Assembly: GCA_030747075.1 (NCBI GenBank)
Contig: JASLLL010000008.1
Span: forward strand, 1 to 64,000
Length of the DNA stretch: 64,000 nt
DNA from: Gemmatimonadota bacterium
GTDB taxonomy: Bacteria; ARS69
Direction of reading: 5' to 3'
The notes under the pieces were generated by a model that did not search any database, had not been told where the DNA came from, and saw nothing but the letters and a program-made list of their open reading frames with translations. Positions 1 through 64,000 of this stretch are shown here, one piece after another. The stretch's first letter is position 1, and each line of letters starts with the position of its first letter. The position numbers were made by a program, and so were the translations under genes.

Positions 1-2102
1 GGCTTCGGGGTCACGCCGTCCGCCTCCATCACCGTCACCGTCACATCCGTCGCCACATTCGCGTCGATGGATGACGGCGAAAGAGTGACCACCGCTGGAA
101 CGAACGCGGGAACGGTCGCGATATAGGGGATCGCGTTGTAGTCGACCACGGTCAGCGTCATGTCGCCGGGTGTCGTCACCGGGACATCGAACACGACACT
201 CGCGTCGCCGAATGCATCCGTGACGGCGGTCCCGTAGATCGTCCCGTCGGCGGAGATGCAGACGGTGGCGCCCACGGCCCCGGAGACGGACACATCGAAC
301 GAGGTCGCGCCGAGCGGAATCCCCACGCCGTGCGTTGCCGCCAGCGCAATGGGGACATCCGTCCGGACCACCATCGAGCAGTCGCCGAAGATGTTGTACT
401 GCTCGATCAGCTTCGGCCCCTCGCCGGACGGGTAATCATCGACCACTTTCATTCCACCGAAAAAGTAGAGCGCACCCAGCGTGTTCTCCGCGTCGGCGCA
501 GAGAAGATCGACCGCCTCCGCCTGCATCACGCACGGCGGCACCCACGACGCCAGCGTGGATGCGGAGTACATGCCGATGGCTCCTTTTGGTTGGGCGAGC
601 GAACCCGCGCGCAGCCACGCTTCCGCGAAGCACTCGCTGAGCGAGAAGTCACCATTGCTGCACGAGACATCGATGATCCACGGCTGCGCCCATGCGTTGG
701 AGAGCGCGTGAACATCCGTGTTCGTGAAGGAAACGCTTCCCCAACTGGTGCCGGACCCGTGTCCAAGGTAGTTCACCAGGCTCCGGCCGTCGTTCAGAGC
801 GGCGGTGATCCCTGCCGTCGATCCCCCCTGGCCCTGATAGATCTGATCCACATCCGTGAAGTTGTACGCAAGGAGGTCCGCGCGCAGCCAGTCGCAGCGC
901 TCGATATCGGTGGGCGATCCCTCGTCGGACGCGATGCCGGTGGCCTTGTGGTACCACGCTGCCGCGCCGCCGGTGTCGGGAGTCATCTCGTAGCGCAGGA
1001 TCTTGTCGATCTGGATCTGGATCTGCGGCACGGTCTCGCCGGAGATCCGCGACACGAAGAGATCCGGATAGTAATCCGACCCGGCGACCATTCCGTAGAT
1101 CGGATCGCTGTCCGCACCCGCCTCCACAGTGCCCGCGTTTGTTGGCACCTCGGCGATGTCACCGACCAGGACCACATAGGTCAGCCCCTCCGGTTCCGCG
1201 AAGCGCGTGTTGATGTGCGCGCGAATCCCGGCGGCGGACCCTCCGACCGAAGTGGTCGTCACGACCTCCACGGGAATCCCGCGCTGGATCTTCCAGTTGG
1301 CGAAGGGGGAGACCAGCGACTGAAACGCGTCATTGACGACGACCAGCATTCGCCCCGGTTCGTCGATGGGAAGATAACGCCCGAGTGCGGCCGGGTAGTT
1401 CCCGAAGAGATGCCGGTAGATGCGATCGAACTGCGGGTCGATGGCTACCGGCGCGGAGGCGGTCCGTGGGTTCTCCGCGACTCCGGCAGTGGTGACGACT
1501 TCCACGGTCATGCGACGCAACGCCAGAAGAACGCCGCGGTCCGCATCGTAACGGAAGGGATGAATGCGAACGGTGGCTCCACGGAAGTCACGCACGACGA
1601 ACGGGTCCGAGAGGTCCGCTTCCGTCGCGGGGAAGATGCCGCCATCGGCATACAGGGGCGCGAACTCCCACGGCACGGAATCGGGGTCCGTGTTGCGGGG
1701 GATCGGTCCCTTGGAGGGAGCGACCGGCAGCGTGGAGATGGTCTTCCACTCGCTGTCGATCACGCGCAACTCGACGGCCGCGCGATCGGGCACGATGACG
1801 CTCTGCGTCACCACGGGGAGGCCGGGGAGTCCGCGTTCGAGCATCGGGGCGGCACCCGGAAGAACGATGCGTGCGTGGGGTGCGCCGTTCACATCGACGG
1901 AGGACGACTCGAATCCCGGCACCTCAATGGTAAGCACCACTCGATCCGGGCCGGACTGGACGATTTCCATGTTGGGTTCGGCTCCGGGCACCGAGTCTTC
2001 AGAAATGGGTGTCCACTCCGCGGCGGATGCCCCGGCGGCGAAGAAGAAGGCAGCAAGTGCGGCAATCGAGGTGAAGGCGCGGCGAGGGGACCAGGGAGTC
2101 AT
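1..2102 (-). CDS. Gingipain-like C25 cysteine protease, secreted (3' end outside window)
   Basis: The frame is open from an ATG at 2102-2100 to the left edge (700 codons, no stop), so the C-terminus is missing. The N-terminus has a basic start and a hydrophobic Ala/Phe-rich stretch ending in an A-S-A-A-type cleavage site: a Sec signal peptide. Next comes a propeptide-like region (about residues 30-230). The catalytic domain follows, with motif N-Y-L-G-H-G-S (His about 448) and D-V-S-C-S-N-G-D-F (Cys about 481). The 33-residue spacing of His and Cys matches the catalytic dyad of gingipain R. After it comes an Ig-like/beta-sandwich region (about 590-700). C25 enzymes are secreted endopeptidases, in FCB bacteria often exported by type IX secretion; export by that route here is inference. 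The M6 protease lies just upstream on the same strand and has its own terminator between, so the two are probably separate transcripts. Confidence 0.88.
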   Translation of the reverse strand, partial: MTPWSPRRAFTSIAALAAFFFAAGASAAEWTPISEDSVPGAEPNMEIVQSGPDRVVLTIEVPGFESSSVDVNGAPHARIVLPGAAPMLERGLPGLPVVTQSVIVPDRAAVELRVIDSEWKTISTLPVAPSKGPIPRNTDPDSVPWEFAPLYADGGIFPATEADLSDPFVVRDFRGATVRIHPFRYDADRGVLLALRRMTVEVVTTAGVAENPRTASAPVAIDPQFDRIYRHLFGNYPAALGRYLPIDEPGRMLVVVNDAFQSLVSPFANWKIQRGIPVEVVTTTSVGGSAAGIRAHINTRFAEPEGLTYVVLVGDIAEVPTNAGTVEAGADSDPIYGMVAGSDYYPDLFVSRISGETVPQIQIQIDKILRYEMTPDTGGAAAWYHKATGIASDEGSPTDIERCDWLRADLLAYNFTDVDQIYQGQGGSTAGITAALNDGRSLVNYLGHGSGTSWGSVSFTNTDVHALSNAWAQPWIIDVSCSNGDFSLSECFAEAWLRAGSLAQPKGAIGMYSASTLASWVPPCVMQAEAVDLLCADAENTLGALYFFGGMKVVDDYPSGEGPKLIEQYNIFGDCSMVVRTDVPIALAATHGVGIPLGATSFDVSVSGAVGATVCISADGTIYGTAVTDAFGDASVVFDVPVTTPGDMTLTVVDYNAIPYIATVPAFVPAVVTLSPSSIDANVATDVTVTVMEADGVTPK

Positions 2103-2239
2103 CGATTCCTCCGAACGGAGTCAAGGGGTCGCGTCCGGTCCGGCGAGAGACCGACGACAAAGGGGGGGGAAGAGCCACAGACACCGAAGGATATCGCATT
2201 CGGCAATGTCCCTTCAAGTGCCCCCGGACGCGAGCCACG

Positions 2240-2270
2240 AAAAAGGCCCCCGGGGAAGTCCCCGAGGGCC
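2240..2270 (-). terminator. Rho-independent terminator of the M6 protease gene
   Basis: Read on the minus strand, an 11-bp GC-rich stem (2260-2270 with 2245-2255, one G-U wobble) closes a 4-nt loop and is followed by five U (2244-2240). It lies 36 bp beyond the stop of the M6 protease gene and upstream of the C25 gene. Confidence 0.85.
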
Positions 2271-2305
2271 GGCTTTCGTCAAAGTTCGCCGATCGTGACG
2301 CGGCG

Positions 2306-5300
2306 TTACCGGGTGAGTACCAGCTTTTTCGTCGCGGACAGATCCGGTCCCGCGACGCGGTAGAAGTACACGCCACTCGCCACGGTCATACCGGAGTCGT
2401 CCCGTCCATCCCAGACGATCTCGTGAGTCCCGGCGACATGCTGCCCGTGCACGAGACCCCGGACCTTGCGTCCGCTCGCGTCATAGACATCCAGCGCCAC
2501 CGAACCGGCGCTCGTGATGGAGTAGGAGATGGTTGCCGACTCGTTGAACGGGTTCGGCACGACACTGGTTCCGGCGACTACCACGCCACCCAGTTCGCCC
2601 ACTCCAGTGGAGGACTGGCAGTCCACATCCACGGCACTGGAGAACCCGCTTGCGGAGTTCGCCGTGTCGATGGCACGGATGCGGTAGGTGTAGATGTGGT
2701 TTTCAGTCCACCACACCTCGTCATACCACTGGAAGTCCGTCTCGGACGGCTCTGCGTCGATCGCGACCTGCGCGACAAGCGCTTCGGCGCCGCCCATGTT
2801 GTCCGAGCGGTAGACCTCGTAGAACTTGATCGCCTCGGCACCGCCGCTCACATCGAAGTCGACCGGATCCCAGTCGAGCTTGACATTCGGGCCGCCGAGG
2901 TCGTCGACCACGGGGTCCATGCAGCTGATCGTCAGCCCGGACACCGGCTTGGGGTTCATGCAGTCGATGACATAGTCCTGGATCACGCCGCCGACGGGCT
3001 TCTGGCGCTGCTCGTCCCAGAGCGTGATCGGAATGTGCGCGGTCTCGCCGTGCGCCGCATTCGGGGACTGGACCTCGATCTGCCAGTCCATTCCACCGTT
3101 GGGCACCCAGAACGGACCCGGGTTGTAGGTCACATTCCAGTGGGACGGGACCTGGACATCGTCGAAGCGCGGCGGCGTTCCCAGCCGGACACTGGCGTAG
3201 ACGCCGTCGCCGGTCGGGTTGTCGCCCGGGAGCAGCCGGATCTTCGATGTCCTCTCGAAGAGGCCGGGGCAGCCGACTGACCGCATTCCGCCCGCACGCG
3301 ACACCAGGACCTGGTGGTTCACCTGCGCGACATTGTTGTCGTTTGGCGGGTACTCGCTGTTCTGCGGGTCCAGGCTGTGCACGGCGACTCCGCCGATGCA
3401 GTAGTGGTCCACCAGCGGCGGAGCCACCGGATAGTTGAAGACCACATAGTCTTCCACGATGTCCCCGGGGTTCATGACCGGGATCGTGTAGGTGTCAATC
3501 AGCGTGCCCGTGGACGGCCACAGCTGGCCCATGGCCGGATCCGCGTAGTACAGCTCGACATCCACGCCTGCCAGCGTGTCGCCGCTCGTGTTCTCAACGC
3601 GGAACCACAGATGATTGGCCACGCCGTCAGCCGGGTAGTCATCCGTTCCGTCGTCATTGTTGTCGATCCACAGGTCCGGGCTGCCCCACCAGTAGCTGCA
3701 ATTGGTGATCTCGGCACAGCCGTCGGTCGAGCAGTCGTGCATGCACAGGTCCGCCGTGGTGGTGACGCCCACCTCGAACTCCGCGCAGATCCAGCCGGGC
3801 TCGCCCGTGGCTCCGCCCGTGCAGGAGTCGATGTTCCGCACGGCCACACCGGTTGCGGCGCCCGAGTAGGCGCGCGTGTCGGGGACCGACGCTCCGTCGA
3901 AGGTGACCTGCGTCGACGGGCACCAGGGGTCGTCCGCGTCTCCGCGATTCACATTGGCGTCGAGGTCATCCGCGTTCGCGGCGTGGCTCGCGCTTGTCGC
4001 GTCGGCGCACTCGACATCGATCGCCTTGTGCGTCTCATCCGCGTTCACGGAGTTGGAGTTGTCGTTTGCATCGTAGGTGTCGTCGTCAATGTGGTAGATG
4101 ACGAGCCCGGGTGCGTGCAGATCCACATCGAACCCAATCTGCTGCCGGTTCTCCACCACAAAGTACTCGGCGGAGGTCGTGTCGCCGTCGGTCCACACGC
4201 GAGCCGCCACCTGGTGGGTCTCCACCGGCGGGAGGCACAGTTCCTGGTTGTCCCGGGTCACATTGTAGTAGTGGAGCCAGCCGAGGCGCTCCTTCGACCA
4301 CGCGGTCATGTGGCTCGGGTGATCCGGCGTGTTCCAGTTTCCTGCACCCATGAGTCCCCAGTGGCCGATGCCGCTGGAAGCTCCGTTGCCGTCGTTGGTG
4401 TCGTAGAGATCCGCGATGCCGAGCGCGTGGCCGAACTCATGGCAGTAGACGCCCATGCCGTTCTGCCCGCCCGCGCACGCCTGCCCGGCGGCAATGAAGT
4501 ACTCGTTGATGCGAATGTTCGCAACGCCCGCCGCACTCGCTGCGTCGCCGGTCTCGTAGTAGGTGCCGGTCCAACCGGAGATCGACCACTTGTGAGACCA
4601 GATGTTGTCGCCACCGGTTGCGCCGCACTCTCCTCCGACATCCGGGGTGATGAACGCGATGAAGTCCACATAACCGTCATCGTCACCGGAGTTCGGAACG
4701 CCGTCGGGACCGTCGTTGTCGTACTGGCCGAAGTTGATGGCCCCGTCCCGTGCGTTCAGGATTTCGGTCATCAGTTCGCCGAGTTCCGCGTCTGCGCCAA
4801 GCCCGTTGTTGACGCCTTCGTAGTACCCGTCGTTGTTCGCAAGCGTGTACCAGTTGTCCACCATGCCATCCACCGAGAAGAGACCGTAGGAGATCTCTTC
4901 GTAGTACTCCTTCATCGTGCCCGTGGGCCACGGGCCGGTGAAGAGCTGGTCTTCGAGACTGGCCTGCGTGAACGGCGCGGCTCCCGTGTTGGAGTACAGG
5001 AACGGGAACACCGGGAAGTCCTTCGTTCCGGTGATCCGGAGACCGCCATTGTCGGTGGCTTCGCGTTCGCTTACGATCCCGTCGCGAAGCTGGCGTCGAT
5101 TCTGCAGCGTACGCTCCAGGAGCGCACGGTAGCCTCCGGGGGTTTCGATGGGACCGTCGGACCGCAGGCGGGCTTCCTTCACATGCTCAGGAAGCGGGCT
5201 GCCGTCAGTCGGGAACGCACAGATGCGCGGGCCGGCAACGGCGGCCTGCGCGAACAGGATACAGGAAAGGGCCAGAGCAGACAGCGCGGAGGTGCGGAGT

Positions 5301-5329
5301 CCGGCCAGACCGGGGGTATTGCGAAGCAT
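2306..5329 (-). CDS. Secreted M6-family metalloprotease with C-terminal FlgD/Ig-like domain
   Basis: This is a 1007-aa protein. I start it at the ATG at 5329 because that codon has a GAGGAG Shine-Dalgarno about 9 nt upstream and begins a typical signal peptide (basic start, Leu/Ala core, A-V-A cleavage). The open frame continues about 160 codons further upstream but without signal-like sequence. The zinc motif H-E-F-G-H-A-L-G, followed by D-L-Y-D, lies at about residues 297-308, as in immune-inhibitor-A-like M6 peptidases. The middle is rich in Asp/Asn and Cys and contains Ig/fibronectin-like segments. The last 80 residues form a FlgD-type Ig-like domain (N-P-F-N, W-D-G-R-D, S-G-V-Y-F-Y) ending in a short basic tail, the usual secretion/anchoring module of FCB-type exported proteins. 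It probably degrades extracellular protein for nutrition, alongside the adjacent C25 protease. Confidence 0.9.
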   Translation of the reverse strand: MLRNTPGLAGLRTSALSALALSCILFAQAAVAGPRICAFPTDGSPLPEHVKEARLRSDGPIETPGGYRALLERTLQNRRQLRDGIVSEREATDNGGLRITGTKDFPVFPFLYSNTGAAPFTQASLEDQLFTGPWPTGTMKEYYEEISYGLFSVDGMVDNWYTLANNDGYYEGVNNGLGADAELGELMTEILNARDGAINFGQYDNDGPDGVPNSGDDDGYVDFIAFITPDVGGECGATGGDNIWSHKWSISGWTGTYYETGDAASAAGVANIRINEYFIAAGQACAGGQNGMGVYCHEFGHALGIADLYDTNDGNGASSGIGHWGLMGAGNWNTPDHPSHMTAWSKERLGWLHYYNVTRDNQELCLPPVETHQVAARVWTDGDTTSAEYFVVENRQQIGFDVDLHAPGLVIYHIDDDTYDANDNSNSVNADETHKAIDVECADATSASHAANADDLDANVNRGDADDPWCPSTQVTFDGASVPDTRAYSGAATGVAVRNIDSCTGGATGEPGWICAEFEVGVTTTADLCMHDCSTDGCAEITNCSYWWGSPDLWIDNNDDGTDDYPADGVANHLWFRVENTSGDTLAGVDVELYYADPAMGQLWPSTGTLIDTYTIPVMNPGDIVEDYVVFNYPVAPPLVDHYCIGGVAVHSLDPQNSEYPPNDNNVAQVNHQVLVSRAGGMRSVGCPGLFERTSKIRLLPGDNPTGDGVYASVRLGTPPRFDDVQVPSHWNVTYNPGPFWVPNGGMDWQIEVQSPNAAHGETAHIPITLWDEQRQKPVGGVIQDYVIDCMNPKPVSGLTISCMDPVVDDLGGPNVKLDWDPVDFDVSGGAEAIKFYEVYRSDNMGGAEALVAQVAIDAEPSETDFQWYDEVWWTENHIYTYRIRAIDTANSASGFSSAVDVDCQSSTGVGELGGVVVAGTSVVPNPFNESATISYSITSAGSVALDVYDASGRKVRGLVHGQHVAGTHEIVWDGRDDSGMTVASGVYFYRVAGPDLSATKKLVLTR

Positions 5330-5451
5330 GGGGTTGATCTCCTCTATGGGTGTCTGGTCGGGTCCCGATCGACGGGCGGCACTCGATGTCAGGAGCCCAA
5401 CCAGTATAGTGGACAGGGGACCGCGGATGTTTTTGAAAATGGAGATGAGTT

Positions 5452-5465
5452 TTCTCGTGCGAGAA
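5452..5465. promoter_or_regulatory. 14-bp palindrome in the divergent arsS / M6 protease intergenic region
   Basis: Arms TTCTCG (5452-5457) and CGAGAA (5460-5465) are separated by TG. The site lies 40 bp upstream of the arsS start and is the clearest dyad in the 175-bp divergent gap. It could be a regulator operator. A TATACT-like -10 for the protease gene is seen on the minus strand at 5408-5403, without a convincing -35. Confidence 0.35.
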
Positions 5466-5504
5466 TAGTGAGCTCTTGCGAAGAGACGGGAAAGGAGGCA
5501 AGCG

Positions 5505-6554
5505 TTGGCATCAAAGAGGACCTCTCTGGTAGCCCGCCAGTCCGAACTGGCCTCGGCAACGCGGCAGCGAGCCATTCTGGAGAGGGCAAACGGGCACTCG
5601 ACATTTCGAGCGAAGCTGGAGCAATCCGGGCTCTTTCCGCTGACCGTCTCAGGGGTGGAGACGCTGCAAGTCAATGTCGGGAGGTTCTGCAACCAGACCT
5701 GTCGGCACTGCCATGTGGACGCGGGGCCGGACCGAACCGAGATCATGAGCCGGGACACCGCGCGGGATTGTGTGCGTGCGCTCGCGCGATCCGACATCCC
5801 GGTGCTGGACATCACGGGCGGTGCGCCGGAGCTTTGCCCGAGTTTCCGCTATCTGGTGAAGGAGGCCCGCGCGCTGGGGCGACGCGTGATCGATCGCTGC
5901 AATCTCACGGTGCTGAATCTTGCCGCGCAGGGGGGCCTCATCGAGTTCCTCGCGGAGCATCAGGTGGAGATCGTGGCCAGCCTCCCGTCGGTCGACGCAA
6001 CCGCGACGAACGAGCAGCGAGGGAGCGGCGTTTTCGAAGCATCCATGCAGGCTCTTCGGAAGCTGAACGATGCCGGATACGGGCGCGGCGGTCGGCTTCG
6101 GCTTGTGATCGCCAGCAATCCGGCGGGCCCGGTGCTTCCCTGTCCGCAGGACGCGACGGAAGCGGTCTTCCGAAAGGAACTCTGTGAGAAGCACGGCATT
6201 CGGGTCGACGCCGTCGTCACGCTGGCGAACCTCCCCCTCAGCCGGTTTCTGGAGTCCCTTCTGGAGAGTGGGGAGTACGACCGGTACATGTCCACGCTGG
6301 TGGATGCGTTCAATCCTTGCGCGGCCTCGTCGGCCATGTGTCGAACGATGGTCTCGGTCGGGTGGGACGGCATTCTCTTCGACTGCGACTTCAACCAGAT
6401 GCTGGACTTGCCCGTAGAGAAGTCGGCGGGGCGGCACATCCGCGACTTCGACCCCTCGCACCATCGCGGACGGCGCGTTGCCACGGGCCGCCACTGCTTT
6501 GGATGTACTGCGGGACGCGGGTCCAGTTGCGGCGGAGAGACCGCGTGCGGATGA
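5505..6554 (+). CDS. arsS: ArsS-like radical SAM / Cys-rich domain protein
   Basis: A 349-aa protein starting at TTG 5505, supported by AGGAGG (5493-5498) six bases upstream. The radical SAM cluster motif C-N-Q-T-C-R-H-C-H-V-D-A-G-P lies at about residues 62-75, followed by the S-adenosylmethionine-binding D-I-T-G-G-A-P-E. The C-terminal quarter is Cys-rich (C-A-A-S-S-A-M-C, D-C-D, C-F-G-C, S-S-C, A-C-G), as in the family annotated as arsenosugar biosynthesis radical SAM protein ArsS. In arsenosugar producers ArsS is thought to transfer a 5'-deoxyadenosyl group to dimethylarsinous acid made by ArsM. No arsM or ars regulator is seen in this window, so the substrate is uncertain. The stop overlaps the dipeptidase start (ATGA), suggesting co-translation. 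Confidence 0.85.
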   Translation: MASKRTSLVARQSELASATRQRAILERANGHSTFRAKLEQSGLFPLTVSGVETLQVNVGRFCNQTCRHCHVDAGPDRTEIMSRDTARDCVRALARSDIPVLDITGGAPELCPSFRYLVKEARALGRRVIDRCNLTVLNLAAQGGLIEFLAEHQVEIVASLPSVDATATNEQRGSGVFEASMQALRKLNDAGYGRGGRLRLVIASNPAGPVLPCPQDATEAVFRKELCEKHGIRVDAVVTLANLPLSRFLESLLESGEYDRYMSTLVDAFNPCAASSAMCRTMVSVGWDGILFDCDFNQMLDLPVEKSAGRHIRDFDPSHHRGRRVATGRHCFGCTAGRGSSCGGETACG

Positions 6555-7633
6555 CCGTGGTGGACGGGCATCTCGACATGGCCTTCAACCGGTTCTTCGC
6601 CGGCCGGGATCCGCGACGGTCCGCACTGGAGATCCGGCGGGAGGAGCGCGACTCCTCGCGCGGCCCTTTCGGCGGCGAGTGCATGGTCGGGCTGCCGGAG
6701 CTTCGCGCCGGGCGCGTGGCGGTCGTCTTCGGAACGCAGTTTCTGCTGCCGGAGTCGGCGCTGGAGTCGATTCCGGAACTGGACGCGGAGAAGATTCCCC
6801 CCGGGACGGTGTACAGGACCGCGGAGGAAGCGGAGGAGTTCGCGAAGGGCCAGCTGGACTTCTATCGGGAGCTGGGGCGGGAGGCCGGTTCCGGATTCCG
6901 AATGATCGGGAGCGTGGCGGATCTGGACGCGGTGCTGGCCGGATGGGAGGACGACGGCACGGGGGATGTCGGGATCGTGCCGCTCATGGAGGGCGCGGAT
7001 CCCATTCGCTCTCCCGGGGAGGCGGCCGCCTGGTTTGCCTCGGGCGTACGCATCGTGGGGTTGTCGTGGCGCCGAACGAGGGCCGCGGGAGGCACCGGCG
7101 CGCCGGGGCCGCTGACGGACGAGGGGCGCGAACTGCTCCCCGCCCTCTCCGCCGCGGGGATGGTGCTGGATCTGTCCCACGCGGCCGAGGAGTCGTTCTT
7201 TGAAGCGCTGGAGCTCTTCGACGCCACGGTGATTGCGTCGCACTCGAATCCGCGCGCACTCTGCCCGGGGGACCGGCAACTCTCCGATTCCATGATCTCG
7301 GCGCTCGCCTCACGAGGCGGGATCATCGGAATGGTGCCCTACAACCGGATGCTCGCGACGGGAGACGCGGCAAAGCGGGTGCCGATGCGGCGCGTCGCCG
7401 AGGCGGCCCACCATGTGGCGCAACTTGCCGGAACGCACCGGGCGGTGGCCATCGGGAGCGATTTCGACGGTGGATTCGGTGCGGAATCCTCGCCGGAAGG
7501 TCTGGATACGGTGGCGGACCTTCCTCGCCTCGCGGGCGGACTGGCCGATCTCGGCTTTACCGACGGCGAGATAGCGGACATTCTCGGAGGGAACTGGATT
7601 CGCCTCCTTCGAGAGGCCCTTCCCGGGAGCTGA
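6551..7633 (+). CDS. Membrane-dipeptidase family (M19) metallopeptidase
   Basis: A 360-aa protein with the M19 (renal dipeptidase) fold. The N-terminal zinc ligands appear as D-G-H-L-D at about residues 5-9. D-L-S-H and A-S-H-S-N-P-R-A-L provide the later histidines, and G-S-D-F-D-G-G occurs near residue 300. M19 enzymes are binuclear zinc hydrolases that cleave dipeptides, including ones with a D-residue at the C-terminal side. No signal peptide or membrane anchor is visible, so it is probably cytoplasmic. The ATG at 6551 overlaps the arsS stop as ATGA; a GTG six bases earlier is the alternative start. It likely shares an operon with arsS and the downstream membrane proteins. Confidence 0.9.
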   Translation: MTVVDGHLDMAFNRFFAGRDPRRSALEIRREERDSSRGPFGGECMVGLPELRAGRVAVVFGTQFLLPESALESIPELDAEKIPPGTVYRTAEEAEEFAKGQLDFYRELGREAGSGFRMIGSVADLDAVLAGWEDDGTGDVGIVPLMEGADPIRSPGEAAAWFASGVRIVGLSWRRTRAAGGTGAPGPLTDEGRELLPALSAAGMVLDLSHAAEESFFEALELFDATVIASHSNPRALCPGDRQLSDSMISALASRGGIIGMVPYNRMLATGDAAKRVPMRRVAEAAHHVAQLAGTHRAVAIGSDFDGGFGAESSPEGLDTVADLPRLAGGLADLGFTDGEIADILGGNWIRLLREALPGS

Positions 7634-7668
7634 TCCTGAAGCGATCCCGCCTTGCGTTTGCCGCAGTC

Positions 7669-9300
7669 GTGGTATTCGGCGCGACCATTCGCTTTCATGG
7701 CCTCGACTGGGGGCTGCCCTGGTCGTTCCACATCGACGAGCGTCTCTTTGTCGTGGGGAAGGCGATTCTCCTGGAGCGGAGCGTCGCGGACGGCGGGGTT
7801 CCGAACGCCGGCATTACCTCCTACGGGATTCTCCCGCTGTGGCTTCTGGTGGCGGCGCGCCAGTGTCTCCTTCCGCTGGTTCAGCGGTGCGTGGACGCCG
7901 TGCATGGAGATGCCTTCGCGGGGACGGTGTTGCTCGCGCGGTGGATCTCTGCCGTGTGGGGCATCGGGGCGATCCTCCTGATTCGGCAGTGGGGCCTGCG
8001 ATGGGGAAGGGGAACCGCGCTGACGGCGGCCGCGCTCGCGGCGGGATTCCCGGCACTCGTGCAGGCATCTCACTTCGGAACGGTGGAAGCGCCTCTTGTG
8101 GCGTTCGTGGTCGCGGGGCTGTGGGCGGCCGAACGGCTTGCGGAGCGCCCGTCGGCGGCGCGCGCGGTCGCGGGCGGCGTGGTGCTCGGGCTTGCGGCCT
8201 CCGTGAAGTCGCCCGGCGTGCTGCTGGCGCTCCCGCTGATGCACGCCGCCCTCTCTCGCCGGGAAGGCGCGGCTCTTCGGATCGCCATCGGCGCGGGCGT
8301 CGCCGCTGCGGTCGCTCTCCTGCTGAACCCGGCGCTCCTGCCGTGGCTTGGCGGGGGGAACCCCGGCGCGGGTGCGGGCGAACACACGACGCTGATCGGG
8401 AACCTCCGCCGCGCCTATTCGCCTGACTTCCACGACTGGACGCTGCCCTACGCACGCGCCATTCCCGGATGGTGGGAGGCGACGCGGATCCTACCGTACG
8501 CGGTGGGCATTCTGCCTGCCCTGGCGGCGGCCGCGGGCACGGTGCTGTGCGTGCGCCGTCGCAAGGCTCGTGACCAGCGGCTGCTGCTGATGCTGGTGCC
8601 GCTGGTCGTTCTCCTGCTGGCTGCACGGGTGAAGACCGTCCGCTTCCTGCTTCCCGCGCTGCCGGCGCTGGCGATCCTCGCGGCGGAGGCGGCGCGCATG
8701 TTCGGCGAGCGGTTCGAGCGCTTTCGCGTCTCGGCACCCGCGGCGCTCGCTCTTTCGACGATGGCGGCGGGGCTTGCGTTTACGGCCGTCTATGCCGGGC
8801 CGGATACGCGCGTGGCGGCCGCGCGGTGGCTCGATCGAAATGTGACGGGAGACGAGGTCATCGCCCTGGAGGACCCCCCCGGATACGGACCTCCGCTCGG
8901 GTCGCCGGTGCCGGAGTTGCGTCGGCCCCGGCACCGCGTGGAGATGCTGTGGAATCGCTTCTACACGGGGCACGAGCGAAGGACCGAAACCGAGCGCGCC
9001 CGACACCTGTCGCGAATACTGGATCGATGCGATGTGCTGGCGCTCTCCGAAGGGCATCGCGCGGAGTTCACGGCCGCACCCGAACTTCGCCCCGTGGAGG
9101 CCGCGTTCTACGCGGATCTCGACGCGGGGCGGCTTCCGTTCCGGCGCGTCGCCGTGTTTGAGTCGGAGCCGCGTCTCGGGCCGGTCATTCTCTCGGACGG
9201 GGGTGCGGAACCGCTGATGCGCGTGTTTGACCACCCGAGGATTGAGATCTGGCGAAAGGCGGCGGCCCCGTCCGACGCCGCACCGGGGGGCGCAAAGTGA
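7669..9300 (+). CDS. Polytopic membrane protein, GT39/ArnT-like glycosyltransferase
   Basis: A 543-aa protein with about ten hydrophobic segments. The first loop carries W-G-L-P-W-S-F-H-I-D-E, resembling the acidic catalytic loop of dolichol/undecaprenyl-phosphate-mannose-type (GT39, PMT/ArnT) transferases. The soluble C-terminal part (about 390-543) faces the periplasm in that family. The first standard start codon in frame is GTG 7669, but this begins inside the first hydrophobic segment. A CTG at 7636 would give a better N-terminus (L-K-R-S-R-L-A-F), 2 bp after the dipeptidase stop, so initiation there is possible. The donor and acceptor cannot be told. The end overlaps the next gene by GTGA. 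Confidence 0.7.
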   Translation: MVFGATIRFHGLDWGLPWSFHIDERLFVVGKAILLERSVADGGVPNAGITSYGILPLWLLVAARQCLLPLVQRCVDAVHGDAFAGTVLLARWISAVWGIGAILLIRQWGLRWGRGTALTAAALAAGFPALVQASHFGTVEAPLVAFVVAGLWAAERLAERPSAARAVAGGVVLGLAASVKSPGVLLALPLMHAALSRREGAALRIAIGAGVAAAVALLLNPALLPWLGGGNPGAGAGEHTTLIGNLRRAYSPDFHDWTLPYARAIPGWWEATRILPYAVGILPALAAAAGTVLCVRRRKARDQRLLLMLVPLVVLLLAARVKTVRFLLPALPALAILAAEAARMFGERFERFRVSAPAALALSTMAAGLAFTAVYAGPDTRVAAARWLDRNVTGDEVIALEDPPGYGPPLGSPVPELRRPRHRVEMLWNRFYTGHERRTETERARHLSRILDRCDVLALSEGHRAEFTAAPELRPVEAAFYADLDAGRLPFRRVAVFESEPRLGPVILSDGGAEPLMRVFDHPRIEIWRKAAAPSDAAPGGAK

Positions 9301-10712
9301 AGCTCTGCCCGCGGGCATGGACGACGATCCTGGCGGCGCTGGCCGCGGCCCTTCTCGTGTCCACCGATCTCTGGCCGGGGCTTCGCGGGCCGGAGACCTG
9401 GCAGTGGGCGCGTCGGGCCGGGGGGCTGTCGCCGTCGATGGTGGCCGTGTGCGGGGTGTTGTTTGCGGGGACGGCGCTTCTCGCGGTGCGCGTGCGACGA
9501 AGCTGGGCGGGGGCGTCGCGTGGGAAGCGCGCCGTGGACACCGGGGCGGCGGTCGCGCTGATTGCGCTTCAGATGGCCGTGTTGACCGCGGCCGAACCCG
9601 GAGGGCTGTCGCACATTCCGCGCCGCGTGCAGGACGCGTCGTTCACGAGTTACCACACGATCTCGCGGGACATAGAAGATGTCGGCGACTTCCTGAAGTC
9701 GTATCACCGGAAGCAGGGGCGGTTTGTCGTACACGGCGGTTCGCAACCGCCGGGGCGCGTGCTGTTCTTCCACGCCGTCAACCGTCTTGCCGGGAATCCG
9801 GAGCGAGGCGCTGCCTGTGCCGGTGCGCTGCTCCTTCTTCTGGGGGCGTTGTGTGTGGTCCCGGTTCTTGCGATGGCGGGCGGAGGGCGCCACCCGGGGG
9901 CGTCCGGCGCGGCGATTCTCGGCATGGCGACGCTGCCGTCGTATCTGCTCTTCACCCCGGAGACAGACCACCTCCTGCTCCTGCTTGTGTTGACGGCGGC
10001 CGCGATGAAGTTCGCGGCGCTTTCCAGTCCCTCCGGCACTCGTCCGGTCGCGCTTCTGTTTGGCGCGGGGCTCGCGGGAGGTGCGGCACTCTTCGTATCC
10101 TTCACCGCCATCCCGGCACTCGTTGCGATGGGCCTGGCCGCCGCCGGAGCGATGAACTGGCGGCACATGCGCGGGGAGGCACTTCCGTCCATGGCGGCCA
10201 TGATTCGCCGGATGGCTGCTGCACTCGCCGGGCTTGCGATCGTGCCCGCGTGGGCGGCCGCACGCGGGCTCGACTGGATCGCGTGTTATCACGAAGCCGC
10301 CGCTTCCGCGCATCGCATCCAGACGCTGGTGCTCGGGCGGACCTTCACCGAATGGGTCGGCTGGAACCTGTGGGACTTTGCGCTCTTTGCGGGCTGGCCG
10401 CTGATTGCGTTGGCGATGATGGCCGCCCGCAGCGAATGCGCGAAGTTCGCTCGCTCTTCCGCGGATGCACGGGAGGATGGGGATCACTCGGCGCCCTGGG
10501 TGCTGTCGGCACTGGTCGTCCTTCTGGCGCTGGACCTGTCGGGTCGAATCCTCGGCGAGACGGGCCGCATCTGGGTGTTCTTCATGCCGCTTCTCGTGCT
10601 GGGCCTGTCGGCGGAAGCCAGGCGGTGGCCGGACCGTGCCGTTCTTCTCCTGGGGTCGGGGCAGTTCGTCGTGGTGCTTTCGCTGAAGGCCTTTCTCAAC
10701 ATCCCGGGGTAG
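9297..10712 (+). CDS. Polytopic membrane protein, glycosyltransferase-like
   Basis: A 471-aa protein starting at GTG 9297, overlapping the previous stop by 4 bp. It has an N-terminal hydrophobic helix and about ten more membrane segments. A hydrophilic loop at about residues 100-160 carries R-D-I-E-D-V-G and H-G-G-S-Q-P-P-G-R, a layout seen in membrane glycosyltransferases of the GT-C type, but I recognise no diagnostic motif. Pairing with the GT39-like gene just upstream suggests both act on the same lipid-linked sugar or envelope glycan. That is context inference only. Confidence 0.6.
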   Translation: MKLCPRAWTTILAALAAALLVSTDLWPGLRGPETWQWARRAGGLSPSMVAVCGVLFAGTALLAVRVRRSWAGASRGKRAVDTGAAVALIALQMAVLTAAEPGGLSHIPRRVQDASFTSYHTISRDIEDVGDFLKSYHRKQGRFVVHGGSQPPGRVLFFHAVNRLAGNPERGAACAGALLLLLGALCVVPVLAMAGGGRHPGASGAAILGMATLPSYLLFTPETDHLLLLLVLTAAAMKFAALSSPSGTRPVALLFGAGLAGGAALFVSFTAIPALVAMGLAAAGAMNWRHMRGEALPSMAAMIRRMAAALAGLAIVPAWAAARGLDWIACYHEAAASAHRIQTLVLGRTFTEWVGWNLWDFALFAGWPLIALAMMAARSECAKFARSSADAREDGDHSAPWVLSALVVLLALDLSGRILGETGRIWVFFMPLLVLGLSAEARRWPDRAVLLLGSGQFVVVLSLKAFLNIPG

Positions 10713-10721
10713 GGAGGGCGC

Positions 10722-12971
10722 ATGGATCGCATCGTGTTCGATATCGAGGGGATGCGTTGCGCGGGATGCGTGTCTTCCTTGGAGAAGTCATTGCGCGCAG
10801 TTCCCGGCGTGGCCGAAGCGACGGTGGATCTCCTGTCGAAGAAGGCGGAGGTTGCGTGGAAGGATGCGCCGGGCGATGACGCGGCGGTGGTTCAGGCGGT
10901 TCACGCGCTCGGGTTCTCGGCGACCGTTTCCGCGCCGCGCACCGGGGGGGACGACGCCGGCGCGGGTCTCGGGGATGGCGTGGCGGAGTCCGCAGCCACG
11001 GACGCGGTTCGTCGCGTGTGGTGGCGCTTTGCGTTCACGATGGCGTCCGCGGTCGCGACCACCGTCGTTGCTGCCCGCTGGATGGGGGGCGATGAGGCCA
11101 CCGCAGCGACCGCACGATGGGTGCTGTTCGGGCTGACCGCGCCTGTCTACCTGGGCTCCGGCAGTGAGTTCCTGCGAGGCGCAGTGCGTGCCGCGCGTCA
11201 TCGCGCGACCGACATGAACACGCTGGTCGCACTCGGGACCGGGGCGGCATTCCTCTACTCCACGGTGGTCACGGCGGCGCCGGGATGGATCGCGTCGATG
11301 GGGTTGCCGCTGGAGGTCTACTTCGGCGCGGTGCCGTGGGTGATCGGGCTTGTGATGCTCGGACGAATCCTGGAAGACCGCGCAAAGCGTCGCGCGTCAT
11401 CCGCGGTGCGGGACCTGGCCGGGCTTGCGCCGTTGTCCGCACGCGTGGTGATCGACGGCACCGAACGCGATATCCCGCTGGCGGAAGTGGCCGTGGGTGA
11501 CCTCGTGCGCGTGCGTCCGGGCGAGTCGATCCCCGTGGACGGCGTCGTGGCCGAAGGGACCACCTCCGTCGATGAGTCGATGCTCACCGGGGAACCGCTT
11601 CCCGTCGCGAAGACCGCGGGCGACTCCATGACCGGCGGGACCGCAAACGGTACGGGCGGCGTCCTTCTTCGCGCGACCGGCGTCGGCGAGGACACCGCGC
11701 TTGCGCGCATCGTACAGATGCTGGAACGCGCGATGACTTCGAAACCCGCCATCCAGCGACTGGCCGACCGCGTTGCCGGTGTGTTCGTGCCCGGAGTGTT
11801 GGGGATCGGTGTCGTGGCGTTCGCGCTCTGGTGGGCGTTCGGCCCGGCCCCGGCCTTTCTGCACGCGCTCCATGTCTTCGTGACCGTGCTGATCATCGCG
11901 TGCCCGTGCGCCATGGGGCTGGCTGTGCCCGCCGCAGTCTCGGTGGCGACCGGTCGCGCGGCCCGTCGCGGGATTCTGGTGCGCAGCGGCGCGGTTCTGG
12001 AGATGGCCCATCGTGTGGATACGGTGGTTCTCGACAAGACGGGCACCGTGACCGAAGGGCGTCCGGTGGTGGAATCCGTGTACGCCCTCGCGGGGTACGA
12101 CGAGGCGCGCGTTCTCTCCTGCGCGGCGGCGGTGGAGCGTGCGTCCGAGCATCCGCTGGCGGAGGCGGTCGCGCAGTTCGCTTCAGCGCGCAACGCGCCG
12201 GTTCGAGAGGCGCTCTCCGTGCGCGCGCACGCGGGGCGTGGCATTGCCGCGACGGTCGACGGCATTCCCGTGCTGGTGGGATCGGCCCGTTTCCTGGACG
12301 AGAACGGCGTGGACGGGTCGTCGCTCGCCGCGGTCGCCGCCGAGGGCGATCGCGCGGCACGCACGATGGTGTTCGTCGCCATCGGGGGAGAGGCGGCGGG
12401 TGCGATTCTCGTCACCGACCCCGTGAAAGCGGGGTCCGCCGAAGCGGTCGCCGCCCTTCGCGCACGCGGGATACGCGTCATTCTCCTGACCGGCGATCGT
12501 CGGGGGACGGCGGATGCCGTGGCCGCAGCGGTCGGAGTGGACCGGGTCGAGGCGGAAGCGTTGCCCGAGGACAAGATCGGGGTTGTGCGGGAACTTCGCG
12601 CGGAAGGGGCCGTCGTCGCCATGGTGGGTGACGGCATCAACGACGCGCCCGCGCTGGCGGAGGCCGATGTGGGGATCGCGATGGGGAGCGGTACGGACAT
12701 CGCGATGGCGGCGGCGGACATTACTCTCGTGCGCGGTGATCTGCGCGGCGTTCCCGCCGCGATCGACCTCTCCGCGGCTGCCATGCGAATCATCCGGCAG
12801 AATCTGTTCTGGGCGTTCGGCTACAACACGGTCGGCATTCCGATTGCCGCGGGCGTTCTCTACCCGTGGACGGGCGTGCTCCTGCCGCCTGTCTTCGCAA
12901 GCGCGGCCATGGCGCTCAGTTCGGTCAGCGTGGTGTCGAACTCCCTGCGACTCGCGCGCTGGCGGGGATAG
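10722..12971 (+). CDS. copA: Copper-translocating P1B-type ATPase
   Basis: A 749-aa protein with an N-terminal heavy-metal-associated domain (G-M-R-C-A-G-C, Cys13 and Cys16), then eight membrane segments. Core motifs are all present: T-G-E in the actuator domain, C-P-C (about 394-396) in the ion-binding helix, the phosphorylation site D-K-T-G-T (Asp about 438), H-P in the nucleotide-binding domain, and G-D-G-I-N-D. The last helices carry F-G-Y-N and M-A-L-S-S, the signature of Cu(I)-specific P1B-1 pumps, so copper export is favoured over zinc. A GGGAGGG ribosome site precedes ATG 10722, 9 bp after the previous gene. No copper chaperone or CueR-type regulator is visible nearby. Confidence 0.93.
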
Positions 12972-13050
12972 GCACCGGGCGTGCCCGGCGGCGCGTTTGC
13001 CGGTTTGCCAGGTGCGCTTCCTTGCGCTCACGCCATGGCTCCTCTTGCGG

Positions 13051-13998
13051 TCAGACTTCGTCGTCCTCTCCGAAGTCGTCGCGTTGGAGTTCTCCCCGCC
13101 GATCCTCCGTGCGGTAGACGATGCGCCCCGGGAAGAGTTCCGCGATCCGCTGCTGTACGGCACGGATCTGGCTCTTTGGCGTGGAGGTCCCCGCGCCGAT
13201 GCCCAGGTGCTCCACGCCGTCGAGCCAGCCTGCCTCTACCATGTCGGCGTCGTCGATGTGATAGGTCCGTTCCGGAAGCCGGATCCGGGAGATGCGCGCC
13301 AGATTGGTCGTGTTCGAGGAGTTGAACCCGCCGACGATCACCATGGCGTCCACCCACTCCGCCAGGCGCTCGATGGCGCGCTGCTGGTTCTTCACCGGTT
13401 TGCACCGGGTGTCGATCGCCTTGAGGTCCGGATACTTCGTAGCCCGAATCTCGCCGACGAGGTACTCGAACTTCTCGCGGGTGATCGTCGTCTGACAGAC
13501 GGCCACCGTCCGGCCCGGATCGTCGGGCAGCGCAGCGACATCCTCCGGGGAGTACACCACATGGATGTCCGTTCCATACGAACGGCTGGCGATGATCTCC
13601 GCATGGTCCGGGTTGCCGATGAGAATGACGCGATAGCCGCGCTCCTCGAAGTGGAGGATCTTCCCGTAGACCCACTTGAGCAGCACCGGGCAGGTCGCGT
13701 CATGGTAGACAATGCCGCGCGCCGCGAGCGCCTCCTTCAGTTCCCTGGGATACCCGTGGGCAGTGATGATGACCTCTTTCGTACCGCGCCCCTCCAACTC
13801 GTCGAGGTCGGAATACCGCTCCAGAATGGGGATTCCCTGATCGGAGAGTCTCTTCACCGTGAGCGGGTTGTGGACGAGCTGCCCGAGGATGGGCTGGCGC
13901 TTGTCCTCGGCGAGTTCAATGGCGTCTTCCACGCCGAAGCAGGTTCCCGCGCTGTGCGCGACGATGATCTCCAGAACCGGCGTGTCGCGTGCGGTCAT
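13051..13998 (-). CDS. ispH: 4-hydroxy-3-methylbut-2-enyl diphosphate reductase
   Basis: A 315-aa protein, the normal length for IspH/LytB. It catalyses the last step of the MEP isoprenoid pathway, reducing HMBPP to IPP and DMAPP with a [4Fe-4S] cluster. The three cluster cysteines are Cys20 (G-T-C-F-G-V), Cys103 (D-A-T-C-P) and Cys199 (D-T-R-C-K-P). Substrate-binding N-S-S-N-T and a G-A-G-T-S-T-P loop are also present. The ATG at 13998 follows the YfhO-type gene by 5 bp on the same strand, so the two are probably co-transcribed. The 3' end faces the copper ATPase gene (convergent, 79 bp apart). Confidence 0.95.
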   Translation of the reverse strand: MTARDTPVLEIIVAHSAGTCFGVEDAIELAEDKRQPILGQLVHNPLTVKRLSDQGIPILERYSDLDELEGRGTKEVIITAHGYPRELKEALAARGIVYHDATCPVLLKWVYGKILHFEERGYRVILIGNPDHAEIIASRSYGTDIHVVYSPEDVAALPDDPGRTVAVCQTTITREKFEYLVGEIRATKYPDLKAIDTRCKPVKNQQRAIERLAEWVDAMVIVGGFNSSNTTNLARISRIRLPERTYHIDDADMVEAGWLDGVEHLGIGAGTSTPKSQIRAVQQRIAELFPGRIVYRTEDRRGELQRDDFGEDDEV

Positions 13999-14003
13999 GC
14001 TGC

Positions 14004-16439
14004 TCAATCCTGTCTCGTCTGCCGTCCGCTGATCAGAAGAAACGCCATCGCCGCCAGTCCGGCCAGCGACAGCGCAACGCCCGTGCCGAACCGGGGCGGA
14101 CGATACCGGAACACGATCTCCCGCGCACCCTCGGGGATCGGGGTGGCCAGAAAGAGGAAGTCCGAGCGATGGACCGGCGAAGGTCTGCCGTCCACTTCCG
14201 CGGTCCAGCCGGGGTCCCAGCTCTCCAGTACGCGGAGCATTCCACCCGATCCGCCGTCGCCGGTGATGCGGATGGCGTTCGGCTCGTTCCTCCACGCAAG
14301 CTGTCGTCTCGCGGGGGGCGCGGGTCCCGCCTCGCCGGTGTGCGCCACTTCGCCCTCCGGGGGCAGGTCCGGCGTGCCGCCGCAACCCGCCTCCACGAGC
14401 GTGATCCGCGACGGGTCATGCTCATCGGAGAGCAACTCGCCGAGCAGTGCGCGCTCTTCCCCCTCGCCGTGAACGCGCCAGTCGGAAAGAACCGTGGCCC
14501 TCCCCAGCTGCGGTTCGTGGCGGCTCCGGTCGAGCGGCGGCCCTTCCCCCGTGATGCCCGGAATGGACAGCGGGCGGACATCCGGCGCGTCCATCAGAAG
14601 CGCCGCATCCCACAGATCGAAGATGCGCTCCTTGACCTCCCATGGCGTATGCGGTGAGGCAAACGCCTGCGCGAAGGCTTCGTGGCGCCTCGGGTTCAGC
14701 GGTTCCGCCCCCCGTGCCTGCGCGACCCTCGCGGGGATGTTCGCGTTGCCGAGCAGCGCGTTCTTCGCCCAGGCGAAGGCGTCCGGGTTTCGGCATCCGT
14801 AGAGGAAGTTCCCCAGCTGGTCAGTCCCGCGCGGGATGTAGATTCGGCGATGGCGGAGTTCATCAGAAAGGGCCGCGGTGCCTGCGGCAGGAGCGTCGTA
14901 GAATCCGCGGGCGACGGGCGCGTCGACGGCACGCCATGCAAGCAGCAGTTCCAGCACCACCAGGACCATCCAGAACCCGGCCGCGCGGCTTCGCCATGGA
15001 GCATGTCGCGCGGCGGCAATGGCGGCCGCGCCGGCGGCGAAGACCAGTCCCGATCGAACGGCGAGCGCGCGAATCCACTCCGGCGCGAACGCGCTGTACG
15101 GCCCATGCTGATACCCCGGTGTGCCGGAGAGCTGGAACGCACGGATCGTCTCCAACCCCGGGCCTTGCGCCGCCCAGGCGACCGCGCCCCCCGCGACACC
15201 CAGCGCGATCGCTCCCCATCCGGCTCGCCGCATGGGGGCTTCGCCCGTGAGGAACCGCGTCATTCCCGCTCCCGCGAGTCCGGCGAGATGAATCGCCACG
15301 AGAAACACGGCGGTCGACGGCCACCGGGACCGGCCGAAACCGGGGATATGCGCATGAAGAAACGGGTAGATCGGCGTGTGCCGTCCGAGCGCCAGCAGGA
15401 CACCCAGAGCCACGCCCGCCGTCAGAAAGAGCGCGACGGCGCGGTCAAACCGGGCCGCCTCGTGCGTGGGCTTCGCCGGGCGGAACGCCGTCGCCATGGC
15501 TCCGCCCGCGAGTACCAGCGCCGGCAGCCCCACGAAGAACGCGCCGAAACAGTATTCTACGATCTCCCCTCCCCAGTACCGGTCCAAACCCGGGAACCCG
15601 AACAGGAACGGGTCGAAGGCCGCCAGGAGGCCTTTCGGCGGGAGCGACCGTGTGAGGGCGGCGTCGGCGGCGTAGGGAGCCGCCTTTGCGGACAGTGTGG
15701 CCATGCTCCGCGCGGGAAGGAGTTGTATTGCCGAAATCAGCCCCGCGATCCCCCCCGCGACCGGGAGTGCCCCCAACCGGTGGAGCCGCTCCGCGCGCGG
15801 CAGATCCGGGTTTCGCGTCACACCCACGGCCAGCGCGACCGCCAGCAATCCGGCGGACAGAAGCCCCAGAAGCGTGATCTGCGGATATCCCGCCAGAACC
15901 GACAGCGCGATGCTCCCGGCCGTCAGCGCCACGCCGGATCGTCGTCCCCGGCGCATGGCGTCCCACAGCCCGCTCCACGCAAATGGAAGCCAGACCGCCG
16001 CCCCCAGCTTCATCGGGAACTCCAGGTGCGAAAGGCAGCAGGTGCCGAACGCAAAGGCCGCCCCGCCGAGGAACGCGCCGCCGGACGGGGCTCCGGCCCG
16101 GCGCAGGAATCCGTGCATCCCGATTCCTGCCAGCGCCAGGTGGATCACCATGCCGGCGGTCAATGCCGCATCGAACGGAAGCGCCGCGTAGAGCCAGTTC
16201 ACCGGATAGAAGACGCCGCTCTGGAGATTGGCCAGGAGCGGAATCCCGCAGAAGCTGTCGTGGTTCCAGAAGGGCAACTGCCCGCTGCGCAGGGCTTCCC
16301 GTACCGCGAACTGCCACGGGTGGAAGAAGGTCAGCACATCGCGGAAGAGGTAGGCCCGCCCGGAGAAGACCGCGTCGGAAAGGAACACGACCGCGAGCAG
16401 AAGGTACAGCGGCGTCGGGCGAAGAAGGAATCGTCTCAT
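14004..16439 (-). CDS. YfhO-family polytopic membrane protein
   Basis: An 811-aa membrane protein. It begins with a signal-anchor helix and a conserved first loop containing R-D-V-L-T-F-F-H-P-W and F-W-N-H-D-S-F-C-G-I-P-L-L-A-N, typical of bacterial YfhO-like proteins. These are large GT-C-like membrane proteins linked in Gram-positives to glycosylation of lipoteichoic acid. About twelve hydrophobic segments are spread over residues 1-500. The C-terminal part (about 560-760) is soluble and contains W-D-P-G-W-T-A-E-V-D-G, the conserved Y/W-x-P-G-W block of the family, before a final helix. The sugar donor and acceptor in this organism are unknown. The ATG at 16439 lacks an obvious ribosome-binding site. 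Confidence 0.82.
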   Translation of the reverse strand: MRRFLLRPTPLYLLLAVVFLSDAVFSGRAYLFRDVLTFFHPWQFAVREALRSGQLPFWNHDSFCGIPLLANLQSGVFYPVNWLYAALPFDAALTAGMVIHLALAGIGMHGFLRRAGAPSGGAFLGGAAFAFGTCCLSHLEFPMKLGAAVWLPFAWSGLWDAMRRGRRSGVALTAGSIALSVLAGYPQITLLGLLSAGLLAVALAVGVTRNPDLPRAERLHRLGALPVAGGIAGLISAIQLLPARSMATLSAKAAPYAADAALTRSLPPKGLLAAFDPFLFGFPGLDRYWGGEIVEYCFGAFFVGLPALVLAGGAMATAFRPAKPTHEAARFDRAVALFLTAGVALGVLLALGRHTPIYPFLHAHIPGFGRSRWPSTAVFLVAIHLAGLAGAGMTRFLTGEAPMRRAGWGAIALGVAGGAVAWAAQGPGLETIRAFQLSGTPGYQHGPYSAFAPEWIRALAVRSGLVFAAGAAAIAAARHAPWRSRAAGFWMVLVVLELLLAWRAVDAPVARGFYDAPAAGTAALSDELRHRRIYIPRGTDQLGNFLYGCRNPDAFAWAKNALLGNANIPARVAQARGAEPLNPRRHEAFAQAFASPHTPWEVKERIFDLWDAALLMDAPDVRPLSIPGITGEGPPLDRSRHEPQLGRATVLSDWRVHGEGEERALLGELLSDEHDPSRITLVEAGCGGTPDLPPEGEVAHTGEAGPAPPARRQLAWRNEPNAIRITGDGGSGGMLRVLESWDPGWTAEVDGRPSPVHRSDFLFLATPIPEGAREIVFRYRPPRFGTGVALSLAGLAAMAFLLISGRQTRQD

Positions 16440-16508
16440 GGGCGCATACTAGACCGGGAACCCGGGAGGTTCTACTGCGTGTTCACCCTCCGTGTCGTCT
16501 TCGCCCAC

Positions 16509-16538
16509 AAAAAAACCCGGACGCACAAACGCGCCGGG
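16509..16538 (-). terminator. Rho-independent terminator of the small gene at 16587-16802
   Basis: On the minus strand, a CCCGG/CCGGG stem extended by GCG/CGC with a 6-nt loop is followed by seven U (16515-16509). It lies about 50 bp past the stop of the small gene and before the YfhO-type gene, separating the two transcripts. Confidence 0.8.
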
Positions 16539-16586
16539 CTCGGGGGAACCGACAGGAGAAGGATGGTTGCGGGGGGGCGCCCGCTG

Positions 16587-16802
16587 TCAGTAGGACTTCA
16601 GCTCCGTTATCCGAGAGATCTTGTCGTCTTCAAAGACGAAAGCGACACGCTCGGAATAGTAGTACCAGGTCTGCATCTTGTCGCACTCGACCATATCGTC
16701 GGGGCGGCCATAGATGCGGGCCACGGAATGCTGCATGGAACTCATTCCACACCGTTCCGCGATGTCCTTTGCGAAGCTGCGATCCTTTGAAATATAGACC
16801 AT
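16587..16802 (-). CDS. Small unknown protein, BamE/SmpA-like sequence pattern
   Basis: A 71-aa protein if it starts at ATG 16802. A TTG at 16829 would add nine residues, and the frame is open to 16931 without further starts. The second half reads Y-G-R-P-D-D..., then W-Y-Y-Y, F-V-F-E-D-D-K-I and I-T-E-L, resembling the G-x-P-D...W-x-Y...F-x-D-x-K-V pattern of BamE/SmpA-type domains. There is no signal peptide or lipobox, unlike a real BamE, so either the N-terminus is missing or this is a soluble relative. It has its own terminator, which supports it being a transcribed gene. Function unknown. Confidence 0.5.
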   Translation of the reverse strand: MVYISKDRSFAKDIAERCGMSSMQHSVARIYGRPDDMVECDKMQTWYYYSERVAFVFEDDKISRITELKSY

Positions 16803-17064
16803 TCTCGCCTGGCATGTTGCCGGCCCCAAAACTCTGAGGCCTCTGCTGGCTGCTGCTGGGGCGGTTCCGCCGATGCGAAGACTGCCGCTGCGAAGCGTCC
16901 CGATGGTATCAGCCCGGATTCCTCTTTGTCAAGAAGGCACCCCGAGGCACCTTCCCTCCGCCTCTTCCTTCGGCCGTTCGTTGACAGCGCATGAGCCTCG
17001 CCCATAGAGTCTGCCGCGGGTCTGGAGGCGCCGGTCGGCAAGACCTCCCAGGGGGTGCAAGAAC

Positions 17065-18048
17065 ATGGAAGTATTGGTCACTGGCGGCGCCGGATACATC
17101 GGGAGCGTGGTGGCAGAGCGCCTTCTGGAGGCGGGCCATCACCCGGTCGTTCTGGACAACCTCAGTCGCGGGCACCGGGCTGCGGTTCCTCCGGATGCGG
17201 ACTTTCTGAATGTGGACCTGCGCGACCGGGCCGCTCTGGCGGCCGCACTGGGCGGCCGTCGACTGGATGCCGTCATGCACCTGGCCGCGTCCAGCCTCGT
17301 CGGGGAGTCTATGGAGAAGCCCGGCCACTACTTCGAGAACAATGTGACGGCCGGAATCCACCTGGTGGAAGAGGCGATGGCGGCCGGCGCGGATCGCTTT
17401 GTCTTCTCCTCTACCGCGGCGACCTACGGGGAACCGGACCGCACGCCCATCACGGAGGACTTCCCCACGGAACCGACGAATGTCTACGGGGAGTCGAAGC
17501 TCGCCTTCGAGCGCATCCTCCAGTGGTATCGTCGCCTCAAGGGGTTGCGTGTGATTTCGCTCCGCTACTTCAACGCTGCGGGAGCCTCCGCCGAGAGGGG
17601 GGAGGATCACGACCCGGAGACGCATCTCATCCCGCTTGTTCTGGACGCGGCGGCGGAAGGCGGGGAACTGGCGATCTTCGGCGGGGACTACCCCACACCG
17701 GACGGGACCTGCATCCGGGACTACATCCACATACTGGATCTCGCCGATGCACACCTGTGCGCCATGGACGCCGTGGATCGGGGAGAGGGCGGCGCGTTCA
17801 ATCTGGGGAACGGGGCCGGGTTTTCCGTGAAAGAGGTCGTTCAGGTGGCCGAGACAGTCACAGGGAAGACGCTCCGCACGCGGGTGGAGGCAAGGCGCCC
17901 GGGAGATCCTCCCGCTCTGGTGGCGGATTCCGCGCGGGCCAGGAAGGTTCTGGGGTGGGCTCCGGCCCACGCGAGCCTGGAGGACATTCTGGAGAGCGCC
18001 TGGCGCTGGCGGTCGATGCACCCCGGGGGGTACGGAGATTCGGCCTGA
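17065..18048 (+). CDS. galE: UDP-glucose 4-epimerase
   Basis: A 327-aa extended short-chain dehydrogenase that interconverts UDP-glucose and UDP-galactose with bound NAD. The N-terminus has the Rossmann motif G-G-A-G-Y-I-G. The catalytic Ser/Thr region is S-S-T-A-A-T-Y-G and the Y-x-x-x-K motif is Y-G-E-S-K. N-N-V and R-Y-F-N-A-A-G are family-conserved. It supplies UDP-sugars for envelope glycans, fitting the downstream glmM-glmS amino-sugar genes, though two tRNA genes lie in between. ATG 17065 is preceded by an AGGGGG ribosome site. Specificity for UDP-GlcNAc as well cannot be excluded. Confidence 0.93.
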   Translation: MEVLVTGGAGYIGSVVAERLLEAGHHPVVLDNLSRGHRAAVPPDADFLNVDLRDRAALAAALGGRRLDAVMHLAASSLVGESMEKPGHYFENNVTAGIHLVEEAMAAGADRFVFSSTAATYGEPDRTPITEDFPTEPTNVYGESKLAFERILQWYRRLKGLRVISLRYFNAAGASAERGEDHDPETHLIPLVLDAAAEGGELAIFGGDYPTPDGTCIRDYIHILDLADAHLCAMDAVDRGEGGAFNLGNGAGFSVKEVVQVAETVTGKTLRTRVEARRPGDPPALVADSARARKVLGWAPAHASLEDILESAWRWRSMHPGGYGDSA

Positions 18049-18173
18049 CCGCGTTCGCTCGCGATTGACAACGGACGGGACGATACTCTAGCCTGCATTC
18101 CCGCCTGAATGCAGATTGGCAAAGTACGGCAGGTTCCGGCAGGCAGGGTTCGGGACGATTCGGAGGCAGGCAC

Positions 18174-18249
18174 GAGCCGGTAGCTCAGTTGGTAGAGCAC
18201 AGGACTGAAAATCCTGGTGTCCCCAGTTCAATTCTGGGCCGGCTCACCA
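18174..18249 (+). tRNA. tRNA-Phe (GAA)
   Basis: 76-nt cloverleaf: acceptor stem GAGCCGG/CCGGCTC, anticodon loop CTGAAAA giving anticodon GAA, T-loop TTCAATT, CCA encoded. It lies 125 bp after galE and 42 bp before tRNA-Thr, so the two tRNAs are probably one transcript. Confidence 0.96.
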
Positions 18250-18291
18250 CTCCGTCGTCCGCCGCAACGGCCGCGTGCAGGGTCTGGACAT

Positions 18292-18367
18292 GCTGGTGTA
18301 GCTCAGTTGGTAGAGCAACGCACTCGTAATGCGTAGGTCAGCGGTTCGACTCCGCTCACCAGCTCCA
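18292..18367 (+). tRNA. tRNA-Thr (CGT)
   Basis: 76-nt cloverleaf: acceptor stem GCTGGTG/CACCAGC, anticodon loop CTCGTAA giving anticodon CGT (reads ACG), T-loop TTCGACT, CCA encoded. It ends 50 bp before glmM. Confidence 0.96.
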
Positions 18368-18417
18368 TTCCCTCCCCGGGCCGACTGCCCCGGAAACCGC
18401 AGATTCCTGGAGGACTC

Positions 18418-19788
18418 TTGGACGGTCTCATCTTCTCCGTTTCGGGAGCGCGCGGCATTGTGGGGCGCGGACTGGACCCCGTGCGTCTGGCCGGGATGGC
18501 GGCACACTTCGGCGCATTCCTGGGGTCCGGGACCGTCGTCGTGGGCCGGGACTCGCGCGTGTCCGGAGAGATGTGCCTGCGAGCCGTCGCATCCGGGCTG
18601 ATGGCTGCCGGAAACGATGTCACGGATCTCGGGATCGTTTCCACCCCCACGGTGGAGGTGGCGGTCCGGGAACTGGGGGCGGTGGGCGGCGTCCAGATCT
18701 CCGCATCCCACAATCCTGCGGACTGGAACGCGCTCAAGTTCCTGTCGTCACGGGGGATCTTCCTGACTGCATCGGAAGGGGCGGATCTCGGGCGGCGCAT
18801 CGACTCAGGCGACCCTCCCTGGGCGGACTGGGACGGGATCGGGTCGTTCGAGTTTCGCGACGAGTTCACGGCTCGCCATGTGGACCGCATACTGGAGTCC
18901 CCGCTGGTGGATGTGGACGCCATTCGCGGCCGCGGGTTTCGCGTGGTGGTAGATTGCGTGCATGGTGCGGGAGGGGAGATCGCCGCACTCCTGCTTGCGC
19001 GGCTCGGCGTGGAGGCATCCTTCCTTTACGCGGAGCCGACCGGTCGGTTTCCCAGGAACCCCGAACCCGTTCCGGAGAACCTCACCGAACTGGCCGCTGC
19101 CGTGGCTGATCGCGGTGCGGATGCCGGCTTCGCGCTGGATCCGGATGCGGACCGCGTGGCTGCCGTAGACGAAACGGGAAGGCCGATCGGGGAAGAGGTC
19201 ACGCTGGCGGTGGTGGTGGACTCGGTGCTGCCGCGCGTCCGTGGAGATGTGGTCGTGAATGTGTCCACCACGATGGCCATCGAAGAGGTGGCGGCCCGGC
19301 ACGGGCGCGGCGTGCTGCGAACGCCTGTCGGGGAAGTCCATGTGACCGAGAAAATGCTGGAAACGGGGTCGCAGATCGGCGGAGAGGGAAACGGCGGTGT
19401 CATCGCCCCTTCCGTCAATCCCGGCCGCGACGGCTTGCTGGGGATTGCGCTCCTTCTGGACGCGCTGACCCGGGCGGGCGCGCCACTTTCCGCGCTTGCC
19501 GGGAGGATTCCCGCCACGGTGATGAAGAAGGCGAAGATTGATGCCGATGGGGTGGATGTGGATCAGGCGCTCTCGGCTCTTGGTCGGGCATTCCCGGACG
19601 CCCGGACAGACACGACGGACGGCCTGAAGCTCGTTTTCGAGGACGAATGGGTGCATTTGCGGAAATCGAACACGGAACCCATTCTCCGGCTTCTTGCCGA
19701 GGCTCGCACGGAAGATCTTGTGGAGGCGCTGGTTCGCCGGACGCGGGAGATTGTGGAAGGAGTGCGGCCGTCCTCTTCGGGGTCGTAG
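18418..19788 (+). CDS. glmM: Phosphoglucosamine / phosphohexo-mutase
   Basis: A 456-aa alpha-D-phosphohexomutase. The phosphoserine loop is I-S-A-S-H-N-P (about residues 98-104), the Mg-binding loop is D-P-D-A-D-R, the sugar-binding region is G-E-G-N-G-G, and the phosphate-binding loop near the end is K-S-N-T-E-P. The sequence style (S-G-A-R-G-I at the N-terminus, NPADWN after the Ser) is like phosphoglucosamine mutases of the archaeal/FCB type, and glmS follows 41 bp downstream. Conversion of glucosamine-6-P to glucosamine-1-P for UDP-GlcNAc is therefore the best call. Phosphomannomutase activity is the alternative. The start is TTG 18418, with GGAGG 5 nt upstream. Confidence 0.85.
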   Translation: MDGLIFSVSGARGIVGRGLDPVRLAGMAAHFGAFLGSGTVVVGRDSRVSGEMCLRAVASGLMAAGNDVTDLGIVSTPTVEVAVRELGAVGGVQISASHNPADWNALKFLSSRGIFLTASEGADLGRRIDSGDPPWADWDGIGSFEFRDEFTARHVDRILESPLVDVDAIRGRGFRVVVDCVHGAGGEIAALLLARLGVEASFLYAEPTGRFPRNPEPVPENLTELAAAVADRGADAGFALDPDADRVAAVDETGRPIGEEVTLAVVVDSVLPRVRGDVVVNVSTTMAIEEVAARHGRGVLRTPVGEVHVTEKMLETGSQIGGEGNGGVIAPSVNPGRDGLLGIALLLDALTRAGAPLSALAGRIPATVMKKAKIDADGVDVDQALSALGRAFPDARTDTTDGLKLVFEDEWVHLRKSNTEPILRLLAEARTEDLVEALVRRTREIVEGVRPSSSGS

Positions 19789-19829
19789 TGGAGCGGGTGG
19801 GTGTGTAGACTGAACCTGGAGTCAGGCCC

Positions 19830-21662
19830 ATGTGTGGAATCGTAGGATACATTGGATCCAACTCACCGCTTCCCGTCCTGCTGGAAGGGCTCAAGCGGCT
19901 GGAGTATCGCGGATACGACTCCGCCGGAATCAGTATTCTCAACGGCAGCGGCATCACCACGCGCAAGACGGCCGGGAAGATCGTAAACTTGGAGAAGCTG
20001 ATCGCCGGGAACGGCGCGGATCTCTCCGGCACGGTCGGCATCGGGCACACGCGCTGGGCCACGCATGGCGCCCCCACCACTCGCAACGCTCACCCGCATA
20101 CCGGCGCATCCGGCACGATCGCGGTGGTCCACAACGGGATCATCGAGAACTGGGAGACGCTGAAACGCCAACTGGTGGAAGCGGGCCATGTCTTTGAGAC
20201 GGAGACGGACACGGAAGTTCTGACACAACTCGTGGCGCACTACTTCGACGGAGACCTGGAAGAGGCCGTTCGCCGGGCGCTGAAGCGTGTCGAAGGAACT
20301 TACGGGATTGCGGTCGTCAGTTCAGAGGATCCGGACAGGATCATTGCCGCGCGGAATGGAAGTCCCCTGGTGCTGGGCATCGGCGAGAAGGAGAACTTCG
20401 TCGCGTCGGATGTGGCGGCCATTCTTCATCACACTCGGCAGGTGATCTACCTGGACGATCACGAAATGGCGGTTGTGGAGCGGGACACCTTTGCCACAAC
20501 AAGCCTCGACCGCGTCTCCGTGCAGAAGGAGATTGAGGAGATCGCGTGGGACTTGAGCGCGATCGAAAAGGGCGGCTATCCGCACTTCATGCTGAAGGAG
20601 ATCTTCGAACAGCCGGAGACTGTGCGGAATGCCATGCGCGGGCGGTTCGACGAACCCACAGTGAGTGCGCACCTCGGCGGACTCAACATGAGCATCGAGG
20701 AGATGCGTGATGTTGAGCGCATCATCATTACCGCGTGCGGGACCTCGTGGCACGCGGGGCTCATTGGCGAGTACATGATGGAGGAGATGGCACGAATCCC
20801 GGTCGAGGTGGAGTACGCATCGGAGTTCCGCTACCGGAATCCCATCATCACGCCGAACACGGTCTCCGTGGCCATCAGCCAGTCCGGAGAGACCATGGAT
20901 ACTCTCTGGGCCATGCGCGAAGCCAAGATGAAGGGTGCAAACGCACTCGGGATCTGCAATGTCGTCGGGTCAACCATCGCCCGGGAGTCTGACGGCGGCG
21001 TGTACATTCACGCGGGTCCGGAGATCGGCGTGGCCAGCACAAAGGCATTTACGGCGCAGATTACGGTGCTGGCGCTGATGGCGCTGGCGTTTGCCCGCCT
21101 GCGCGGGCTGGACCGCGAGGTGGGGCGTCGCTTCATCTCGGAGATGCAGCTCCTGCCGGAACGGATTCAGGGAATCCTGGAGAAGAACGACGAGATTCTC
21201 AAGATCGCGGAAGAATACGCCGGGCACGACAACTTCCTCTACCTCGGGCGCGGCTACAACTTCCCCGTGGCGCTGGAGGGTGCGCTCAAACTGAAGGAGA
21301 TCAGCTACATTCACGCGGAGGGTTATCCGGCGGCCGAGATGAAGCACGGCCCGATCGCGCTGATCGACAAGAACATGCCGGTGGTCTTTATCGCACCGCG
21401 TGACCGCGCTTACGAGAAGGTCATCGGGAACATCGAAGAGGTTCGTGCGCGGAGCGGCCGGGTGATCGCCATCGCGACGGAAGGGGAGACGGAGATCACG
21501 CGAAAGGCGGATCACACCATTCTGATCCCCGAGACGATTCCCTGCCTCATGCCCATTCTGTCGGTCATCCCGCTTCAGCTTCTTGCCTACCATGTGGCCG
21601 TCCTCAGGGCGTGCGATGTCGACCAACCCCGCAACCTCGCCAAGAGCGTGACCGTAGAGTAG
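19830..21662 (+). CDS. glmS: Glutamine-fructose-6-phosphate aminotransferase (isomerizing)
   Basis: A 610-aa protein, the standard GlmS length. After Met removal the N-terminal Cys (M-C-G-I-V-G-Y) is the glutaminase nucleophile. W-A-T-H-G and H-N-G-I-I-E-N follow. Two SIS domains (about 290-600) carry A-C-G-T-S-W-H-A-G and S-Q-S-G-E-T-M-D-T, and the end is L-A-K-S-V-T-V-E. It makes glucosamine-6-phosphate from fructose-6-phosphate and glutamine, the entry to UDP-GlcNAc, peptidoglycan and lipid A. It follows glmM by 41 bp, leaving no room for a glmS ribozyme. Confidence 0.97.
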   Translation: MCGIVGYIGSNSPLPVLLEGLKRLEYRGYDSAGISILNGSGITTRKTAGKIVNLEKLIAGNGADLSGTVGIGHTRWATHGAPTTRNAHPHTGASGTIAVVHNGIIENWETLKRQLVEAGHVFETETDTEVLTQLVAHYFDGDLEEAVRRALKRVEGTYGIAVVSSEDPDRIIAARNGSPLVLGIGEKENFVASDVAAILHHTRQVIYLDDHEMAVVERDTFATTSLDRVSVQKEIEEIAWDLSAIEKGGYPHFMLKEIFEQPETVRNAMRGRFDEPTVSAHLGGLNMSIEEMRDVERIIITACGTSWHAGLIGEYMMEEMARIPVEVEYASEFRYRNPIITPNTVSVAISQSGETMDTLWAMREAKMKGANALGICNVVGSTIARESDGGVYIHAGPEIGVASTKAFTAQITVLALMALAFARLRGLDREVGRRFISEMQLLPERIQGILEKNDEILKIAEEYAGHDNFLYLGRGYNFPVALEGALKLKEISYIHAEGYPAAEMKHGPIALIDKNMPVVFIAPRDRAYEKVIGNIEEVRARSGRVIAIATEGETEITRKADHTILIPETIPCLMPILSVIPLQLLAYHVAVLRACDVDQPRNLAKSVTVE

Positions 21663-21733
21663 TCCGCTCCTTGCACTCCAGGGCGTCTGGCCCTATCCTG
21701 CCGGGTCGCCGCACCGGAAGGGGGAGCCTGCTC

Positions 21734-22117
21734 ATGGACCGACGCATTGTCTCAACGGAATCCGCGCCGTCCGCTATCGGCCCCTACAGCCAGGCGGTCT
21801 GTGCGGGCGGGTTCGTGTACACCGCCGGGCAGATCGCGCTGGATCCGGAGTCGGGCGTGCTGGTGGAAGGCGGGATGGAGGCGCAGACCGAACGCGTGAT
21901 CCAGAATCTGCGGGCCGTGCTGAAAGCGGCGGGGAGTTCGCTGGACCGTGTCGTGAAGACCACGGTCTATCTGAAGGACATGGCCGATTTCCCGGCGATG
22001 AACGAAGTGTACGGGCGGCATTTTTCCACCGGACGACCCGCGCGCGCGACCGTCGCGGTCGCGGGGCTTCCGATGGGGGTTGCGGTGGAAATCGACGCCG
22101 TAGCCACCGTGGATTGA
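21734..22117 (+). CDS. ridA: RidA-family reactive-intermediate deaminase
   Basis: A 127-aa protein of the YjgF/YER057c/UK114 family. It has the characteristic A-I-G-P-Y-S-Q-A near the N-terminus, G-Q-I-A-L-D-P, the conserved active-site Arg in R-A-T-V-A-V, and E-I-D-A-V-A at the end. Family members hydrolyse reactive enamine/imine intermediates released by PLP enzymes, to keto acid and ammonia. ATG 21734 lies 71 bp after glmS; upstream in-frame codons have no family resemblance. It ends 26 bp before the tRNA-Sec gene. Confidence 0.92.
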   Translation: MDRRIVSTESAPSAIGPYSQAVCAGGFVYTAGQIALDPESGVLVEGGMEAQTERVIQNLRAVLKAAGSSLDRVVKTTVYLKDMADFPAMNEVYGRHFSTGRPARATVAVAGLPMGVAVEIDAVATVD

Positions 22118-22143
22118 CTGGTGCGCACAGGAAGGAACCGGAC

Positions 22144-22241
22144 GGGAATGGGTAGGTTCTGGTGAACCTCGAGGACTTCAAATCCTTCCGTCGGGTGCTA
22201 AAACCATCCGAGGTGGGTTCGATTCCCACGCATTCCCGCCA
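22144..22241 (+). tRNA. selC: tRNA-Sec (TCA), selenocysteine tRNA
   Basis: A 98-nt tRNA with anticodon loop CTTCAAA, anticodon TCA, which reads UGA. Features of bacterial tRNA-Sec: an extended D stem (AGGTTC/GAACCT), a long variable arm (paired TCGG..TG / C..CCGA, 22191-22211), T stem GTGGG/CCCAC with TTCGATT loop, discriminator G as in E. coli selC, and encoded CCA (22239-22241). The acceptor 5' strand GGGAATG pairs with CATTCCC; the eighth pair expected in the 8-bp Sec acceptor would be G-G. It implies that the organism decodes UGA as selenocysteine, and a target gene is present at 42003-42605. Confidence 0.93.
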
Positions 22242-22263
22242 TTTCCGCGCGTGGGGCGGTGCC

Positions 22264-22728
22264 ATGGCCGTTGCGGCATGGGTGCTGAGCATGGCGGCAC
22301 TCTCTTCCGCCGCGGAGGTCGTGGAACCGCCGAGCCCCTTCGCCCGCGCAGTGCGCAGCGCGGTGGTGCCCGCATGGGGGCAGATGACGAATGACCGGCC
22401 CGTCAAGGCATCCGTGATCTTTGCGGTGCAGGCGTATCTGTACACCGGGATTCTGGTGGAATCCCGCCGCGCGACGGACTTTCAGTCTCGCGCGGTGAAC
22501 GCCGCGGACGCCGGGACGCAAGCGTGGCTGGAGGATCGCGCGCAGGAGCATTTCAGCCGACGGAGGAACCTGGTCTTCTGGTCGATTCTGGGAGCCTTCT
22601 ACAGCGCGGTGGACGCATACATTGACGCTCACCTCGGAGACTTTGAGGAGGATCTGGAGGAGAGTCGCACATTGTTCGCGGAAGTGGACCCCCACGAGGG
22701 AACCATTGCGGTGGGGATCGCGTTTTAG
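22264..22728 (+). CDS. Small exported/membrane protein, DUF5683-like
   Basis: A 154-aa protein starting at ATG 22264, 22 bp after selC. The open frame extends back through the tRNA gene but only this Met begins a signal-peptide-like sequence (M-A-V-A-A-W-V-L-S-M, ending S-S-A-A-E). Then comes S-P-F-A-R-A-V-R-S-A-V-V-P-A-W-G-Q, matching the S-x-x-x-P-G-x-G-Q pattern of DUF5683 proteins common in Bacteroidetes-type genomes. It is followed by two hydrophobic helices (about 45-65 and 100-120) and an acidic C-terminus with D-A-Y-I-D-A-H-L. Function unknown. It lies upstream of signal peptidase I. Confidence 0.7.
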   Translation: MAVAAWVLSMAALSSAAEVVEPPSPFARAVRSAVVPAWGQMTNDRPVKASVIFAVQAYLYTGILVESRRATDFQSRAVNAADAGTQAWLEDRAQEHFSRRRNLVFWSILGAFYSAVDAYIDAHLGDFEEDLEESRTLFAEVDPHEGTIAVGIAF

Positions 22729-22821
22729 TTTGCAGACCGCCGGGAGAACCGCGCGGTGGCTCATTGAGCAGCGCAGACAATGATCATCCGCCGCAAAGGC
22801 GGGAGAAGCGGGGGAGGCTGC

Positions 22822-23655
22822 ATGGCCGGACACAAGAACAGGGGGAAGCGCGGTCGGGGTTCCGCTTCCGGGAGTCCCCCCAACCGTCACTGGGAGAATG
22901 GTAAGACCATCTTCTGGGCGCTGCTCATTGCGCTCTTCATCCGCAGTTTCTTCTTCCAGGCGTTTCGCATCCCGAGCGGTTCGATGGAGGACACGCTCCT
23001 GGTGGGTGATTTCCTGCTCGTGGACAAACTGACCTACGGCGCGAAGATTCCCTTTACGGAGATTCGCCTGCCGGGCTTCCGCGATCCGAAGCGCGGGGAC
23101 ATCATCGTCTTCAAGGCGCCGGTGTCGAACAAGGACTACATCAAGCGGTGCGTCGCGGTCGCCGGGGAGACACTGGAACTGCGCGACGATGTTCTCCACA
23201 TCGAAGATGAACCCCTGCACGAACCCTACATAGCGCTGAAGCCTTCGCTGCACTCGGACCCGAACTTCGGGCCGGTGACGGTTCCGAATGACGCCATCTT
23301 CATGATGGGCGACAACCGTCACAACAGCGCGGACAGTCGCTACTTCGGGTTTCTGGACAAGAACCGCGTCGTGGGCCGTGCGTTCGTGTTGTACTGGTCA
23401 TGGAGTGCATCGGACCCTCCGGCCCTCATCGGCGGCATCCGGAACAAAGTGCTCCGGACCGTGCTTTCGCTGCCGTTTGGCAAGCCGCGCATCACTCGGA
23501 TCGGGGACTGGATCGCGACGGACTATTCGGAGATCTACCACTCGACGGGCGTGTCTCCGGCTGACGAAGTGGCGGAGGTCGCGTCTCCGGCTGACGAAGC
23601 GTCGGCGGGGGTGTCTCCGGCTGACGAAGCGTCGGAGGTTGCGGGCGAGTCGTGA
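22822..23655 (+). CDS. lepB: Signal peptidase I
   Basis: A 277-aa type I leader peptidase starting at ATG 22822, chosen for its strong GGGGGAGG site (an ATG at 22780 is the alternative). One transmembrane helix (about 30-47) precedes the catalytic Ser in P-S-G-S-M. The general-base Lys is in Y-I-K-R-C-V-A, and [11 protein letters not shown] is the conserved box E. It cleaves Sec and Tat signal peptides at the outer face of the inner membrane. The C-terminal 30 residues are three decapeptide repeats encoded by an exact-period 30-bp tandem array, absent from typical SPase I. The stop overlaps the lepA start. Confidence 0.93.
23551..23640 (+). repeat. Three tandem 30-bp repeats inside the 3' end of lepB
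   Basis: Units 23551-23580, 23581-23610 and 23611-23640 share the core TCTCCGGCTGACGAAG and differ at a few positions. They encode a ten-residue S-P-A-D-E-based unit three times, in frame, so copy-number changes would keep lepB open. The array ends 15 bp before the lepA start. Confidence 0.9.
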
Positions 23656-25457
23656 TGCTTGATCGATTGAAGATCCGGAACTTCTGCATCATCGCGCACA
23701 TTGATCACGGCAAGTCGACGCTTGCCGATCGACTCCTTGCGCTGACGCACACGCTGTCCGAGGCGGAGGCCCAGGGGCAGGTTCTCGACGATATGGACCT
23801 GGAGAAGGAACGCGGGATCACGATCAAAGCTCACGCGGTTCGCATGACCCATCCCGGACCCGACGGCCACGAGTATGTCCTCAACCTCATCGACACTCCC
23901 GGGCATGTGGACTTCTCGTATGAGGTGTCGCGGAGCCTGGCGGCCTGCGAGGGAGCGGTTCTTGTGGTGGACGCCAGTCAGGGCGTGGAGGCGCAGACCA
24001 TCTCGAACCTGCATCTGGCGATTGCGGGAGATCTCACCATCATTCCGGTGCTGAACAAGATTGACATGTCCGGCGCGGATCCGGAACGCGCGGCCGCGCA
24101 GGTGCTGGACCTCCTGGGTGGAGACCCGGGGGATGTCCTTCGCGTGAGCGCCAGGGACGGTCTGGGCGTGGACGCATTGATTCCCGAGATCATCAAGAGG
24201 ATCCCACCCCCGTCGGGAGAGACGAACGCTCCGCTTCGTGCGCTCATCTTCGACTCGGCCTTCGACCAGTATCGCGGTGCGGTGGCCTATGTTCGCGTTG
24301 TGGACGGGAAGCTGCGCGCTGGCATGACGATTCGCTTTCTCTCGAACGCCCGCGAGTATCTCGTCACGGAAGTGGGGACGCTGCGTCTCGGAATGGTCCC
24401 GTGCGAGACGCTGGGTGTGGGGGATGTGGGCTATGTCATTGCGGGTGTGAAGAACATCGGGCACACGAAGGTGGGAGACACGATCACCGACACGGCGAAT
24501 CCCGCGTCTGAGTCGTTGCCGGGCTATGCCGAGGCGAAGTCGATGGTGTTCTCCGGCTTCTACCCGATTGACACGGAGGACTACGAAGATCTCCGTGACG
24601 CGCTGGACCGCCTGCGCCTGAACGATGCGTCGCTCCACTATGAACCGGAGACATCCGTTGCGCTGGGGTTCGGGTTTCGCTGCGGGTTCCTGGGATTGCT
24701 GCACCGGGAGATTGTGCAGGAACGCCTGGAGCGCGAGTTCAATCTCGGACTCATCGGTACGGTTCCGACGGTTCCCTATCGCGTGTACGGGAAAGACGGG
24801 ACGATGGTGGAGATCGAGAACCCAAACGATCTTCCAGACCCCGCAGACATCGACCGAATCGAAGAACCGATGGTTCGTGCCGAGATTGTCGTGCCGACGG
24901 ATTACATCGGGAACATGATGAAGCTCGGACAGGAGCGACGCGGCACCCATGGCGGGATGGAGTACATCGACCCGACGCGTGTGGTGATCCACTTCGAGTT
25001 TCCGCTTGCGGAGATCATCTTCGACTTCTACGACAAGCTGAAGTCGATCAGCCGCGGATATGCATCCTTCGACTACGAGTTTTCGGACTACCAGGTCTCT
25101 CCAATGGTCAAGCTGGACATCCTGCTGAACGGGGAACCGGTGGACGCGTTGTCGATTATCGTGCACCGGGACAAGGCTTACGAGTGGGGGAAGAGCCTCG
25201 TCGAGAAACTGAAGGAAGTCATCCCTCGGCACCAGTTCCAGGTGGCGGTGCAGGCGGCGGTGGGCTCGAAGATCATCGCACGGGAGACCCTGCGCGCGCT
25301 TCGCAAGAATGTGACCGCGAAGTGTTATGGCGGGGACATTACCCGGAAGCGGAAACTCCTGGAGCGGCAGAAGGAAGGGAAGAAGCGGATGAAGCAGGTG
25401 GGCACCGTCCGCGTTCCGCAGGAAGCATTTCTCTCGGTGCTGAAGATCGACCGGTAG
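23655..25457 (+). CDS. lepA: Elongation factor 4 (LepA), ribosomal back-translocase GTPase
   Basis: A 600-aa translational GTPase of the usual LepA length. GTPase motifs: A-H-I-D-H-G-K-S-T (G1), R-G-I-T-I-K (G2), D-T-P-G-H-V-D (G3), N-K-I-D (G4). The LepA-specific C-terminal domain is present ([15 protein letters not shown]). The best start is ATG 23655, sharing a base with the lepB TGA; GTG 23652 would add one residue. lepB-lepA pairing is widely conserved and this overlap supports translational coupling. LepA acts on stalled ribosomes and in initiation/biogenesis. Confidence 0.97.
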
Positions 25458-25557
25458 CGCTGTCTCCCGTCGATCGCTGCCCCTGCGTGTGCTCAGGCGG
25501 ACAGCGTGTACTCTTCGAACGGCGGAAGCTGAACGAATCCTGTCGCGGGAGAGGCTC

Positions 25558-26721
25558 TTGAGCATCGGACTCTACATTCATGTTCCGTTCTGTCGCTCGA
25601 AGTGCCCGTATTGCGCGTTCTACTTCGTCGTGGGCCGCGCCGAGCTGCGCGGACGGTATGTGGATGCGCTGGTTGCGGAGATCGGGCGTGCGGCGGACCG
25701 CGTGCCGTTCGCGGGGAGGACTCTCTCGTCCGTGTACTTCGGGGGAGGGACGCCCGCCGTGCTGGAACCGGCGGAAGTGGCGCGTGTCGTCCGTGCGGCG
25801 GCCGCGGCGTTTGGCCTGGAACCGGATGCAGAGGTGAGCCTCGAGGCGAACCCCGACCGCCTGGACGCGTCGCGGATCGCGGGGTTCCGCGAAGCCGGGG
25901 TGAATCGCCTGACGCTGGGGTTTCAGGCCACCCGTCCCCTTCGGCTTCGTGCGCTGGGGCGGACGCACTCCCCCGGGGACAGCCTTCGCGCATACGAAGC
26001 GGCGCGTGCCGCAGGGTTCGAGAATATCGCAATCGACCTCATCTTCGGGACGCCGGGGCAGGATGCCGCGTCGTGGGCGGCCGAAGTGGAGGAGGTGGCC
26101 GCGCTCGCCCCGGAGCATGTCAGCGTGTATGAGCTGACACCGGAGGAAGGAACCCGGCTCGCTCGTCACTTGCGAGAAGAGCGCGTGCGTCTTCCGGATT
26201 CAGATACACGAGCGGACATGTTCGACGACGCGGGCGAAGTCCTCGGCCGGTACGGACTGGAGCGCTACGAAATCTCGAACTTCGCTCGGGCTCACCGCGA
26301 GTGCAGACACAACGCCGATGCGTGGCGCGGTCTGGACGCGATCGGCGTGGGCGCCAGTGCCGCGTCCCACGCGGGGAACGCGCGCTGGACGAATGTCGCG
26401 GATCTCGATGCGTACATTGCGCGAATCGAATCGGGAGAGGACGCGACCGCGGAACGGGAGATTCTGGACGAGGGGACCTGGGCTGCCGAGGATCTCTACC
26501 TGGGCCTTCGACTCATGGAGGGGATCGACGCCACCGCACGACTGGCCCGTCTCCCGGAGCCTGCGCGCGAGCGAATCACCGCCGTGCTGGAAACCGCCCG
26601 GGCCGCCGGGTTGCTTGCGACGGGGGGCGGGCGCTTTCGCCTGACTCAACGCGGACTTCTGCTGGCGGACTCGGTGTTTGAGGACTTGCTGACGGATGTG
26701 CGCCCTACGGCAGGACGATGA
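25558..26721 (+). CDS. hemW: HemW-like radical SAM heme chaperone (coproporphyrinogen oxidase-like)
   Basis: A 387-aa protein from TTG 25558, with GAGAGG just upstream. The N-terminus I-H-V-P-F-C-R-S-K-C-P-Y-C-A-F carries the CxxxCxxC radical SAM cluster but not the extra Cys found right after the motif in true HemN, which favours HemW. Y-F-G-G-G-T-P, E-A-N-P-D and D-L-I-F-G-T-P-G-Q are family motifs. The HemN_C domain occupies about 290-380. HemW binds heme and delivers it to haem-dependent membrane enzymes. The gene follows lepA by 100 bp, an order common in bacteria (lepA-hemW-hrcA), though hrcA here lies 8 kb further on. Its 3' end overlaps the convergent gene by 17 bp. Confidence 0.9.
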   Translation: MSIGLYIHVPFCRSKCPYCAFYFVVGRAELRGRYVDALVAEIGRAADRVPFAGRTLSSVYFGGGTPAVLEPAEVARVVRAAAAAFGLEPDAEVSLEANPDRLDASRIAGFREAGVNRLTLGFQATRPLRLRALGRTHSPGDSLRAYEAARAAGFENIAIDLIFGTPGQDAASWAAEVEEVAALAPEHVSVYELTPEEGTRLARHLREERVRLPDSDTRADMFDDAGEVLGRYGLERYEISNFARAHRECRHNADAWRGLDAIGVGASAASHAGNARWTNVADLDAYIARIESGEDATAEREILDEGTWAAEDLYLGLRLMEGIDATARLARLPEPARERITAVLETARAAGLLATGGGRFRLTQRGLLLADSVFEDLLTDVRPTAGR

Positions 26722-27826
26722 TGCGTCGCGCCGAGGTGGTCCCGTCCGCACGAAGCCGACAGAAGTAAACGCCCGCGCCCACGGGTCGCCCCGCGTCGTT
26801 CCGGCCGTCCCACCGGCTTCGGTGCCGACCGCCGGGAAGTGTGCCGTCCTCCAGCGTTCTGACCATTCGACCGGACGCGGAGTGGATGCCCAGCACGACT
26901 TCTGACGCGCGCGGGAGGTCGTAGCGGATCCATGAACCCCCTCGGGTCGGGTTGGGGGTGCACCCGCGAATCCCGGCCGCCGGACTCGGCGCGGCTTCGT
27001 TTCCGATCGCCGCCCCGACGGAAGGGGAGCACGGGTCCACCGGATAGCCTCCGTACTGCCACACTTCACCGGCGTCTTCCGCGATAAAGAGGGTTGTCGT
27101 CGAATCCCCGGACTCACCGATCAGCGCGACGCCCTCCTGATTGTCTCCCGCGAGATCGTACTCACGCAGGAAGGTGCCGTCGGCGAGGGTCTCCACGATG
27201 ACATCGTGGCTGTCGTGGATGGCGTAGAGGACGCCGGTGCAGGCGTCGTAGTGCATTCCCGAAAGGTCGTCCCGCCCGTCGTGAGACGCTCGCGTTCCCA
27301 GGTGCTGAACGCTCCCGCCCGCCTGCAGGTCGAAGATGAAGAGGTCCCCGTTGTCCTGGAGACCCGCGTAGAAGAGGCCGTCCACAAAGGTCAGGGCTTC
27401 CAGCCCCTGGTTGCCCGGCCCCTGAAGCCAGGGCGTCAGATCCCATGCGTTCCCGGTGGGCGCCCCGGTTGCCAAATCGAACTCCACGACTCCGTCCGGG
27501 TTTTCGACGCCGACAAAGACGATGGACCCCGCAGGATCCGCAAGCGTCACGGCCTCCAGGTCCCCGCCCAGATCCCACGACACCAGTCCTCCGGCCGGAT
27601 TCAGTTCGCAGACGATGCCGCCGTCATCCACCACGATCAGGCGATTGCGTCCGGCGTGCCAGACCGCGCCGCTGGGCTCGAATCCGCCCGGGAGTCCTCC
27701 CGGTTCGCCCATGCGCCCGATCTCGACGCCCGAATCCGCGGGCCAGTCGGTGGCCCCGCCGGGTGCCGCCGAGGCCGCCTGGAGGAGAACCGCCGTGATG
27801 AGTAGTCGATGTGCGGCGCGTTGCAT
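26705..27826 (-). CDS. Secreted beta-propeller (SdiA-regulated-like) protein with FlgD/Ig-like C-terminus
   Basis: A 373-aa protein starting at ATG 27826, which opens a clean signal peptide (M-Q-R-A-A-H-R-L-L-I-T ending A-S-A). A start at 27850 is possible but the added residues are not signal-like. The middle (about 30-290) has repeated blade-like strands (L-I-V-V-D-D-G-G, D-L-E-A-V-T, G-L-E-A-L-T, L-F-I-A-E-D-A-G-E), like SdiA-regulated or esterase-like phytase propellers. The last 80 residues form the Ig-like domain shared with the M6 protease (N-P-T-R-G-G, W-D-G-R-N, G-V-Y-F-C-R). It is probably extracellular; catalytic activity is not evident. The tail overlaps hemW by 17 bp. Confidence 0.75.
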   Translation of the reverse strand: MQRAAHRLLITAVLLQAASAAPGGATDWPADSGVEIGRMGEPGGLPGGFEPSGAVWHAGRNRLIVVDDGGIVCELNPAGGLVSWDLGGDLEAVTLADPAGSIVFVGVENPDGVVEFDLATGAPTGNAWDLTPWLQGPGNQGLEALTFVDGLFYAGLQDNGDLFIFDLQAGGSVQHLGTRASHDGRDDLSGMHYDACTGVLYAIHDSHDVIVETLADGTFLREYDLAGDNQEGVALIGESGDSTTTLFIAEDAGEVWQYGGYPVDPCSPSVGAAIGNEAAPSPAAGIRGCTPNPTRGGSWIRYDLPRASEVVLGIHSASGRMVRTLEDGTLPGGRHRSRWDGRNDAGRPVGAGVYFCRLRADGTTSARRIIVLP

Positions 27827-28090
27827 GAGGTCTGAATACTCCCGGTTCATGGAAGGAGATGTGGAGTGTTGACCTGCCCCCACACATCGTACCATTCCTT
27901 GAGCTTCATCCGGCAAGCCTGACTGGCATAGGCTCGACGCCCTCGGGTGCCCTCCCTCGTGGAGCCCCCCCGAAAAGATCTCTTATCATACAGTCACCGG
28001 AACAGTATTGTGGTCCGTCATCGGGGGACATTGCCGTCGCCCGCCCATTCAGAAACGGGTCGGCTGTGTTTCAGTCGAGGAGTGAAAGCC

Positions 28091-28735
28091 ATGTCGATTC
28101 TCTTCAAGCAGACCAGGGAACTGGCCGCGCAGATGGACGACTTTCTGGATGCGGTCAGCGAGGGCGCCCTGGTCTTCCAGCAGGGCGTGGCGGACTATCT
28201 TTCGGGAGACATGGAGCGGTTCGAGACGCGCTATCAGGCCATCGGCGTGCTGGAAAACCGCGCCGATGATCTGCGCAGGTCCATCGAGGGGCACCTCTAT
28301 CGTCACTCGTTGATACCAGAGTCCCGGGGAGATGTGCTGGGGCTTCTGGAAACGATGGATGACATCCTCAATATCGCCAAGAACACGCTGAGTCTGTTCC
28401 TTGTGGAACGGCCGGAGATGATCCCCGGTCTGACCAGGGAGTGGACGGACCTCGCGGAGGCGGCGAAGCACACGGCGGAAGCGGTGGTGCTGGCCGCACG
28501 AAAGTTCTTCCGGGACCCCCACGGAGTGAACGACCACCTGCACAAGGCCTACTTCCACGAGAAGGAAGGCGACCGGCTCGCCATGGATCTCAAACGGAAG
28601 ATCTTCGTGGCGGATGTCGATCTGGCGCACAAGATCCACCTGCGCTACTTCGCGCTGAACATCGATCAGGTGTCCGATGCGGCTGAAGATGTGGCCGACC
28701 GACTCTCCATCTACGCCATCAAGAGAACCGTCTAG
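28091..28735 (+). CDS. DUF47 / PhoU-like phosphate transport accessory protein
   Basis: A 214-aa all-helical protein of the DUF47 (TIGR00153) family, starting at ATG 28091 with GAGGAG upstream. It contains F-x-x-R-Y-x-A-I-x-x-L-E-N-R-A-D-D, L-L-E-T-M-D-D-I and H-E-K-E-G-D-R, the acidic repeated motif of PhoU-like metal-binding three-helix bundles. The next gene is a PiT phosphate permease and starts within this gene's stop codon. DUF47-PiT pairs are common; the DUF47 protein is thought to regulate the permease. Confidence 0.9.
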   Translation: MSILFKQTRELAAQMDDFLDAVSEGALVFQQGVADYLSGDMERFETRYQAIGVLENRADDLRRSIEGHLYRHSLIPESRGDVLGLLETMDDILNIAKNTLSLFLVERPEMIPGLTREWTDLAEAAKHTAEAVVLAARKFFRDPHGVNDHLHKAYFHEKEGDRLAMDLKRKIFVADVDLAHKIHLRYFALNIDQVSDAAEDVADRLSIYAIKRTV

Positions 28736-29778
28736 TGCTGCTGTTTTTTCTCTCCAGCGGGCTCTTTCTCGGCTGGTCTCTGGGGGCGAATGACGCGGCG
28801 AATGTGTTCGGCACGGCCGTGGGCACGCGCATGGTCCGGTTCACGACGGCCGCGTTCATCTGCAGCGCATTCCTGATCGTCGGTGCGGTGGTCGGTGGCG
28901 CGGGGGCATCCCATACGCTGGGGAAACTGGGGGCCGTCAATGCGCTGGGCGGCGCGTTCATGGTCGCGCTGTCGGCGGGCTTCACCGTCTTCGCGATGAC
29001 TCGCCTCTCACTGCCGGTCTCCACCTCGCAGGCCATTGTGGGCGCGATCATCGGGTGGAACTTCTTCTCGGGATCCCCGACGGATACGGGCGCACTCACG
29101 CGGATCGTGACGACCTGGGTGGCGTGTCCCCTGCTGGCGGCCCTGTTCGCCATGCTCTTCCATACCGTGTTCAAGACGCTCTTCCAGCGTTTCCCGATCC
29201 ATATGCTCTGGGAAGACATGGTCGTCCGGTGGGGGCTGATCGGGGCAGGCGCGTTCGGGTCGTACAGTCTCGGCGCAAACAACATCGCCAATGTCATGGG
29301 GGTCTTCGTGCCGGTGGCGCCGTTCGAGGATCTCACTCTGTGGGGCGTCTTCACGCTGACCGGTACGCAGCAACTCTTCCTCATCGGCGGGGTGGCCATC
29401 TCGGTCGGAGTGTTCACTTACTCGCGGCGCGTGATGGAGACCGTGGGCGGCAGCCTGCTGAAGCTGACGCCGCAGATGGCGCTGATCGTCGTGCTGTCCC
29501 AGGCGGTTGTGCTCTATCTCTTCTCCAGCGAAGGACTGTCGGCGTGGCTGATCAGCCATGGGCTTCCGGCGATCCCGCTGGTGCCGGTGTCCAGTTCGCA
29601 GGCGGTCATTGGCGCGGTACTCGGGCTGGGGATTCTGCAGGGCGGACGCGGGATTCGGTACGGCGTACTGGGAGAGATCGCAGCCGGATGGGTGACCACG
29701 CCGGTGATCGCGGGGGTGGTCTCGTACATTGCGCTCTTCTTCCTGCAGAATGTGTTCGCGATTCAGGTCATGCAGTAA
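28735..29778 (+). CDS. Inorganic phosphate transporter, PiT family
   Basis: A 347-aa membrane protein with about ten helices and the two inverted PiT signature repeats: G-A-N-D-A-A-N-V near residue 19 and G-A-N-N-I-A-N-V near residue 180. Each is followed by the S-T-S/S-S-S-Q-A motif (S-V/I-x-Q-A-I-V-G-A). These proteins import phosphate, often as a metal-phosphate complex, driven by H+ or Na+. GTG 28735 overlaps the last base of the upstream TAG, indicating tight coupling to the DUF47 gene. Confidence 0.94.
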   Translation: MLLFFLSSGLFLGWSLGANDAANVFGTAVGTRMVRFTTAAFICSAFLIVGAVVGGAGASHTLGKLGAVNALGGAFMVALSAGFTVFAMTRLSLPVSTSQAIVGAIIGWNFFSGSPTDTGALTRIVTTWVACPLLAALFAMLFHTVFKTLFQRFPIHMLWEDMVVRWGLIGAGAFGSYSLGANNIANVMGVFVPVAPFEDLTLWGVFTLTGTQQLFLIGGVAISVGVFTYSRRVMETVGGSLLKLTPQMALIVVLSQAVVLYLFSSEGLSAWLISHGLPAIPLVPVSSSQAVIGAVLGLGILQGGRGIRYGVLGEIAAGWVTTPVIAGVVSYIALFFLQNVFAIQVMQ

Positions 29779-29804
29779 AGTCCCGCACAGAAGCGGAGGG
29801 TTGC

Positions 29805-31253
29805 ATGGATCGCCGGAAACAACGCAAGGCCCCCCGTCCGTCTCCTCCTCCTCCGGAGCGCGGAGTCTTCGTCAATCGTACGCTGAACCTGCGCGCCGTT
29901 CGGGCTGTCGGTTACGACATGGACTACACGCTCATTCACTACCATTCGGAAGAGTGGGAGCGGCAGGCTCACGCCTATACGCGGGAGAAGCTTCTGGCGA
30001 AGGGGTGGCCGGTCGGAGAACTGGAGTTCAATCCGGAATCCGTGACCCGCGGTCTCACCATCGATCTCGAACTCGGCAATCTTGTGAAGGCGAACCGGTT
30101 CGGCTATGTCATCCGGGCCGCGCACGGAACGAAGTTCCTCGACTTCGACGAGCAACGCCGCACCTACTCCCGCGTCCCGGTGGATCTGTCCGGCTCGCGC
30201 TTCAGCTTTCTCAACACGCTGTTCTCGCTGTCGGAAGCGTGTATTTTCGGCCAGCTTGTGGAGTTGCTGGATGCCGGGCGCCTTCCTCAAGCCATGGGAT
30301 ACGACGATCTCCACGGTATCGTCCGCGCCGCTCTCGACGAGGCCCACCTGGAAGGGAAGATGAAGGCCGGGATCATTGCGGACCCGGAGCGATATGTCGC
30401 GCTCGACGAAGACCTTCCGCTCGCGCTTCTCGATCAGCGCCATGCGGGCAAGAAACTCCTGCTCATCACCAACTCCGAGTGGGATTACACTCGTTCGATG
30501 ATGTCGTGGGCGTTCGACCGCTTCCTTCCGAACGGCACGACCTGGCGCGACCTCTTCGACATGGTCATCGTCTGCGCGCGAAAGCCGGAGTTCTTTACCG
30601 GACGAAACCCATTGTATGAGGTGGTCGATGAAGATCGCAGCCTTCTTGCGACGGATGTGCGTACGCTGAACGAGCACGCGGTATTCTTCGGGGGGAACGC
30701 GCCGCTGGTCGAGGAGCACCTGGGCCTGGACGGAGACGAGATCCTCTATGTCGGGGACCATCTCTTCAGCGATGTCCATGTGTCGAAGGCGGTGCTGCGG
30801 TGGCGAACGGCGCTGATACTCAGAGAGCTGGAGAAAGAAGTCGGGGAACTTCACGAGTTCGGCCCATCGCAGGAGAAGCTGACCGCCATGATGGCGGAAA
30901 AGGAGAAGGCCGAAACCGAGTTCTACGGGCTTCGGCTGGCGGCGCAGCGCGGGAAGAGGAAGTACGGTCCGCCCGGGGCCGCACGGTCCTCCGTGGAGCG
31001 CAGGCTCGCGGAGTTGCGCGGGCGAATCGCGGAACTGGATGAGCAGATCGCGCCGTTGGCGGTGGCGTCGGGGAAGATCGGCGGGTCCAGCTGGGGGCCG
31101 CTTCTGCGCGCGGGCAACGACAAGAGCCTCTTCGCCAGGCAGGTGGAGCGCTACGCGGATGTCTACACGAGCCGCGCGTCCAACTTCCTGTTCCAGACGC
31201 CGTTCGGATTCCTGCGGGCCCCGCGCGGGAGCTTGCCGCACGACCCTCTCTGA
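29805..31253 (+). CDS. HAD-superfamily 5'-nucleotidase, cN-II type
   Basis: A 482-aa protein from ATG 29805 (GCGGAGG upstream). The catalytic HAD motif is G-Y-D-M-D-Y-T-L (about residue 42), matching the D-M-D-Y-T of cytosolic purine 5'-nucleotidase II (HAD-IG family). Later motifs are L-I-T-N-S (motif II), R-K-P-E-F-F and Y-V-G-D-H-L-F-S-D (motif III/IV). The C-terminus (about 350-430) is a charged helical region. It probably dephosphorylates IMP/GMP-type nucleotides. The downstream neighbour is convergent, 13 bp away. Confidence 0.88.
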   Translation: MDRRKQRKAPRPSPPPPERGVFVNRTLNLRAVRAVGYDMDYTLIHYHSEEWERQAHAYTREKLLAKGWPVGELEFNPESVTRGLTIDLELGNLVKANRFGYVIRAAHGTKFLDFDEQRRTYSRVPVDLSGSRFSFLNTLFSLSEACIFGQLVELLDAGRLPQAMGYDDLHGIVRAALDEAHLEGKMKAGIIADPERYVALDEDLPLALLDQRHAGKKLLLITNSEWDYTRSMMSWAFDRFLPNGTTWRDLFDMVIVCARKPEFFTGRNPLYEVVDEDRSLLATDVRTLNEHAVFFGGNAPLVEEHLGLDGDEILYVGDHLFSDVHVSKAVLRWRTALILRELEKEVGELHEFGPSQEKLTAMMAEKEKAETEFYGLRLAAQRGKRKYGPPGAARSSVERRLAELRGRIAELDEQIAPLAVASGKIGGSSWGPLLRAGNDKSLFARQVERYADVYTSRASNFLFQTPFGFLRAPRGSLPHDPL

Positions 31254-31266
31254 GAGCGAGCCATTC

Positions 31267-32739
31267 TCACGGGCCACGCACACGCCTTTCGCGCAGGAGG
31301 AGCATCCCGGCGGCCGCGGACGCCACGCAGAGAAGACCGAACGCGAACATCGCCACCCGGGAAACTCCGACCAGCGGAAACCAGACCCACCAGAAGTCGG
31401 GCATTCTCCTGGTGACGCGGGGGGATCCCTGGAGGATCGGCGCATAGGGGGCTCCGTCGCGCGAAGGCTCATAGGCGATCATCCTCTCGCGCAGGCTTCG
31501 GAAGAAGGTCCACGCAAGCCGCGATTCCACATAGACCTGCGACCGAGACGGGGCGAAGTGGATGTCGTCGGCGGTCTCTGTCGCGCCGGTTTGCCTCACC
31601 CACTGGTTGTACCAGATGTAGTAGGTCTCGTAGTTGAGAGAGACCCCCACAAGTTGCACCGCAATTGACAGCGAGACGAGAGGAAGGAGCAGGCTGCGAC
31701 GGATTCGTCCCGGCTCCAGGAGGGGCAGCGTCGCCAGCGCGAGTACCGGTACGACAGGCAGAAGGTGGCGTGGCCCCCATGTCCAGTCGCCGCTCCAGAC
31801 GGTCACAAAGCTTAGGAAGGCGAGATACGCCCCCGCGATCAGCGGGATGACCGGAGCAAAGCGAGGAGCGGCCCTTCGGAAACCGCGGAAACCGGAGAAC
31901 GCGAGCACGAGCGCCGGATTGTAGACGAAGAAACTCCGGCCGGGGCTGGCCACCAGTCCGAAAAACGCCCGGGCTTGCGGCGCAAAGTACCGAAACTCCG
32001 TCCGATCGTATCCCACCGAAAGAGCGTCCCCCCATCGAAGGGCGTTGTATCCGAGAACGACCGCCACTGCGGGTGCGGCTGCGAGTGCGAATGCCCCAGC
32101 GCGGCCCCTGCCGTGTGGCCCCGTCGCGATGAGCCACGCAAGGGCGGGGAGGAAGAGTACAGCGGTGGGCCGGACGAGCAGTGCGGCGCCGAATGCCAGC
32201 CCTGCCAGCACGGCACTTCGTCGGCCTTCTCTCAGCGCGAAGAAGAGCGCGGCGACTCCGGCGGCGGACTCAAGGGGCGCCTCGAAAGTGAACTTCGCAT
32301 GGGGCCACGCCAGCGTGGCCACGCCGTAAAGGAGGGCGACGCGAACTCCCGCTCTTTCGGAGAACCCAAGGCGGCCCGCCAGCAAGACGAGCATCGCCGC
32401 GGTCAGCGCCGTCGCAAGGAGGTTGATGATGGGGATGAGCGTGGCGTCGTGCTCTCCGCCAAGTGCCACAAACGGCACCATCAGAAGCGACTGTCCGATT
32501 CCGTATACCGCAAAGTGTCGGCCGCCTTGCCCGGGGAAGGAGCCGACGATGCCGAAAGGAGTCTGCATACGCATCGGCTCGACTGCCGGGGTGCCTTCAC
32601 GGACCAGGCTGCGCGCGACCTCCAGCCGGACTCCGGTGTCGATGGTGTCGATTCGGAACGAAGCCGTGGCCAGGTAGATTCCGGCTAGAACGAGGAACAC
32701 CCCGAGAGCGCTTCGGCCGAAATGGGATGCAGGCTGCAT
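31267..32739 (-). CDS. Polytopic membrane protein, GT39-like
   Basis: A 490-aa protein with an N-terminal hydrophobic helix and about eleven further membrane segments. The first periplasmic loop has I-D-T-G-V-R-L-E-V-A-R-S-L (an acidic Asp-Thr-Gly, similar to the catalytic loop area of PMT-type GT-C enzymes). A soluble portion of about 70 residues lies near residues 390-455, followed by a last helix and a basic tail. I recognise no specific substrate. The gene is transcribed away from the NMO-like gene's promoter side and follows it by 29 bp on the same strand, so the two may be co-transcribed. Confidence 0.65.
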   Translation of the reverse strand: MQPASHFGRSALGVFLVLAGIYLATASFRIDTIDTGVRLEVARSLVREGTPAVEPMRMQTPFGIVGSFPGQGGRHFAVYGIGQSLLMVPFVALGGEHDATLIPIINLLATALTAAMLVLLAGRLGFSERAGVRVALLYGVATLAWPHAKFTFEAPLESAAGVAALFFALREGRRSAVLAGLAFGAALLVRPTAVLFLPALAWLIATGPHGRGRAGAFALAAAPAVAVVLGYNALRWGDALSVGYDRTEFRYFAPQARAFFGLVASPGRSFFVYNPALVLAFSGFRGFRRAAPRFAPVIPLIAGAYLAFLSFVTVWSGDWTWGPRHLLPVVPVLALATLPLLEPGRIRRSLLLPLVSLSIAVQLVGVSLNYETYYIWYNQWVRQTGATETADDIHFAPSRSQVYVESRLAWTFFRSLRERMIAYEPSRDGAPYAPILQGSPRVTRRMPDFWWVWFPLVGVSRVAMFAFGLLCVASAAAGMLLLRERRVRGP

Positions 32740-32768
32740 CGCTCACCACGCTCCGCCGCGGGTTCGGG

Positions 32769-34217
32769 TCAGCCGAGGTCCGGCGTCCTGACCGGCTTCA
32801 GGAGTGACTCGATTACTTCTTTGGCGCGGTAGGATTCCGCACCCGGCGGGAGGAAGCGCGCAACCGTGGCGACATCGTCTCCGGAGGTGACGAACGGCAT
32901 CTCCCGGCCGCCATCCGCCCGCAACTGCGCAAGGCCGATGTTCGCGAAGAGCGCATTGCAGAGACACACGCGACCGTGCGTGTCTGCCGCATCGCCGCCT
33001 TTTTGCACATAGTCCTCCACCGGTTCCGCAGGGCATCGCCACCCCACGGATCCCCCCGGTGTCTTGTACGCATGGCGCAGGTATCCGAGATCGCATACGC
33101 GCGTCCGGTTTTCGTACGCGACTCCGTCCGAAAGCGTGTCTTCCATCTGCATGACTTTGAAGGGGAAGCCCGTGGGGGAGGCGACCGGGTCCGTGAAGAC
33201 CTTCGCCTGCCCGGCCCTGCTGGCCGAAAGGACGCGCGCCTTCAGTTCCGGGTCCAGATCCGACTCCTCCGCGTATGCGAAGGCGGTCCCCACCTGAACT
33301 CCGGCGGCGCCTGCCTGACGCGCCTCTGCCACGCTCTCCGGGTCTGCCCAGGATCCGGCGAGCCAGAACGGCAACCCCAGCGCACCGATGGCCTGAAGAT
33401 CCGGGACATCGCGCCGGCCATAGACTGGCGCACCCTCCTCGCACAACTGCATTCGCCCTCGGGGCGGGGCGTTGTGTCCGCCCGCGGTCGGTCCTTCCAC
33501 CACGAACCCGTCGATGCGCCCGGTGGACTTCTTCGCCAGCATCGACGCAAGAGTGGCGGAAGAGACAATGGGGACGAACTTCGGTCGTTCGATCGGCGCC
33601 ACCGTTCCTTCGGAGAACTCCTGCGGGTCGAATCGGGTGAAGAAGTCTTCGTCCCGTGCTGCACCTCGAACATCCATCTTGAGCTCGACGGGTTGCCCGT
33701 CCGCGAGAAGGTCGATCACGCCGGGGATGGTCTTGGGAATGCCCGCGCCCATGAGGATCCACGCCGCACCCGCAAGCATGGCTCCGTAGAGTGACGGCAG
33801 CGTCGGGAGCTGGACCTTCTCCAGGTAGTTGATCCCCACCGGGCCCCGATGGCCTTCCCGGGCCAGAAAGATCTCCACGAAGTTGCTGGTGACCAGTAGC
33901 TCGGCGAGATGCCTGCCGGGCCGCATGGCTGGCATGGGCTTGGAACCGAAGGGTCTTTTCTTCTGCAGCCCTTCCGGCACGAAGTGACGGTCGAGGATTC
34001 GCTGGGCGACGTCCGGAATCGGGAAGTGCCCCAGCGCCCGGCGAATGTGACCGCCGGGATCGCCGACCTGAAGCCGCCGCGTCATCACCAGATCCAGGCA
34101 GGTCCCGGACACGACACCGAGCTGCCCCGCTTTGGATACCGCGCGGGCCAGGCGCCAGCCTGAAACGCCGACCCCCATTCCGCCTTGAATAATCGTCGGC
34201 AGCGACATGCGAGGCAT
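32769..34217 (-). CDS. Nitronate monooxygenase / FMN enoyl-reductase-like protein
   Basis: A 482-aa TIM-barrel flavoprotein of the 2-nitropropane dioxygenase (NMO) superfamily. The N-terminus has I-I-Q-G-G-M-G-V-G-V-S. FMN-phosphate and active-site loops appear as V-V-E-G-P-T-A-G-G-H-N-A-P, W-L-A-G-S-W-A-D and G-V-Q-V-G-T-A-F-A. It is longer than ordinary NMO (about 320-360 aa) because of an extra C-terminal region (about 380-482) with several Cys (R-V-C-D-L, W-R-C-P, V-C-L-C-N), as in the PfaD/FabK-like long forms. It may be an enoyl reductase or a nitronate oxidase. The ATG at 34217 has GGGAG at good spacing; a second Met lies three codons on. Confidence 0.75.
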   Translation of the reverse strand: MPRMSLPTIIQGGMGVGVSGWRLARAVSKAGQLGVVSGTCLDLVMTRRLQVGDPGGHIRRALGHFPIPDVAQRILDRHFVPEGLQKKRPFGSKPMPAMRPGRHLAELLVTSNFVEIFLAREGHRGPVGINYLEKVQLPTLPSLYGAMLAGAAWILMGAGIPKTIPGVIDLLADGQPVELKMDVRGAARDEDFFTRFDPQEFSEGTVAPIERPKFVPIVSSATLASMLAKKSTGRIDGFVVEGPTAGGHNAPPRGRMQLCEEGAPVYGRRDVPDLQAIGALGLPFWLAGSWADPESVAEARQAGAAGVQVGTAFAYAEESDLDPELKARVLSASRAGQAKVFTDPVASPTGFPFKVMQMEDTLSDGVAYENRTRVCDLGYLRHAYKTPGGSVGWRCPAEPVEDYVQKGGDAADTHGRVCLCNALFANIGLAQLRADGGREMPFVTSGDDVATVARFLPPGAESYRAKEVIESLLKPVRTPDLG

Positions 34218-34372
34218 GCATTCTCCCGGGTAGCGAGAGTGGACCGGAAAGAGGGATTGCGCAGAGGACGAAGACCCGCCTCCGACCTCGCGCGGAGGCT
34301 ATCACGGACCGGAAAGGGGCGCCACAAGTCCCCGGATCAAGCGGGGGGAACGGGAAGCCGCTCGATGTGTAG

Positions 34373-34750
<378 letters not shown>

Positions 34751-34757
34751 CTCTCGG

Positions 34758-34785
34758 CTGGCACTCCTACCCTTGGGAGTGCCAG
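34758..34785 (+). promoter_or_regulatory. CIRCE-like operator (HrcA binding site)
   Basis: Inverted repeat CTGGCACTCC (34758-34767), 8-nt gap, GGAGTGCCAG (34776-34785). The core GCACTC...GAGTGC is that of the CIRCE heat-shock operator. The spacing between the cores is 10 nt here rather than the canonical 9, and the outer TTA/TAA is CTG/CAG. It lies 21 bp before the hrcA start, so the gene should be autoregulated. Confidence 0.8.
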
Positions 34786-34806
34786 ACCGCATGGGGGAGA
34801 GGCTTG

Positions 34807-35844
34807 ATGGCCGCTGGAAAGCTCAATCCAAGGCAGAGGATCGTCCTTGCGACGATTGTGCGTGGGCACATTGAGTCGGCCCAGCCGGTGGGTTCGCGCT
34901 GGGTGGCCCGGCGCTGCGGGCTGGGGCTGTCGCCCGCATCGATCCGCAACTGCATGATGGATCTGGAGGAAATGGAGCTTCTCACGCACCTCCACACTTC
35001 CGGCGGACGGCTTCCGACGCACGCGGGGTACCGCGTCTTCGTGGATGAACTCATGGGGCGAGGAACGCTTCCCGGCGCCACGCGGAGACGGGTGGAGGAC
35101 TCGCTTCGGGAGGGCCGCGCGGGGAGTCTGGAAACGCTGCTCGATCAGGCGTGTACGCTTCTCGGGCAGATCTCGGAGCAACTGTCGGTGGTCCTGTCCC
35201 CACGGTATGACAAGAGCCGCGTGGATCGCATTGAACTGAACCAGGTGGACGAGCGGCGCCTCCTGGTGGTATTCCGCATGGCCTCCGGGCTGGAGCGCAC
35301 CGTCGTTGCGGGAATGCCGGACGACATCGGCGAAGACGATATGCGTCAGACGCTTCAGATCATGAACGGCGTCGCCAGGGGCCGGACGCTGGCGGACCTT
35401 GTTGCCCTTCGCGATGACGAAGAGGTGCGCGTCATGCTTCGCGGGTTGCGCGTGGCGTCCTCGGTGTATGCCGGGGCGCGGGAACTGGAGAACGACGAAT
35501 CCAACGAGCACTTCCACATGTGGGGTGCGTCGAACATGCTGTCGCAGCCGGAGTTTGAGGATCCGTCGAGGCTGCGCGGAGTCTTCCGCGCGCTGGAACA
35601 GAGGCAGACGCTCTACGGGCTCTTTGAACCGACGCGGCACCGGCGGAGCGTCTCGATCACGATCGGCGAGGAGAACGAAGTGGAGGAACTCCGGGATTGC
35701 AGTGTCGTCTCGGTGAGCTATCGGTTTGGTGAGTTCGGCGGGTCGGTCGGTGTGATCGGACCGGCTCGGATGCCGTACGAGTTCGTGGTGTCCATCGTGG
35801 ATCATGTGGCGCAGACCGTCGGGCGGATCCTGGTGCCGCAGTAG
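34807..35844 (+). CDS. hrcA: Heat-inducible transcription repressor HrcA
   Basis: A 345-aa protein of normal HrcA length. The N-terminal winged helix has L-N-P-R-Q-R-I-V-L, S-A-Q-P-V-G-S-R and S-P-A-S-I-R-N-C-M-M-D-L-E; G-G-R-L-P-T-H-A-G-Y-R-V-F-V-D closes it. The GAF-like and dimerisation parts follow, ending G-V-I-G-P-A-R-M-P-Y. HrcA represses chaperone operons by binding CIRCE, and a CIRCE-like site precedes the gene. ATG 34807 is preferred over TTG 34804. It is first in hrcA-grpE-dnaJ; dnaK is not in the cluster. Confidence 0.95.
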   Translation: MAAGKLNPRQRIVLATIVRGHIESAQPVGSRWVARRCGLGLSPASIRNCMMDLEEMELLTHLHTSGGRLPTHAGYRVFVDELMGRGTLPGATRRRVEDSLREGRAGSLETLLDQACTLLGQISEQLSVVLSPRYDKSRVDRIELNQVDERRLLVVFRMASGLERTVVAGMPDDIGEDDMRQTLQIMNGVARGRTLADLVALRDDEEVRVMLRGLRVASSVYAGARELENDESNEHFHMWGASNMLSQPEFEDPSRLRGVFRALEQRQTLYGLFEPTRHRRSVSITIGEENEVEELRDCSVVSVSYRFGEFGGSVGVIGPARMPYEFVVSIVDHVAQTVGRILVPQ

Positions 35845-35872
35845 CCGGATTGCCGGCGGGAAAGAGGAAGAG

Positions 35873-36577
35873 TTGGCGAAGAAGAATGCGGACACTGCAC
35901 CCGGCGCGAAGGAAGAGCCCGCCGCGGTGGAGACCCCCGCGAAGAGCGACTCCGCGGAGAATCTCGCGGACGCTCCGGACAGAGAGGATGAGACCCCGGC
36001 CGGGGAGGCGCCCCCCGAGACTCCGGAGGAAGCCGTCGCGCGGTTGGAGGCGGAACTTGCCGAGGCACGCGATCGCTCCCTTCGGACGCTCGCGGAGTTC
36101 GACAACTTCCGAAAGCGGACGGAGCGCGATCGCATCGCGATTCGGGAGCGGGCTGTTGCGGAGGTGCTCTGTGAGCTGCTCGACATATCGGACAATCTGG
36201 AGCGCGCGCTGGACCAGCCGAAAGAGGGAGTGCCCGCCGCCTTTCTGGAAGGGATGGAACTCATCGCGCGGGGAGTTCGGGATATTCTCGACCGACGCGG
36301 GGTGGAACGAATCGTGACCGGGGGAGCACCCTTCGACCCGCGCGTCCACGAGGCTCTCGCCCAGCAGCCGTCCTCCGATTGTGAACCCAACACGGTGCTC
36401 TCCGAAGTCCAGCCGGGGTATCGCGCGGGCGAGCGAGTTCTTCGGCCCGCCAAGGTGATCGTGGCGCGCGCAAGCACCGAGGCGGACGCGCCGACGGACG
36501 GGGCGGCGGACGAGGCGGCAGACGGGGCGGCAGACGCGCCGGCGGACGCGGCGGCAGACGGGGCGGCAGACGAATGA
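35873..36577 (+). CDS. grpE: GrpE, nucleotide-exchange factor for DnaK
   Basis: A 234-aa protein from TTG 35873 (AGAGGAAG just upstream). It has an acidic low-complexity N-terminus (about 1-65), the long GrpE coiled coil with [17 protein letters not shown], and the C-terminal beta domain ([32 protein letters not shown]). GrpE releases ADP from DnaK. Unusually, about 30 residues of Ala/Asp/Gly repeats (A-D-G-A-A-D-E-type) follow the beta domain. Its ATGA overlaps the dnaJ start. Confidence 0.94.
36481..36576 (+). repeat. Degenerate GC-rich tandem repeat at the 3' end of grpE
   Basis: Imperfect short units of the type GCGGCAGACGGG repeat about eight times through the last about 95 bp, encoding the Ala-Ala-Asp tail of GrpE. 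The array runs right up to the dnaJ start codon. Confidence 0.7.
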
Positions 36578-37731
36578 GCCCGACGAAACGCGACTATTAC
36601 GAAGTACTCGGAGTCGAACGCGGTGCCTCGGTCGAGGAGATCAAGAAGGCGTATCGGAAGAAGGCGCTCGAACATCATCCGGACCGGAATCCGGGTGACG
36701 CCGGTGCGGAGGAGAAGTTCAAGGAGGCCACCGAGGCGTACGAGGTTCTTCACGATCCCGAGAAGAGGCAGCGGTACGACCAGTTCGGGCACGCCAGTGT
36801 TTCCGGCCAGCCGGGCGGCGGCGGATTCGGCGGACAGGGCTTTGATCTGTCCGACGCACTTCGCGCCTTCATGCGTGACTTCGGCGGGTTTGAGGATGGG
36901 TCCGGCGGGGGGTTTGGGGATGTGTTCGGCAGGGGTAGTGGACCCGGCCGAGGACGGAATCTCCAGGTGCGGATTGTGCTTTCGCTGGAAGATGTCGTGG
37001 AGGGCGTGTCGCGCAAGATCCGTTTGAAGCGCATGGGTTCCTGCTCCGACTGCAATGGGTCCGGCGGGAGAGCCGGTGCCGGCCCCACCGCCTGCGGACA
37101 GTGCGGCGGGAGTGGCCAGATTCGTCGCGTTCAGCGCTCACTCCTCGGGCAGTTCGTGCAGGTGGCTCCGTGCGGCGCGTGCCGCGGAACCGGTCGCGCC
37201 GTCGGAGATCCGTGCCCGGCGTGTCGGGGTGAGGGGCGCCGCGAAGTTCGGGAGACGATCTCCGTGGAGATTCCTGCCGGAGTCGCCGAGGGGAACTACA
37301 TCCCCATCCCCGGCAAGGGGAACGCCGGGCGGCATGGCGGGCCGGCGGGCGATCTCATCGTGGTGATTGAAGAGAAGCCGCACGAACTCTTCGAGCGGCA
37401 CGGCGACGATGTCGTCTGCGATGTTCCCGTCTCTTTCCCGATGGCGGTTCGCGGAGGGCATGTGGAAGTGCCTACGCTGCGCGGAGTGGCCAGTCTCACG
37501 ATTCCGGCGGGAACACAGTCGCATCAGGTCTTCCGGCTTCGAGGACAGGGCCTCCCGCACCTGCACTCTTCGCGGAAGGGAGACCAGCATGTGCGCGTTC
37601 GCGTCTGGACCCCGAAGAAACTCTCCCGTGAGGAGAAGCTCATCCTCGACAAGCTCGGGGAGATCATGAACGAAAAGACACCCGCCCCCTGTGGAGGACT
37701 CTTCGATCGGATTCGTGACACCTATTGCTGA
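36574..37731 (+). CDS. dnaJ: Chaperone DnaJ
   Basis: A 385-aa type I J-protein. The J domain (about 5-70) has H-P-D-R-N-P. A Gly/Phe-rich linker (about 78-130) follows. Then come four C-x-x-C-x-G-x-G zinc repeats: [24 protein letters not shown] and C-P-A-C-R-G-E-G. The substrate-binding beta domains finish the protein. DnaJ delivers clients to DnaK and stimulates its ATPase. It starts in the grpE stop (ATGA), so grpE and dnaJ are translationally coupled. Confidence 0.96.
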
Positions 37732-37774
37732 TCCGGCTACGCTACGCTTCGACACTTCACATGGGAGGAACAGA

Positions 37775-38233
37775 ATGAACACTCGAATCTCTCGCCGCGT
37801 CACGGTAGCGGCGGCTCTTCTTGTCACGATGATGTTCGTGACCTTCTCTCCCGCGCAGGCGGGGATCACCGAGGTTCGCGAGGGCGACGCCAACCCCATG
37901 GTCTCCGTCTTCAAGTCCACCGCGTATGGCGGGCTGGCCGGGTGGCTTCTCGGGGCTGCCATCGAGCTCATCAGCGAGGACATTCACTCCGACTCCGCGC
38001 GATGGGGCTTCATCGGCGGGACGATGTTCGGGTTCGGATACGGCGTTTACCACATCATGCACCGGCCGGAACCGGTGGCCCTCCTCGATCTGGAGGATGG
38101 ACACTGGGCGGTGGCGGTGCCGACCGTGGAACTGGCGGTCGTGCGGCCGGATTCCGGTACGCCGCTGGCACCTTTCGCGCGTGACGAATCCGTGCGGGAG
38201 CTTCGCGTTCCCCTCGTCGGGTTCGCGTTCTAG
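37775..38233 (+). CDS. Small exported protein of unknown function
   Basis: A 152-aa protein from ATG 37775 (GGGAGGAA upstream). The first 30 residues are a signal peptide (basic start, A-A-A-L-L-V-T-M-M-F-V core, A-Q-A cleavage). Two Gly-rich hydrophobic stretches follow: Y-G-G-L-A-G-W-L-L-G-A-A-I-E and W-G-F-I-G-G-T-M-F-G-F-G-Y-G, possibly a helical hairpin in a membrane. The C-terminal half is beta-rich with no known motif and ends R-V-P-L-V-G-F-A-F. It lies 43 bp after dnaJ and 5 bp before rsmE. I do not recognise the family. Confidence 0.7.
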   Translation: MNTRISRRVTVAAALLVTMMFVTFSPAQAGITEVREGDANPMVSVFKSTAYGGLAGWLLGAAIELISEDIHSDSARWGFIGGTMFGFGYGVYHIMHRPEPVALLDLEDGHWAVAVPTVELAVVRPDSGTPLAPFARDESVRELRVPLVGFAF

Positions 38234-38238
38234 CCTGC

Positions 38239-38991
38239 GTGGACCGCGTCTTCGTTCCCGCGTCGGCCATCGACGGCGATCGGGCCTTGCTGGAAGGCGA
38301 GGCCCGTCGTCACGCGGGGGGTGCGCTTCGTCTTCGCGCGGGGGATCGCTTCCTGGCGACGGACGGGGCGGGGCGTGAGTTTCTTCTGGAGACCGAAGAC
38401 GCCGGGCGGCATCGCCTTTGCGCGCGCGTGGTGGAAACGCGCACGCCTGTCCCCGGGCCGGGCGCCCTCCTGACGCTGGCGATCTCCCCTCCGAAGGGAA
38501 GTCGCATGGACACCGCAGTCGAAAAGGCGGTCGAGTGCGGTGTGGGCCGTGTGATCCCCATCGAGTGCGAACGGTCGGTGGTGCGCGCGCGTGACGATTC
38601 CGCCCGCGCGCGGCGGTGGCAGCGGATCGCGCGCTCCGCCACGGTTCAGTCCGGCGGCGTGACGGTCCCCGAAGTGGATCGGTTTCGTTCGTTCGCAGCG
38701 GCCCTCGCGGATCTCTCGACCGCCGGGGTGGTTCTTCTGGCGCACGCTGCCGGGGGGGCGGTTCCCGTGGCCGAGGCGCTGGGTCCGGGGGATGCGGCCG
38801 TCGGGGTCGGCATTTTCGTCGGGCCGGAGGGCGGGTTCTCTCCCGGTGAAGTGGAAGTTGCTGTAGAGCGGGGGGCGACGCTCGTCACGCTGGGAGACAC
38901 GCGCCTTCGGACGGAGACTGCGGGAATCGTCGCGGTGGCGCTTGCGGTGGCGGCGCTGGCCCGCGGCGGCCCCCATCACAGGGAGGGTTGA
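38239..38991 (+). CDS. rsmE: 16S rRNA (uracil1498-N3)-methyltransferase
   Basis: A 250-aa SPOUT-class methyltransferase. The N-terminal PUA-like domain begins R-V-F-V-P and includes H-A-G-G-A-L-R-L-R-A-G-D. K-G-S-R-M-D, E-C-G-V-G-R-V-I-P and E-R-S are typical of RsmE. The C-terminal trefoil knot that binds S-adenosylmethionine carries G-P-E-G-G-F-S and L-G-D-T-R-L-R-T-E-T-A. It methylates U1498 in helix 44 of 16S rRNA. The start is GTG 38239, 5 bp after the previous gene. rsmE near dnaJ is a frequent bacterial arrangement. Confidence 0.95.
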   Translation: MDRVFVPASAIDGDRALLEGEARRHAGGALRLRAGDRFLATDGAGREFLLETEDAGRHRLCARVVETRTPVPGPGALLTLAISPPKGSRMDTAVEKAVECGVGRVIPIECERSVVRARDDSARARRWQRIARSATVQSGGVTVPEVDRFRSFAAALADLSTAGVVLLAHAAGGAVPVAEALGPGDAAVGVGIFVGPEGGFSPGEVEVAVERGATLVTLGDTRLRTETAGIVAVALAVAALARGGPHHREG

Positions 38992-38993
38992 GC

Positions 38994-39335
38994 ATGGCCG
39001 AGTGCATCTTCTGCGAAATCGCCGCGGGGAACATCCCCTCCACGAAGCTCCACGAGGATGACCAGTGCGTGGCGTTTAAGGACATCGCTCCCGCCGCGCC
39101 GACGCATCTGCTGGTCATCCCCAGAGAGCACCTCGCCAGCCTGGACGACGCCGATGAAGAGCACGGGGCGCTCCTGGCGCGGATGCTTCTGGTTGCGAAA
39201 AGGCTCGCGGGGGAGCGCGGGCTGGACGAGGGGTACCGGGTCGTGATCAATCGCGGCGTCCACGGCGGGCAGACGGTGGATCACCTGCACATCCATGTGC
39301 TGGGCGGCCGCCCGATGACCTGGCCTCCGGGCTAG
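38994..39335 (+). CDS. HIT-family (HINT-like) nucleotide-binding protein
   Basis: A 113-aa protein with the HIT motif H-L-H-I-H-V-L-G-G near the C-terminus, and the N-terminal C-I-F-C-E-I-A-A-G and H-L-L-V-I-P typical of bacterial HinT. These are small purine-nucleoside phosphoramidases/AMP-lysine hydrolases. ATG 38994 follows AGGG; a TTG six bases earlier is possible. It starts 2 bp after rsmE. Its stop TAG shares the palindrome CTAG with the stop of the convergent Rrf2 gene. Confidence 0.92.
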   Translation: MAECIFCEIAAGNIPSTKLHEDDQCVAFKDIAPAAPTHLLVIPREHLASLDDADEEHGALLARMLLVAKRLAGERGLDEGYRVVINRGVHGGQTVDHLHIHVLGGRPMTWPPG

Positions 39336-39829
39336 TCCTCCGACGGCGGTTCCGGGACTCCCGGCTGGACGGACGCGGGCCGATCCCCGCCCTCCTCTGT
39401 GGGGGGCAGGTTGCGCTTCATTTCCATGGTGTCCGCCATGTCGGAAAGCGCGAGTTCCTCCACATTCCCGAGGAAGGTCTCCCGGAAGCGTTTCCAGATG
39501 TCGTGCATAGGGCAGTGGGCGTCGTCGCGGCATTCATCCAGCCCCACGACGCACCGGTTCCGGATGTTGTCGATCCCGTCGATGGCATCCACGATTTCGA
39601 CCACCCGCACTTCGTGGGGAGGCTTCGTCAGCAGGAACCCCCCTCCGGGACCTCTGAGCGCCCGCACCATACCCTTGTAGGTCAGTTGATTGAGGATCTT
39701 CGCAAGGAAGTGTCGGGGAATGCCCTCCGTCTCCGCGATGTCCTTCACCTGGACCGGGGCATCCTTCCCGTAGAGGGCCAGATGGGTCAGCGCCCGCAGC
39801 GCGTATTCACACGATGTGGAGAAGAACAT
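39332..39829 (-). CDS. Rrf2-family transcriptional regulator with Fe-S type cysteines
   Basis: A 165-aa regulator. It has an N-terminal winged helix (Y-A-L-R-A-L-T-H-L-A, recognition helix in I-P-R-H-F-L-A-K-I-L-N-Q-L) and the wing R-G-P-G-G-G-F-L-L. A three-Cys motif C-x6-C-x5-C at about residues 91-105 could hold a [2Fe-2S] or [4Fe-4S] cluster, as in IscR/NsrR/RsrR. The last 30 residues are acidic/Pro-rich. It would sense iron-sulfur status, redox or NO. It is divergent from the OPT transporter gene (216-bp gap holding a palindrome), which may be under its control. No isc/suf genes are nearby. Confidence 0.88.
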   Translation of the reverse strand: MFFSTSCEYALRALTHLALYGKDAPVQVKDIAETEGIPRHFLAKILNQLTYKGMVRALRGPGGGFLLTKPPHEVRVVEIVDAIDGIDNIRNRCVVGLDECRDDAHCPMHDIWKRFRETFLGNVEELALSDMADTMEMKRNLPPTEEGGDRPASVQPGVPEPPSED

Positions 39830-39869
39830 GGGTACCTCACTGGAGGGGTTGCCGGGGAAGGGCGATTCG

Positions 39870-39918
39870 ATCCGAAGACACTAGTGCCCGGGGGAAGCGG
39901 TCGTCAAGGGTCCTTGAC
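39870..39918 (-). promoter_or_regulatory. Promoter and palindromic operator candidate upstream of the Rrf2 gene
   Basis: GTCAAGG (39903-39909), GT, CCTTGAC (39912-39918) form a perfect 7-bp-arm palindrome. Read on the minus strand, TTGACG inside it could be a -35, with TAGTGT 18 bp downstream as a -10. Overlap of dyad and -35 is what an autorepressing Rrf2 regulator would need. Confidence 0.45.
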
Positions 39919-40045
39919 CGGGGGCGGTTACGGGGATCTCGCGGTGGGCGGAGCGGAAAATCCGGGCTGGCCCGCCTGTCATCGCCCGGGATAGAGTCCC
40001 CCGCGAACGGTTTTCCCCGATGCCTCACCCATCAGGAGGACACAG

Positions 40046-42001
40046 ATGCCCGAATCCCCCGCGCCCGAGAGCCGCACGCAGATGACTCTGCCGCCGGAGG
40101 CCTACGAGGAACTGCCGGAGGGAGCGTCCTTTCCTTCGGTCGTCCCGGCTTCGCAGTCGCCCCGGGAGTTCACCGCCAAGGCGGCACTCATCGGTATTCT
40201 CGTGGGGATTGTCTTCGGGACCGCGAACGCCTATCTGGGCCTGAAGGTGGGGCTGACGGTTTCGGCCAGCATCCCGGCCGCAGTGATTGGCGTCGCCGTG
40301 TTTGGTGTGCTCCGCCGGGGGACGATCCTGGAGACGAACATCGTCCAGACGATCGGCTCCGCCGGGGAGTCGCTGGCGGCGGGGGTGATCTTCACGCTGC
40401 CGGTGCTCTTTCTGTGGGGCCTGGCGCCCGGCTTCTGGCCGATCTTCCCGCTGGCGCTCCTGGGGGGGCTCCTGGGTGTTCTCTTCATGATCCCGCTGCG
40501 TCGGTATCTCATTGTGCGGGAGCACGGGCGGCTCACCTACCCGGAGGGGACGGCGTGCGCGGAGGTTCTGGTCGCGTCGCAGGCGGGCGGTTCGCAGGCG
40601 CGGCAGCTCTTCGCCGGAATGGGGGTCGGAGCGCTCTACATGGCCGCGACCAAGTTCCTTCGCCTGTGGCCGGAGGAGCCGGATGTTCAGATCCACGGCT
40701 CCGGGTACCGTACCTCCTTCGGCGGCAGCCTCTCCCCTGAACTGCTTGGCGTGGGGTTCATCATCGGGCCGAGGATCGCGGCGGTGATGCTGGCGGGCGG
40801 GGTGGTCGGGTGGGGAGTGCTGATCCCTCTCATCTACCTGTTTGGCGATAGCGTGAACGCGCCGGTCGCTCCCGAGACCACGGCCCTCATCCGCGACATG
40901 GGCCCCTTCGAGATCTGGAGCCGGTATCTGCGCTACATCGGCGCGGGCGGGGTGGCGTTCGGGGGTCTCTTTACGCTGGTGAAGTCCTCGCCGGTCATCG
41001 TTCGCAGCTTCCGGATGGCGGTCCAGAACCTCCGGTCCAGGGGATCGGGCGAGGTTCATGTCCCGCGCACGGAACGGGATCTTCCCATCACCTGGGTCGC
41101 GGCGGCCGCCGGTGCGATGGCGCTTCTGGCCGCGTTCCTCCCGCTGAAGGTACTGGGCGGGCATATCGGAATCGTGGCGGGCGTCTGCGTCGTGGTTTTC
41201 GGCTTCTTCTTCGTGACCGTCTCCTCGCGCATTGTCGGTCTGCTGGGATCTTCGTCGAACCCCATTTCCGGCATGACGATCGCCACCGTTTTGGTCTGTG
41301 CGCTGCTCTTCGGCGGGACCGCGATCGGACTCGACGCGAAGATCACCGTGCTGACGATCGGCTCCCTGGTGTGCATTGCCGCGGCGATCGCGGGCGACAC
41401 CTCGCAGGATCTGAAGACGGGACATCTCGTCGGGGCGACCCCCCGGAAGCAGCAGATCGGCGAAGTCATCGGCGTCGTGACCGCCGCGCTGGCGATGTCC
41501 ACCGTGCTGACGCTCTTCCGCGACGGGATTGTCTCGGGCGCGTTCAAGGCTCCCCAGGCGAACCTGATCCGGCTCGTGATCGACGGCGTGCTGGAGGGGA
41601 GTCTCCCGTGGGGACTCGTCTTCACCGGGATGTTCCTGGCGTTCTGCGTGGAGATCATGGGGCTGCCGACACTGGCCTTCGCCGTCGGGCTCTATCTTCC
41701 TGTGCATCTTGCGGTTCCGATCATCGCGGGGGGGCTCATCCGGCTGGTCGTGGAAAAGCGTTTCTCCGGGGAGGACCGTGCGGAGCGGCGCGAGCGGGGC
41801 GTCCTGTACTCATCGGGACTGATTGCCGGAGGTGCGCTGGTGGGCGTGCTGGCTGCGGGCTTCGCATTCAAGGAGTTCGTGCCTTTCCCGGGGCTGCATG
41901 AGCCAGCGCCCCATGTCTGGCACTGGGCGACGGCGGCGTTCCTCGGCATGGCCGCGACGCTTGCCGTGCCCGTGCTGCGGTCATCCAGGAAGGGGGGCTG
42001 A
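40046..42001 (+). CDS. OPT-family oligopeptide transporter
   Basis: A 651-aa protein with about fourteen hydrophobic segments, starting at ATG 40046 with AGGAGG upstream. The first membrane region has G-T-A-N-A-Y-L-G-L-K-V-G-L-T-V-S-A-S-I-P-A-A, the bacterial OPT signature, followed by N-I-V-Q-T-I-G-S-A-G-E-S. It is most like bacterial OPT proteins that import small peptides or metal chelates by proton symport. The selenoprotein gene starts 1 bp after its stop, suggesting co-expression, and the divergent Rrf2 gene may regulate both. Confidence 0.9.
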   Translation: MPESPAPESRTQMTLPPEAYEELPEGASFPSVVPASQSPREFTAKAALIGILVGIVFGTANAYLGLKVGLTVSASIPAAVIGVAVFGVLRRGTILETNIVQTIGSAGESLAAGVIFTLPVLFLWGLAPGFWPIFPLALLGGLLGVLFMIPLRRYLIVREHGRLTYPEGTACAEVLVASQAGGSQARQLFAGMGVGALYMAATKFLRLWPEEPDVQIHGSGYRTSFGGSLSPELLGVGFIIGPRIAAVMLAGGVVGWGVLIPLIYLFGDSVNAPVAPETTALIRDMGPFEIWSRYLRYIGAGGVAFGGLFTLVKSSPVIVRSFRMAVQNLRSRGSGEVHVPRTERDLPITWVAAAAGAMALLAAFLPLKVLGGHIGIVAGVCVVVFGFFFVTVSSRIVGLLGSSSNPISGMTIATVLVCALLFGGTAIGLDAKITVLTIGSLVCIAAAIAGDTSQDLKTGHLVGATPRKQQIGEVIGVVTAALAMSTVLTLFRDGIVSGAFKAPQANLIRLVIDGVLEGSLPWGLVFTGMFLAFCVEIMGLPTLAFAVGLYLPVHLAVPIIAGGLIRLVVEKRFSGEDRAERRERGVLYSSGLIAGGALVGVLAAGFAFKEFVPFPGLHEPAPHVWHWATAAFLGMAATLAVPVLRSSRKGG

Positions 42002-42002
42002 G

Positions 42003-42605
42003 ATGCCCTGGATCGCCCAGGTGGAGGATGACGAAGCGGCCGGTCTTCTGAAGAAGGAGTTCGACGACGCACGGCGCCGTTCCGGGCGCGTCTGGAACAT
42101 CGTCCGGATCATGAGCGCGAACCCCCGCGTGCTCTCCGCCAGCATTCGCCACTACGCGGCGATCATGCTCGGCTCGTCGCCGCTCTCGCGCGTCCGAAGG
42201 GAGATGCTCGCCACGGTGGTCGCGAGCGAAGTGGGCTGCCGGTACTGAACCCGCGCCCATGCACACGACCTCCGGGCAGAGGTCGCGAAGGAGGGAGTGG
42301 CGGAAGGCGAGGCGGAGCGACTTGCGCACGCGGTAGCGCGCGACTGGCGCGCGGCACCGCTTTCGGAGGCCGACCGGGCGCTGTGCGCTCATGCGGCGAA
42401 GCTCACGCACCACATGGCGGCGACGGGGCCCGAAGACCTTGACGCGCTGCGAGATGCCGGGTTCGACGATGTCGCCATCCACGACGCCACCCAGGTGATC
42501 GCGTACTTTCACTACATCACCCGGATCGCGGAGTCGCTGGGTGTGGAGCCGGAGAGCGAGATCCCCGCCTACGGAGAAACCACCGACACGCGTGACTCTC
42601 CGTGA
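42003..42605 (+). CDS. AhpD-like peroxidase-related selenoprotein (UGA = Sec at codon 82)
   Basis: One 201-codon frame runs from ATG 42003 to TGA 42603-42605 and is broken only by TGA at 42246-42248. Both halves match AhpD-like peroxidase-related proteins of the carboxymuconolactone decarboxylase superfamily. The first part has P-W-I-x-x-V, G-R-V-W-N-I and S-P-L-S-R-V-R-R-E-M-L-A-T-V-V-A. The second has A-L-C-A-H-A-A-K-L-T and I-H-D-A-T-Q-V-I-A-Y-F. The UGA replaces the second Cys of the family's C-x-x-C, giving C79-R-Y-U82 followed by His86 at the conserved spacing. Family members reduce peroxides through this redox pair. A SECIS-like hairpin follows the UGA, and selC is at 22144. The alternative, two decayed ORFs, is unlikely since both halves are fully conserved in style. 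Confidence 0.88.
42266..42285 (+). promoter_or_regulatory. Candidate bacterial SECIS element in the selenoprotein mRNA
   Basis: A perfect 7-bp stem CGACCTC (42266-42272) / GAGGTCG (42279-42285) with loop CGGGCA. The loop begins 24 nt after the UGA, inside the 16-37-nt window known for bacterial SECIS elements, and contains the G-rich apex expected for SelB recognition. Confidence 0.75.
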
Positions 42606-42624
42606 CCACGATGGCGCGGGGGGC

Positions 42625-42653
42625 TTGACAAGCGGCTCTTTGCGCCATACCTT
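42625..42653 (+). promoter_or_regulatory. Sigma-70-type promoter upstream of mutS2
   Basis: TTGACA (42625-42630), a 17-bp spacer, then TACCTT (42648-42653). The hexamers lie within a 9-bp inverted repeat, GCTTGACAA (42623-42631) and TTGTCAAGC (42653-42661). A second dyad, GGGTTTCG/CGAAACCC, follows at about 42667-42689 in the presumed leader. Confidence 0.6.
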
Positions 42654-42781
42654 TGTCAAGCTCGCGGGTTTCGGGCGGATCGAAACCCCCCAAGCCATTG
42701 ACCCATAGCAAGTTACCTGACACGCCCGGACCGCCCGTCCTCGGACCGGCAGCCCGGGTTGTCGTGTCTTCCCCGGGGACC

Positions 42782-45157
42782 ATGAACGCTCATACGCTGC
42801 GCATACTGGAGTTTGACCGGATTCGTGCCCTCCTTGCGGGCATGGCCCTGTCCGACGGGGGGCGCCGTCTCGCGGGCGCGCTGACTCCTTCCCCGGACCC
42901 GGGGGAGGTTGCAGAGCGTCTGGTGTGCGTCACAGAGGTCCTGCGCCTCATGGCGGACTCGGGGCTTCCGCTGCAGGGGCTGGAGGACATCGAGTCCGTT
43001 CTGGAGAGAATCCGCCCGGACGGCGCTGTGCTCACGGGAGAGGAAGCCGCGCGGGTCGGGAAGAATCTCCATGTCGCGCGCCGAGTGGCCCGCGTTCTGC
43101 ATGAACGCCGGGAGGACACCCCGCGCCTGGCGGATCGCGCGGCCCGCCTTTCGCCGCAGGGGCCGCTGCGCGAGGAGATCGACCGATGCGTGGATTCCTC
43201 CGGAGAGGTCCTGGACGGGGCCAGCCCGGCGCTTCGCAAGCTTCGCCGGGAGCAGGAGGTGGTGCGGCAGCGGTTGCTCTCGCGACTGGGGGGGATCGTG
43301 CGGTCTCTCACGGGAGCGGGAGATGAACCCGTGGTCACGCTGCGCAGCGGGCGCTTTGTCCTCAGCGTTCGGAGGGATCGCTCGGGAAAACTGAACGGGG
43401 TCATCCACGGCCAGTCGGGCAGCGGGGCTTCAATCTATCTGGAGCCCTCGGCGGCGGTGGAAATGAACAACGAGCTGGCGGCTCTGCGCGGCTCGGAAGC
43501 CCGGGAGGTTCGCCGGATTCTCACCGAGATCACCGTGCGGGTCCGGGCGGTTCTCCCGGAACTGAAGGAGAACGAGAGCTGCCTCTGTGCTCTGGATCTC
43601 ATCCACGCGTCGGGTCGCTTCTCGCGGGAGCTGGAATGCGTCCCCGCGCTGCCGTCTGAGGATGGCGCCCTGGAGGTCGTCCGGGGGGCGCACCCGCTGC
43701 TCCTTCTGGCGCTCCGGGAGACAGACGGGGTGGTCGTGCCGTTGGATTTCGCACTGGGAGGCGGGCACGCCCCGACGCTGGTGATCACCGGGCCCAACAC
43801 CGGCGGGAAGACCGTTGCGCTGAAGACCGTGGGCCTGTTTGCGCTCATGAACCAGTCCGGGCTTCCACTTCCTGCCGCCGAAGGGACGAGGTTTCCGGTT
43901 TTCCGGCGGATTCATGCGGACATCGGGGACGAGCAGTCGATCGAGCGCAGCCTGTCGACATTCTCCTCACACATGGCGCATGTGAACCAGGTTCTGTCGG
44001 AGGCGGACGGAGACACGCTGGTGCTGCTGGACGAAATCGGTGTCGGCACGGACCCGGAAGAAGGCGCGGCCCTCGCGAAGGCGGTTCTCACGCACCTGAC
44101 GGAGTGCGGCGCACGGACGGTGGTGACCACCCACTATGGATCGCTGAAGGCGTTCGCGCACGAGGCGGCGGGGATGGAGAACGCATCGCTGGAGTTCGAT
44201 CGGGAGAGCCTGACGCCCACTTATCACTTCCTGCAGGGAGTTCCCGGGTCTTCGGAGGCGCTGTCTGTCGCCCAAAGGCTCGGCTTTCCGGAACCGCTGG
44301 TGGATGCGGCACGCCGGATGCTCGGCGAAGAGAAGGAGGCGGTGGAGGGGCTGCTGCAGGATCTCAGGGATCGGCGGGCGGAACTGGCCCACGCACAGGC
44401 GGATCTCGACGCGGAGAAGCAACGCGCGGTCATCGCCCGGGAGAAAGCGGAGGAGCGGCTTCGGGGGCTTGGGCAGGAGCGTCGGAAACTGGAGCGGGAC
44501 GCGCTGGACAAGGCTCGCCGTCTGGTGGAGCAGGCAAAAGCGGAACTGGGCGAAATCCTCGGGGCGGCCCGGACCGACGCCGCGTCGGAGAAGGCTGCCG
44601 GACGCGCTCGCACGCGACTGGGGGAGATGGAAGGAGACCTGGAGCGGCGGCTCTCCCGGCAAGTGGAAGCCGGTCGGGCACCGGAACGCCCGGCGCGCGC
44701 AGAGGAGATCACGGAGGGAACGCCGGTGCTCATTTCCCGTGTGGGGTGGAAGGGGACCGCACTGGGCGCACCCGGTTCGTCGGGAAAGGTGGATGTGGCG
44801 GTGGGGTCTCTTCGCGTGGAAGTCCCGCTGGCGGATCTGGAGCTGCGGGCGCGGACTCGCGCGGAGAAGCGGCAGTCGGTGCCCGTCGTGCGCCGGGAGG
44901 ATTCGGACAGTGTCTCGGAGATCGACCTTCGGGGAAAGACGGTGGACGAGGCCGTGGGAGAAGTGGATCGCGTCCTCGACGGACTGGTCGTCTCGGGCGG
45001 GTCGTGGGTGAGGATCATCCACGGGAAAGGGACGGGCGCACTGCGCTCCGCCATCACGGCGGAACTGGAGCAGGACGCTCGCGTGAAGAGCTTTCGCACG
45101 GGAGAACCGGCGGAAGGCGGAACCGGCGTTACCATCGCCGTACTGAACGGGGGTTAG
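42782..45157 (+). CDS. mutS2: Endonuclease MutS2
   Basis: A 791-aa protein. The lever/clamp core (about 1-310) is followed by the MutS ATPase: Walker A G-P-N-T-G-G-K-T, Walker B L-V-L-L-D-E-I-G-V-G-T-D-P, and the signature S-T-F-S-S-H. A charged coiled coil (about 515-640) leads to a KOW-like region and the C-terminal Smr nuclease domain (D-L-R-G-K-T-V-D-E-A, H-G-K-G-T-G-A-L-R). It lacks the mismatch-binding N-terminal domain of MutS. MutS2 suppresses homologous recombination or rescues collided ribosomes, depending on species. ATG 42782 is the first sensible start after the promoter region. dnaG follows 4 bp later. Confidence 0.95.
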   Translation: MNAHTLRILEFDRIRALLAGMALSDGGRRLAGALTPSPDPGEVAERLVCVTEVLRLMADSGLPLQGLEDIESVLERIRPDGAVLTGEEAARVGKNLHVARRVARVLHERREDTPRLADRAARLSPQGPLREEIDRCVDSSGEVLDGASPALRKLRREQEVVRQRLLSRLGGIVRSLTGAGDEPVVTLRSGRFVLSVRRDRSGKLNGVIHGQSGSGASIYLEPSAAVEMNNELAALRGSEAREVRRILTEITVRVRAVLPELKENESCLCALDLIHASGRFSRELECVPALPSEDGALEVVRGAHPLLLLALRETDGVVVPLDFALGGGHAPTLVITGPNTGGKTVALKTVGLFALMNQSGLPLPAAEGTRFPVFRRIHADIGDEQSIERSLSTFSSHMAHVNQVLSEADGDTLVLLDEIGVGTDPEEGAALAKAVLTHLTECGARTVVTTHYGSLKAFAHEAAGMENASLEFDRESLTPTYHFLQGVPGSSEALSVAQRLGFPEPLVDAARRMLGEEKEAVEGLLQDLRDRRAELAHAQADLDAEKQRAVIAREKAEERLRGLGQERRKLERDALDKARRLVEQAKAELGEILGAARTDAASEKAAGRARTRLGEMEGDLERRLSRQVEAGRAPERPARAEEITEGTPVLISRVGWKGTALGAPGSSGKVDVAVGSLRVEVPLADLELRARTRAEKRQSVPVVRREDSDSVSEIDLRGKTVDEAVGEVDRVLDGLVVSGGSWVRIIHGKGTGALRSAITAELEQDARVKSFRTGEPAEGGTGVTIAVLNGG

Positions 45158-45161
45158 CATC

Positions 45162-46946
45162 GTGCCGACCGTGCCGGACCATGTCATCGCAGAGATCCGC
45201 GACCGCGTGGATCTTGTCGAGTTCGTGGGCCAGTATGTGGACCTCAAGCGTTCCGGGCGGGCGTTTGTCGGGCTGTGCCCGTTCCACTCGGAGAAGACGC
45301 CTTCGTTCCATGTGAACCCGGATCGGGGCATCTATCACTGCTTCGGATGCAATGTCACCGGAGACCTGTTCCAGTTCTACATGGAAGAGGAGTCGTCGTC
45401 TTTCCCGGAAGCGCTTCGCGAGATGGCCCGCCGCGCGGGGGTGGATCTCTCCCGCTACGAGGGGAGACCGGGCAAGCCGGGAGAGCGCGACGCCATGTTC
45501 CGGGCACACGAGGTCGCCGCGACGCTCTTCCGGAAGGTGCTCGCATCTCGCGAGGGCGCACCGGCGCGTGCGGAACTTGAGCGACGGGCGCTGCCCGAGG
45601 AAGTCCTCGCGAAGTACCGCGTGGGGGCGTCGTCGGATTCGTGGGATTGCCTCCTGAAGGCGGCGGCGCGTGAAGGGCTGTCCGGGGATCTTCTGGCGAA
45701 GGCCGGGCTGGCGATCGCCCGGGACGGGAAATCCGGCCACTACGACCGATTCCGCGACCGGCTCATGTTCCCCATCGAAGCGCCCGGCGGGAAGATCATC
45801 GGCTTCGGCGGGCGGGTTCTTGGCGAGGGGGAGCCGAAGTACCTCAACACCCCGGAGACCCCGCTCTTCCAGAAGCGGCGCACGCTTTACGGGCTTCCGC
45901 AGGCCGCACGCTCCATCCGGGAGTCGCGGGAAGCGGTGCTCGTGGAGGGGTACACGGATGTTCTCGCGCTGGCGGCGGTCGGTGTCGAGAATGCGGTGGC
46001 GTCTCTGGGCACGGCGTTCACGGCGGAGCATGCGAAGGTGCTGGCGCGAAACGCGGAGCGCGTGACGGTGGTGTTCGACGGAGACGAGGCCGGTCGCCGT
46101 GCCGCACACGCGGGCACAGGGCCGCTTCTGGCCGAAGGGCTGGAGGTCCGCATGGCGGAGATGCCCCCGGGCGAAGACCCGGACAGCATGGTTCGCCAGA
46201 GCGGAGTCGGGGAGTTCCGGCGTTGCCTGGAGGAGGCACCCGGTGCGGTGGAAGCGCTTCTGGGCCAGGACGCCTTTGCGGAGGGTGCTGCCCGGGATCG
46301 TGCGGTGCGTCGCGTGCTGGACGCGCTCGACGGCATTGAAGACCGTCTTCGCCGCCGCGTGTACCTGCAGGATCTGTCCCGCCGGACGGGGATTCCCGTA
46401 GGCCTTCTGGAGTCGCGGCCACGGGATCGCGCCGCCGAGAAGCGTCGGTCGCGAGAGGCTGCCGAGGCCGCTCCTGTTCGTCGGGAGACTCCGGACGCGC
46501 CGCCCTCCCGGCCTTCCCAGCCGGAACGCGCACTGCTCGGGATCATGCTTCACGATGTGAGTCTTGCGGAGTCGCTTCTGGAACGACTTGCGCCATCGGA
46601 CTTTGAAGACGACCTCGTTCGTCATGTGGTGGAAGAGGCCGGGGAGATCGCCGCGGGCGGGAGGGAACCCTCCGTGGAGAATCTCCTGGACGCCTTGCGG
46701 GAGAGCAAGGCCGCAGCGGAGCTTGTGGGGCGGCTGTCCGTGTCTCCGGAGTACGCCGTGGAAACAAAGCAACAGGCGGAAGATTGCGTGCGCGTTCTGG
46801 AACGGCGCTCGCTGAAGAGAGAAGCCTCGGGGCTTCTGGATGAAGTGCGCCGCGCAGAGGCTTGCGGGCAGGAAGAGGAGGTCCGCGAAATCATGGGCCG
46901 ACACGCGGAAGTGAAACGGAGGATTGCAGCGCTGGAGAAGAGGTAG
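45162..46946 (+). CDS. dnaG: DNA primase
   Basis: A 594-aa primase. The zinc-binding domain shows [11 protein letters not shown] and Y-H-C-F-G-C (CHC2 type, about residues 40-64). The catalytic core has the TOPRIM motifs V-E-G-Y-T-D and [11 protein letters not shown], plus K-Y-L-N-T-P-E-T. The helical C-terminal region (about 440-594) should bind DnaB helicase. It makes RNA primers for replication. The start is GTG 45162 with a GGGGG stretch upstream. It forms the classic macromolecular-synthesis pair with rpoD, here preceded by mutS2. Confidence 0.96.
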
Positions 46947-47068
46947 TGGGGGACCTGGCCGCTTCAGCCGACCGGCTTCGCCGGCGACTGAGCAGCGAGA
47001 CCGTCAGTGGAGGAGAAGACCGAAGACCCGAACACGAAGTCGAAACCTACCCGGAGGATATCGGTTGA
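46946..47068 (+). CDS. Possible 40-aa ORF linking dnaG and rpoD
   Basis: A GTG (46946-46948) overlaps the dnaG stop as TAGTG, and its TGA (47066-47068) overlaps the rpoD start as TGATG. A purine-rich GGAGAAGAGG lies just upstream. The peptide begins [16 protein letters not shown], helix-like and basic, then becomes acidic ([10 protein letters not shown]). No family is recognised. It could be a real coupling peptide or merely a ribosome-transit frame between two coupled genes. Confidence 0.35.
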
Positions 47069-48813
47069 TGGCAACGAAGAAGAAGCGTCAGGCAAAGACC
47101 CTGGAGACACTGAAGTCGCTGGGGGGCAAGCAGGGGTTCGTCACATACGACCAGGTCAACGAAAGCCTGGCTGACGACGCATCCCTGGAGGACATGGACG
47201 ACATCTACCAGTCGCTCAACAAGCTGAAGCTCTATGTGGCGGACACCGTGCAGGAAGGGCGGGAGCGCGTCGCCCGGAAGAAGGGTCGCAAGAAGGCGGC
47301 GGATACGGTGCTCCCCGCGTCGGCCGTCCGATTCGACGACCCGGTTCGTATGTACCTGCGTGAGATGGGCCGTGTTCCGCTTCTGGATCGTGCGGGAGAG
47401 GTGGAGATTGCGAAGCGTATCGAGAAGGGCCAGATCATGGTGCTTCAGACCGTGTTCCGAAGCGCGAGTTCCATCAAGGAACTTCAGGCGACCTCCGCCA
47501 AGGTCACGCGCGAGAAGATGAAACTGGAGGACTTCGTCCGAGTGGACGCAGGGTCTTTCGGGGCGGCGGCGATTCCTGGAGAGAAGGAACGCAAGGCGGC
47601 GGCCCAGTGTGTGAGGAAGATCGGTCGGGTTCACAACGAACTGAGGAAACTGGCGGAGTCTCCGCCTCGCGCATCCTGGACGGAGAAGGAACGGCAAAGA
47701 TACGACAAGCGCCGCGCGACGCTTCGCGATCGGATGAACCTGGAACTTCTCGCGCTGCGCCTCAACCCGTTCCAGGCGGAGCGGTTCGCCGAGCGCATGA
47801 AGGGGTTGGAGGCACGCGTGCGGGAGTCGGAGGAGGAGATCCGGCGCGTGGAGGACGCCGTTGGAATCACGGCGGAGGAGATCAATCTTCTGCTGAAGGC
47901 GAACGGGGGAAAGAAGTCGCCGTCGAAGAAGAAGGCGCGGTTGTCGATCGAGGACCTGGACGAATACGCCCGGCAGATCCGCAACGAGAGACGCAAGATC
48001 AAACGCGTGGAGCAGGAGGCCATGTGCAAGGCGTCGGACCTTCACGAACTGCGAGATTCCATCCGGGCCGGCGAGCGCATGACCGATCAGGCGAAGAAGG
48101 AAATGATCGAAGCGAATGTGCGCCTCGTGATTTCGATCGCCAAGCGATACACGAACCGCGGTCTGGAGTTCCTGGATCTTATTCAGGAGGGGAACTCGGG
48201 ACTCATGCGCGCGGTCGACAAGTTTGACTACAAGCGCGGCTACAAGTTCTCTACCTATGCCACATGGTGGATCCGCCAGGCGATCACGCGTGCGATTGCG
48301 GATCAGGCGCGGACGATCCGTGTTCCCGTTCACATGATCGAAGCCATCAACAAGGTGGTGCGTGCCAGCCGTCGGTTGGTGCAGGAGTACGGCCGGGAAC
48401 CGCTGCCGGAAGAGGTGGCGAAGAAACTCGATATGCCGGTGGAGAAGGTGAAGTCGGTGTTGAAGGCGGCACAGGAGCCGATCTCGCTGGACCGTCCCAT
48501 CGGTGAAGACGAGGATTCCAACCTCGGAGACTTCATCGAGGATACCGCGGCCATCAATCCTGCGCACTCGGCTGCGTTTGCGATGCTTCAGGAGCAGATG
48601 TCGAATGTGCTGTCGACGCTGACACATCGGGAAGAGAAAGTCGTGCGGCTGCGTTTCGGGCTGGGTGACGGGTGTCCCCGAACGCTGGAGGAGGTCGGCG
48701 CCATCTTCAATGTGACACGAGAGCGTGTGAGGCAGATCGAGTCGAAGGCGCTGCGGAAGTTGCGTCATCCGTCCCGGGCGCGGAAGCTCCAGGGCTATAT
48801 CGAAATGCCATGA
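47068..48813 (+). CDS. rpoD: Primary RNA polymerase sigma factor (sigma-70)
   Basis: A 581-aa sigma-70 starting at ATG 47068 with GGAGGA upstream. Region 1.1 is at the N-terminus ([15 protein letters not shown]). Region 1.2 ([16 protein letters not shown]) is followed by a long non-conserved insert. Region 2 has [18 protein letters not shown] and [12 protein letters not shown]. Region 3 (R-V-P-V-H-M-I-E) and region 4 helix-turn-helix ([16 protein letters not shown]) complete it. It directs housekeeping transcription, consistent with the -35/-10 hexamers seen at hrcA and mutS2. Confidence 0.97.
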
Positions 48814-48823
48814 GGAGGACGCG

Positions 48824-49369
48824 TTGAACTTTCGATCCACGGAACTGGATGGCGTGCTCCTGGTGGAGCCAAGGGTCTTTCGGGATGACCGCGGTTTCTT
48901 CCTGGAGACTTTTCGAGACTCTGCGCTTCGTGAAGCGGGCGTGGAGGCGGACTTCGTACAGGACAACCACTCCCGGTCAATGAAGGGCACCATCCGTGCG
49001 CTTCACTTCCAGATTTCGCCCGGCCAACCGAAACTCGTGCGCTGCGCCCGCGGTTCGGTCTGGGATGTGGTGGTGGATCTGCGCCGGTCGTCGAGCACCT
49101 TCGGAAAGTGGTTCTCGACGGAACTCACCGACGAGAACCACCGGCAGATTCTCGTGCCGGTGGGGTTTGCGCACGGGTTCTGCGTGACGAGCGACATCGC
49201 GGATGTTGTGTATCGGTGCGGGAGTTACTACGAGCCGTCCACCGAGCGGGGCATCGCGTGGGACGACCCCGATCTGGCGATTCCCTGGCCCACGGACGCG
49301 CCGGTTCTGTCGGATCGGGACCAGAGCAACCCCCGACTGGCTGACTACGACGGGCCGCTCTTTCCGTGA
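48824..49369 (+). CDS. rfbC: dTDP-4-dehydrorhamnose 3,5-epimerase
   Basis: A 181-aa cupin-fold RmlC from TTG 48824 with GAGGAGG upstream. Family motifs: F-x-D-x-R-G-F-F-L-E-T-F, F-V-Q-D-N-H-S-R-S, G-x-I-R-A-L-H-F-Q (catalytic His), the catalytic Asp in W-D-V-V-V-D-L-R, and P-V-G-F-A-H-G-F. It makes dTDP-4-keto-L-rhamnose for dTDP-L-rhamnose. The rest of the rml set (rfbA, B, D) is not in the window. It lies 10 bp after rpoD and overlaps the MFS gene. Confidence 0.94.
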   Translation: MNFRSTELDGVLLVEPRVFRDDRGFFLETFRDSALREAGVEADFVQDNHSRSMKGTIRALHFQISPGQPKLVRCARGSVWDVVVDLRRSSSTFGKWFSTELTDENHRQILVPVGFAHGFCVTSDIADVVYRCGSYYEPSTERGIAWDDPDLAIPWPTDAPVLSDRDQSNPRLADYDGPLFP

Positions 49370-50607
49370 CAGACGCCCCCGGGGAGGGGACCCCCGTCTG
49401 GCGGACCAATCTCCGCGTTCTCATGGCGGCCCAGCTTCTCGCGGTTTCCGCGATGGCGATCGTGATCCCGTTCATCCCGTTTTTCGTGCGGGAGCTGGGG
49501 GTCGTGGAGCGGACGGCCGTGGAGCGATGGTCGGGGGTCGTGTTCTCCGGTCCGTTTCTGATGGCTGGGCTGCTGGCTCCGGTGTGGGGGTTTCTGGGCG
49601 ACCGATTTGGCCATCGCGCCATGGTGATTCGCGCGATTTCCGGGCTGGCGCTGGTGAACTTCGCGCTGGCGTTCGTGCGAACGCCGATGGAGTTCTGGGT
49701 GCTTCGTCTTGTGCAGGGGGCCGTGTCGGGGTTCATCCCCGCGGCGCTGGCGATCACCTCGGCGGGGACACCTTCGCGCCACCTCCCGCAGGCACTGGGG
49801 ACGCTTCAGGCGGCGGCGTCGGCGGGGCGGCTGATCGGGCCGGCGGTGGGGGGGGTGCTGGCGGCGGTGCTCGCGTTTCGGTCGATCTTTCTCCTGGTCG
49901 CGGGGCTGACCGCAGCGGCGGCGGTCATGATTGTGCTCTGGCTGAAGGAGCCCCCGCGGGCGGAGACGGCAACCCGGGGCACGGCACGGGCGGGCGTGCG
50001 GCACATCCTCGGGGACGGTAGGACGCTGGCCGCACTTGCGCTGCTGCTTCTTCTGATGACAGGCGCCAGCATGACGATGCCCGTATTCCCCCTTTTCGTG
50101 GAAGATCTCTTCGGGACGGACGGGGCGACACTCCTGACCGGGATCGGGTTTGCGGCCGTGGCGCTGGCGACGCTGCTGACGGCGGTTCGTCTGGGGTGGC
50201 TGTCGGCGCGGTTCGGGCTGCGCGGTGTGCTGGCGGGGTCGCTCGGGGTGACAACGGTCGCGCTGGTCGCACATCCGCATGTCGCGGGCATGGGGACGAT
50301 GCTTGCCGTGCGCGCGCTTCTCGGCGTCGGGGTGGCAGGGATTGTCCCGACGCTTCATTCGATCGTCGGGCGGCGCACGCCGGAGGGAATGCGGGGGGCG
50401 GTGATGGGGTTCGCTTCGTCCGCAACCATCTTCGGCTTCTTCCTGGGGCCGCTTGCCGGGGGATGGCTGGCAGGGCATGTGGGCGTGGACGGGGTGTTTC
50501 GGGTGGCCGCCGGGTTGACCTTTGCCGGGCTGGTGTGTGTGCTCTTGATTCGCCGCGGGGGCGGGAGCCGCAGGGTGATCCGGCTGCCGGTGCCGACGCC
50601 TCGATAA
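49366..50607 (+). CDS. Major facilitator superfamily transporter
   Basis: A 413-aa protein with twelve hydrophobic segments. The loop 2-3 motif is G-F-L-G-D-R-F-G-H-R, the MFS signature; R-x-x-Q-G-A-V-S-G lies in helix 4 and G-P-A-V-G-G-V-L in helix 5, the antiporter motif C of drug/H+ exporters (MdtG/TetA-like). It is probably a drug or metabolite exporter. It starts at GTG 49366 inside the rfbC stop (GTGA). The ligand is unknown. Confidence 0.85.
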   Translation: MTDAPGEGTPVWRTNLRVLMAAQLLAVSAMAIVIPFIPFFVRELGVVERTAVERWSGVVFSGPFLMAGLLAPVWGFLGDRFGHRAMVIRAISGLALVNFALAFVRTPMEFWVLRLVQGAVSGFIPAALAITSAGTPSRHLPQALGTLQAAASAGRLIGPAVGGVLAAVLAFRSIFLLVAGLTAAAAVMIVLWLKEPPRAETATRGTARAGVRHILGDGRTLAALALLLLLMTGASMTMPVFPLFVEDLFGTDGATLLTGIGFAAVALATLLTAVRLGWLSARFGLRGVLAGSLGVTTVALVAHPHVAGMGTMLAVRALLGVGVAGIVPTLHSIVGRRTPEGMRGAVMGFASSATIFGFFLGPLAGGWLAGHVGVDGVFRVAAGLTFAGLVCVLLIRRGGGSRRVIRLPVPTPR

Positions 50608-50729
50608 GGAGGCGCAGGATCGTCCGCTGGAGTGATCGGGCTGGCCGGGGGGAGTTCACGAAGCGGGCCCCGGGTTGCGGCGCGGCATTCCCCCGGCATG
50701 CTATATTGCCCGAGCGAGAGGAGACGCTC

Positions 50730-51212
50730 ATGGACCGTGCGCAGGAAGTGCTGAAGCAACTGAGAGACGGAAACCGGCGCTTCGTCGCGGGTGAAGGGAG
50801 GATCGGGTCCGTCATCACTCCGCTGCGGCGTACGGAAGTGGCCCCGGCGCAGTCCCCGTCCGCCGTCGTTCTGGGGTGCTCGGACTCGCGCGTGCCCCCG
50901 GAGGTCGTGTTCGATCAGGGACTGGGTGATCTTTTCGTCGTGCGCGTGGCCGGGAATGTCGCTGCGCCCTCCGTGATCAAGAGCATCGAGTTTGCGGTCG
51001 GGCAGTTTGATGTGCCACTGATCGTTGTCATGGGGCATACGAACTGCGGGGCCACGCAAACGCCCCGGGCCAACACTTGCGCATCCGCAGAAGAGTTGCG
51101 AACGCGCACCGGGCTGCTCGGGGAGCGTGTCAGGCGAGGCGAACTACTTGTCGCGTGCGCGGAGTATTCGCTTTCCACGGGCGTGGTGGACTTCTTCGAC
51201 CGATCACTTTGA
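50730..51212 (+). CDS. Beta-class carbonic anhydrase, internally shortened
   Basis: A 160-aa protein from ATG 50730 (GAGAGGAG upstream). The N-terminal half is a normal beta-carbonic anhydrase: G-N-R-R-F, the zinc Cys and Asp in L-G-C-S-D-S-R-V-P-P-E, and the zinc His and Cys in M-G-H-T-N-C-G-A. The normal C-terminal strand also appears (L-L-V-A-C-A-E-Y-S-L-S-T-G-V-V-D-F-F). Between them roughly 40-50 residues usual in the family are missing: the sequence jumps from G-H-T-N-C-G-A straight to the helix A-E-E-L-R-T-R-T-G-L-L. All zinc ligands remain, so it may still hydrate CO2 if it folds. It could be an in-frame deletion or an unusual natural form. Confidence 0.8.
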   Translation: MDRAQEVLKQLRDGNRRFVAGEGRIGSVITPLRRTEVAPAQSPSAVVLGCSDSRVPPEVVFDQGLGDLFVVRVAGNVAAPSVIKSIEFAVGQFDVPLIVVMGHTNCGATQTPRANTCASAEELRTRTGLLGERVRRGELLVACAEYSLSTGVVDFFDRSL

Positions 51213-51244
51213 CGGCAGCCACTCCTTCCTGCGGAGTTCATCAC

Positions 51245-52228
51245 ATGCACGCGTTTCTGACAGGCGGCACCGGATTCCTCGGCGGGGAACTCGTTCGCCT
51301 TCTTGTGGGGGGCGGCTGGAAGGTGACGGCGCTTCACCGGCCGTCGTCCGAGATGACGCGGCTTCGCGCAGCTGCCGTCACGCCCGTCGAAGGAACGCTG
51401 GAGGACGCGGACTCGCTGCGGCGCGCCATGCCGGAAGGCGTGGACGCCGTATTCCATGTGGCGGCGGTCGTGAGCTTCTGGTCGCGACGCGATCAGGAAC
51501 AGACGCGCGCGAATGTGATCGGGACACGAAATGTCGTCGAGGCGGCGCTGGCCTCCGGCGCGGGCCGCTTCGTCCATACATCGAGCATTGCCGCGTTCGG
51601 CCGGCACGCCGGCATCATCACCGAATCGACCCCGTCGAATGCAGCGTCCAGCGACATCCGGTACCTCCAGACGAAGGCGCTTGCCGAAGAGGAGGTTCGT
51701 CGCGGAATGGACCGCGGACTGGATGCCGTCTTCCTGAACCCGGCGAACATCCTCGGCCCCGGCGATTCCGCTCACTGGGCGAAGCTGCTTCAGATGGTGG
51801 ACAGGGGGCACCTTCCCGGGCTTCCCCCCGGGCGCGGTTCCTTCTGTCATGTGCGTGAAGTGGCCCTTGCGCACCTGCGAGCGTTCGAGCGCGGCCGCAC
51901 CGGGCACCACTATCTTCTGGGGGGCGCGGACGCAGACTATGCCGTGGTCGCGCGCGAGGCCGCGCGGATTCTCGGCCGGACGATCCCGGAACGCACGCTG
52001 CCATTGTGGGCATTTCGGATTCTCGGTCGCGCCCTTGAGTGGGGATCGCACCTGACCGGAAAGGAACCCGCCATCACACCGGAAAAGGCAAGCCTCGCCT
52101 CCACGCACATGGTGTGCAGTTCTGAAAAAGCAAGCCGCGAACTCGGATACCGCACGCCCACGCTGACGGAAATGCTGGAAGAGAGCGTCGCCTGGCTTCG
52201 TAGTGAGGGATTGCTGTCGTCGATGTGA
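51245..52228 (+). CDS. NAD(P)-dependent extended SDR (dihydroflavonol-reductase-like)
   Basis: A 327-aa protein from ATG 51245. The Rossmann motif is T-G-G-T-G-F-L-G; H-V-A-A-V-V-S-F-W is the 3-beta-HSD/DFR-type second motif, H-T-S-S-I-A-A-F-G contains the catalytic Ser, and Y-L-Q-T-K is the Y-x-x-x-K pair. V-F-L-N-P-A-N-I-L-G-P-G-D also fits this group. Such enzymes act on sterol-like, hopanoid-linked or sugar carbonyls; the substrate cannot be told. The C-terminal 80 residues follow the usual substrate lobe. It lies 32 bp after the carbonic anhydrase gene. Confidence 0.85.
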   Translation: MHAFLTGGTGFLGGELVRLLVGGGWKVTALHRPSSEMTRLRAAAVTPVEGTLEDADSLRRAMPEGVDAVFHVAAVVSFWSRRDQEQTRANVIGTRNVVEAALASGAGRFVHTSSIAAFGRHAGIITESTPSNAASSDIRYLQTKALAEEEVRRGMDRGLDAVFLNPANILGPGDSAHWAKLLQMVDRGHLPGLPPGRGSFCHVREVALAHLRAFERGRTGHHYLLGGADADYAVVAREAARILGRTIPERTLPLWAFRILGRALEWGSHLTGKEPAITPEKASLASTHMVCSSEKASRELGYRTPTLTEMLEESVAWLRSEGLLSSM

Positions 52229-52342
52229 CAGCGTTGCCGAAAGCCCCGGCCCGCTCTTGAAGCGGGCGCGACGCGCGTCAAGGTTGTGGCACCCCGGTCG
52301 GAGTCGGTACACTGGTCACAGTCCGCCTGCCCGGGAGGTGTT

Positions 52343-54646
52343 GTGGCTTATCGAAGCAGCAAGGTCCTTCGGGCTCGTCTGGTCGCTCTCCTTGTTGTGT
52401 GGGCGGGGCTTCTGGCGCCGTCTCCGGCTTCCGCCGAAGTGCTCACGGAGTTCGAAGGGGCGGGCGCCGCGGCGGACCTTCTCTTGTTGCAGGACATTCC
52501 CGACACCGGTCTGGCGTTTCTTCTTCCTTCCGCGGCGACGGTCAACACGGCCTCCATCGACATTCAAAGCGGCGTGGTGGTCATGGGCGCGGGAGGAACC
52601 GGCGCCACCTCCACGGTCTTCGCCGCAGTCGCGGACACGGTCTACCGAAGCAATGACGCGGGCGTCACCTGGTCGGCGCGTGGCGCGCCCGCGCCCGGTT
52701 TGTCCGTCACCGGGTGCGGAGGGTGTGGCGCCACCCACATCGTGTACGCAGCGGTCGGGTCTCATGTCCATGTGAGCGAGGACGCCGGCACCACCTGGAC
52801 ACTGGCCGGAACGCCGGCTCCCGGAAAGGTCGTCTCCGGAGTGGGAGGATGCGGCGCGGTGAACATCGTCTACGCAGCCGCTGCCGAGCAGATCTACCGA
52901 AGCGGCGACGGAGGCGTGACCTGGGAAGCGCGTGGAGTTCCGGAGCCCGGGGTGGCGGTGTTCGGGATTGGCGGGTCGGGTGCCATCCAGACCGTGTTTG
53001 CCGCAGCCGCCGACACCGTCTACCTGAGCAACGACGGAGCCTGGACCTTCTCCGCGCGGGGGGCTCCCGTACCGGGTGGGGTCGTGACCGGATGCGGTGG
53101 TTCCGGCGCCACATCCACGGTCTTCGCGGCGGTTGCGGACACGGTCTATCGAAGCAACGACGCAGGGCTCACCTGGTCGGCGCGCGGCGTGCCCGTCGCG
53201 CAGCTTCCGCACGAACTCCGGCTCGACCTGGCTGCCGACGGCACAAACGAGTGGACCGGGTTCCTCACGACAGGCGTCGCGTTGACGGCGTCAGGGTCGG
53301 CACTGGTAGACGGGTTCAACGCCCTTCTTCCCGGTGGCGCGGGGGACGCGCGTGTTCCTCTCGGCGTTCTGTCCAGCGAGTCTGTCCATGCGCGTCTCTC
53401 TGGAGTTGCGGTGGAGTACACACTGCCCGAGCCCATTCCCGAGGCATCCGGCGACCTTCTTGATGAAGTCGCCGCCATCCGCTCCGCCATGCCCGGCTCC
53501 GGCAGCGAAGGGTTCGTGAAGCCCACCGCGTCCGAGCTGGCCGCATGGCGGCGGATGTTCCGTGCGATGCTCGCCGCAGAGTGGACGCTTGCCGACAGTC
53601 TTGCGCGTGTGGACTTCCCCGGCTATCACCTCTGGCGCTACACGGACACGGGGTTCGGGGGTGCGGTTCACTACATTCTTCGCGAAGAGTTCCCGGTGAC
53701 GCGGGGCTGGGGGACATGGATCGTTGCCGAGTCGCCGCTTCGTCCGATGGCTGTTGAAGTCCCTCACCCGCGCTACGACTTCAACACACATATCGAAGGT
53801 GCCGACATCTATCGACAAGCGGGTGCACGCTTTTTCCTCATGGCTGGAACGCATCGTTGCGCCAACGCTGAACTCTCCCCTTGCGACGGTTCCGGCAACT
53901 CCTGTGGAGACGGGGCATACCCTGTGTCCGACGCGGCGCACTTCGTGGAGACCGCGTTTCAGGCGACACACGAGGAGATCGTGGACGGGTACCCGGGCGT
54001 TATCGGGGTCAGCGTGCACGGGCATTCCAGCGCGAGTTGCGAAGATGTCTTCCTGAGCAACGGTCGATCCGGCCCGTCTCACGCCATGCTCTTCGCGATC
54101 CGGGATTCGCTCCTTGCGGGCGGGGACATGGCGGCCGCGGTCTCCGGAGACAGCACATCCTCCTGCACGCTGACCGGCGGAACGAATGTGCAGGGACGAT
54201 ACACGAATGGTTCGGAAGACCCGTGTGGCACCCCGGCCGCCACCACGACGGGGACATTCATTCACATCGAGCAGACCCGCCGTGTTCGGGAGGACCCGGA
54301 CCTCTACATCCAGGTCGTGGATGCCTTCAAGGCCGCCATCCCGGAGGCCTCCACCTTTGCCTCTCCGGAGCCGCCGGTGTCTGCTCTGGCTCCGGGACTC
54401 AGCGTTCACCCCAATCCGGCGTGGTCCGGCACGACGGTCCGTGTCACGCTGGCAAGGGTCTCCCGGCTCTCCCTCGGCGTCCATGACATCGCTGGACGAC
54501 TCGTCCATCCGCTCTTTGACGGGACGCTTCCGGCAGGCTCCCGGGACTGGACGATCCCCCCGGGGCAACTCACCTCCGGGGTCTACTTTCTGGTTGCAAG
54601 GGGAGATCGCGGCATCTGCCTCCGGCGGTTCGTGGTTCTTCGATGA
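52343..54646 (+). CDS. Secreted repeat protein with possible hydrolase domain and FlgD/Ig-like C-terminus
   Basis: A 767-aa protein from GTG 52343 (GGGAGG upstream). Domains: signal peptide (to about residue 34); five 42-residue repeats (about 84-290), each G-G-x-G-A-x-x-x-V-F-A-A-V-A-D-x-V-Y-R-S-N-D-A-G-x-T-W-S-A-R-G, a BNR/sortilin-like beta-propeller style; a linker with a DNA-level Ala/Asp-poor sandwich (290-400); and a 250-residue domain (about 400-670) with P-H-P-R-Y-D, T-H-R-C-A-N, V-S-V-H-G-H-S and S-S-C. That domain vaguely resembles metal-dependent amidohydrolases/peptidases, but I cannot name it. The C-terminus (about 685-767) is the FlgD/Ig-like module (N-P-A-W-S-G, S-G-V-Y-F, basic end). 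It is probably extracellular. Confidence 0.75.
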   Translation: MAYRSSKVLRARLVALLVVWAGLLAPSPASAEVLTEFEGAGAAADLLLLQDIPDTGLAFLLPSAATVNTASIDIQSGVVVMGAGGTGATSTVFAAVADTVYRSNDAGVTWSARGAPAPGLSVTGCGGCGATHIVYAAVGSHVHVSEDAGTTWTLAGTPAPGKVVSGVGGCGAVNIVYAAAAEQIYRSGDGGVTWEARGVPEPGVAVFGIGGSGAIQTVFAAAADTVYLSNDGAWTFSARGAPVPGGVVTGCGGSGATSTVFAAVADTVYRSNDAGLTWSARGVPVAQLPHELRLDLAADGTNEWTGFLTTGVALTASGSALVDGFNALLPGGAGDARVPLGVLSSESVHARLSGVAVEYTLPEPIPEASGDLLDEVAAIRSAMPGSGSEGFVKPTASELAAWRRMFRAMLAAEWTLADSLARVDFPGYHLWRYTDTGFGGAVHYILREEFPVTRGWGTWIVAESPLRPMAVEVPHPRYDFNTHIEGADIYRQAGARFFLMAGTHRCANAELSPCDGSGNSCGDGAYPVSDAAHFVETAFQATHEEIVDGYPGVIGVSVHGHSSASCEDVFLSNGRSGPSHAMLFAIRDSLLAGGDMAAAVSGDSTSSCTLTGGTNVQGRYTNGSEDPCGTPAATTTGTFIHIEQTRRVREDPDLYIQVVDAFKAAIPEASTFASPEPPVSALAPGLSVHPNPAWSGTTVRVTLARVSRLSLGVHDIAGRLVHPLFDGTLPAGSRDWTIPPGQLTSGVYFLVARGDRGICLRRFVVLR
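52592..53208 (+). repeat. Five 126-bp in-frame repeats in the secreted protein gene
   Basis: Period 126 bp (42 codons). The first and last units (near 52600-52690 and 53105-53195) are the most alike at DNA level, sharing long identical runs around GACACGGTCTA and GAAGCAA; the middle three have diverged. Each encodes one Asp-box-like blade (S-N-D-A-G-x-T-W). Confidence 0.85.
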
Positions 54647-54656
54647 TTCCCCCCGC

Positions 54657-54686
54657 TTGACCCCTCCCTTCCCACCGTGCTAGAAA
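54657..54686 (+). promoter_or_regulatory. Probable promoter of the tRNA-CAU / tRNA-Val unit
   Basis: TTGACC (54657-54662), an 18-bp spacer, then TAGAAA (54681-54686), with the tRNA starting 22 bp further on. The -35 is good, the -10 weak. Confidence 0.45.
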
Positions 54687-54708
54687 CGACGGTTCAGGCT
54701 TGAAAGAA

Positions 54709-54782
54709 GGGCCCATAGCTCAGATGGTGAGAGCATCCGGCTCATAACCGGTTGGTCCCTGGTTCGAGTCCAGGTGGGCCCA
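54709..54782 (+). tRNA. tRNA with CAT anticodon (Met elongator or Ile2)
   Basis: 74 nt without CCA: acceptor stem GGGCCCA/TGGGCCC, anticodon stem CCGG/CCGG around loop CTCATAA (anticodon CAT), T-loop TTCGAGT. The 3' sequence is ACCG, so CCA is not fully encoded, unlike the other tRNAs here. It has no initiator features (normal pair at position 1-72). Met elongator and lysidine-modified Ile2 cannot be separated by eye; the GGGCCCA stem leans to Ile2. Confidence 0.9.
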
Positions 54783-54859
54783 CCGGGCCGTGTTTTTCGG
54801 CGGTCTAAAGAGAACCGGAAAACGCGGATCGGACCCTTGGTTCGGAAGTTCGATCTCGG

Positions 54860-54937
54860 GGGCGATTAGCTCAGTTGGTCTAGAGCGCCCGCCTCACACG
54901 CGGGAGGTCACTGGTTCAAGTCCAGTATCGCCCACCA
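54860..54937 (+). tRNA. tRNA-Val (CAC)
   Basis: 78 nt including encoded CCA: acceptor stem GGGCGAT/ATCGCCC, anticodon stem CCCGC/GCGGG around loop CTCACAC, anticodon CAC (reads GTG). A strong intrinsic terminator follows at 55024-55054. Confidence 0.95.
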
Positions 54938-55023
54938 GGTTCGGGGAAACCCGAGAAGGAGCATTGACTCAGCCGGTAGCCTTGATCCACTCCACGGAAT
55001 CCCGCTGGCGGATGGCTCTGGCC

Positions 55024-55054
55024 GGGTGCTCCTTGAACGGGGGCGCCCTTTTTT
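55024..55054 (+). terminator. Rho-independent terminator after the tRNA pair
   Basis: A nine-pair stem, GGGTGCTCC (55024-55032) with GGGGCGCCC (55040-55048) including two G-U pairs, closes a 7-nt loop and is followed by six T (55049-55054). It ends transcription of the tRNA unit 35 bp before the next gene. Confidence 0.85.
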
Positions 55055-55088
55055 CGGTCTCGGCGCGCACGAGGCAGAGGAGGAAACC

Positions 55089-55820
55089 GTGAGACCCGAA
55101 GAGGTCAAGGCCCTGCTGGAACTCCAGGAACTGGACAAGAAACTTCTCGAATGCGAAGTGCACCGAAGTGTCCTTCCCGCTCGAGTGGCAGCCATCGAGG
55201 CCCCCCTTGCCGCCGCTCGCGAAGCGAAGGAGCGCGTGGACGAGCAGTTTCGGTCCGCCACGGTGAGCCACCGCCAGTGCGAGCTGGATCTGATGCTCAA
55301 CAACGAGAAGTTCCGCAAGCTCCAGACGCAGCAGATGATGGTGCGAAATGCGGTGGAGGCCGAGGCCTACCAGCACGAAATGGATGCGCTCAAGGATCGG
55401 GCGGACTCTCTGGAAGAGCGGGGCATCAGCGCGCTCGAGCGGATCGAAGCGGCGAAGACGGATCTTCCTGAACTGGAGTCCGCGCTGGAGGAGCAGGAGA
55501 AGATTGCAGCCGCCGCCCGCGCCACGCTGGACGAGACGACCCACAGCCTCCAGACCATCCATGACGAAGCGTCGGAATTGCGTGCTCCTCTTCTCGACGC
55601 GGTGAGCCGTCCGATCATGTCGTATTACATGCGACTGCGCCGCTCCGGAAGACCCCCGTTTGTGTCTTCGCTGAGTCGGGGGGCGTGCACCGGGTGCGGG
55701 TTCCGTCTTCCTCCGCAGCACCACCAGGAAGTGCGCCTCGGTCGGAAGCTGGTGACCTGCGAGCAGTGCGGACGGATTCTCATCTGGGTCGAGGAGAAAG
55801 AGGAGGCCGTTGATTTCTGA
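55089..55820 (+). CDS. Coiled-coil protein with C-terminal C4 zinc ribbon
   Basis: A 243-aa protein from GTG 55089. Residues 1-180 are an almost continuous antiparallel-type coiled coil (L-L-E-L-Q-E-L-D-K-K-L at the start). The last 50 residues hold a four-Cys zinc ribbon: C-T-G-C-G-F...C-E-Q-C-G-R-I-L. This is the widespread bacterial zinc-ribbon family (CdsZ / DUF164-like), found next to genes of the RNase H-rnpB region in many genomes. Suggested roles are nucleic-acid or secretion-related scaffolding, not settled. Its end overlaps the RNase H-like gene by 11 bp. Confidence 0.85.
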   Translation: MRPEEVKALLELQELDKKLLECEVHRSVLPARVAAIEAPLAAAREAKERVDEQFRSATVSHRQCELDLMLNNEKFRKLQTQQMMVRNAVEAEAYQHEMDALKDRADSLEERGISALERIEAAKTDLPELESALEEQEKIAAAARATLDETTHSLQTIHDEASELRAPLLDAVSRPIMSYYMRLRRSGRPPFVSSLSRGACTGCGFRLPPQHHQEVRLGRKLVTCEQCGRILIWVEEKEEAVDF

Positions 55821-56391
55821 CAGCGCCCGGCGTCTCCTGAACGGGTTGCTTGCCGGGAAGGGACTGGACGAAATGTCTTCGGAGGGCGGCGCGGCCCGGG
55901 CGGAGGTGGAGTCGCTGCTGGAAGGGCTTGCGGAGACGATCGCTCCGGCGCCGACGGGGTCACGCACGGGAAGCGCGGTCGTGTACAGCGACGGCGCGTC
56001 CCGCGGGAACCCCGGGGCTGCGGCGATCGGTGTCCGGATTCTTGCGGATGATGGAACGGAACTTCTCGCGAAGGGCCTCTGCATCGGAAAGACGACCAAC
56101 AATGTCGCCGAGTACCGGGCAGTCCTCGCGGGGCTGGAGTCCGCGCGCGAGCTGGGGCTGCGTTCGCTGGAACTGCGGCTCGACAGCGAACTGGTCGTTC
56201 GGCAGATCCGCGGCGAGTATCGCGTGCGTCAGCCTGCGCTGGCCGTGTTGAAGAACAAGGTGGACGGGCTTCTGGTGTCGTTTGACTCGGTGGAAGTTCG
56301 CCATATCCCGCGAAAGGAAAACGCGGAGGCCGACCGTCTTGCAAACCGGGCCCTGGACCGGGCGGCGAAGGCCGCGAAATCGGGGAACTAG
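55810..56391 (+). CDS. RNase H-fold protein (RNase HI-like)
   Basis: A 193-aa protein from TTG 55810. The N-terminal 55 residues are an unshared helical extension. The RNase H domain (about 57-185) has Y-S-D-G-A-S-R-G-N-P-G (first catalytic Asp), N-N-V-A-E-Y-R-A (catalytic Glu), L-D-S-E-L-V-V-R-Q (second Asp) and H-I-P-R-K-E-N-A-E-A-D (last Asp). Thus the full D-E-D-D set is present, favouring active cleavage of RNA in RNA:DNA hybrids. It resembles the short RnhA-like/reverse-transcriptase-like group rather than E. coli RnhA. rnpB starts a few bases after its stop. Confidence 0.88.
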   Translation: MISDSARRLLNGLLAGKGLDEMSSEGGAARAEVESLLEGLAETIAPAPTGSRTGSAVVYSDGASRGNPGAAAIGVRILADDGTELLAKGLCIGKTTNNVAEYRAVLAGLESARELGLRSLELRLDSELVVRQIRGEYRVRQPALAVLKNKVDGLLVSFDSVEVRHIPRKENAEADRLANRALDRAAKAAKSGN

Positions 56392-56396
56392 ATCTC

Positions 56397-56763
<367 letters not shown>

Positions 56764-56795
56764 GTCCTTTACCGGCGCAGGAAGCGAGGCCCGGG

Positions 56796-58502
56796 ATGCA
56801 AAAGCACTGGTCGGAACTTCGGGGTCTCGAGGACACAGCCGTCGTGCGCCTCGAAGAAGCGATCGGATGCGGCCCCGTTCTCGCTCGTGTGCTGGCCGGG
56901 CGCGGGATGATAGACCCGACGGATGCGGAGAGCTTCCTCCACCCCACGCTGGACACGCTTTCGTCACCCCTTGCTTTTGCCGGGGCCGAGGCCGCGATTG
57001 AGCGTCTCCTTGCTGCGGTAGAGAGCGGCGAGCGAATCCTCGTCTTCGGCGATTTCGATGTGGACGGCGTCACCGGAACTTCGCTGGCGTATCTGGGGCT
57101 CCGCGCCGTCGGCGCCAATGTCGACTGGCTCCTCCCGCGCCGCATGGACCACGGCTACGGCCTCTCCGAGCGTGTCCTCCCGGAGGTGTTGGCGCGGAAA
57201 CCCGGACTTCTTCTGACAGTGGACTGCGGGATTCGATCTGTTCAGGAAGTGGCGTCGCTTCGGGAATCGGGCGTGGATGTCGTGGTCACGGACCACCACG
57301 AAGCCGGCCCCGAGCTTCCTCCCGCGGTGGCCGTGGTGGACCCGAAGCAGCCTGGCTGTCCCTACCCGGACAAGAACCTCGCGGCCGTCGGCGTCGTGTA
57401 TCAGCTTCTTCGTGGACTGAACTCACGCACGGGCCACTTCACAGACCCGACCGCGGATCTGGACCTGGTGGCCCTCGGGACGGTGGCGGATGTGGTGCCG
57501 CTGGTTGGCGAGAACCGCGCGCTCGTTCGCGAAGGAATGCGCGTATTGAACCGTCGCGCGAAGGTCGGCGTTCATACGCTTCTTCAGGAGTCGGGGATCG
57601 AAGGTCAGGTGGAACCGTGGCACATTGCGTTCCTTCTCGGCCCGCGGATCAACGCGGCGGGTCGCCTGGGTGATGCATCGGACGCGGTTCGGCTCTTCAC
57701 CGCCGAAGACACGACGACGGCTGCGGACCTTGCCCGCAGTCTGGGCGAAGCCAACCGGGCGCGTCAGGACATCAGCCGGACGACGGTCGAGGACGCGCTG
57801 GCTGCCATTGATCGCGGGACGGCGGGAGATCAGCCGGACGGGATTGTTCTGGCATCCAACTCGTGGCACCCGGGGGTCCTGGGGATTGCCGCATCAAAGG
57901 TTGTCGAACGGCATTATCGACCGACCGTTCTCTTCTCCTTCGACGGATCAGATACCGGGCGCGGTTCCGCACGCTCCATCGCCGGCGTGGATGTTCATGC
58001 GGCGCTGGAGGAGTGCGCGGACCTGCTCGTGCAGTTCGGCGGGCACTCCATGGCCGCCGGGATGACCATTGACCGCGCGCACCTGTCGGACTTTCGCACG
58101 CGGTTTGCCGGGGCCATTGGTAGCCAGCTTACGGAGAAGAACTCGCGGCCCCTCTTGCGTATCGACACCGACCTGGAAGAAGCGAGCGTCACGCTGGACC
58201 TTGCCGAGGAACTGGATCGCATGGGGCCGTTCGGTCTCGGAAACCCGCGCCCGGTTTTTCTCATGCGAAATGTGGACCCGGTGGATCGGCGTGTGGTGGG
58301 CAAGGGGCACCTGAAGCTCCGCCTGTCCGACGGCGCCGAGGGTGGCCTGGAGTGCATCGGCTTCAATCTCGGAGAAGAAGTCTCCGCGCGGCCCTTTCCT
58401 CCCGGACGGGTGGATCTCGTCGGGACGGTCAATGTCAACGAGTGGAGAGGGCGCCGGACGCCGCAACTGCGCGTCGATGATTTCCGGGAGGCGACCCCGT
58501 GA
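56796..58502 (+). CDS. recJ: Single-stranded-DNA-specific 5'-3' exonuclease RecJ
   Basis: A 568-aa DHH-superfamily exonuclease. Motifs: F-G-D-F-D-V-D-G-V-T-G (motif I/II), T-V-D-C-G, V-T-D-H-H-E (DHH), P-K-Q-P-G-C-P-Y-P, A-L-G-T-V-A-D-V-V-P, G-P-R-I-N-A-A-G-R, and the DHHA1 motif G-G-H-S-M-A-A-G. The C-terminal OB-like domain (about 460-568) follows. It works in recombinational and mismatch repair with Mn2+. ATG 56796 has AGGAAG/GAGG sequence upstream. The stop overlaps rel (GTGA). Confidence 0.95.
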   Translation: MQKHWSELRGLEDTAVVRLEEAIGCGPVLARVLAGRGMIDPTDAESFLHPTLDTLSSPLAFAGAEAAIERLLAAVESGERILVFGDFDVDGVTGTSLAYLGLRAVGANVDWLLPRRMDHGYGLSERVLPEVLARKPGLLLTVDCGIRSVQEVASLRESGVDVVVTDHHEAGPELPPAVAVVDPKQPGCPYPDKNLAAVGVVYQLLRGLNSRTGHFTDPTADLDLVALGTVADVVPLVGENRALVREGMRVLNRRAKVGVHTLLQESGIEGQVEPWHIAFLLGPRINAAGRLGDASDAVRLFTAEDTTTAADLARSLGEANRARQDISRTTVEDALAAIDRGTAGDQPDGIVLASNSWHPGVLGIAASKVVERHYRPTVLFSFDGSDTGRGSARSIAGVDVHAALEECADLLVQFGGHSMAAGMTIDRAHLSDFRTRFAGAIGSQLTEKNSRPLLRIDTDLEEASVTLDLAEELDRMGPFGLGNPRPVFLMRNVDPVDRRVVGKGHLKLRLSDGAEGGLECIGFNLGEEVSARPFPPGRVDLVGTVNVNEWRGRRTPQLRVDDFREATP

Positions 58503-60694
58503 GTACTCACCCCGCGCGGATCCCGCACGACTCGCCTCCCCCCCCGGAGAAGATCCTCACCTTCGAAGACCTTCTCGCCGCTCTGGACGATCCCTCCCGC
58601 TATGACCGGGCGCTTCTTGAACGCGCGTGGGTTTTCTCCCGCGACAACCACAAAGGCCAGAACCGGCTTTCCGGCAATCCCTACATTCACCATTGCCTGG
58701 CCGTGGCGATTGTGCTGGCCGAGCTTCATCTGGACACCGTGACGATCGCGGCCGGGCTTCTCCACGACATCGTGGAGGATACGGATCACACAATGGAGAG
58801 CATTGCGAAGGAGTTCGGCCCCGAGATTGCGGGCATCGTGGACGGCGTGACAAAGGTCGGCGGGTTCGAGTTCAACAGCCCTGCGGAGCAGCATGCGGAA
58901 ACCTGGCGAAAGATGCTTCTCTCCATTGCCCGGGATGTTCGGGTCATCCTGATCAAGCTGGCGGACCGGCTTCACAACATGCGTACGCTTCATTTTCTCC
59001 GCGAAGACAAGAGGCATCGGATTGCGCGGGAGACTCTGGAGATCTATGCACCGCTTGCGCACCGATTCGGGATCGCCGCCATTCGCTGGGAACTGGAGGA
59101 TCAGGCGCTGAAGCATCTGGAACCGGAGGCATACGCCAGCCTGGTGGACAAGGTGGTGGCTCGTCGTGACGAAAGGCAGGCGTATCTGGAACGCCTGACG
59201 GAGTCGCTTCAGGAGATGTTCGAAAAGGCCGGGATCAAGCCGGACGACATAGCAGGCCGCCCGAAGCACTTCTACAGCATCTACAACAAGATGAAAAAGC
59301 GCGGGAAAGAGTTCGACGAGATTTACGATCTCCTCGCCGTGCGCGTGATCGTACCCACGCCGACCGACTGCTACGAAGTGCTGGGCATCATCCACGGCCT
59401 CTGGACACCGGTTCCGGACAGAATCAAGGACTTCATCGCCAACCCCAAGTCGAACCACTATCGCTCCCTGCACACCACCGTGATCGGACCCGACCACGAA
59501 TGGGTAGAGTTCCAGATCCGTACGCCGGAGATGCACCGCGAGGCGGAGTATGGGATTGCGGCGCACTGGGCCTACAAGGAAGGCGTGACGGGCGCGCCCG
59601 AAGCGATGGCGCGGTTCCCGTGGATCGGGGATCTCGTGAAGGAGCAGGCGGATCAGGGTGCGGAGGAGTTTCTTGACCTTCTGAAGTCGGATCTGTTTCA
59701 GGATGAAGTGTTTGTCTTCACGCCCCGCGGAGAACTGAAGGTGCTTCCGAAAGGGGGCACGCCGATCGACTTCGCGTATCTGGTTCATACCGAGGTCGGC
59801 CACCACTGTGTGGGTGCGCGTGTGAACGGGAAGATCGTGCCGCTCCGCTCCACGCTTCGCAACGGCGATACCGTGGAGGTCATCACTTCGCCCATGGGCA
59901 AACCCAGCCAGGACTGGCTGAAGGTGGTCCGGACTTCGAGCGCCCGCGGGAAGATTCGCCGCCATTTCCGGCTGGAGCAGATGCAGCACTCCATCTCACT
60001 CGGGAAGGAGATGCTCGAACGGGAGGCAAAGCGTCACCGCGTGGATGCGGACGCGGCTCTCGACCGGAAGTTCGCGGAGTCGCTCGGTTTTGACTCTGTG
60101 GAGAAGCTTCGCGCGGCGGTGGGTCAGGGAGATCTCTCCGCGGTCCATGTGATCCGGCGCCTCTTCCCGGAACTGGCCGATTCGTCGAAGGAACCGTCGG
60201 GACTTCGCCGGATTCTCACCTTCACGAGACGACGGGAAGGCGGCGTGCGCGTTCAGGGACTCAGCAATGTGATGATCCGGTTCGCTCAGTGTTGCCAGCC
60301 GGTTCCGGGGGAGAGCATCGTGGGGATTGTGACGACCGGCCGGGGGATTTCAGTGCATCGGATCGACTGTCCAAGCACATTCCCGGAAAAGGACGGGGTG
60401 GACCGTCGGGTCTCCGTGGACTGGGATGTGGCGCAGGACACGCACTTCCGTGTGCGGATTCTCGTGGGCGGCGAGAATCGGGCCGGGCTTCTCGCGGACC
60501 TGTCCGCCGCCATCACCGAAGCCGAGACGAATATCCTCTCAGCGACGATGGAAGCCGACGGGTATCGTGCGACCGGCACATTTCTTGTCGAGGTGCTGGA
60601 TCTCCACCACCTTCGCCTGGCAATCGAAGTCATGCGCAAGGTGAAGGGCGTCACCGATGTGGTTCGCGAGGACCAGAACCCGGAGCACCTGTGA
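58499..60694 (+). CDS. rel: Bifunctional (p)ppGpp synthetase/hydrolase, Rel type
   Basis: A 731-aa RelA/SpoT homologue from GTG 58499. The HD hydrolase domain is intact (H-H-C-L-A near 62, H-D-I-V-E-D-T-D near 86), so it can degrade ppGpp. The synthetase domain has R-P-K-H-F-Y-S-I-Y-N-K-M and E-I-Y-D-L-L-A-V-R-V and N-Y/H-Y-R-S-L-H-T-T. TGS (V-F-V-F-T-P-R-G-E-L-K-V-L-P), a conserved-Cys/zinc-finger region with the C-C pair (Q-C-C-Q-P), and an ACT domain complete the protein. As the only such gene in sight it is probably the single Rel-type stringent-response enzyme. Start and stop overlap recJ and pgeF. Confidence 0.96.
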   Translation: MSTHPARIPHDSPPPPEKILTFEDLLAALDDPSRYDRALLERAWVFSRDNHKGQNRLSGNPYIHHCLAVAIVLAELHLDTVTIAAGLLHDIVEDTDHTMESIAKEFGPEIAGIVDGVTKVGGFEFNSPAEQHAETWRKMLLSIARDVRVILIKLADRLHNMRTLHFLREDKRHRIARETLEIYAPLAHRFGIAAIRWELEDQALKHLEPEAYASLVDKVVARRDERQAYLERLTESLQEMFEKAGIKPDDIAGRPKHFYSIYNKMKKRGKEFDEIYDLLAVRVIVPTPTDCYEVLGIIHGLWTPVPDRIKDFIANPKSNHYRSLHTTVIGPDHEWVEFQIRTPEMHREAEYGIAAHWAYKEGVTGAPEAMARFPWIGDLVKEQADQGAEEFLDLLKSDLFQDEVFVFTPRGELKVLPKGGTPIDFAYLVHTEVGHHCVGARVNGKIVPLRSTLRNGDTVEVITSPMGKPSQDWLKVVRTSSARGKIRRHFRLEQMQHSISLGKEMLEREAKRHRVDADAALDRKFAESLGFDSVEKLRAAVGQGDLSAVHVIRRLFPELADSSKEPSGLRRILTFTRRREGGVRVQGLSNVMIRFAQCCQPVPGESIVGIVTTGRGISVHRIDCPSTFPEKDGVDRRVSVDWDVAQDTHFRVRILVGGENRAGLLADLSAAITEAETNILSATMEADGYRATGTFLVEVLDLHHLRLAIEVMRKVKGVTDVVREDQNPEHL

Positions 60695-61521
60695 CGACCG
60701 GTTCCGCCCCGGGATCCGCAGCCAGATTGACAGGGAACGGCGGGGCGCTCCGCATCCACGCGCCCGCGCTGAGCCTGCCGGGAGGCGTACTGCACGGAGT
60801 CACGCACGCCAGCCTTGGAAACTTCTCGTTGCGAGCCACGGCGGACGCCGCACGGGTGGAGGCGCGTCGCGAACGCCTGCTTGCCGACGCGGGTCTCTCG
60901 GGCGCGCGGGTTGTCGCGCCGCGCCTGGAGCATGGCGCCACGGTCGCGGTCATTCGCCCCGGGTGCGCGTGCGAAGAACCGGCGGACGCAGTGATTGCGC
61001 AGGAGCACGGAGTCGTGCTTGCCGTCACGGTTGCGGATTGCGTGCCCGTCTTTGCGGTGGATGTCGGGACAGGCGCATTTGGCGTGGCGCATGCGGGGTG
61101 GCGGGGTCTGGTGGCGGGCGTTGTCGGGGAACTGGTGAACGCGCTTCGCAGCCACTTCGAATCAAAGCCGGGAGAGATTCTGCTGGCCACAGGTCCCGCG
61201 ATTCGTGGGCAGAAGTACGCGGTCGGTGCGGAAGTGGCCGGGCTCTTTCCCGAACCGTTCTCCGTTCCCGTGGACCGGGAAGGCCACGCTGCCCCCCCGG
61301 GAGATGCGCAAGCGGATCATTACCTGTTGGACCTGCCGTCGTGCGCGCTGGCCGAGGCTCGCGCGGCGGGCATTCCACCCGACAACCTGGTGGACTTCTC
61401 GCTCTGCACAGCGTCCCACCCGGACGATCTCTTCTCGCACCGTCGCGGAGACCGCGCCCGGCACTGGGCATTCATTGCGCGCCGTCGAGTTCCCGACGAG
61501 GCGGGGGAGACTCACCCGTGA
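60691..61521 (+). CDS. pgeF: Laccase-domain (YfiH/PgeF) protein
   Basis: A 276-aa protein from GTG 60691, overlapping the rel stop as GTGA. Family motifs: T-V-A-D-C-V-P-V-F with the zinc-ligand Cys, V-A-H-A-G-W-R-G with the zinc-ligand His, G-P-A-I-R-G-Q-K-Y-A-V, and the terminal F-S-H-R-R-G-D-R-A-R. Members were named polyphenol oxidases but act on purine nucleosides or as peptidoglycan-editing factors that hydrolyse UDP-MurNAc-L-Ser. Which role applies here is not decided. Confidence 0.9.
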   Translation: MTTGSAPGSAARLTGNGGALRIHAPALSLPGGVLHGVTHASLGNFSLRATADAARVEARRERLLADAGLSGARVVAPRLEHGATVAVIRPGCACEEPADAVIAQEHGVVLAVTVADCVPVFAVDVGTGAFGVAHAGWRGLVAGVVGELVNALRSHFESKPGEILLATGPAIRGQKYAVGAEVAGLFPEPFSVPVDREGHAAPPGDAQADHYLLDLPSCALAEARAAGIPPDNLVDFSLCTASHPDDLFSHRRGDRARHWAFIARRRVPDEAGETHP

Positions 61522-61534
61522 TAGAGTCCACTCC

Positions 61535-61996
61535 ATGCGCGCTGTGATCCAGAGAGTGACCCGGGCCGAAGTGTCCGTGGACGGAGAGGTCGTCGGGAGA
61601 GTCCCCCCGGAATGCGGAGGACTCCTCGTGCTGGTCGGCGTTGCAGACGGAGACGACTCCGCCGATGCGGAGTGGATGGCCCGCAAGATCGCGCATCTTC
61701 GCGTGATGCCGGATGCCGAAGGGCGCATGAACCGATCCGTGGTGGAATGCGGGGGCGCGTTGCTTCTGGTGTCGCAGTTCACGCTTCTGGGCGATGCACG
61801 CAAGGGCCGCCGTCCGTCGTTTGACCGTGCCGCCCTCCCGGCGGTCGCGGTCCCCCTTCTCGAAACAGTGCGCCTTCACCTGCTCTCCGAGGGCATCCCG
61901 GTCGAGACCGGCCGGTTTGGCGCGCACATGGAAGTGGGTCTGGTGAACGACGGCCCGGTGACGCTGGTGCTGGATTCCGCGGAGAGGTCCCGATGA
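61535..61996 (+). CDS. dtd: D-aminoacyl-tRNA deacylase
   Basis: A 153-aa DTD of normal length, from ATG 61535. Motifs: M-R-A-V-I-Q-R-V-T-R-A-E-V at the N-terminus, S-Q-F-T-L-L-G-D-A-R-K-G-R-R-P-S-F (the S-Q-F-T-L active-site strand) and N-D-G-P-V-T-L-V-L-D (the G-P cis-proline motif). It hydrolyses D-aminoacyl-tRNAs and mischarged Gly-tRNA. dtd beside rel is a common order. It overlaps maf by 4 bp (ATGA). Confidence 0.96.
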   Translation: MRAVIQRVTRAEVSVDGEVVGRVPPECGGLLVLVGVADGDDSADAEWMARKIAHLRVMPDAEGRMNRSVVECGGALLLVSQFTLLGDARKGRRPSFDRAALPAVAVPLLETVRLHLLSEGIPVETGRFGAHMEVGLVNDGPVTLVLDSAERSR

Positions 61997-62610
61997 ACTG
62001 GTTTGCGCTTGTCGGGGCGGAGTCGCCCTTCCGAAGTCGGCCGCTGGTGCTGGCGTCGTCTTCTCCACGCAGAAAAGACCTGCTGGAGAGCGTGGGGATC
62101 CCGCTGGAGATTGTGCCGCCGGAAGTGGATGAGCGGAGCGATCTCCCGGAGGACTCCGAGTCGCTGGTGCGAGTGCTTGCCGCACGGAAGGCCCGCGCGG
62201 TCGCCCGGACGCGAACCGGCGGAATGGTGCTCGGTGCGGATACGGTGGTCGTGCTTGGCGGGCGGGTTCTCGGAAAGCCTCACGATGAGGCCCAGGCGCA
62301 GGAAATGCTCCGCGCGCTGGCCGGAGTCGAACACCGGGTGCGGACCGGTGTCTGCGTGGAGGATGCCGCGACCGGCCGGTCTGCGGAGTGCGTCGTCTCC
62401 ACGCGAGTCCGGTTTCGGCCCCTCACCGAAGAGTCGATTGTCGCCTATGTGGCCTCCGGGGAGCCGTTCGGAAAGGCGGGGGCATATGCCATTCAGGAGC
62501 GCGGGCGTCTCTTCGTCGAAGGAATCACGGGCGACTACTCCAATGTCGTCGGACTCCCTCTCGGGCCGTCACTCGATCTGATTGCGGAAGTGCTTCGGCC
62601 GGAACGCTGA
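61993..62610 (+). CDS. maf: Maf-family nucleotide pyrophosphatase
   Basis: A 205-aa protein. L-V-L-A-S-S-S-P-R-R-K-D-L-L is the Maf N-terminal motif; G-A-D-T-V-V, G-K-P, and G-K-A-G-A-Y-A-I-Q-E with G-D-Y-S-N-V-V-G-L-P complete the active site. Maf proteins hydrolyse non-canonical or modified NTPs (m5UTP, pseudo-UTP, dTTP/UTP) and influence septum formation. ATG 61993 overlaps the dtd stop. It is the last gene of the recJ-rel-pgeF-dtd-maf coupled series. Confidence 0.94.
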   Translation: MNWFALVGAESPFRSRPLVLASSSPRRKDLLESVGIPLEIVPPEVDERSDLPEDSESLVRVLAARKARAVARTRTGGMVLGADTVVVLGGRVLGKPHDEAQAQEMLRALAGVEHRVRTGVCVEDAATGRSAECVVSTRVRFRPLTEESIVAYVASGEPFGKAGAYAIQERGRLFVEGITGDYSNVVGLPLGPSLDLIAEVLRPER

Positions 62611-62617
62611 CGCGCGT

Positions 62618-62881
62618 TCAGCCTCCCTGTGCCTGCCGCGCCTCGATCTTCCCGGCGGGCTCTCCATCGCGCAGCGCGGCGCGCGCGGCATCCACCACAA
62701 AGGCGTGGACCCCGAATGTGGCGGCGACCGAGTCCGGCGCGCCTTCCAGCAGGTAGTCCATGCCAAGCGGATGGGTCTTCGCGCTTTCCACGAGGTCTTC
62801 GACCTCCGAAGGCGCGGGGGTGAATGCGGGAATCCGGGGTCGGTCGGCTGTGGGAAAGGGTTCCGGACGGCGGGAGTTCAC
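62618..62881 (-). CDS. Small hypothetical protein
   Basis: An 87-aa protein from GTG 62881, chosen because AAGGAG lies six bases upstream on the minus strand; the frame extends to a GTG at 62905. It has a Pro/Arg-rich N-terminus, then S-E-V-E-D-L-V-E-S-A and H-P-L-G-M-D-Y-L-L-E-G-A-P-D-S-V, a helical-looking core, and a Gly/Gln-rich end. No family recognised. It is antisense-oriented between maf (7 bp) and the HMG-CoA-lyase-like gene. Confidence 0.5.
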   Translation of the reverse strand: MNSRRPEPFPTADRPRIPAFTPAPSEVEDLVESAKTHPLGMDYLLEGAPDSVAATFGVHAFVVDAARAALRDGEPAGKIEARQAQGG

Positions 62882-63024
62882 GAACTTCTCCTTTTCCGTT
62901 TGCACCCGGGCAGGTCGGATTCGTATGGTCTGCCACTATCCACTTGGTGGGATGCCTGTCAAGATCGGATCCGGACTGATGTCCGCCCCGCCGTGCGCGA
63001 CCCCCGGATCGAATGGAGAGCACG

Positions 63025-63993
63025 ATGTCGCTTCCTGAATCCGTCACCGTTTGTGAGTGCTGGGCCCGTGATGGCCTGCAGTCGATCCCGAAGGTCATCC
63101 CCACCGAACACAAGCTGGACATGATCCGGCGCATTCTCGATTCCGGCGTGCGCAAGCTGGAGGTCACCAGCTTCTCTCACCCGAAGCTTCTTCCGCAGTT
63201 TGCCGACTGCGTGGAAGTGCTGCAATCGGTGGAGCGACGGCCCGGCGTCTCGTATGTGGTTCTCATGCCGAACGCGAAGGGCTTTGATCGTTTCGAAGTC
63301 TGCCAGCGCGAGGGCTTCGGCGCGGACGAGATCATCCTCATGATCTCCGCCAGCGAGACTCACAACCGTGTCAACTTCCGCATGACCCACACCGAAGCGA
63401 TGCGCGCTCACGCGGAGATCATGCGTCGCGCACTCGCACTGGGCGTGAAGGTGATCGGGTGTCCGGGGACGGTCTACGGTTGTCCTATTGCCGGAGATGT
63501 CTCGATGAAGGATGTGATATCGGTGACGCGCTTCTACCTGGAGGAAGGTGCCGACACGATCATGCTCGGGGACACGACCGGCGCGGCCAACCCTGCCTCT
63601 GTTCGCGAACGAGTCGGCGAGCTGCGTACGCTCTTCCCGGAGGCGGAGTTTATCGCCCACTTCCATGACACGCGCGGGAACGGCATCGTGAACTCGGTGG
63701 CGGCACTCGAACTGGGGCTGCGATTCGTCGACACCTCGCTCGGCGCCATCGGAGGACAACCAGCGACGAGCGCGGGGAAGTATCAGGCGGGATTCACCGG
63801 CAACACCTGCACCGAAGACCTGGTGTGCCTCCTGGAAGAGATGGGTGTGGATACGGGTTTCGACATCGAGAAGATGATCACCGCCGGTCATCGGGCCGAA
63901 GAGGTGATCGGTGAGCGACTCCGCGCGAATGTGATTCGCTCCGGCCCGGTGAATCACGCACCCCGCGAGTACGACCCGGCCTCCTCCGACTGA
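63025..63993 (+). CDS. HMG-CoA lyase-like (DRE-TIM) enzyme
   Basis: A 322-aa protein from ATG 63025, preceded by GGAGAG; an in-frame ATG at 63013 is the alternative. The DRE-TIM barrel motifs R-D-G-L-Q-S (catalytic Arg/Asp), E-V-T-S-F-S-H-P-K, and H-F-H-D-T-R-G-N-G (metal ligands) place it with hydroxymethylglutaryl-CoA lyases, which split HMG-CoA into acetyl-CoA and acetoacetate. The mobile loop that in HMG-CoA lyase reads G-G-C-P is G-G-Q-P here, so the usual active-site Cys is replaced by Gln, though a Cys occurs in the following G-N-T-C-T-E-D-L-V. It may act on a related acyl-CoA. The window ends 7 bp after its stop. Confidence 0.85.
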   Translation: MSLPESVTVCECWARDGLQSIPKVIPTEHKLDMIRRILDSGVRKLEVTSFSHPKLLPQFADCVEVLQSVERRPGVSYVVLMPNAKGFDRFEVCQREGFGADEIILMISASETHNRVNFRMTHTEAMRAHAEIMRRALALGVKVIGCPGTVYGCPIAGDVSMKDVISVTRFYLEEGADTIMLGDTTGAANPASVRERVGELRTLFPEAEFIAHFHDTRGNGIVNSVAALELGLRFVDTSLGAIGGQPATSAGKYQAGFTGNTCTEDLVCLLEEMGVDTGFDIEKMITAGHRAEEVIGERLRANVIRSGPVNHAPREYDPASSD

Positions 63994-64000
63994 CCCGGCA

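Follow-up and report, generated by a model that had tools for sequence, protein, structure and literature searches.

Published surveys describe bacterial tRNA-Sec as adopting an 8/5 fold, with 7/5 exceptions; in these 12-bp forms, only 7 residues lie between the T stem and G73 (PMC5330540). The selC*-type tRNA-Cys, in turn, carry U73 and usually a GCA anticodon (PMC7609411). With respect to gene arrangement, selC is nested in or overlaps selB in Alphaproteobacteria and others (PMC8124441), and AhpD-like proteins of TIGR01926 with a CxxU motif are a listed prokaryotic selenoprotein family (PMC13188914). A statement on the eighth acceptor pair itself was not found in the published tRNA-Sec surveys by literature search, and neither a paper linking selC with ridA nor a description of selenoproteins in Krumholzibacteriota was found in the open-licence literature.

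In this work, we analysed a stretch of 64,000 nucleotides (hereafter, the window), which belongs to contig 8 of a Gemmatimonadota bacterium draft genome (2.67 Mb, 61 contigs, completeness estimate 100%). Our results indicate that the selC found in it is a genuine, ordinary gene for the selenocysteine-inserting tRNA, and that only its conserved neighbourhood is mildly novel. We estimate a probability of about 0.95 that this selC is functional, being excised from a polycistronic transcript and serving UGA decoding by SerRS, SelA, SelD and SelB. The gene and its neighbours in the window are the following:

18418..19788, + strand: glmM-like gene (open reading frame; named by recognition and tblastn in relatives, rather than by family scan)
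19830..21662, + strand: glmS (open reading frame; named by recognition rather than by family scan; used for the GlmS tree)
21734..22117, + strand: ridA (RidA/YjgF family; PF01042, E 1.5e-43; same-strand neighbour in relatives; ends 26 nt before selC)
22144..22241, + strand: selC, tRNA-Sec (UCA anticodon, encoded GCCA 3' end, G73; ARAGORN, Rfam RF01852, and 13-sequence alignment with relatives)
22264..22728, + strand: DUF5683 gene (PF18935, E 5.8e-11; likely start ATG 22264, 22 nt after selC)
22822..23655, + strand: lepB, signal peptidase (open reading frame; present in relatives; named by recognition rather than by family scan)
23652..25457, + strand: lepA (open reading frame; named by recognition rather than by family scan)

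Genes for tRNA-Phe and tRNA-Thr (18174-18367) are located directly upstream of glmM, and several SPADEA-type repeat copies are found in the C-terminal part of the LepB frame (23555-23655).

Identity and anatomy of selC

ARAGORN reported tRNA-SeC(tca) at exactly 22144-22241 on the + strand, and the Rfam model RF01852 (gathering cut-off 47 bits) matched the gene with 73.0 bits (E 4.7e-13) over 22144-22237, covering model positions 1-91 of 91. The original prediction of a complete tRNA-Sec with a UCA anticodon and a long variable arm is thereby confirmed. The acceptor strands, GGGAATGG and GCATTCCC, form 7 standard pairs with G8·G87 as the eighth, and the T stem has 5 pairs (GTGGG/CCCAC), that is, a length of 8+5 for both stems when the purine-purine eighth step is included. 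Covariance model alignment showed a D stem of 6 bp with a 4-nt loop (AGGTTC-TGGT-GAACCT), as well as the long variable arm; the 3' end (...CATTCCC-G-CCA) contains the discriminator G73 and an encoded CCA. The cloverleaf of selC was not recovered by free folding, and covariance scoring was used instead. A second RF01852 match in the genome (contig 3, 50.8 bits), considered as another selC, turned out to be a tRNA-Leu(taa); thus, selC is single-copy, the only one found in the genome.

The G·G eighth pair had been read correctly in the original prediction as slightly off the canon, but it carries little weight, since a mismatch at this step is common in bacterial selC. In a sample of approximately 50 selC genes taken from varied genomes, about half have a standard eighth pair and about half a non-Watson-Crick one; G·A is the most frequent single state (19 rows, including one duplicate), and G·G occurs in 3 genes besides that of the window. 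A few rows were miscounted due to an ARAGORN 5' end placed one base off, which leaves this picture unchanged. The pair is G·A in all four same-family relatives, A87 having changed to G in the window lineage, and therefore G·G represents a slight shift within a widespread state. In the 13-sequence alignment, the selC sequence is nearly invariant across relatives, with A87G and the variable arm as exceptions. The frequency of a purine-purine eighth step in bacterial tRNA-Sec bears on how the helix is measured by SelA, SelB and EF-Tu.

Selenocysteine machinery and UGA-containing genes

Within the window, no match above cut-off was obtained for selA, selB or selD, the sole match being LepA, below the SelB cut-off. 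The absence of these genes near selC had been pointed out originally and holds for the window; the oddness attributed to it does not, as all three were found on other contigs of the genome by profile search. These correspond to selA on contig 13 (535 bits), selB on contig 18 (357 bits, from two stretches of a single frame), and selD on contig 4 (62873-63799; 364 bits, one TGA), each above its curated cut-off and at a distance of over 10 kb from the nearest contig end, which indicates that the four sel genes are truly dispersed and not split by assembly. An unlinked selC is not unusual, that of E. coli being likewise unlinked. A false anomaly is thus removed: the selC without nearby sel genes sits in a genome with the remaining machinery. 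Furthermore, tRNA 2-selenouridine synthase (TIGR03167) had no match in the genome search, and hence there is no sign of SelD serving the selenouridine trait.

A genome-wide search for formate dehydrogenase or other UGA-containing genes, as proposed with the original prediction, yielded at least three selenoprotein genes, namely selD and the following two:

contig 4, 55473-55685: SelW-like selenoprotein gene (one TGA, motif CQMU, reading MKVSILFCQMU...)
window, 42003..42605, + strand: AhpD-like selenoprotein gene (in-frame TGA 42246-42248, Sec82, motif CRYU; PF02627 match with 1 TGA)

The single in-frame TGA of selD lies in the motif CAG-U-ASK, and a UGA at this site recurs in more than 12 SelD genes adjoining other selC genes; the codon is followed by a 3' hairpin (z -3.5 versus shuffles), and a GGTC is spaced from it as in several SelD relatives. 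The SelW-like gene and selD are approximately 7 kb apart on contig 4. The AhpD-like protein scored 120.7 bits against TIGR01926 (cut-off 81.8), and its CRYU codon is TGA in 12 of 13 homologues and TGT (Cys) in the other one. The hairpin after this UGA does not exceed shuffles in strength (z -0.3), its stem recurring in one homologue (G004), and the selenoprotein case for this gene therefore rests on conservation; it is likely a user of the window selC. A transporter-like membrane protein gene is located directly upstream of it. No match in the genome reached the cut-off for formate dehydrogenase, the candidates being weak and confined to one large protein without UGA; UGA forms of the AhpC/TSA and HesB families were also rejected, as their matches contain no stop. 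A scan of 8 further window frames interrupted by a TGA gave no case of one Pfam domain spanning that codon. Gene calls terminating the SelD, SelW-like and AhpD-like proteins at UGA would be wrong, and automatic annotation would split or truncate the AhpD-like gene at its TGA.

The G·G eighth pair and the absence of sel protein genes nearby might also be expected of a tRNA-Ser-like pseudogene, or of a decayed selC in a genome that had lost Sec decoding. Nevertheless, covariance scoring gave a full-length match to the Sec model (73 bits versus the cut-off of 47) instead of a serine tRNA-like pseudogene, selC is nearly invariant in relatives apart from the changes described above, and the genome, far from lacking the machinery, holds selA, selB and selD above curated cut-offs together with conserved UGA genes. 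The pseudogene reading is refuted by these genes, and we consider its probability negligible. The source bacterium very likely retains intact Sec decoding.

A conserved neighbourhood crossed by an open frame

As originally described, selC lies between ridA and a DUF5683-like gene, with PF01042 matching upstream and PF18935 downstream; the location is no stray insertion but a neighbourhood conserved in related lineages. In genomes of the same family, the order glmM-glmS-ridA-selC-DUF5683-lepB-lepA is kept, except for ridA being undetected in one genome and for early contig ends, with identities of 68-73% for the glmM-like, 75-79% for the glmS and 76-77% for the lepA neighbours. MAGs that carry the labels Krumholzibacteriota, Eisenbacteria, Latescibacterota and Gemmatimonadota also show the arrangement glmM-glmS-ridA-selC-DUF5683-lepB/lepA. 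In a GlmS tree, the window groups with its family, near these lineages; depositor labels are mixed in this tree, and the phylum names are thus approximate.

A search of a named genome collection using part of the selC sequence as a pattern gave a sample of at least 115 tRNA-Sec loci. Among the matches listed, 45 of 115 had two or more same-strand housekeeping partners; among them were 14/14 loci labelled Krumholzibacteriota, 6/6 Eisenbacteria, 4/6 Gemmatimonadota and 4/9 Latescibacterota, and none of those labelled Bacillota groups. In these 45 partner-rich loci, again among the matches listed, the gene detected immediately before selC was ridA in 32 and selD in 8. The order ridA-selD-selC was observed in two loci, and several Eisenbacteria displayed glmS-selD-selC, with a ThiI-like/NFACT-R gene next in the one locus inspected. 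In an Eisenbacteria MAG locus (L128, 5079-6047), the protein encoded after selD-selC is ThiI-like with an NFACT-R_2 domain. The position of selD directly upstream of selC in some relatives means that a sel gene does join the neighbourhood elsewhere. This neighbourhood constitutes a practical landmark for locating selC in Krumholzibacteriota, Eisenbacteria and allies.

The recurrence of the order across uncultured phyla, sometimes with selD, and in particular its presence in all Krumholzibacteriota and Eisenbacteria loci listed, could suggest that the glmS-ridA-lepB/lepA position is functionally selected beyond inherited gene order, for instance by tying tRNA-Sec dose to growth via a shared transcript. 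This would be a further claim, compatible with a functional selC, and we regard it as unlikely: vertically inherited gene order explains the pattern equally well, housekeeping operons break up slowly, the gene content from selC to lepB varies, and the locus sample was picked by a tRNA sequence pattern.

For the functional selC favoured here, the spacers of 26 nt (ridA side) and 22 nt (DUF5683 side) offer little space for an individual promoter. A scan for sigma-70 type sites revealed no promoter-like site on the + strand between 17800 and 26000, its matches being no more than expected by chance, which, together with the short gaps, fits co-transcription. From the observed gene, anatomy, machinery, UGA genes and neighbourhood, we infer the steps of co-transcription, processing, charging and decoding: the tRNA-Sec would most likely be cut from a polycistronic glmM-glmS-ridA-selC-DUF5683-lepB-lepA transcript and charged with serine by SerRS; SelA would convert this Ser-tRNA to Sec-tRNA with selenophosphate supplied by SelD, and SelB would then deliver it to UGA codons with a 3' SECIS hairpin, the targets being at least those of selD, the SelW-like gene and the AhpD-like gene of the window. 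Three tRNAs may share one transcript, namely tRNA-Phe, tRNA-Thr and selC in its operon.

The open frame reported to run straight through the tRNA into the next gene does reach the DUF5683 stop at 22728, but it begins inside selC, after an in-frame TAG (22153-22155) on the + strand, and thus includes 86 of the tRNA's 98 bases rather than all of them. The accompanying warning about automatic start calls is borne out, as a start placed at GTG 22162 would give an ORF that incorporates the tRNA; a call fusing selC to DUF5683 in this manner would be wrong. In 36 of the 45 syntenic loci among the matches listed, some frame of at least 120 codons leads out of the tRNA, as high G+C and short spacers would lead one to expect. 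The exit frame, the opening point and the downstream gene (diacylglycerol kinase family, ThiI-like or DUF5683) all vary across these 45 loci, and this variation argues against translation of DUF5683 from inside selC, a coupling that would resemble the selB-selC overlap of Alphaproteobacteria. Such translation might be proposed from the 188 codons over which the frame is open and from the known cases of selC nested in or overlapping selB (PMC8124441, PMC13188914); however, a good ATG is available 22 nt past the tRNA, and the additional peptide is merely translated tRNA (EVGSIPTHSR), all of which makes it very improbable. Judged from sequence, the frame is an annotation hazard and not biology.

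Comparison with described systems

The window selC shares with bacterial tRNA-Sec (RF01852) and E. coli selC the UCA anticodon, the 6-bp D stem with its 4-nt loop, the long variable arm, G73 and the encoded CCA. Its acceptor plus T helix likewise has a length of 13 steps, with 7 standard acceptor pairs plus a purine-purine step, and it differs from them at the eighth acceptor step, where G·G takes the place of a Watson-Crick pair. Its 8 residues from the T stem to G73 exclude a 12-bp (7/5) tRNA-Sec, and G73 together with UCA excludes a selC*-type tRNA-Cys. Similarly, the AhpD-like gene agrees with the CxxU selenoproteins of TIGR01926 (PMC13188914) in scoring above cut-off and carrying CRYU, and nothing was found marking it as a new family. 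Finally, as in the selB-overlapping selC genes (PMC8124441), the window selC is tightly spaced among protein genes and crossed by an open frame; in contrast to them, its neighbours are ridA and DUF5683 rather than selB, and the frame is unconserved.

Follow-up and report, generated by a model that had tools for sequence, protein, structure and literature searches.

A predicted selenocysteine-containing AhpD-like protein and its SECIS-like hairpin in a member of the Gemmatimonadota

The window analyzed here is a stretch of 64,000 nucleotides from a Gemmatimonadota bacterium (contig JASLLL010000008.1). On its plus strand, translation of positions 42003-42605 gives one frame whose sole interruption is the TGA at 42246-42248 and whose terminator is the TGA at 42603-42605. 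In a mechanical list of open reading frames, this gene appears as two pieces, one ending at 42248 and the other starting at 42297, just as the first-pass annotation of this DNA had predicted for standard gene callers. The features discussed below are as follows.

22144-22241, plus strand: selC, tRNA-Sec with anticodon UCA (ARAGORN; Rfam RF01852, 73 bits, cut-off 47)
39332-39829, minus strand: Rrf2-family regulator (113 bits), divergent to the OPT gene
40046-42001, plus strand: OPT-family transporter (TIGR00733, 392.8 bits), 1-nt gap to the AhpD-like gene
42003-42605, plus strand: predicted gene for a 200-aa AhpD-like selenoprotein with Sec at codon 82 (TIGR01926; 6k40; pLDDT 93.5)
42201-42203, plus strand: Glu67 codon, invariant in 23 sequences
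42237-42260, plus strand: CRYUTRAH motif (C79, Y81, U82, H86), invariant residues at the PA0269 relay spacing
42246-42248, plus strand: UGA, putatively read as selenocysteine; same TGA column in 19/19 first-scan homologues, Cys in non-selenium homologues
42266-42285, plus strand: SECIS-like hairpin CGACCTC-CGGGCA-GAGGTCG, within the bSECIS constraints, with pairing and covariation in relatives
L023:1495-2430 (genome contig C4, outside the window), minus strand: selD, with an in-frame TGA in HCAGUASKIG

The whole protein scores 120.7 bits against TIGR01926 (cut-off 81.8), and each half matches that family separately, which bears out the earlier claim that the residues on either side of the TGA belong to the same fold. 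By sequence, the PDB entry 6k40 is matched with E=3.5e-22, and 2oyo, 2pfx, 3c1l, and 2prr are the other solved relatives. The structure model, made with sequences from the window and from genome contigs only, is all-helical (pLDDT 93.5, pTM 0.89), with 6k40, a D. radiodurans AhpD-type protein, as its best fold match (TM 0.83, E=1.1e-10). The protein is thus modeled with confidence as an AhpD-like fold. It is the sole PF02627 match in the genome. The motif C79-R-Y-U82-T-R-A-H86 places the UGA at the second Cys of a C-x-x-C active site with His at +4 from Sec82, as first described from the letters alone, and 23 sequences agree without exception in E67, C79, Y81, U/C82, and H86.

Is the TGA a stop, a sequencing error, or a sense codon? 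Were it a true stop or an error, the downstream part would be dead, a pseudogene or natural truncation, and the two pieces returned by the ORF finder are what such a gene would give. The relatives argue strongly against this. In a first scan of GTDB genome contigs, 19 of 19 relatives, from Chloroflexota, Planctomycetota, Acidobacteriota, Gemmatimonadota, and Actinomycetota, have a TGA exactly at the codon-82 column, a recurrence in independent genomes that is not expected of sequencing errors. The alignment crosses codon 82 without a break, the column holds only Sec or Cys, and the homologues, far from ending before this codon, stay conserved beyond it. The downstream 107-116 codons are conserved like the upstream 81: amino-acid identity before and after codon 82 is, for instance, 60/65% to L002 and 57/58% to L027, and nucleotide changes fall mostly, and in excess, at third positions on both sides of the TGA. 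A pseudogene or truncation is, therefore, scarcely credible.

In whole-genome searches, an in-frame TGA was found in 14 of 15 Chloroflexota matches and in all the Planctomycetota matches listed except one, the TGA being taken, for matches without a fetched locus, from the search tool's stop count, its position uninspected. Among the 36 fetched loci from these two phyla in which the motif was found by script, 35 carry U, the exception being L043 with Cys. Planctomycetota matches occur in 84 of 246 genomes. With a match in roughly one in three of the genomes sampled from that phylum, nearly always with the in-frame TGA, this is a common family. Within the Gemmatimonadota, where five genomes were searched, TGA-bearing matches are present in three others (G001, G003, and G004). 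Distant plasmid-borne homologues have Cys in the codon-82 column. For L055 and several other Planctomycetota matches, two TGAs were reported, either because the terminator lies within the match or as a second Sec.

The machinery for decoding UGA as Sec is complete in this genome. The first-pass annotation had placed selC in the window, and both ARAGORN and the Rfam tRNA-Sec score agree. The three protein genes that it left to be sought elsewhere in the genome are all present: selA (535.5 bits), selB (PF25461, 58.7 bits, in a 678-aa frame), and selD (363.9 bits). The last has an in-frame TGA within HCAGUASKIG, and SelD is probably a selenoprotein too. In the homologue genomes, selA was found in 18 of 19; G013 gave no selA match. 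It could be argued that UGA has been given another sense, such as Trp or Gly, throughout the genome. The in-frame TGA itself speaks for such a reading, and nothing further was found in its favor. Against it, both the OPT gene and the AhpD-like gene terminate at TGA, the Sec machinery is complete, and the column is Cys, not Trp or Gly, in non-selenium homologues. We regard reassignment as very improbable, and put the probability that 42003-42605 encodes a full-length, Sec-containing AhpD-like protein at about 0.96. The initial proposal of an AhpD-like C-x-x-U selenoprotein in a selenoprotein-making organism is thus supported by the alignment at codon 82, by selA, selB, and selD, and by homologues that run on past the codon.

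A composition scan for TGAs lying between coding-like frames did not pick up 42246-42248 itself. It did find one other in the window, at 57423-57425 on the minus strand, flanked by two long coding-like frames. No hairpin of at least 5 bp that satisfied the criteria was found there, and the signal could be a shadow of other coding.

The hairpin following the UGA has its first base 18 nt past that codon, and its 7-bp stem, noted in the first reading of this DNA, is indeed present. The bSECIS constraints, as quoted in PMC13188914, are a loop of 3-9 nt, a stem of 4-16 bp, a G in loop positions 1-2, a spacing of 16-37 nt, and an MFE of at most -7.5. The element at 42266-42285 falls within all of them, with a 6-nt loop, 7 bp, G at loop position 2 followed by another G, 24 nt from UGA to loop, and an energy, for the hairpin alone, of -10.4 kcal/mol. 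The 60-nt fold after the UGA contains the hairpin; the 42-nt stretch has an alternative fold at -14.6, below the -11.5 of the hairpin itself. Since hairpins as good follow 107 of the 1315 TGA trinucleotides of this GC-rich window (8.1%), a hairpin in one sequence is weak evidence, and we reject it as sufficient in itself.

The comparative evidence is strong. All six inner pairs form in 35 of 55 Sec-type relatives against 6.9 (sd 2.3) expected in synonymous recodings drawn from the codon usage of each gene, a count reached in none of 2000 runs, with the qualification that the homologues share ancestry and such simulation counts, like the shuffle counts below, are not true probabilities. Covariation (0.254) is above all 500 shuffles (0.150) and every slid version (0.04-0.11), in a set (n=28) chosen mostly for having the stem in the more frequent of two registers described below, so that this result is illustrative and the 55-gene recoding test the fairer one. 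Compensatory stem changes are found in GACTTC/GAAGTC (L058), GATTTC/GAAATC (L063), and GATCTC/GAGATC (L011 and L074), alongside amino-acid changes. Within the stem and loop, all 21 of 21 genes encode Leu by CTC and Arg by CGT or CGG, choices whose background frequencies are about 40% and 34%. As judged from these alignments, the hairpin region is under constraint at the RNA level across the relatives. The fixed TGA column, the equal conservation on its two sides, and the comparative pairing together mean that the arrangement is not due to chance.

The relatives do not all place the hairpin at the same distance from the UGA. In register A, that of most members, the window included, GACCTC pairs with GAGGTC, and the loop starts 24 nt after the UGA. 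In register B, that of a more distant set, ACGGAG pairs with CTCCGT, and the loop starts at 16 nt; it is fully paired in eight relatives (L018, L019, L039, L041, L042, L045, L046, and L057) against 0.5 expected, a post hoc count, as this register was spotted after inspection of the data. Neither register is fully paired in 12 of the 55 relatives. The two lie 8 nt apart and have in common the strongly conserved CTCCGT, which supplies the 5′ arm and loop in A and the 3′ arm in B, and some members have full pairing in one register and near-full pairing in the other. In the tree, five of the eight register-B sequences fall outside the large group that contains all register-A sequences, while L042 adjoins that group and L039 and L057 lie within it; given the well-supported branches, the B label must have changed three times or more. 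It is tempting to propose that, within this family, the UGA has stayed in place while the SECIS-like hairpin shifted by 8 nt, perhaps through intermediates with both hairpins, a proposal to which we give even odds. The two registers are possibly a new detail. In any case, the relatives assembled here, in which the hairpin is backed by a codon-aware test, can be used to test the mobility of bacterial SECIS elements relative to the UGA.

AhpD-like CxxU selenoproteins were first reported in 2005 from the Sargasso Sea, with 27 sequences (PMC1088965), then in 2008 from the Global Ocean Sampling (PMC2398784), and an "AhpD-like protein, TIGR01926, CxxU" is listed in a 2026 inventory (PMC13188914). 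These reports substantiate the earlier statement that the AhpD-like family has Sec members and, because AhpD-like TIGR01926 CxxU proteins stand in published selenoproteome lists, the present protein belongs to an already known kind. It shares with that kind the NCBI family, above the curated cut-off, the CxxU, and the type of downstream hairpin; the host lineage is new, and the likeness to this kind, whose reference sequence is MCB9421940.1, is judged from family, motif, and hairpin. The description of the gene as "unannotatable by default" was overstated, as a sister model that allows for Sec is already in NCBIfam: NF041238 (AhpD_rel_CFYUT, alkylhydroperoxidase-related (seleno)protein), with a similar C-x-Y-U-T motif and a related domain. 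With 50.6 bits against a cut-off of 175 for that 357-position model, our protein is a relative and not a member, and assignment to NF041238 was rejected. What most pipelines would give as two fragments is, then, very probably one selenoprotein gene, in a little-sampled phylum.

The Cys-type peroxidase-related enzymes (6k40, 2oyo, 2pfx, 3c1l, and 2prr) are alike in fold and length (TM about 0.8) at 24-35% identity, with Cys in place of Sec and a CxxC active site in those aligned. In PA0269 of P. aeruginosa, a proton relay is formed by Glu36, Cys48, Tyr50, Cys51, and His55 (PMC3141380); E67, C79, Y81, U82, and H86 have identical spacing, and PA0269 has Cys where our protein would have Sec. The same holds for M. 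tuberculosis AhpD, whose relay Glu, Cys, His/Tyr, Cys, His is also equally spaced and has Cys, and whose chain topology differs (PMC3141380).

We propose that SelB, with the selC tRNA-Sec, would decode the UGA at 42246-42248 as selenocysteine in vivo, guided by the hairpin starting 18 nt downstream, and that the product would be a full-length AhpD-like thiol/selenol oxidoreductase. Cys79 and Sec82 would form the redox pair, and protons would be relayed by Glu67, Tyr81, and His86; the pair would reduce a peroxide or a related oxidized substrate, and a thiol or dithiol of the cell would reduce the selenenylsulfide intermediate. The active site is the basis for inferring peroxidase activity, and peroxide, by analogy, is probably the substrate. 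A protein of the same fold with Sec inserted might, instead, act on another oxidized or halogenated substrate or as a disulfide-type adaptor. Function is here read from the active site only, the debrominase Bmp8 (6ohi) and sestrin are among the fold matches, and PA0269 itself is only weakly active (PMC3141380). Nonetheless, the closest matches, in sequence as in structure, all bear names such as peroxidase-related, antioxidant, or AhpD, and all five relay residues are intact. We consider a non-peroxidase role rather unlikely, and a peroxidase the better guess.

As to the neighborhood, the OPT gene ends at 42001, confirming the 1-bp spacing recorded earlier, and the two genes are likely co-transcribed. 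The suggestion that peroxide defense is thereby tied to peptide or metal uptake is unsupported: in 16 related loci, the stretches examined, some of which are short, contain no homologue of OPT, and linkage to OPT was rejected on this basis. The neighbors depend on the lineage: the gene is followed by a GNAT acetyltransferase in four Chloroflexota loci, two further loci have a 2-hydroxyacid dehydrogenase, and TauE/SafE adjoins L027. A promoter scan around the AhpD-like gene found nothing. Given the divergent Rrf2-family regulator, redox control of the OPT/AhpD-like unit is possible.
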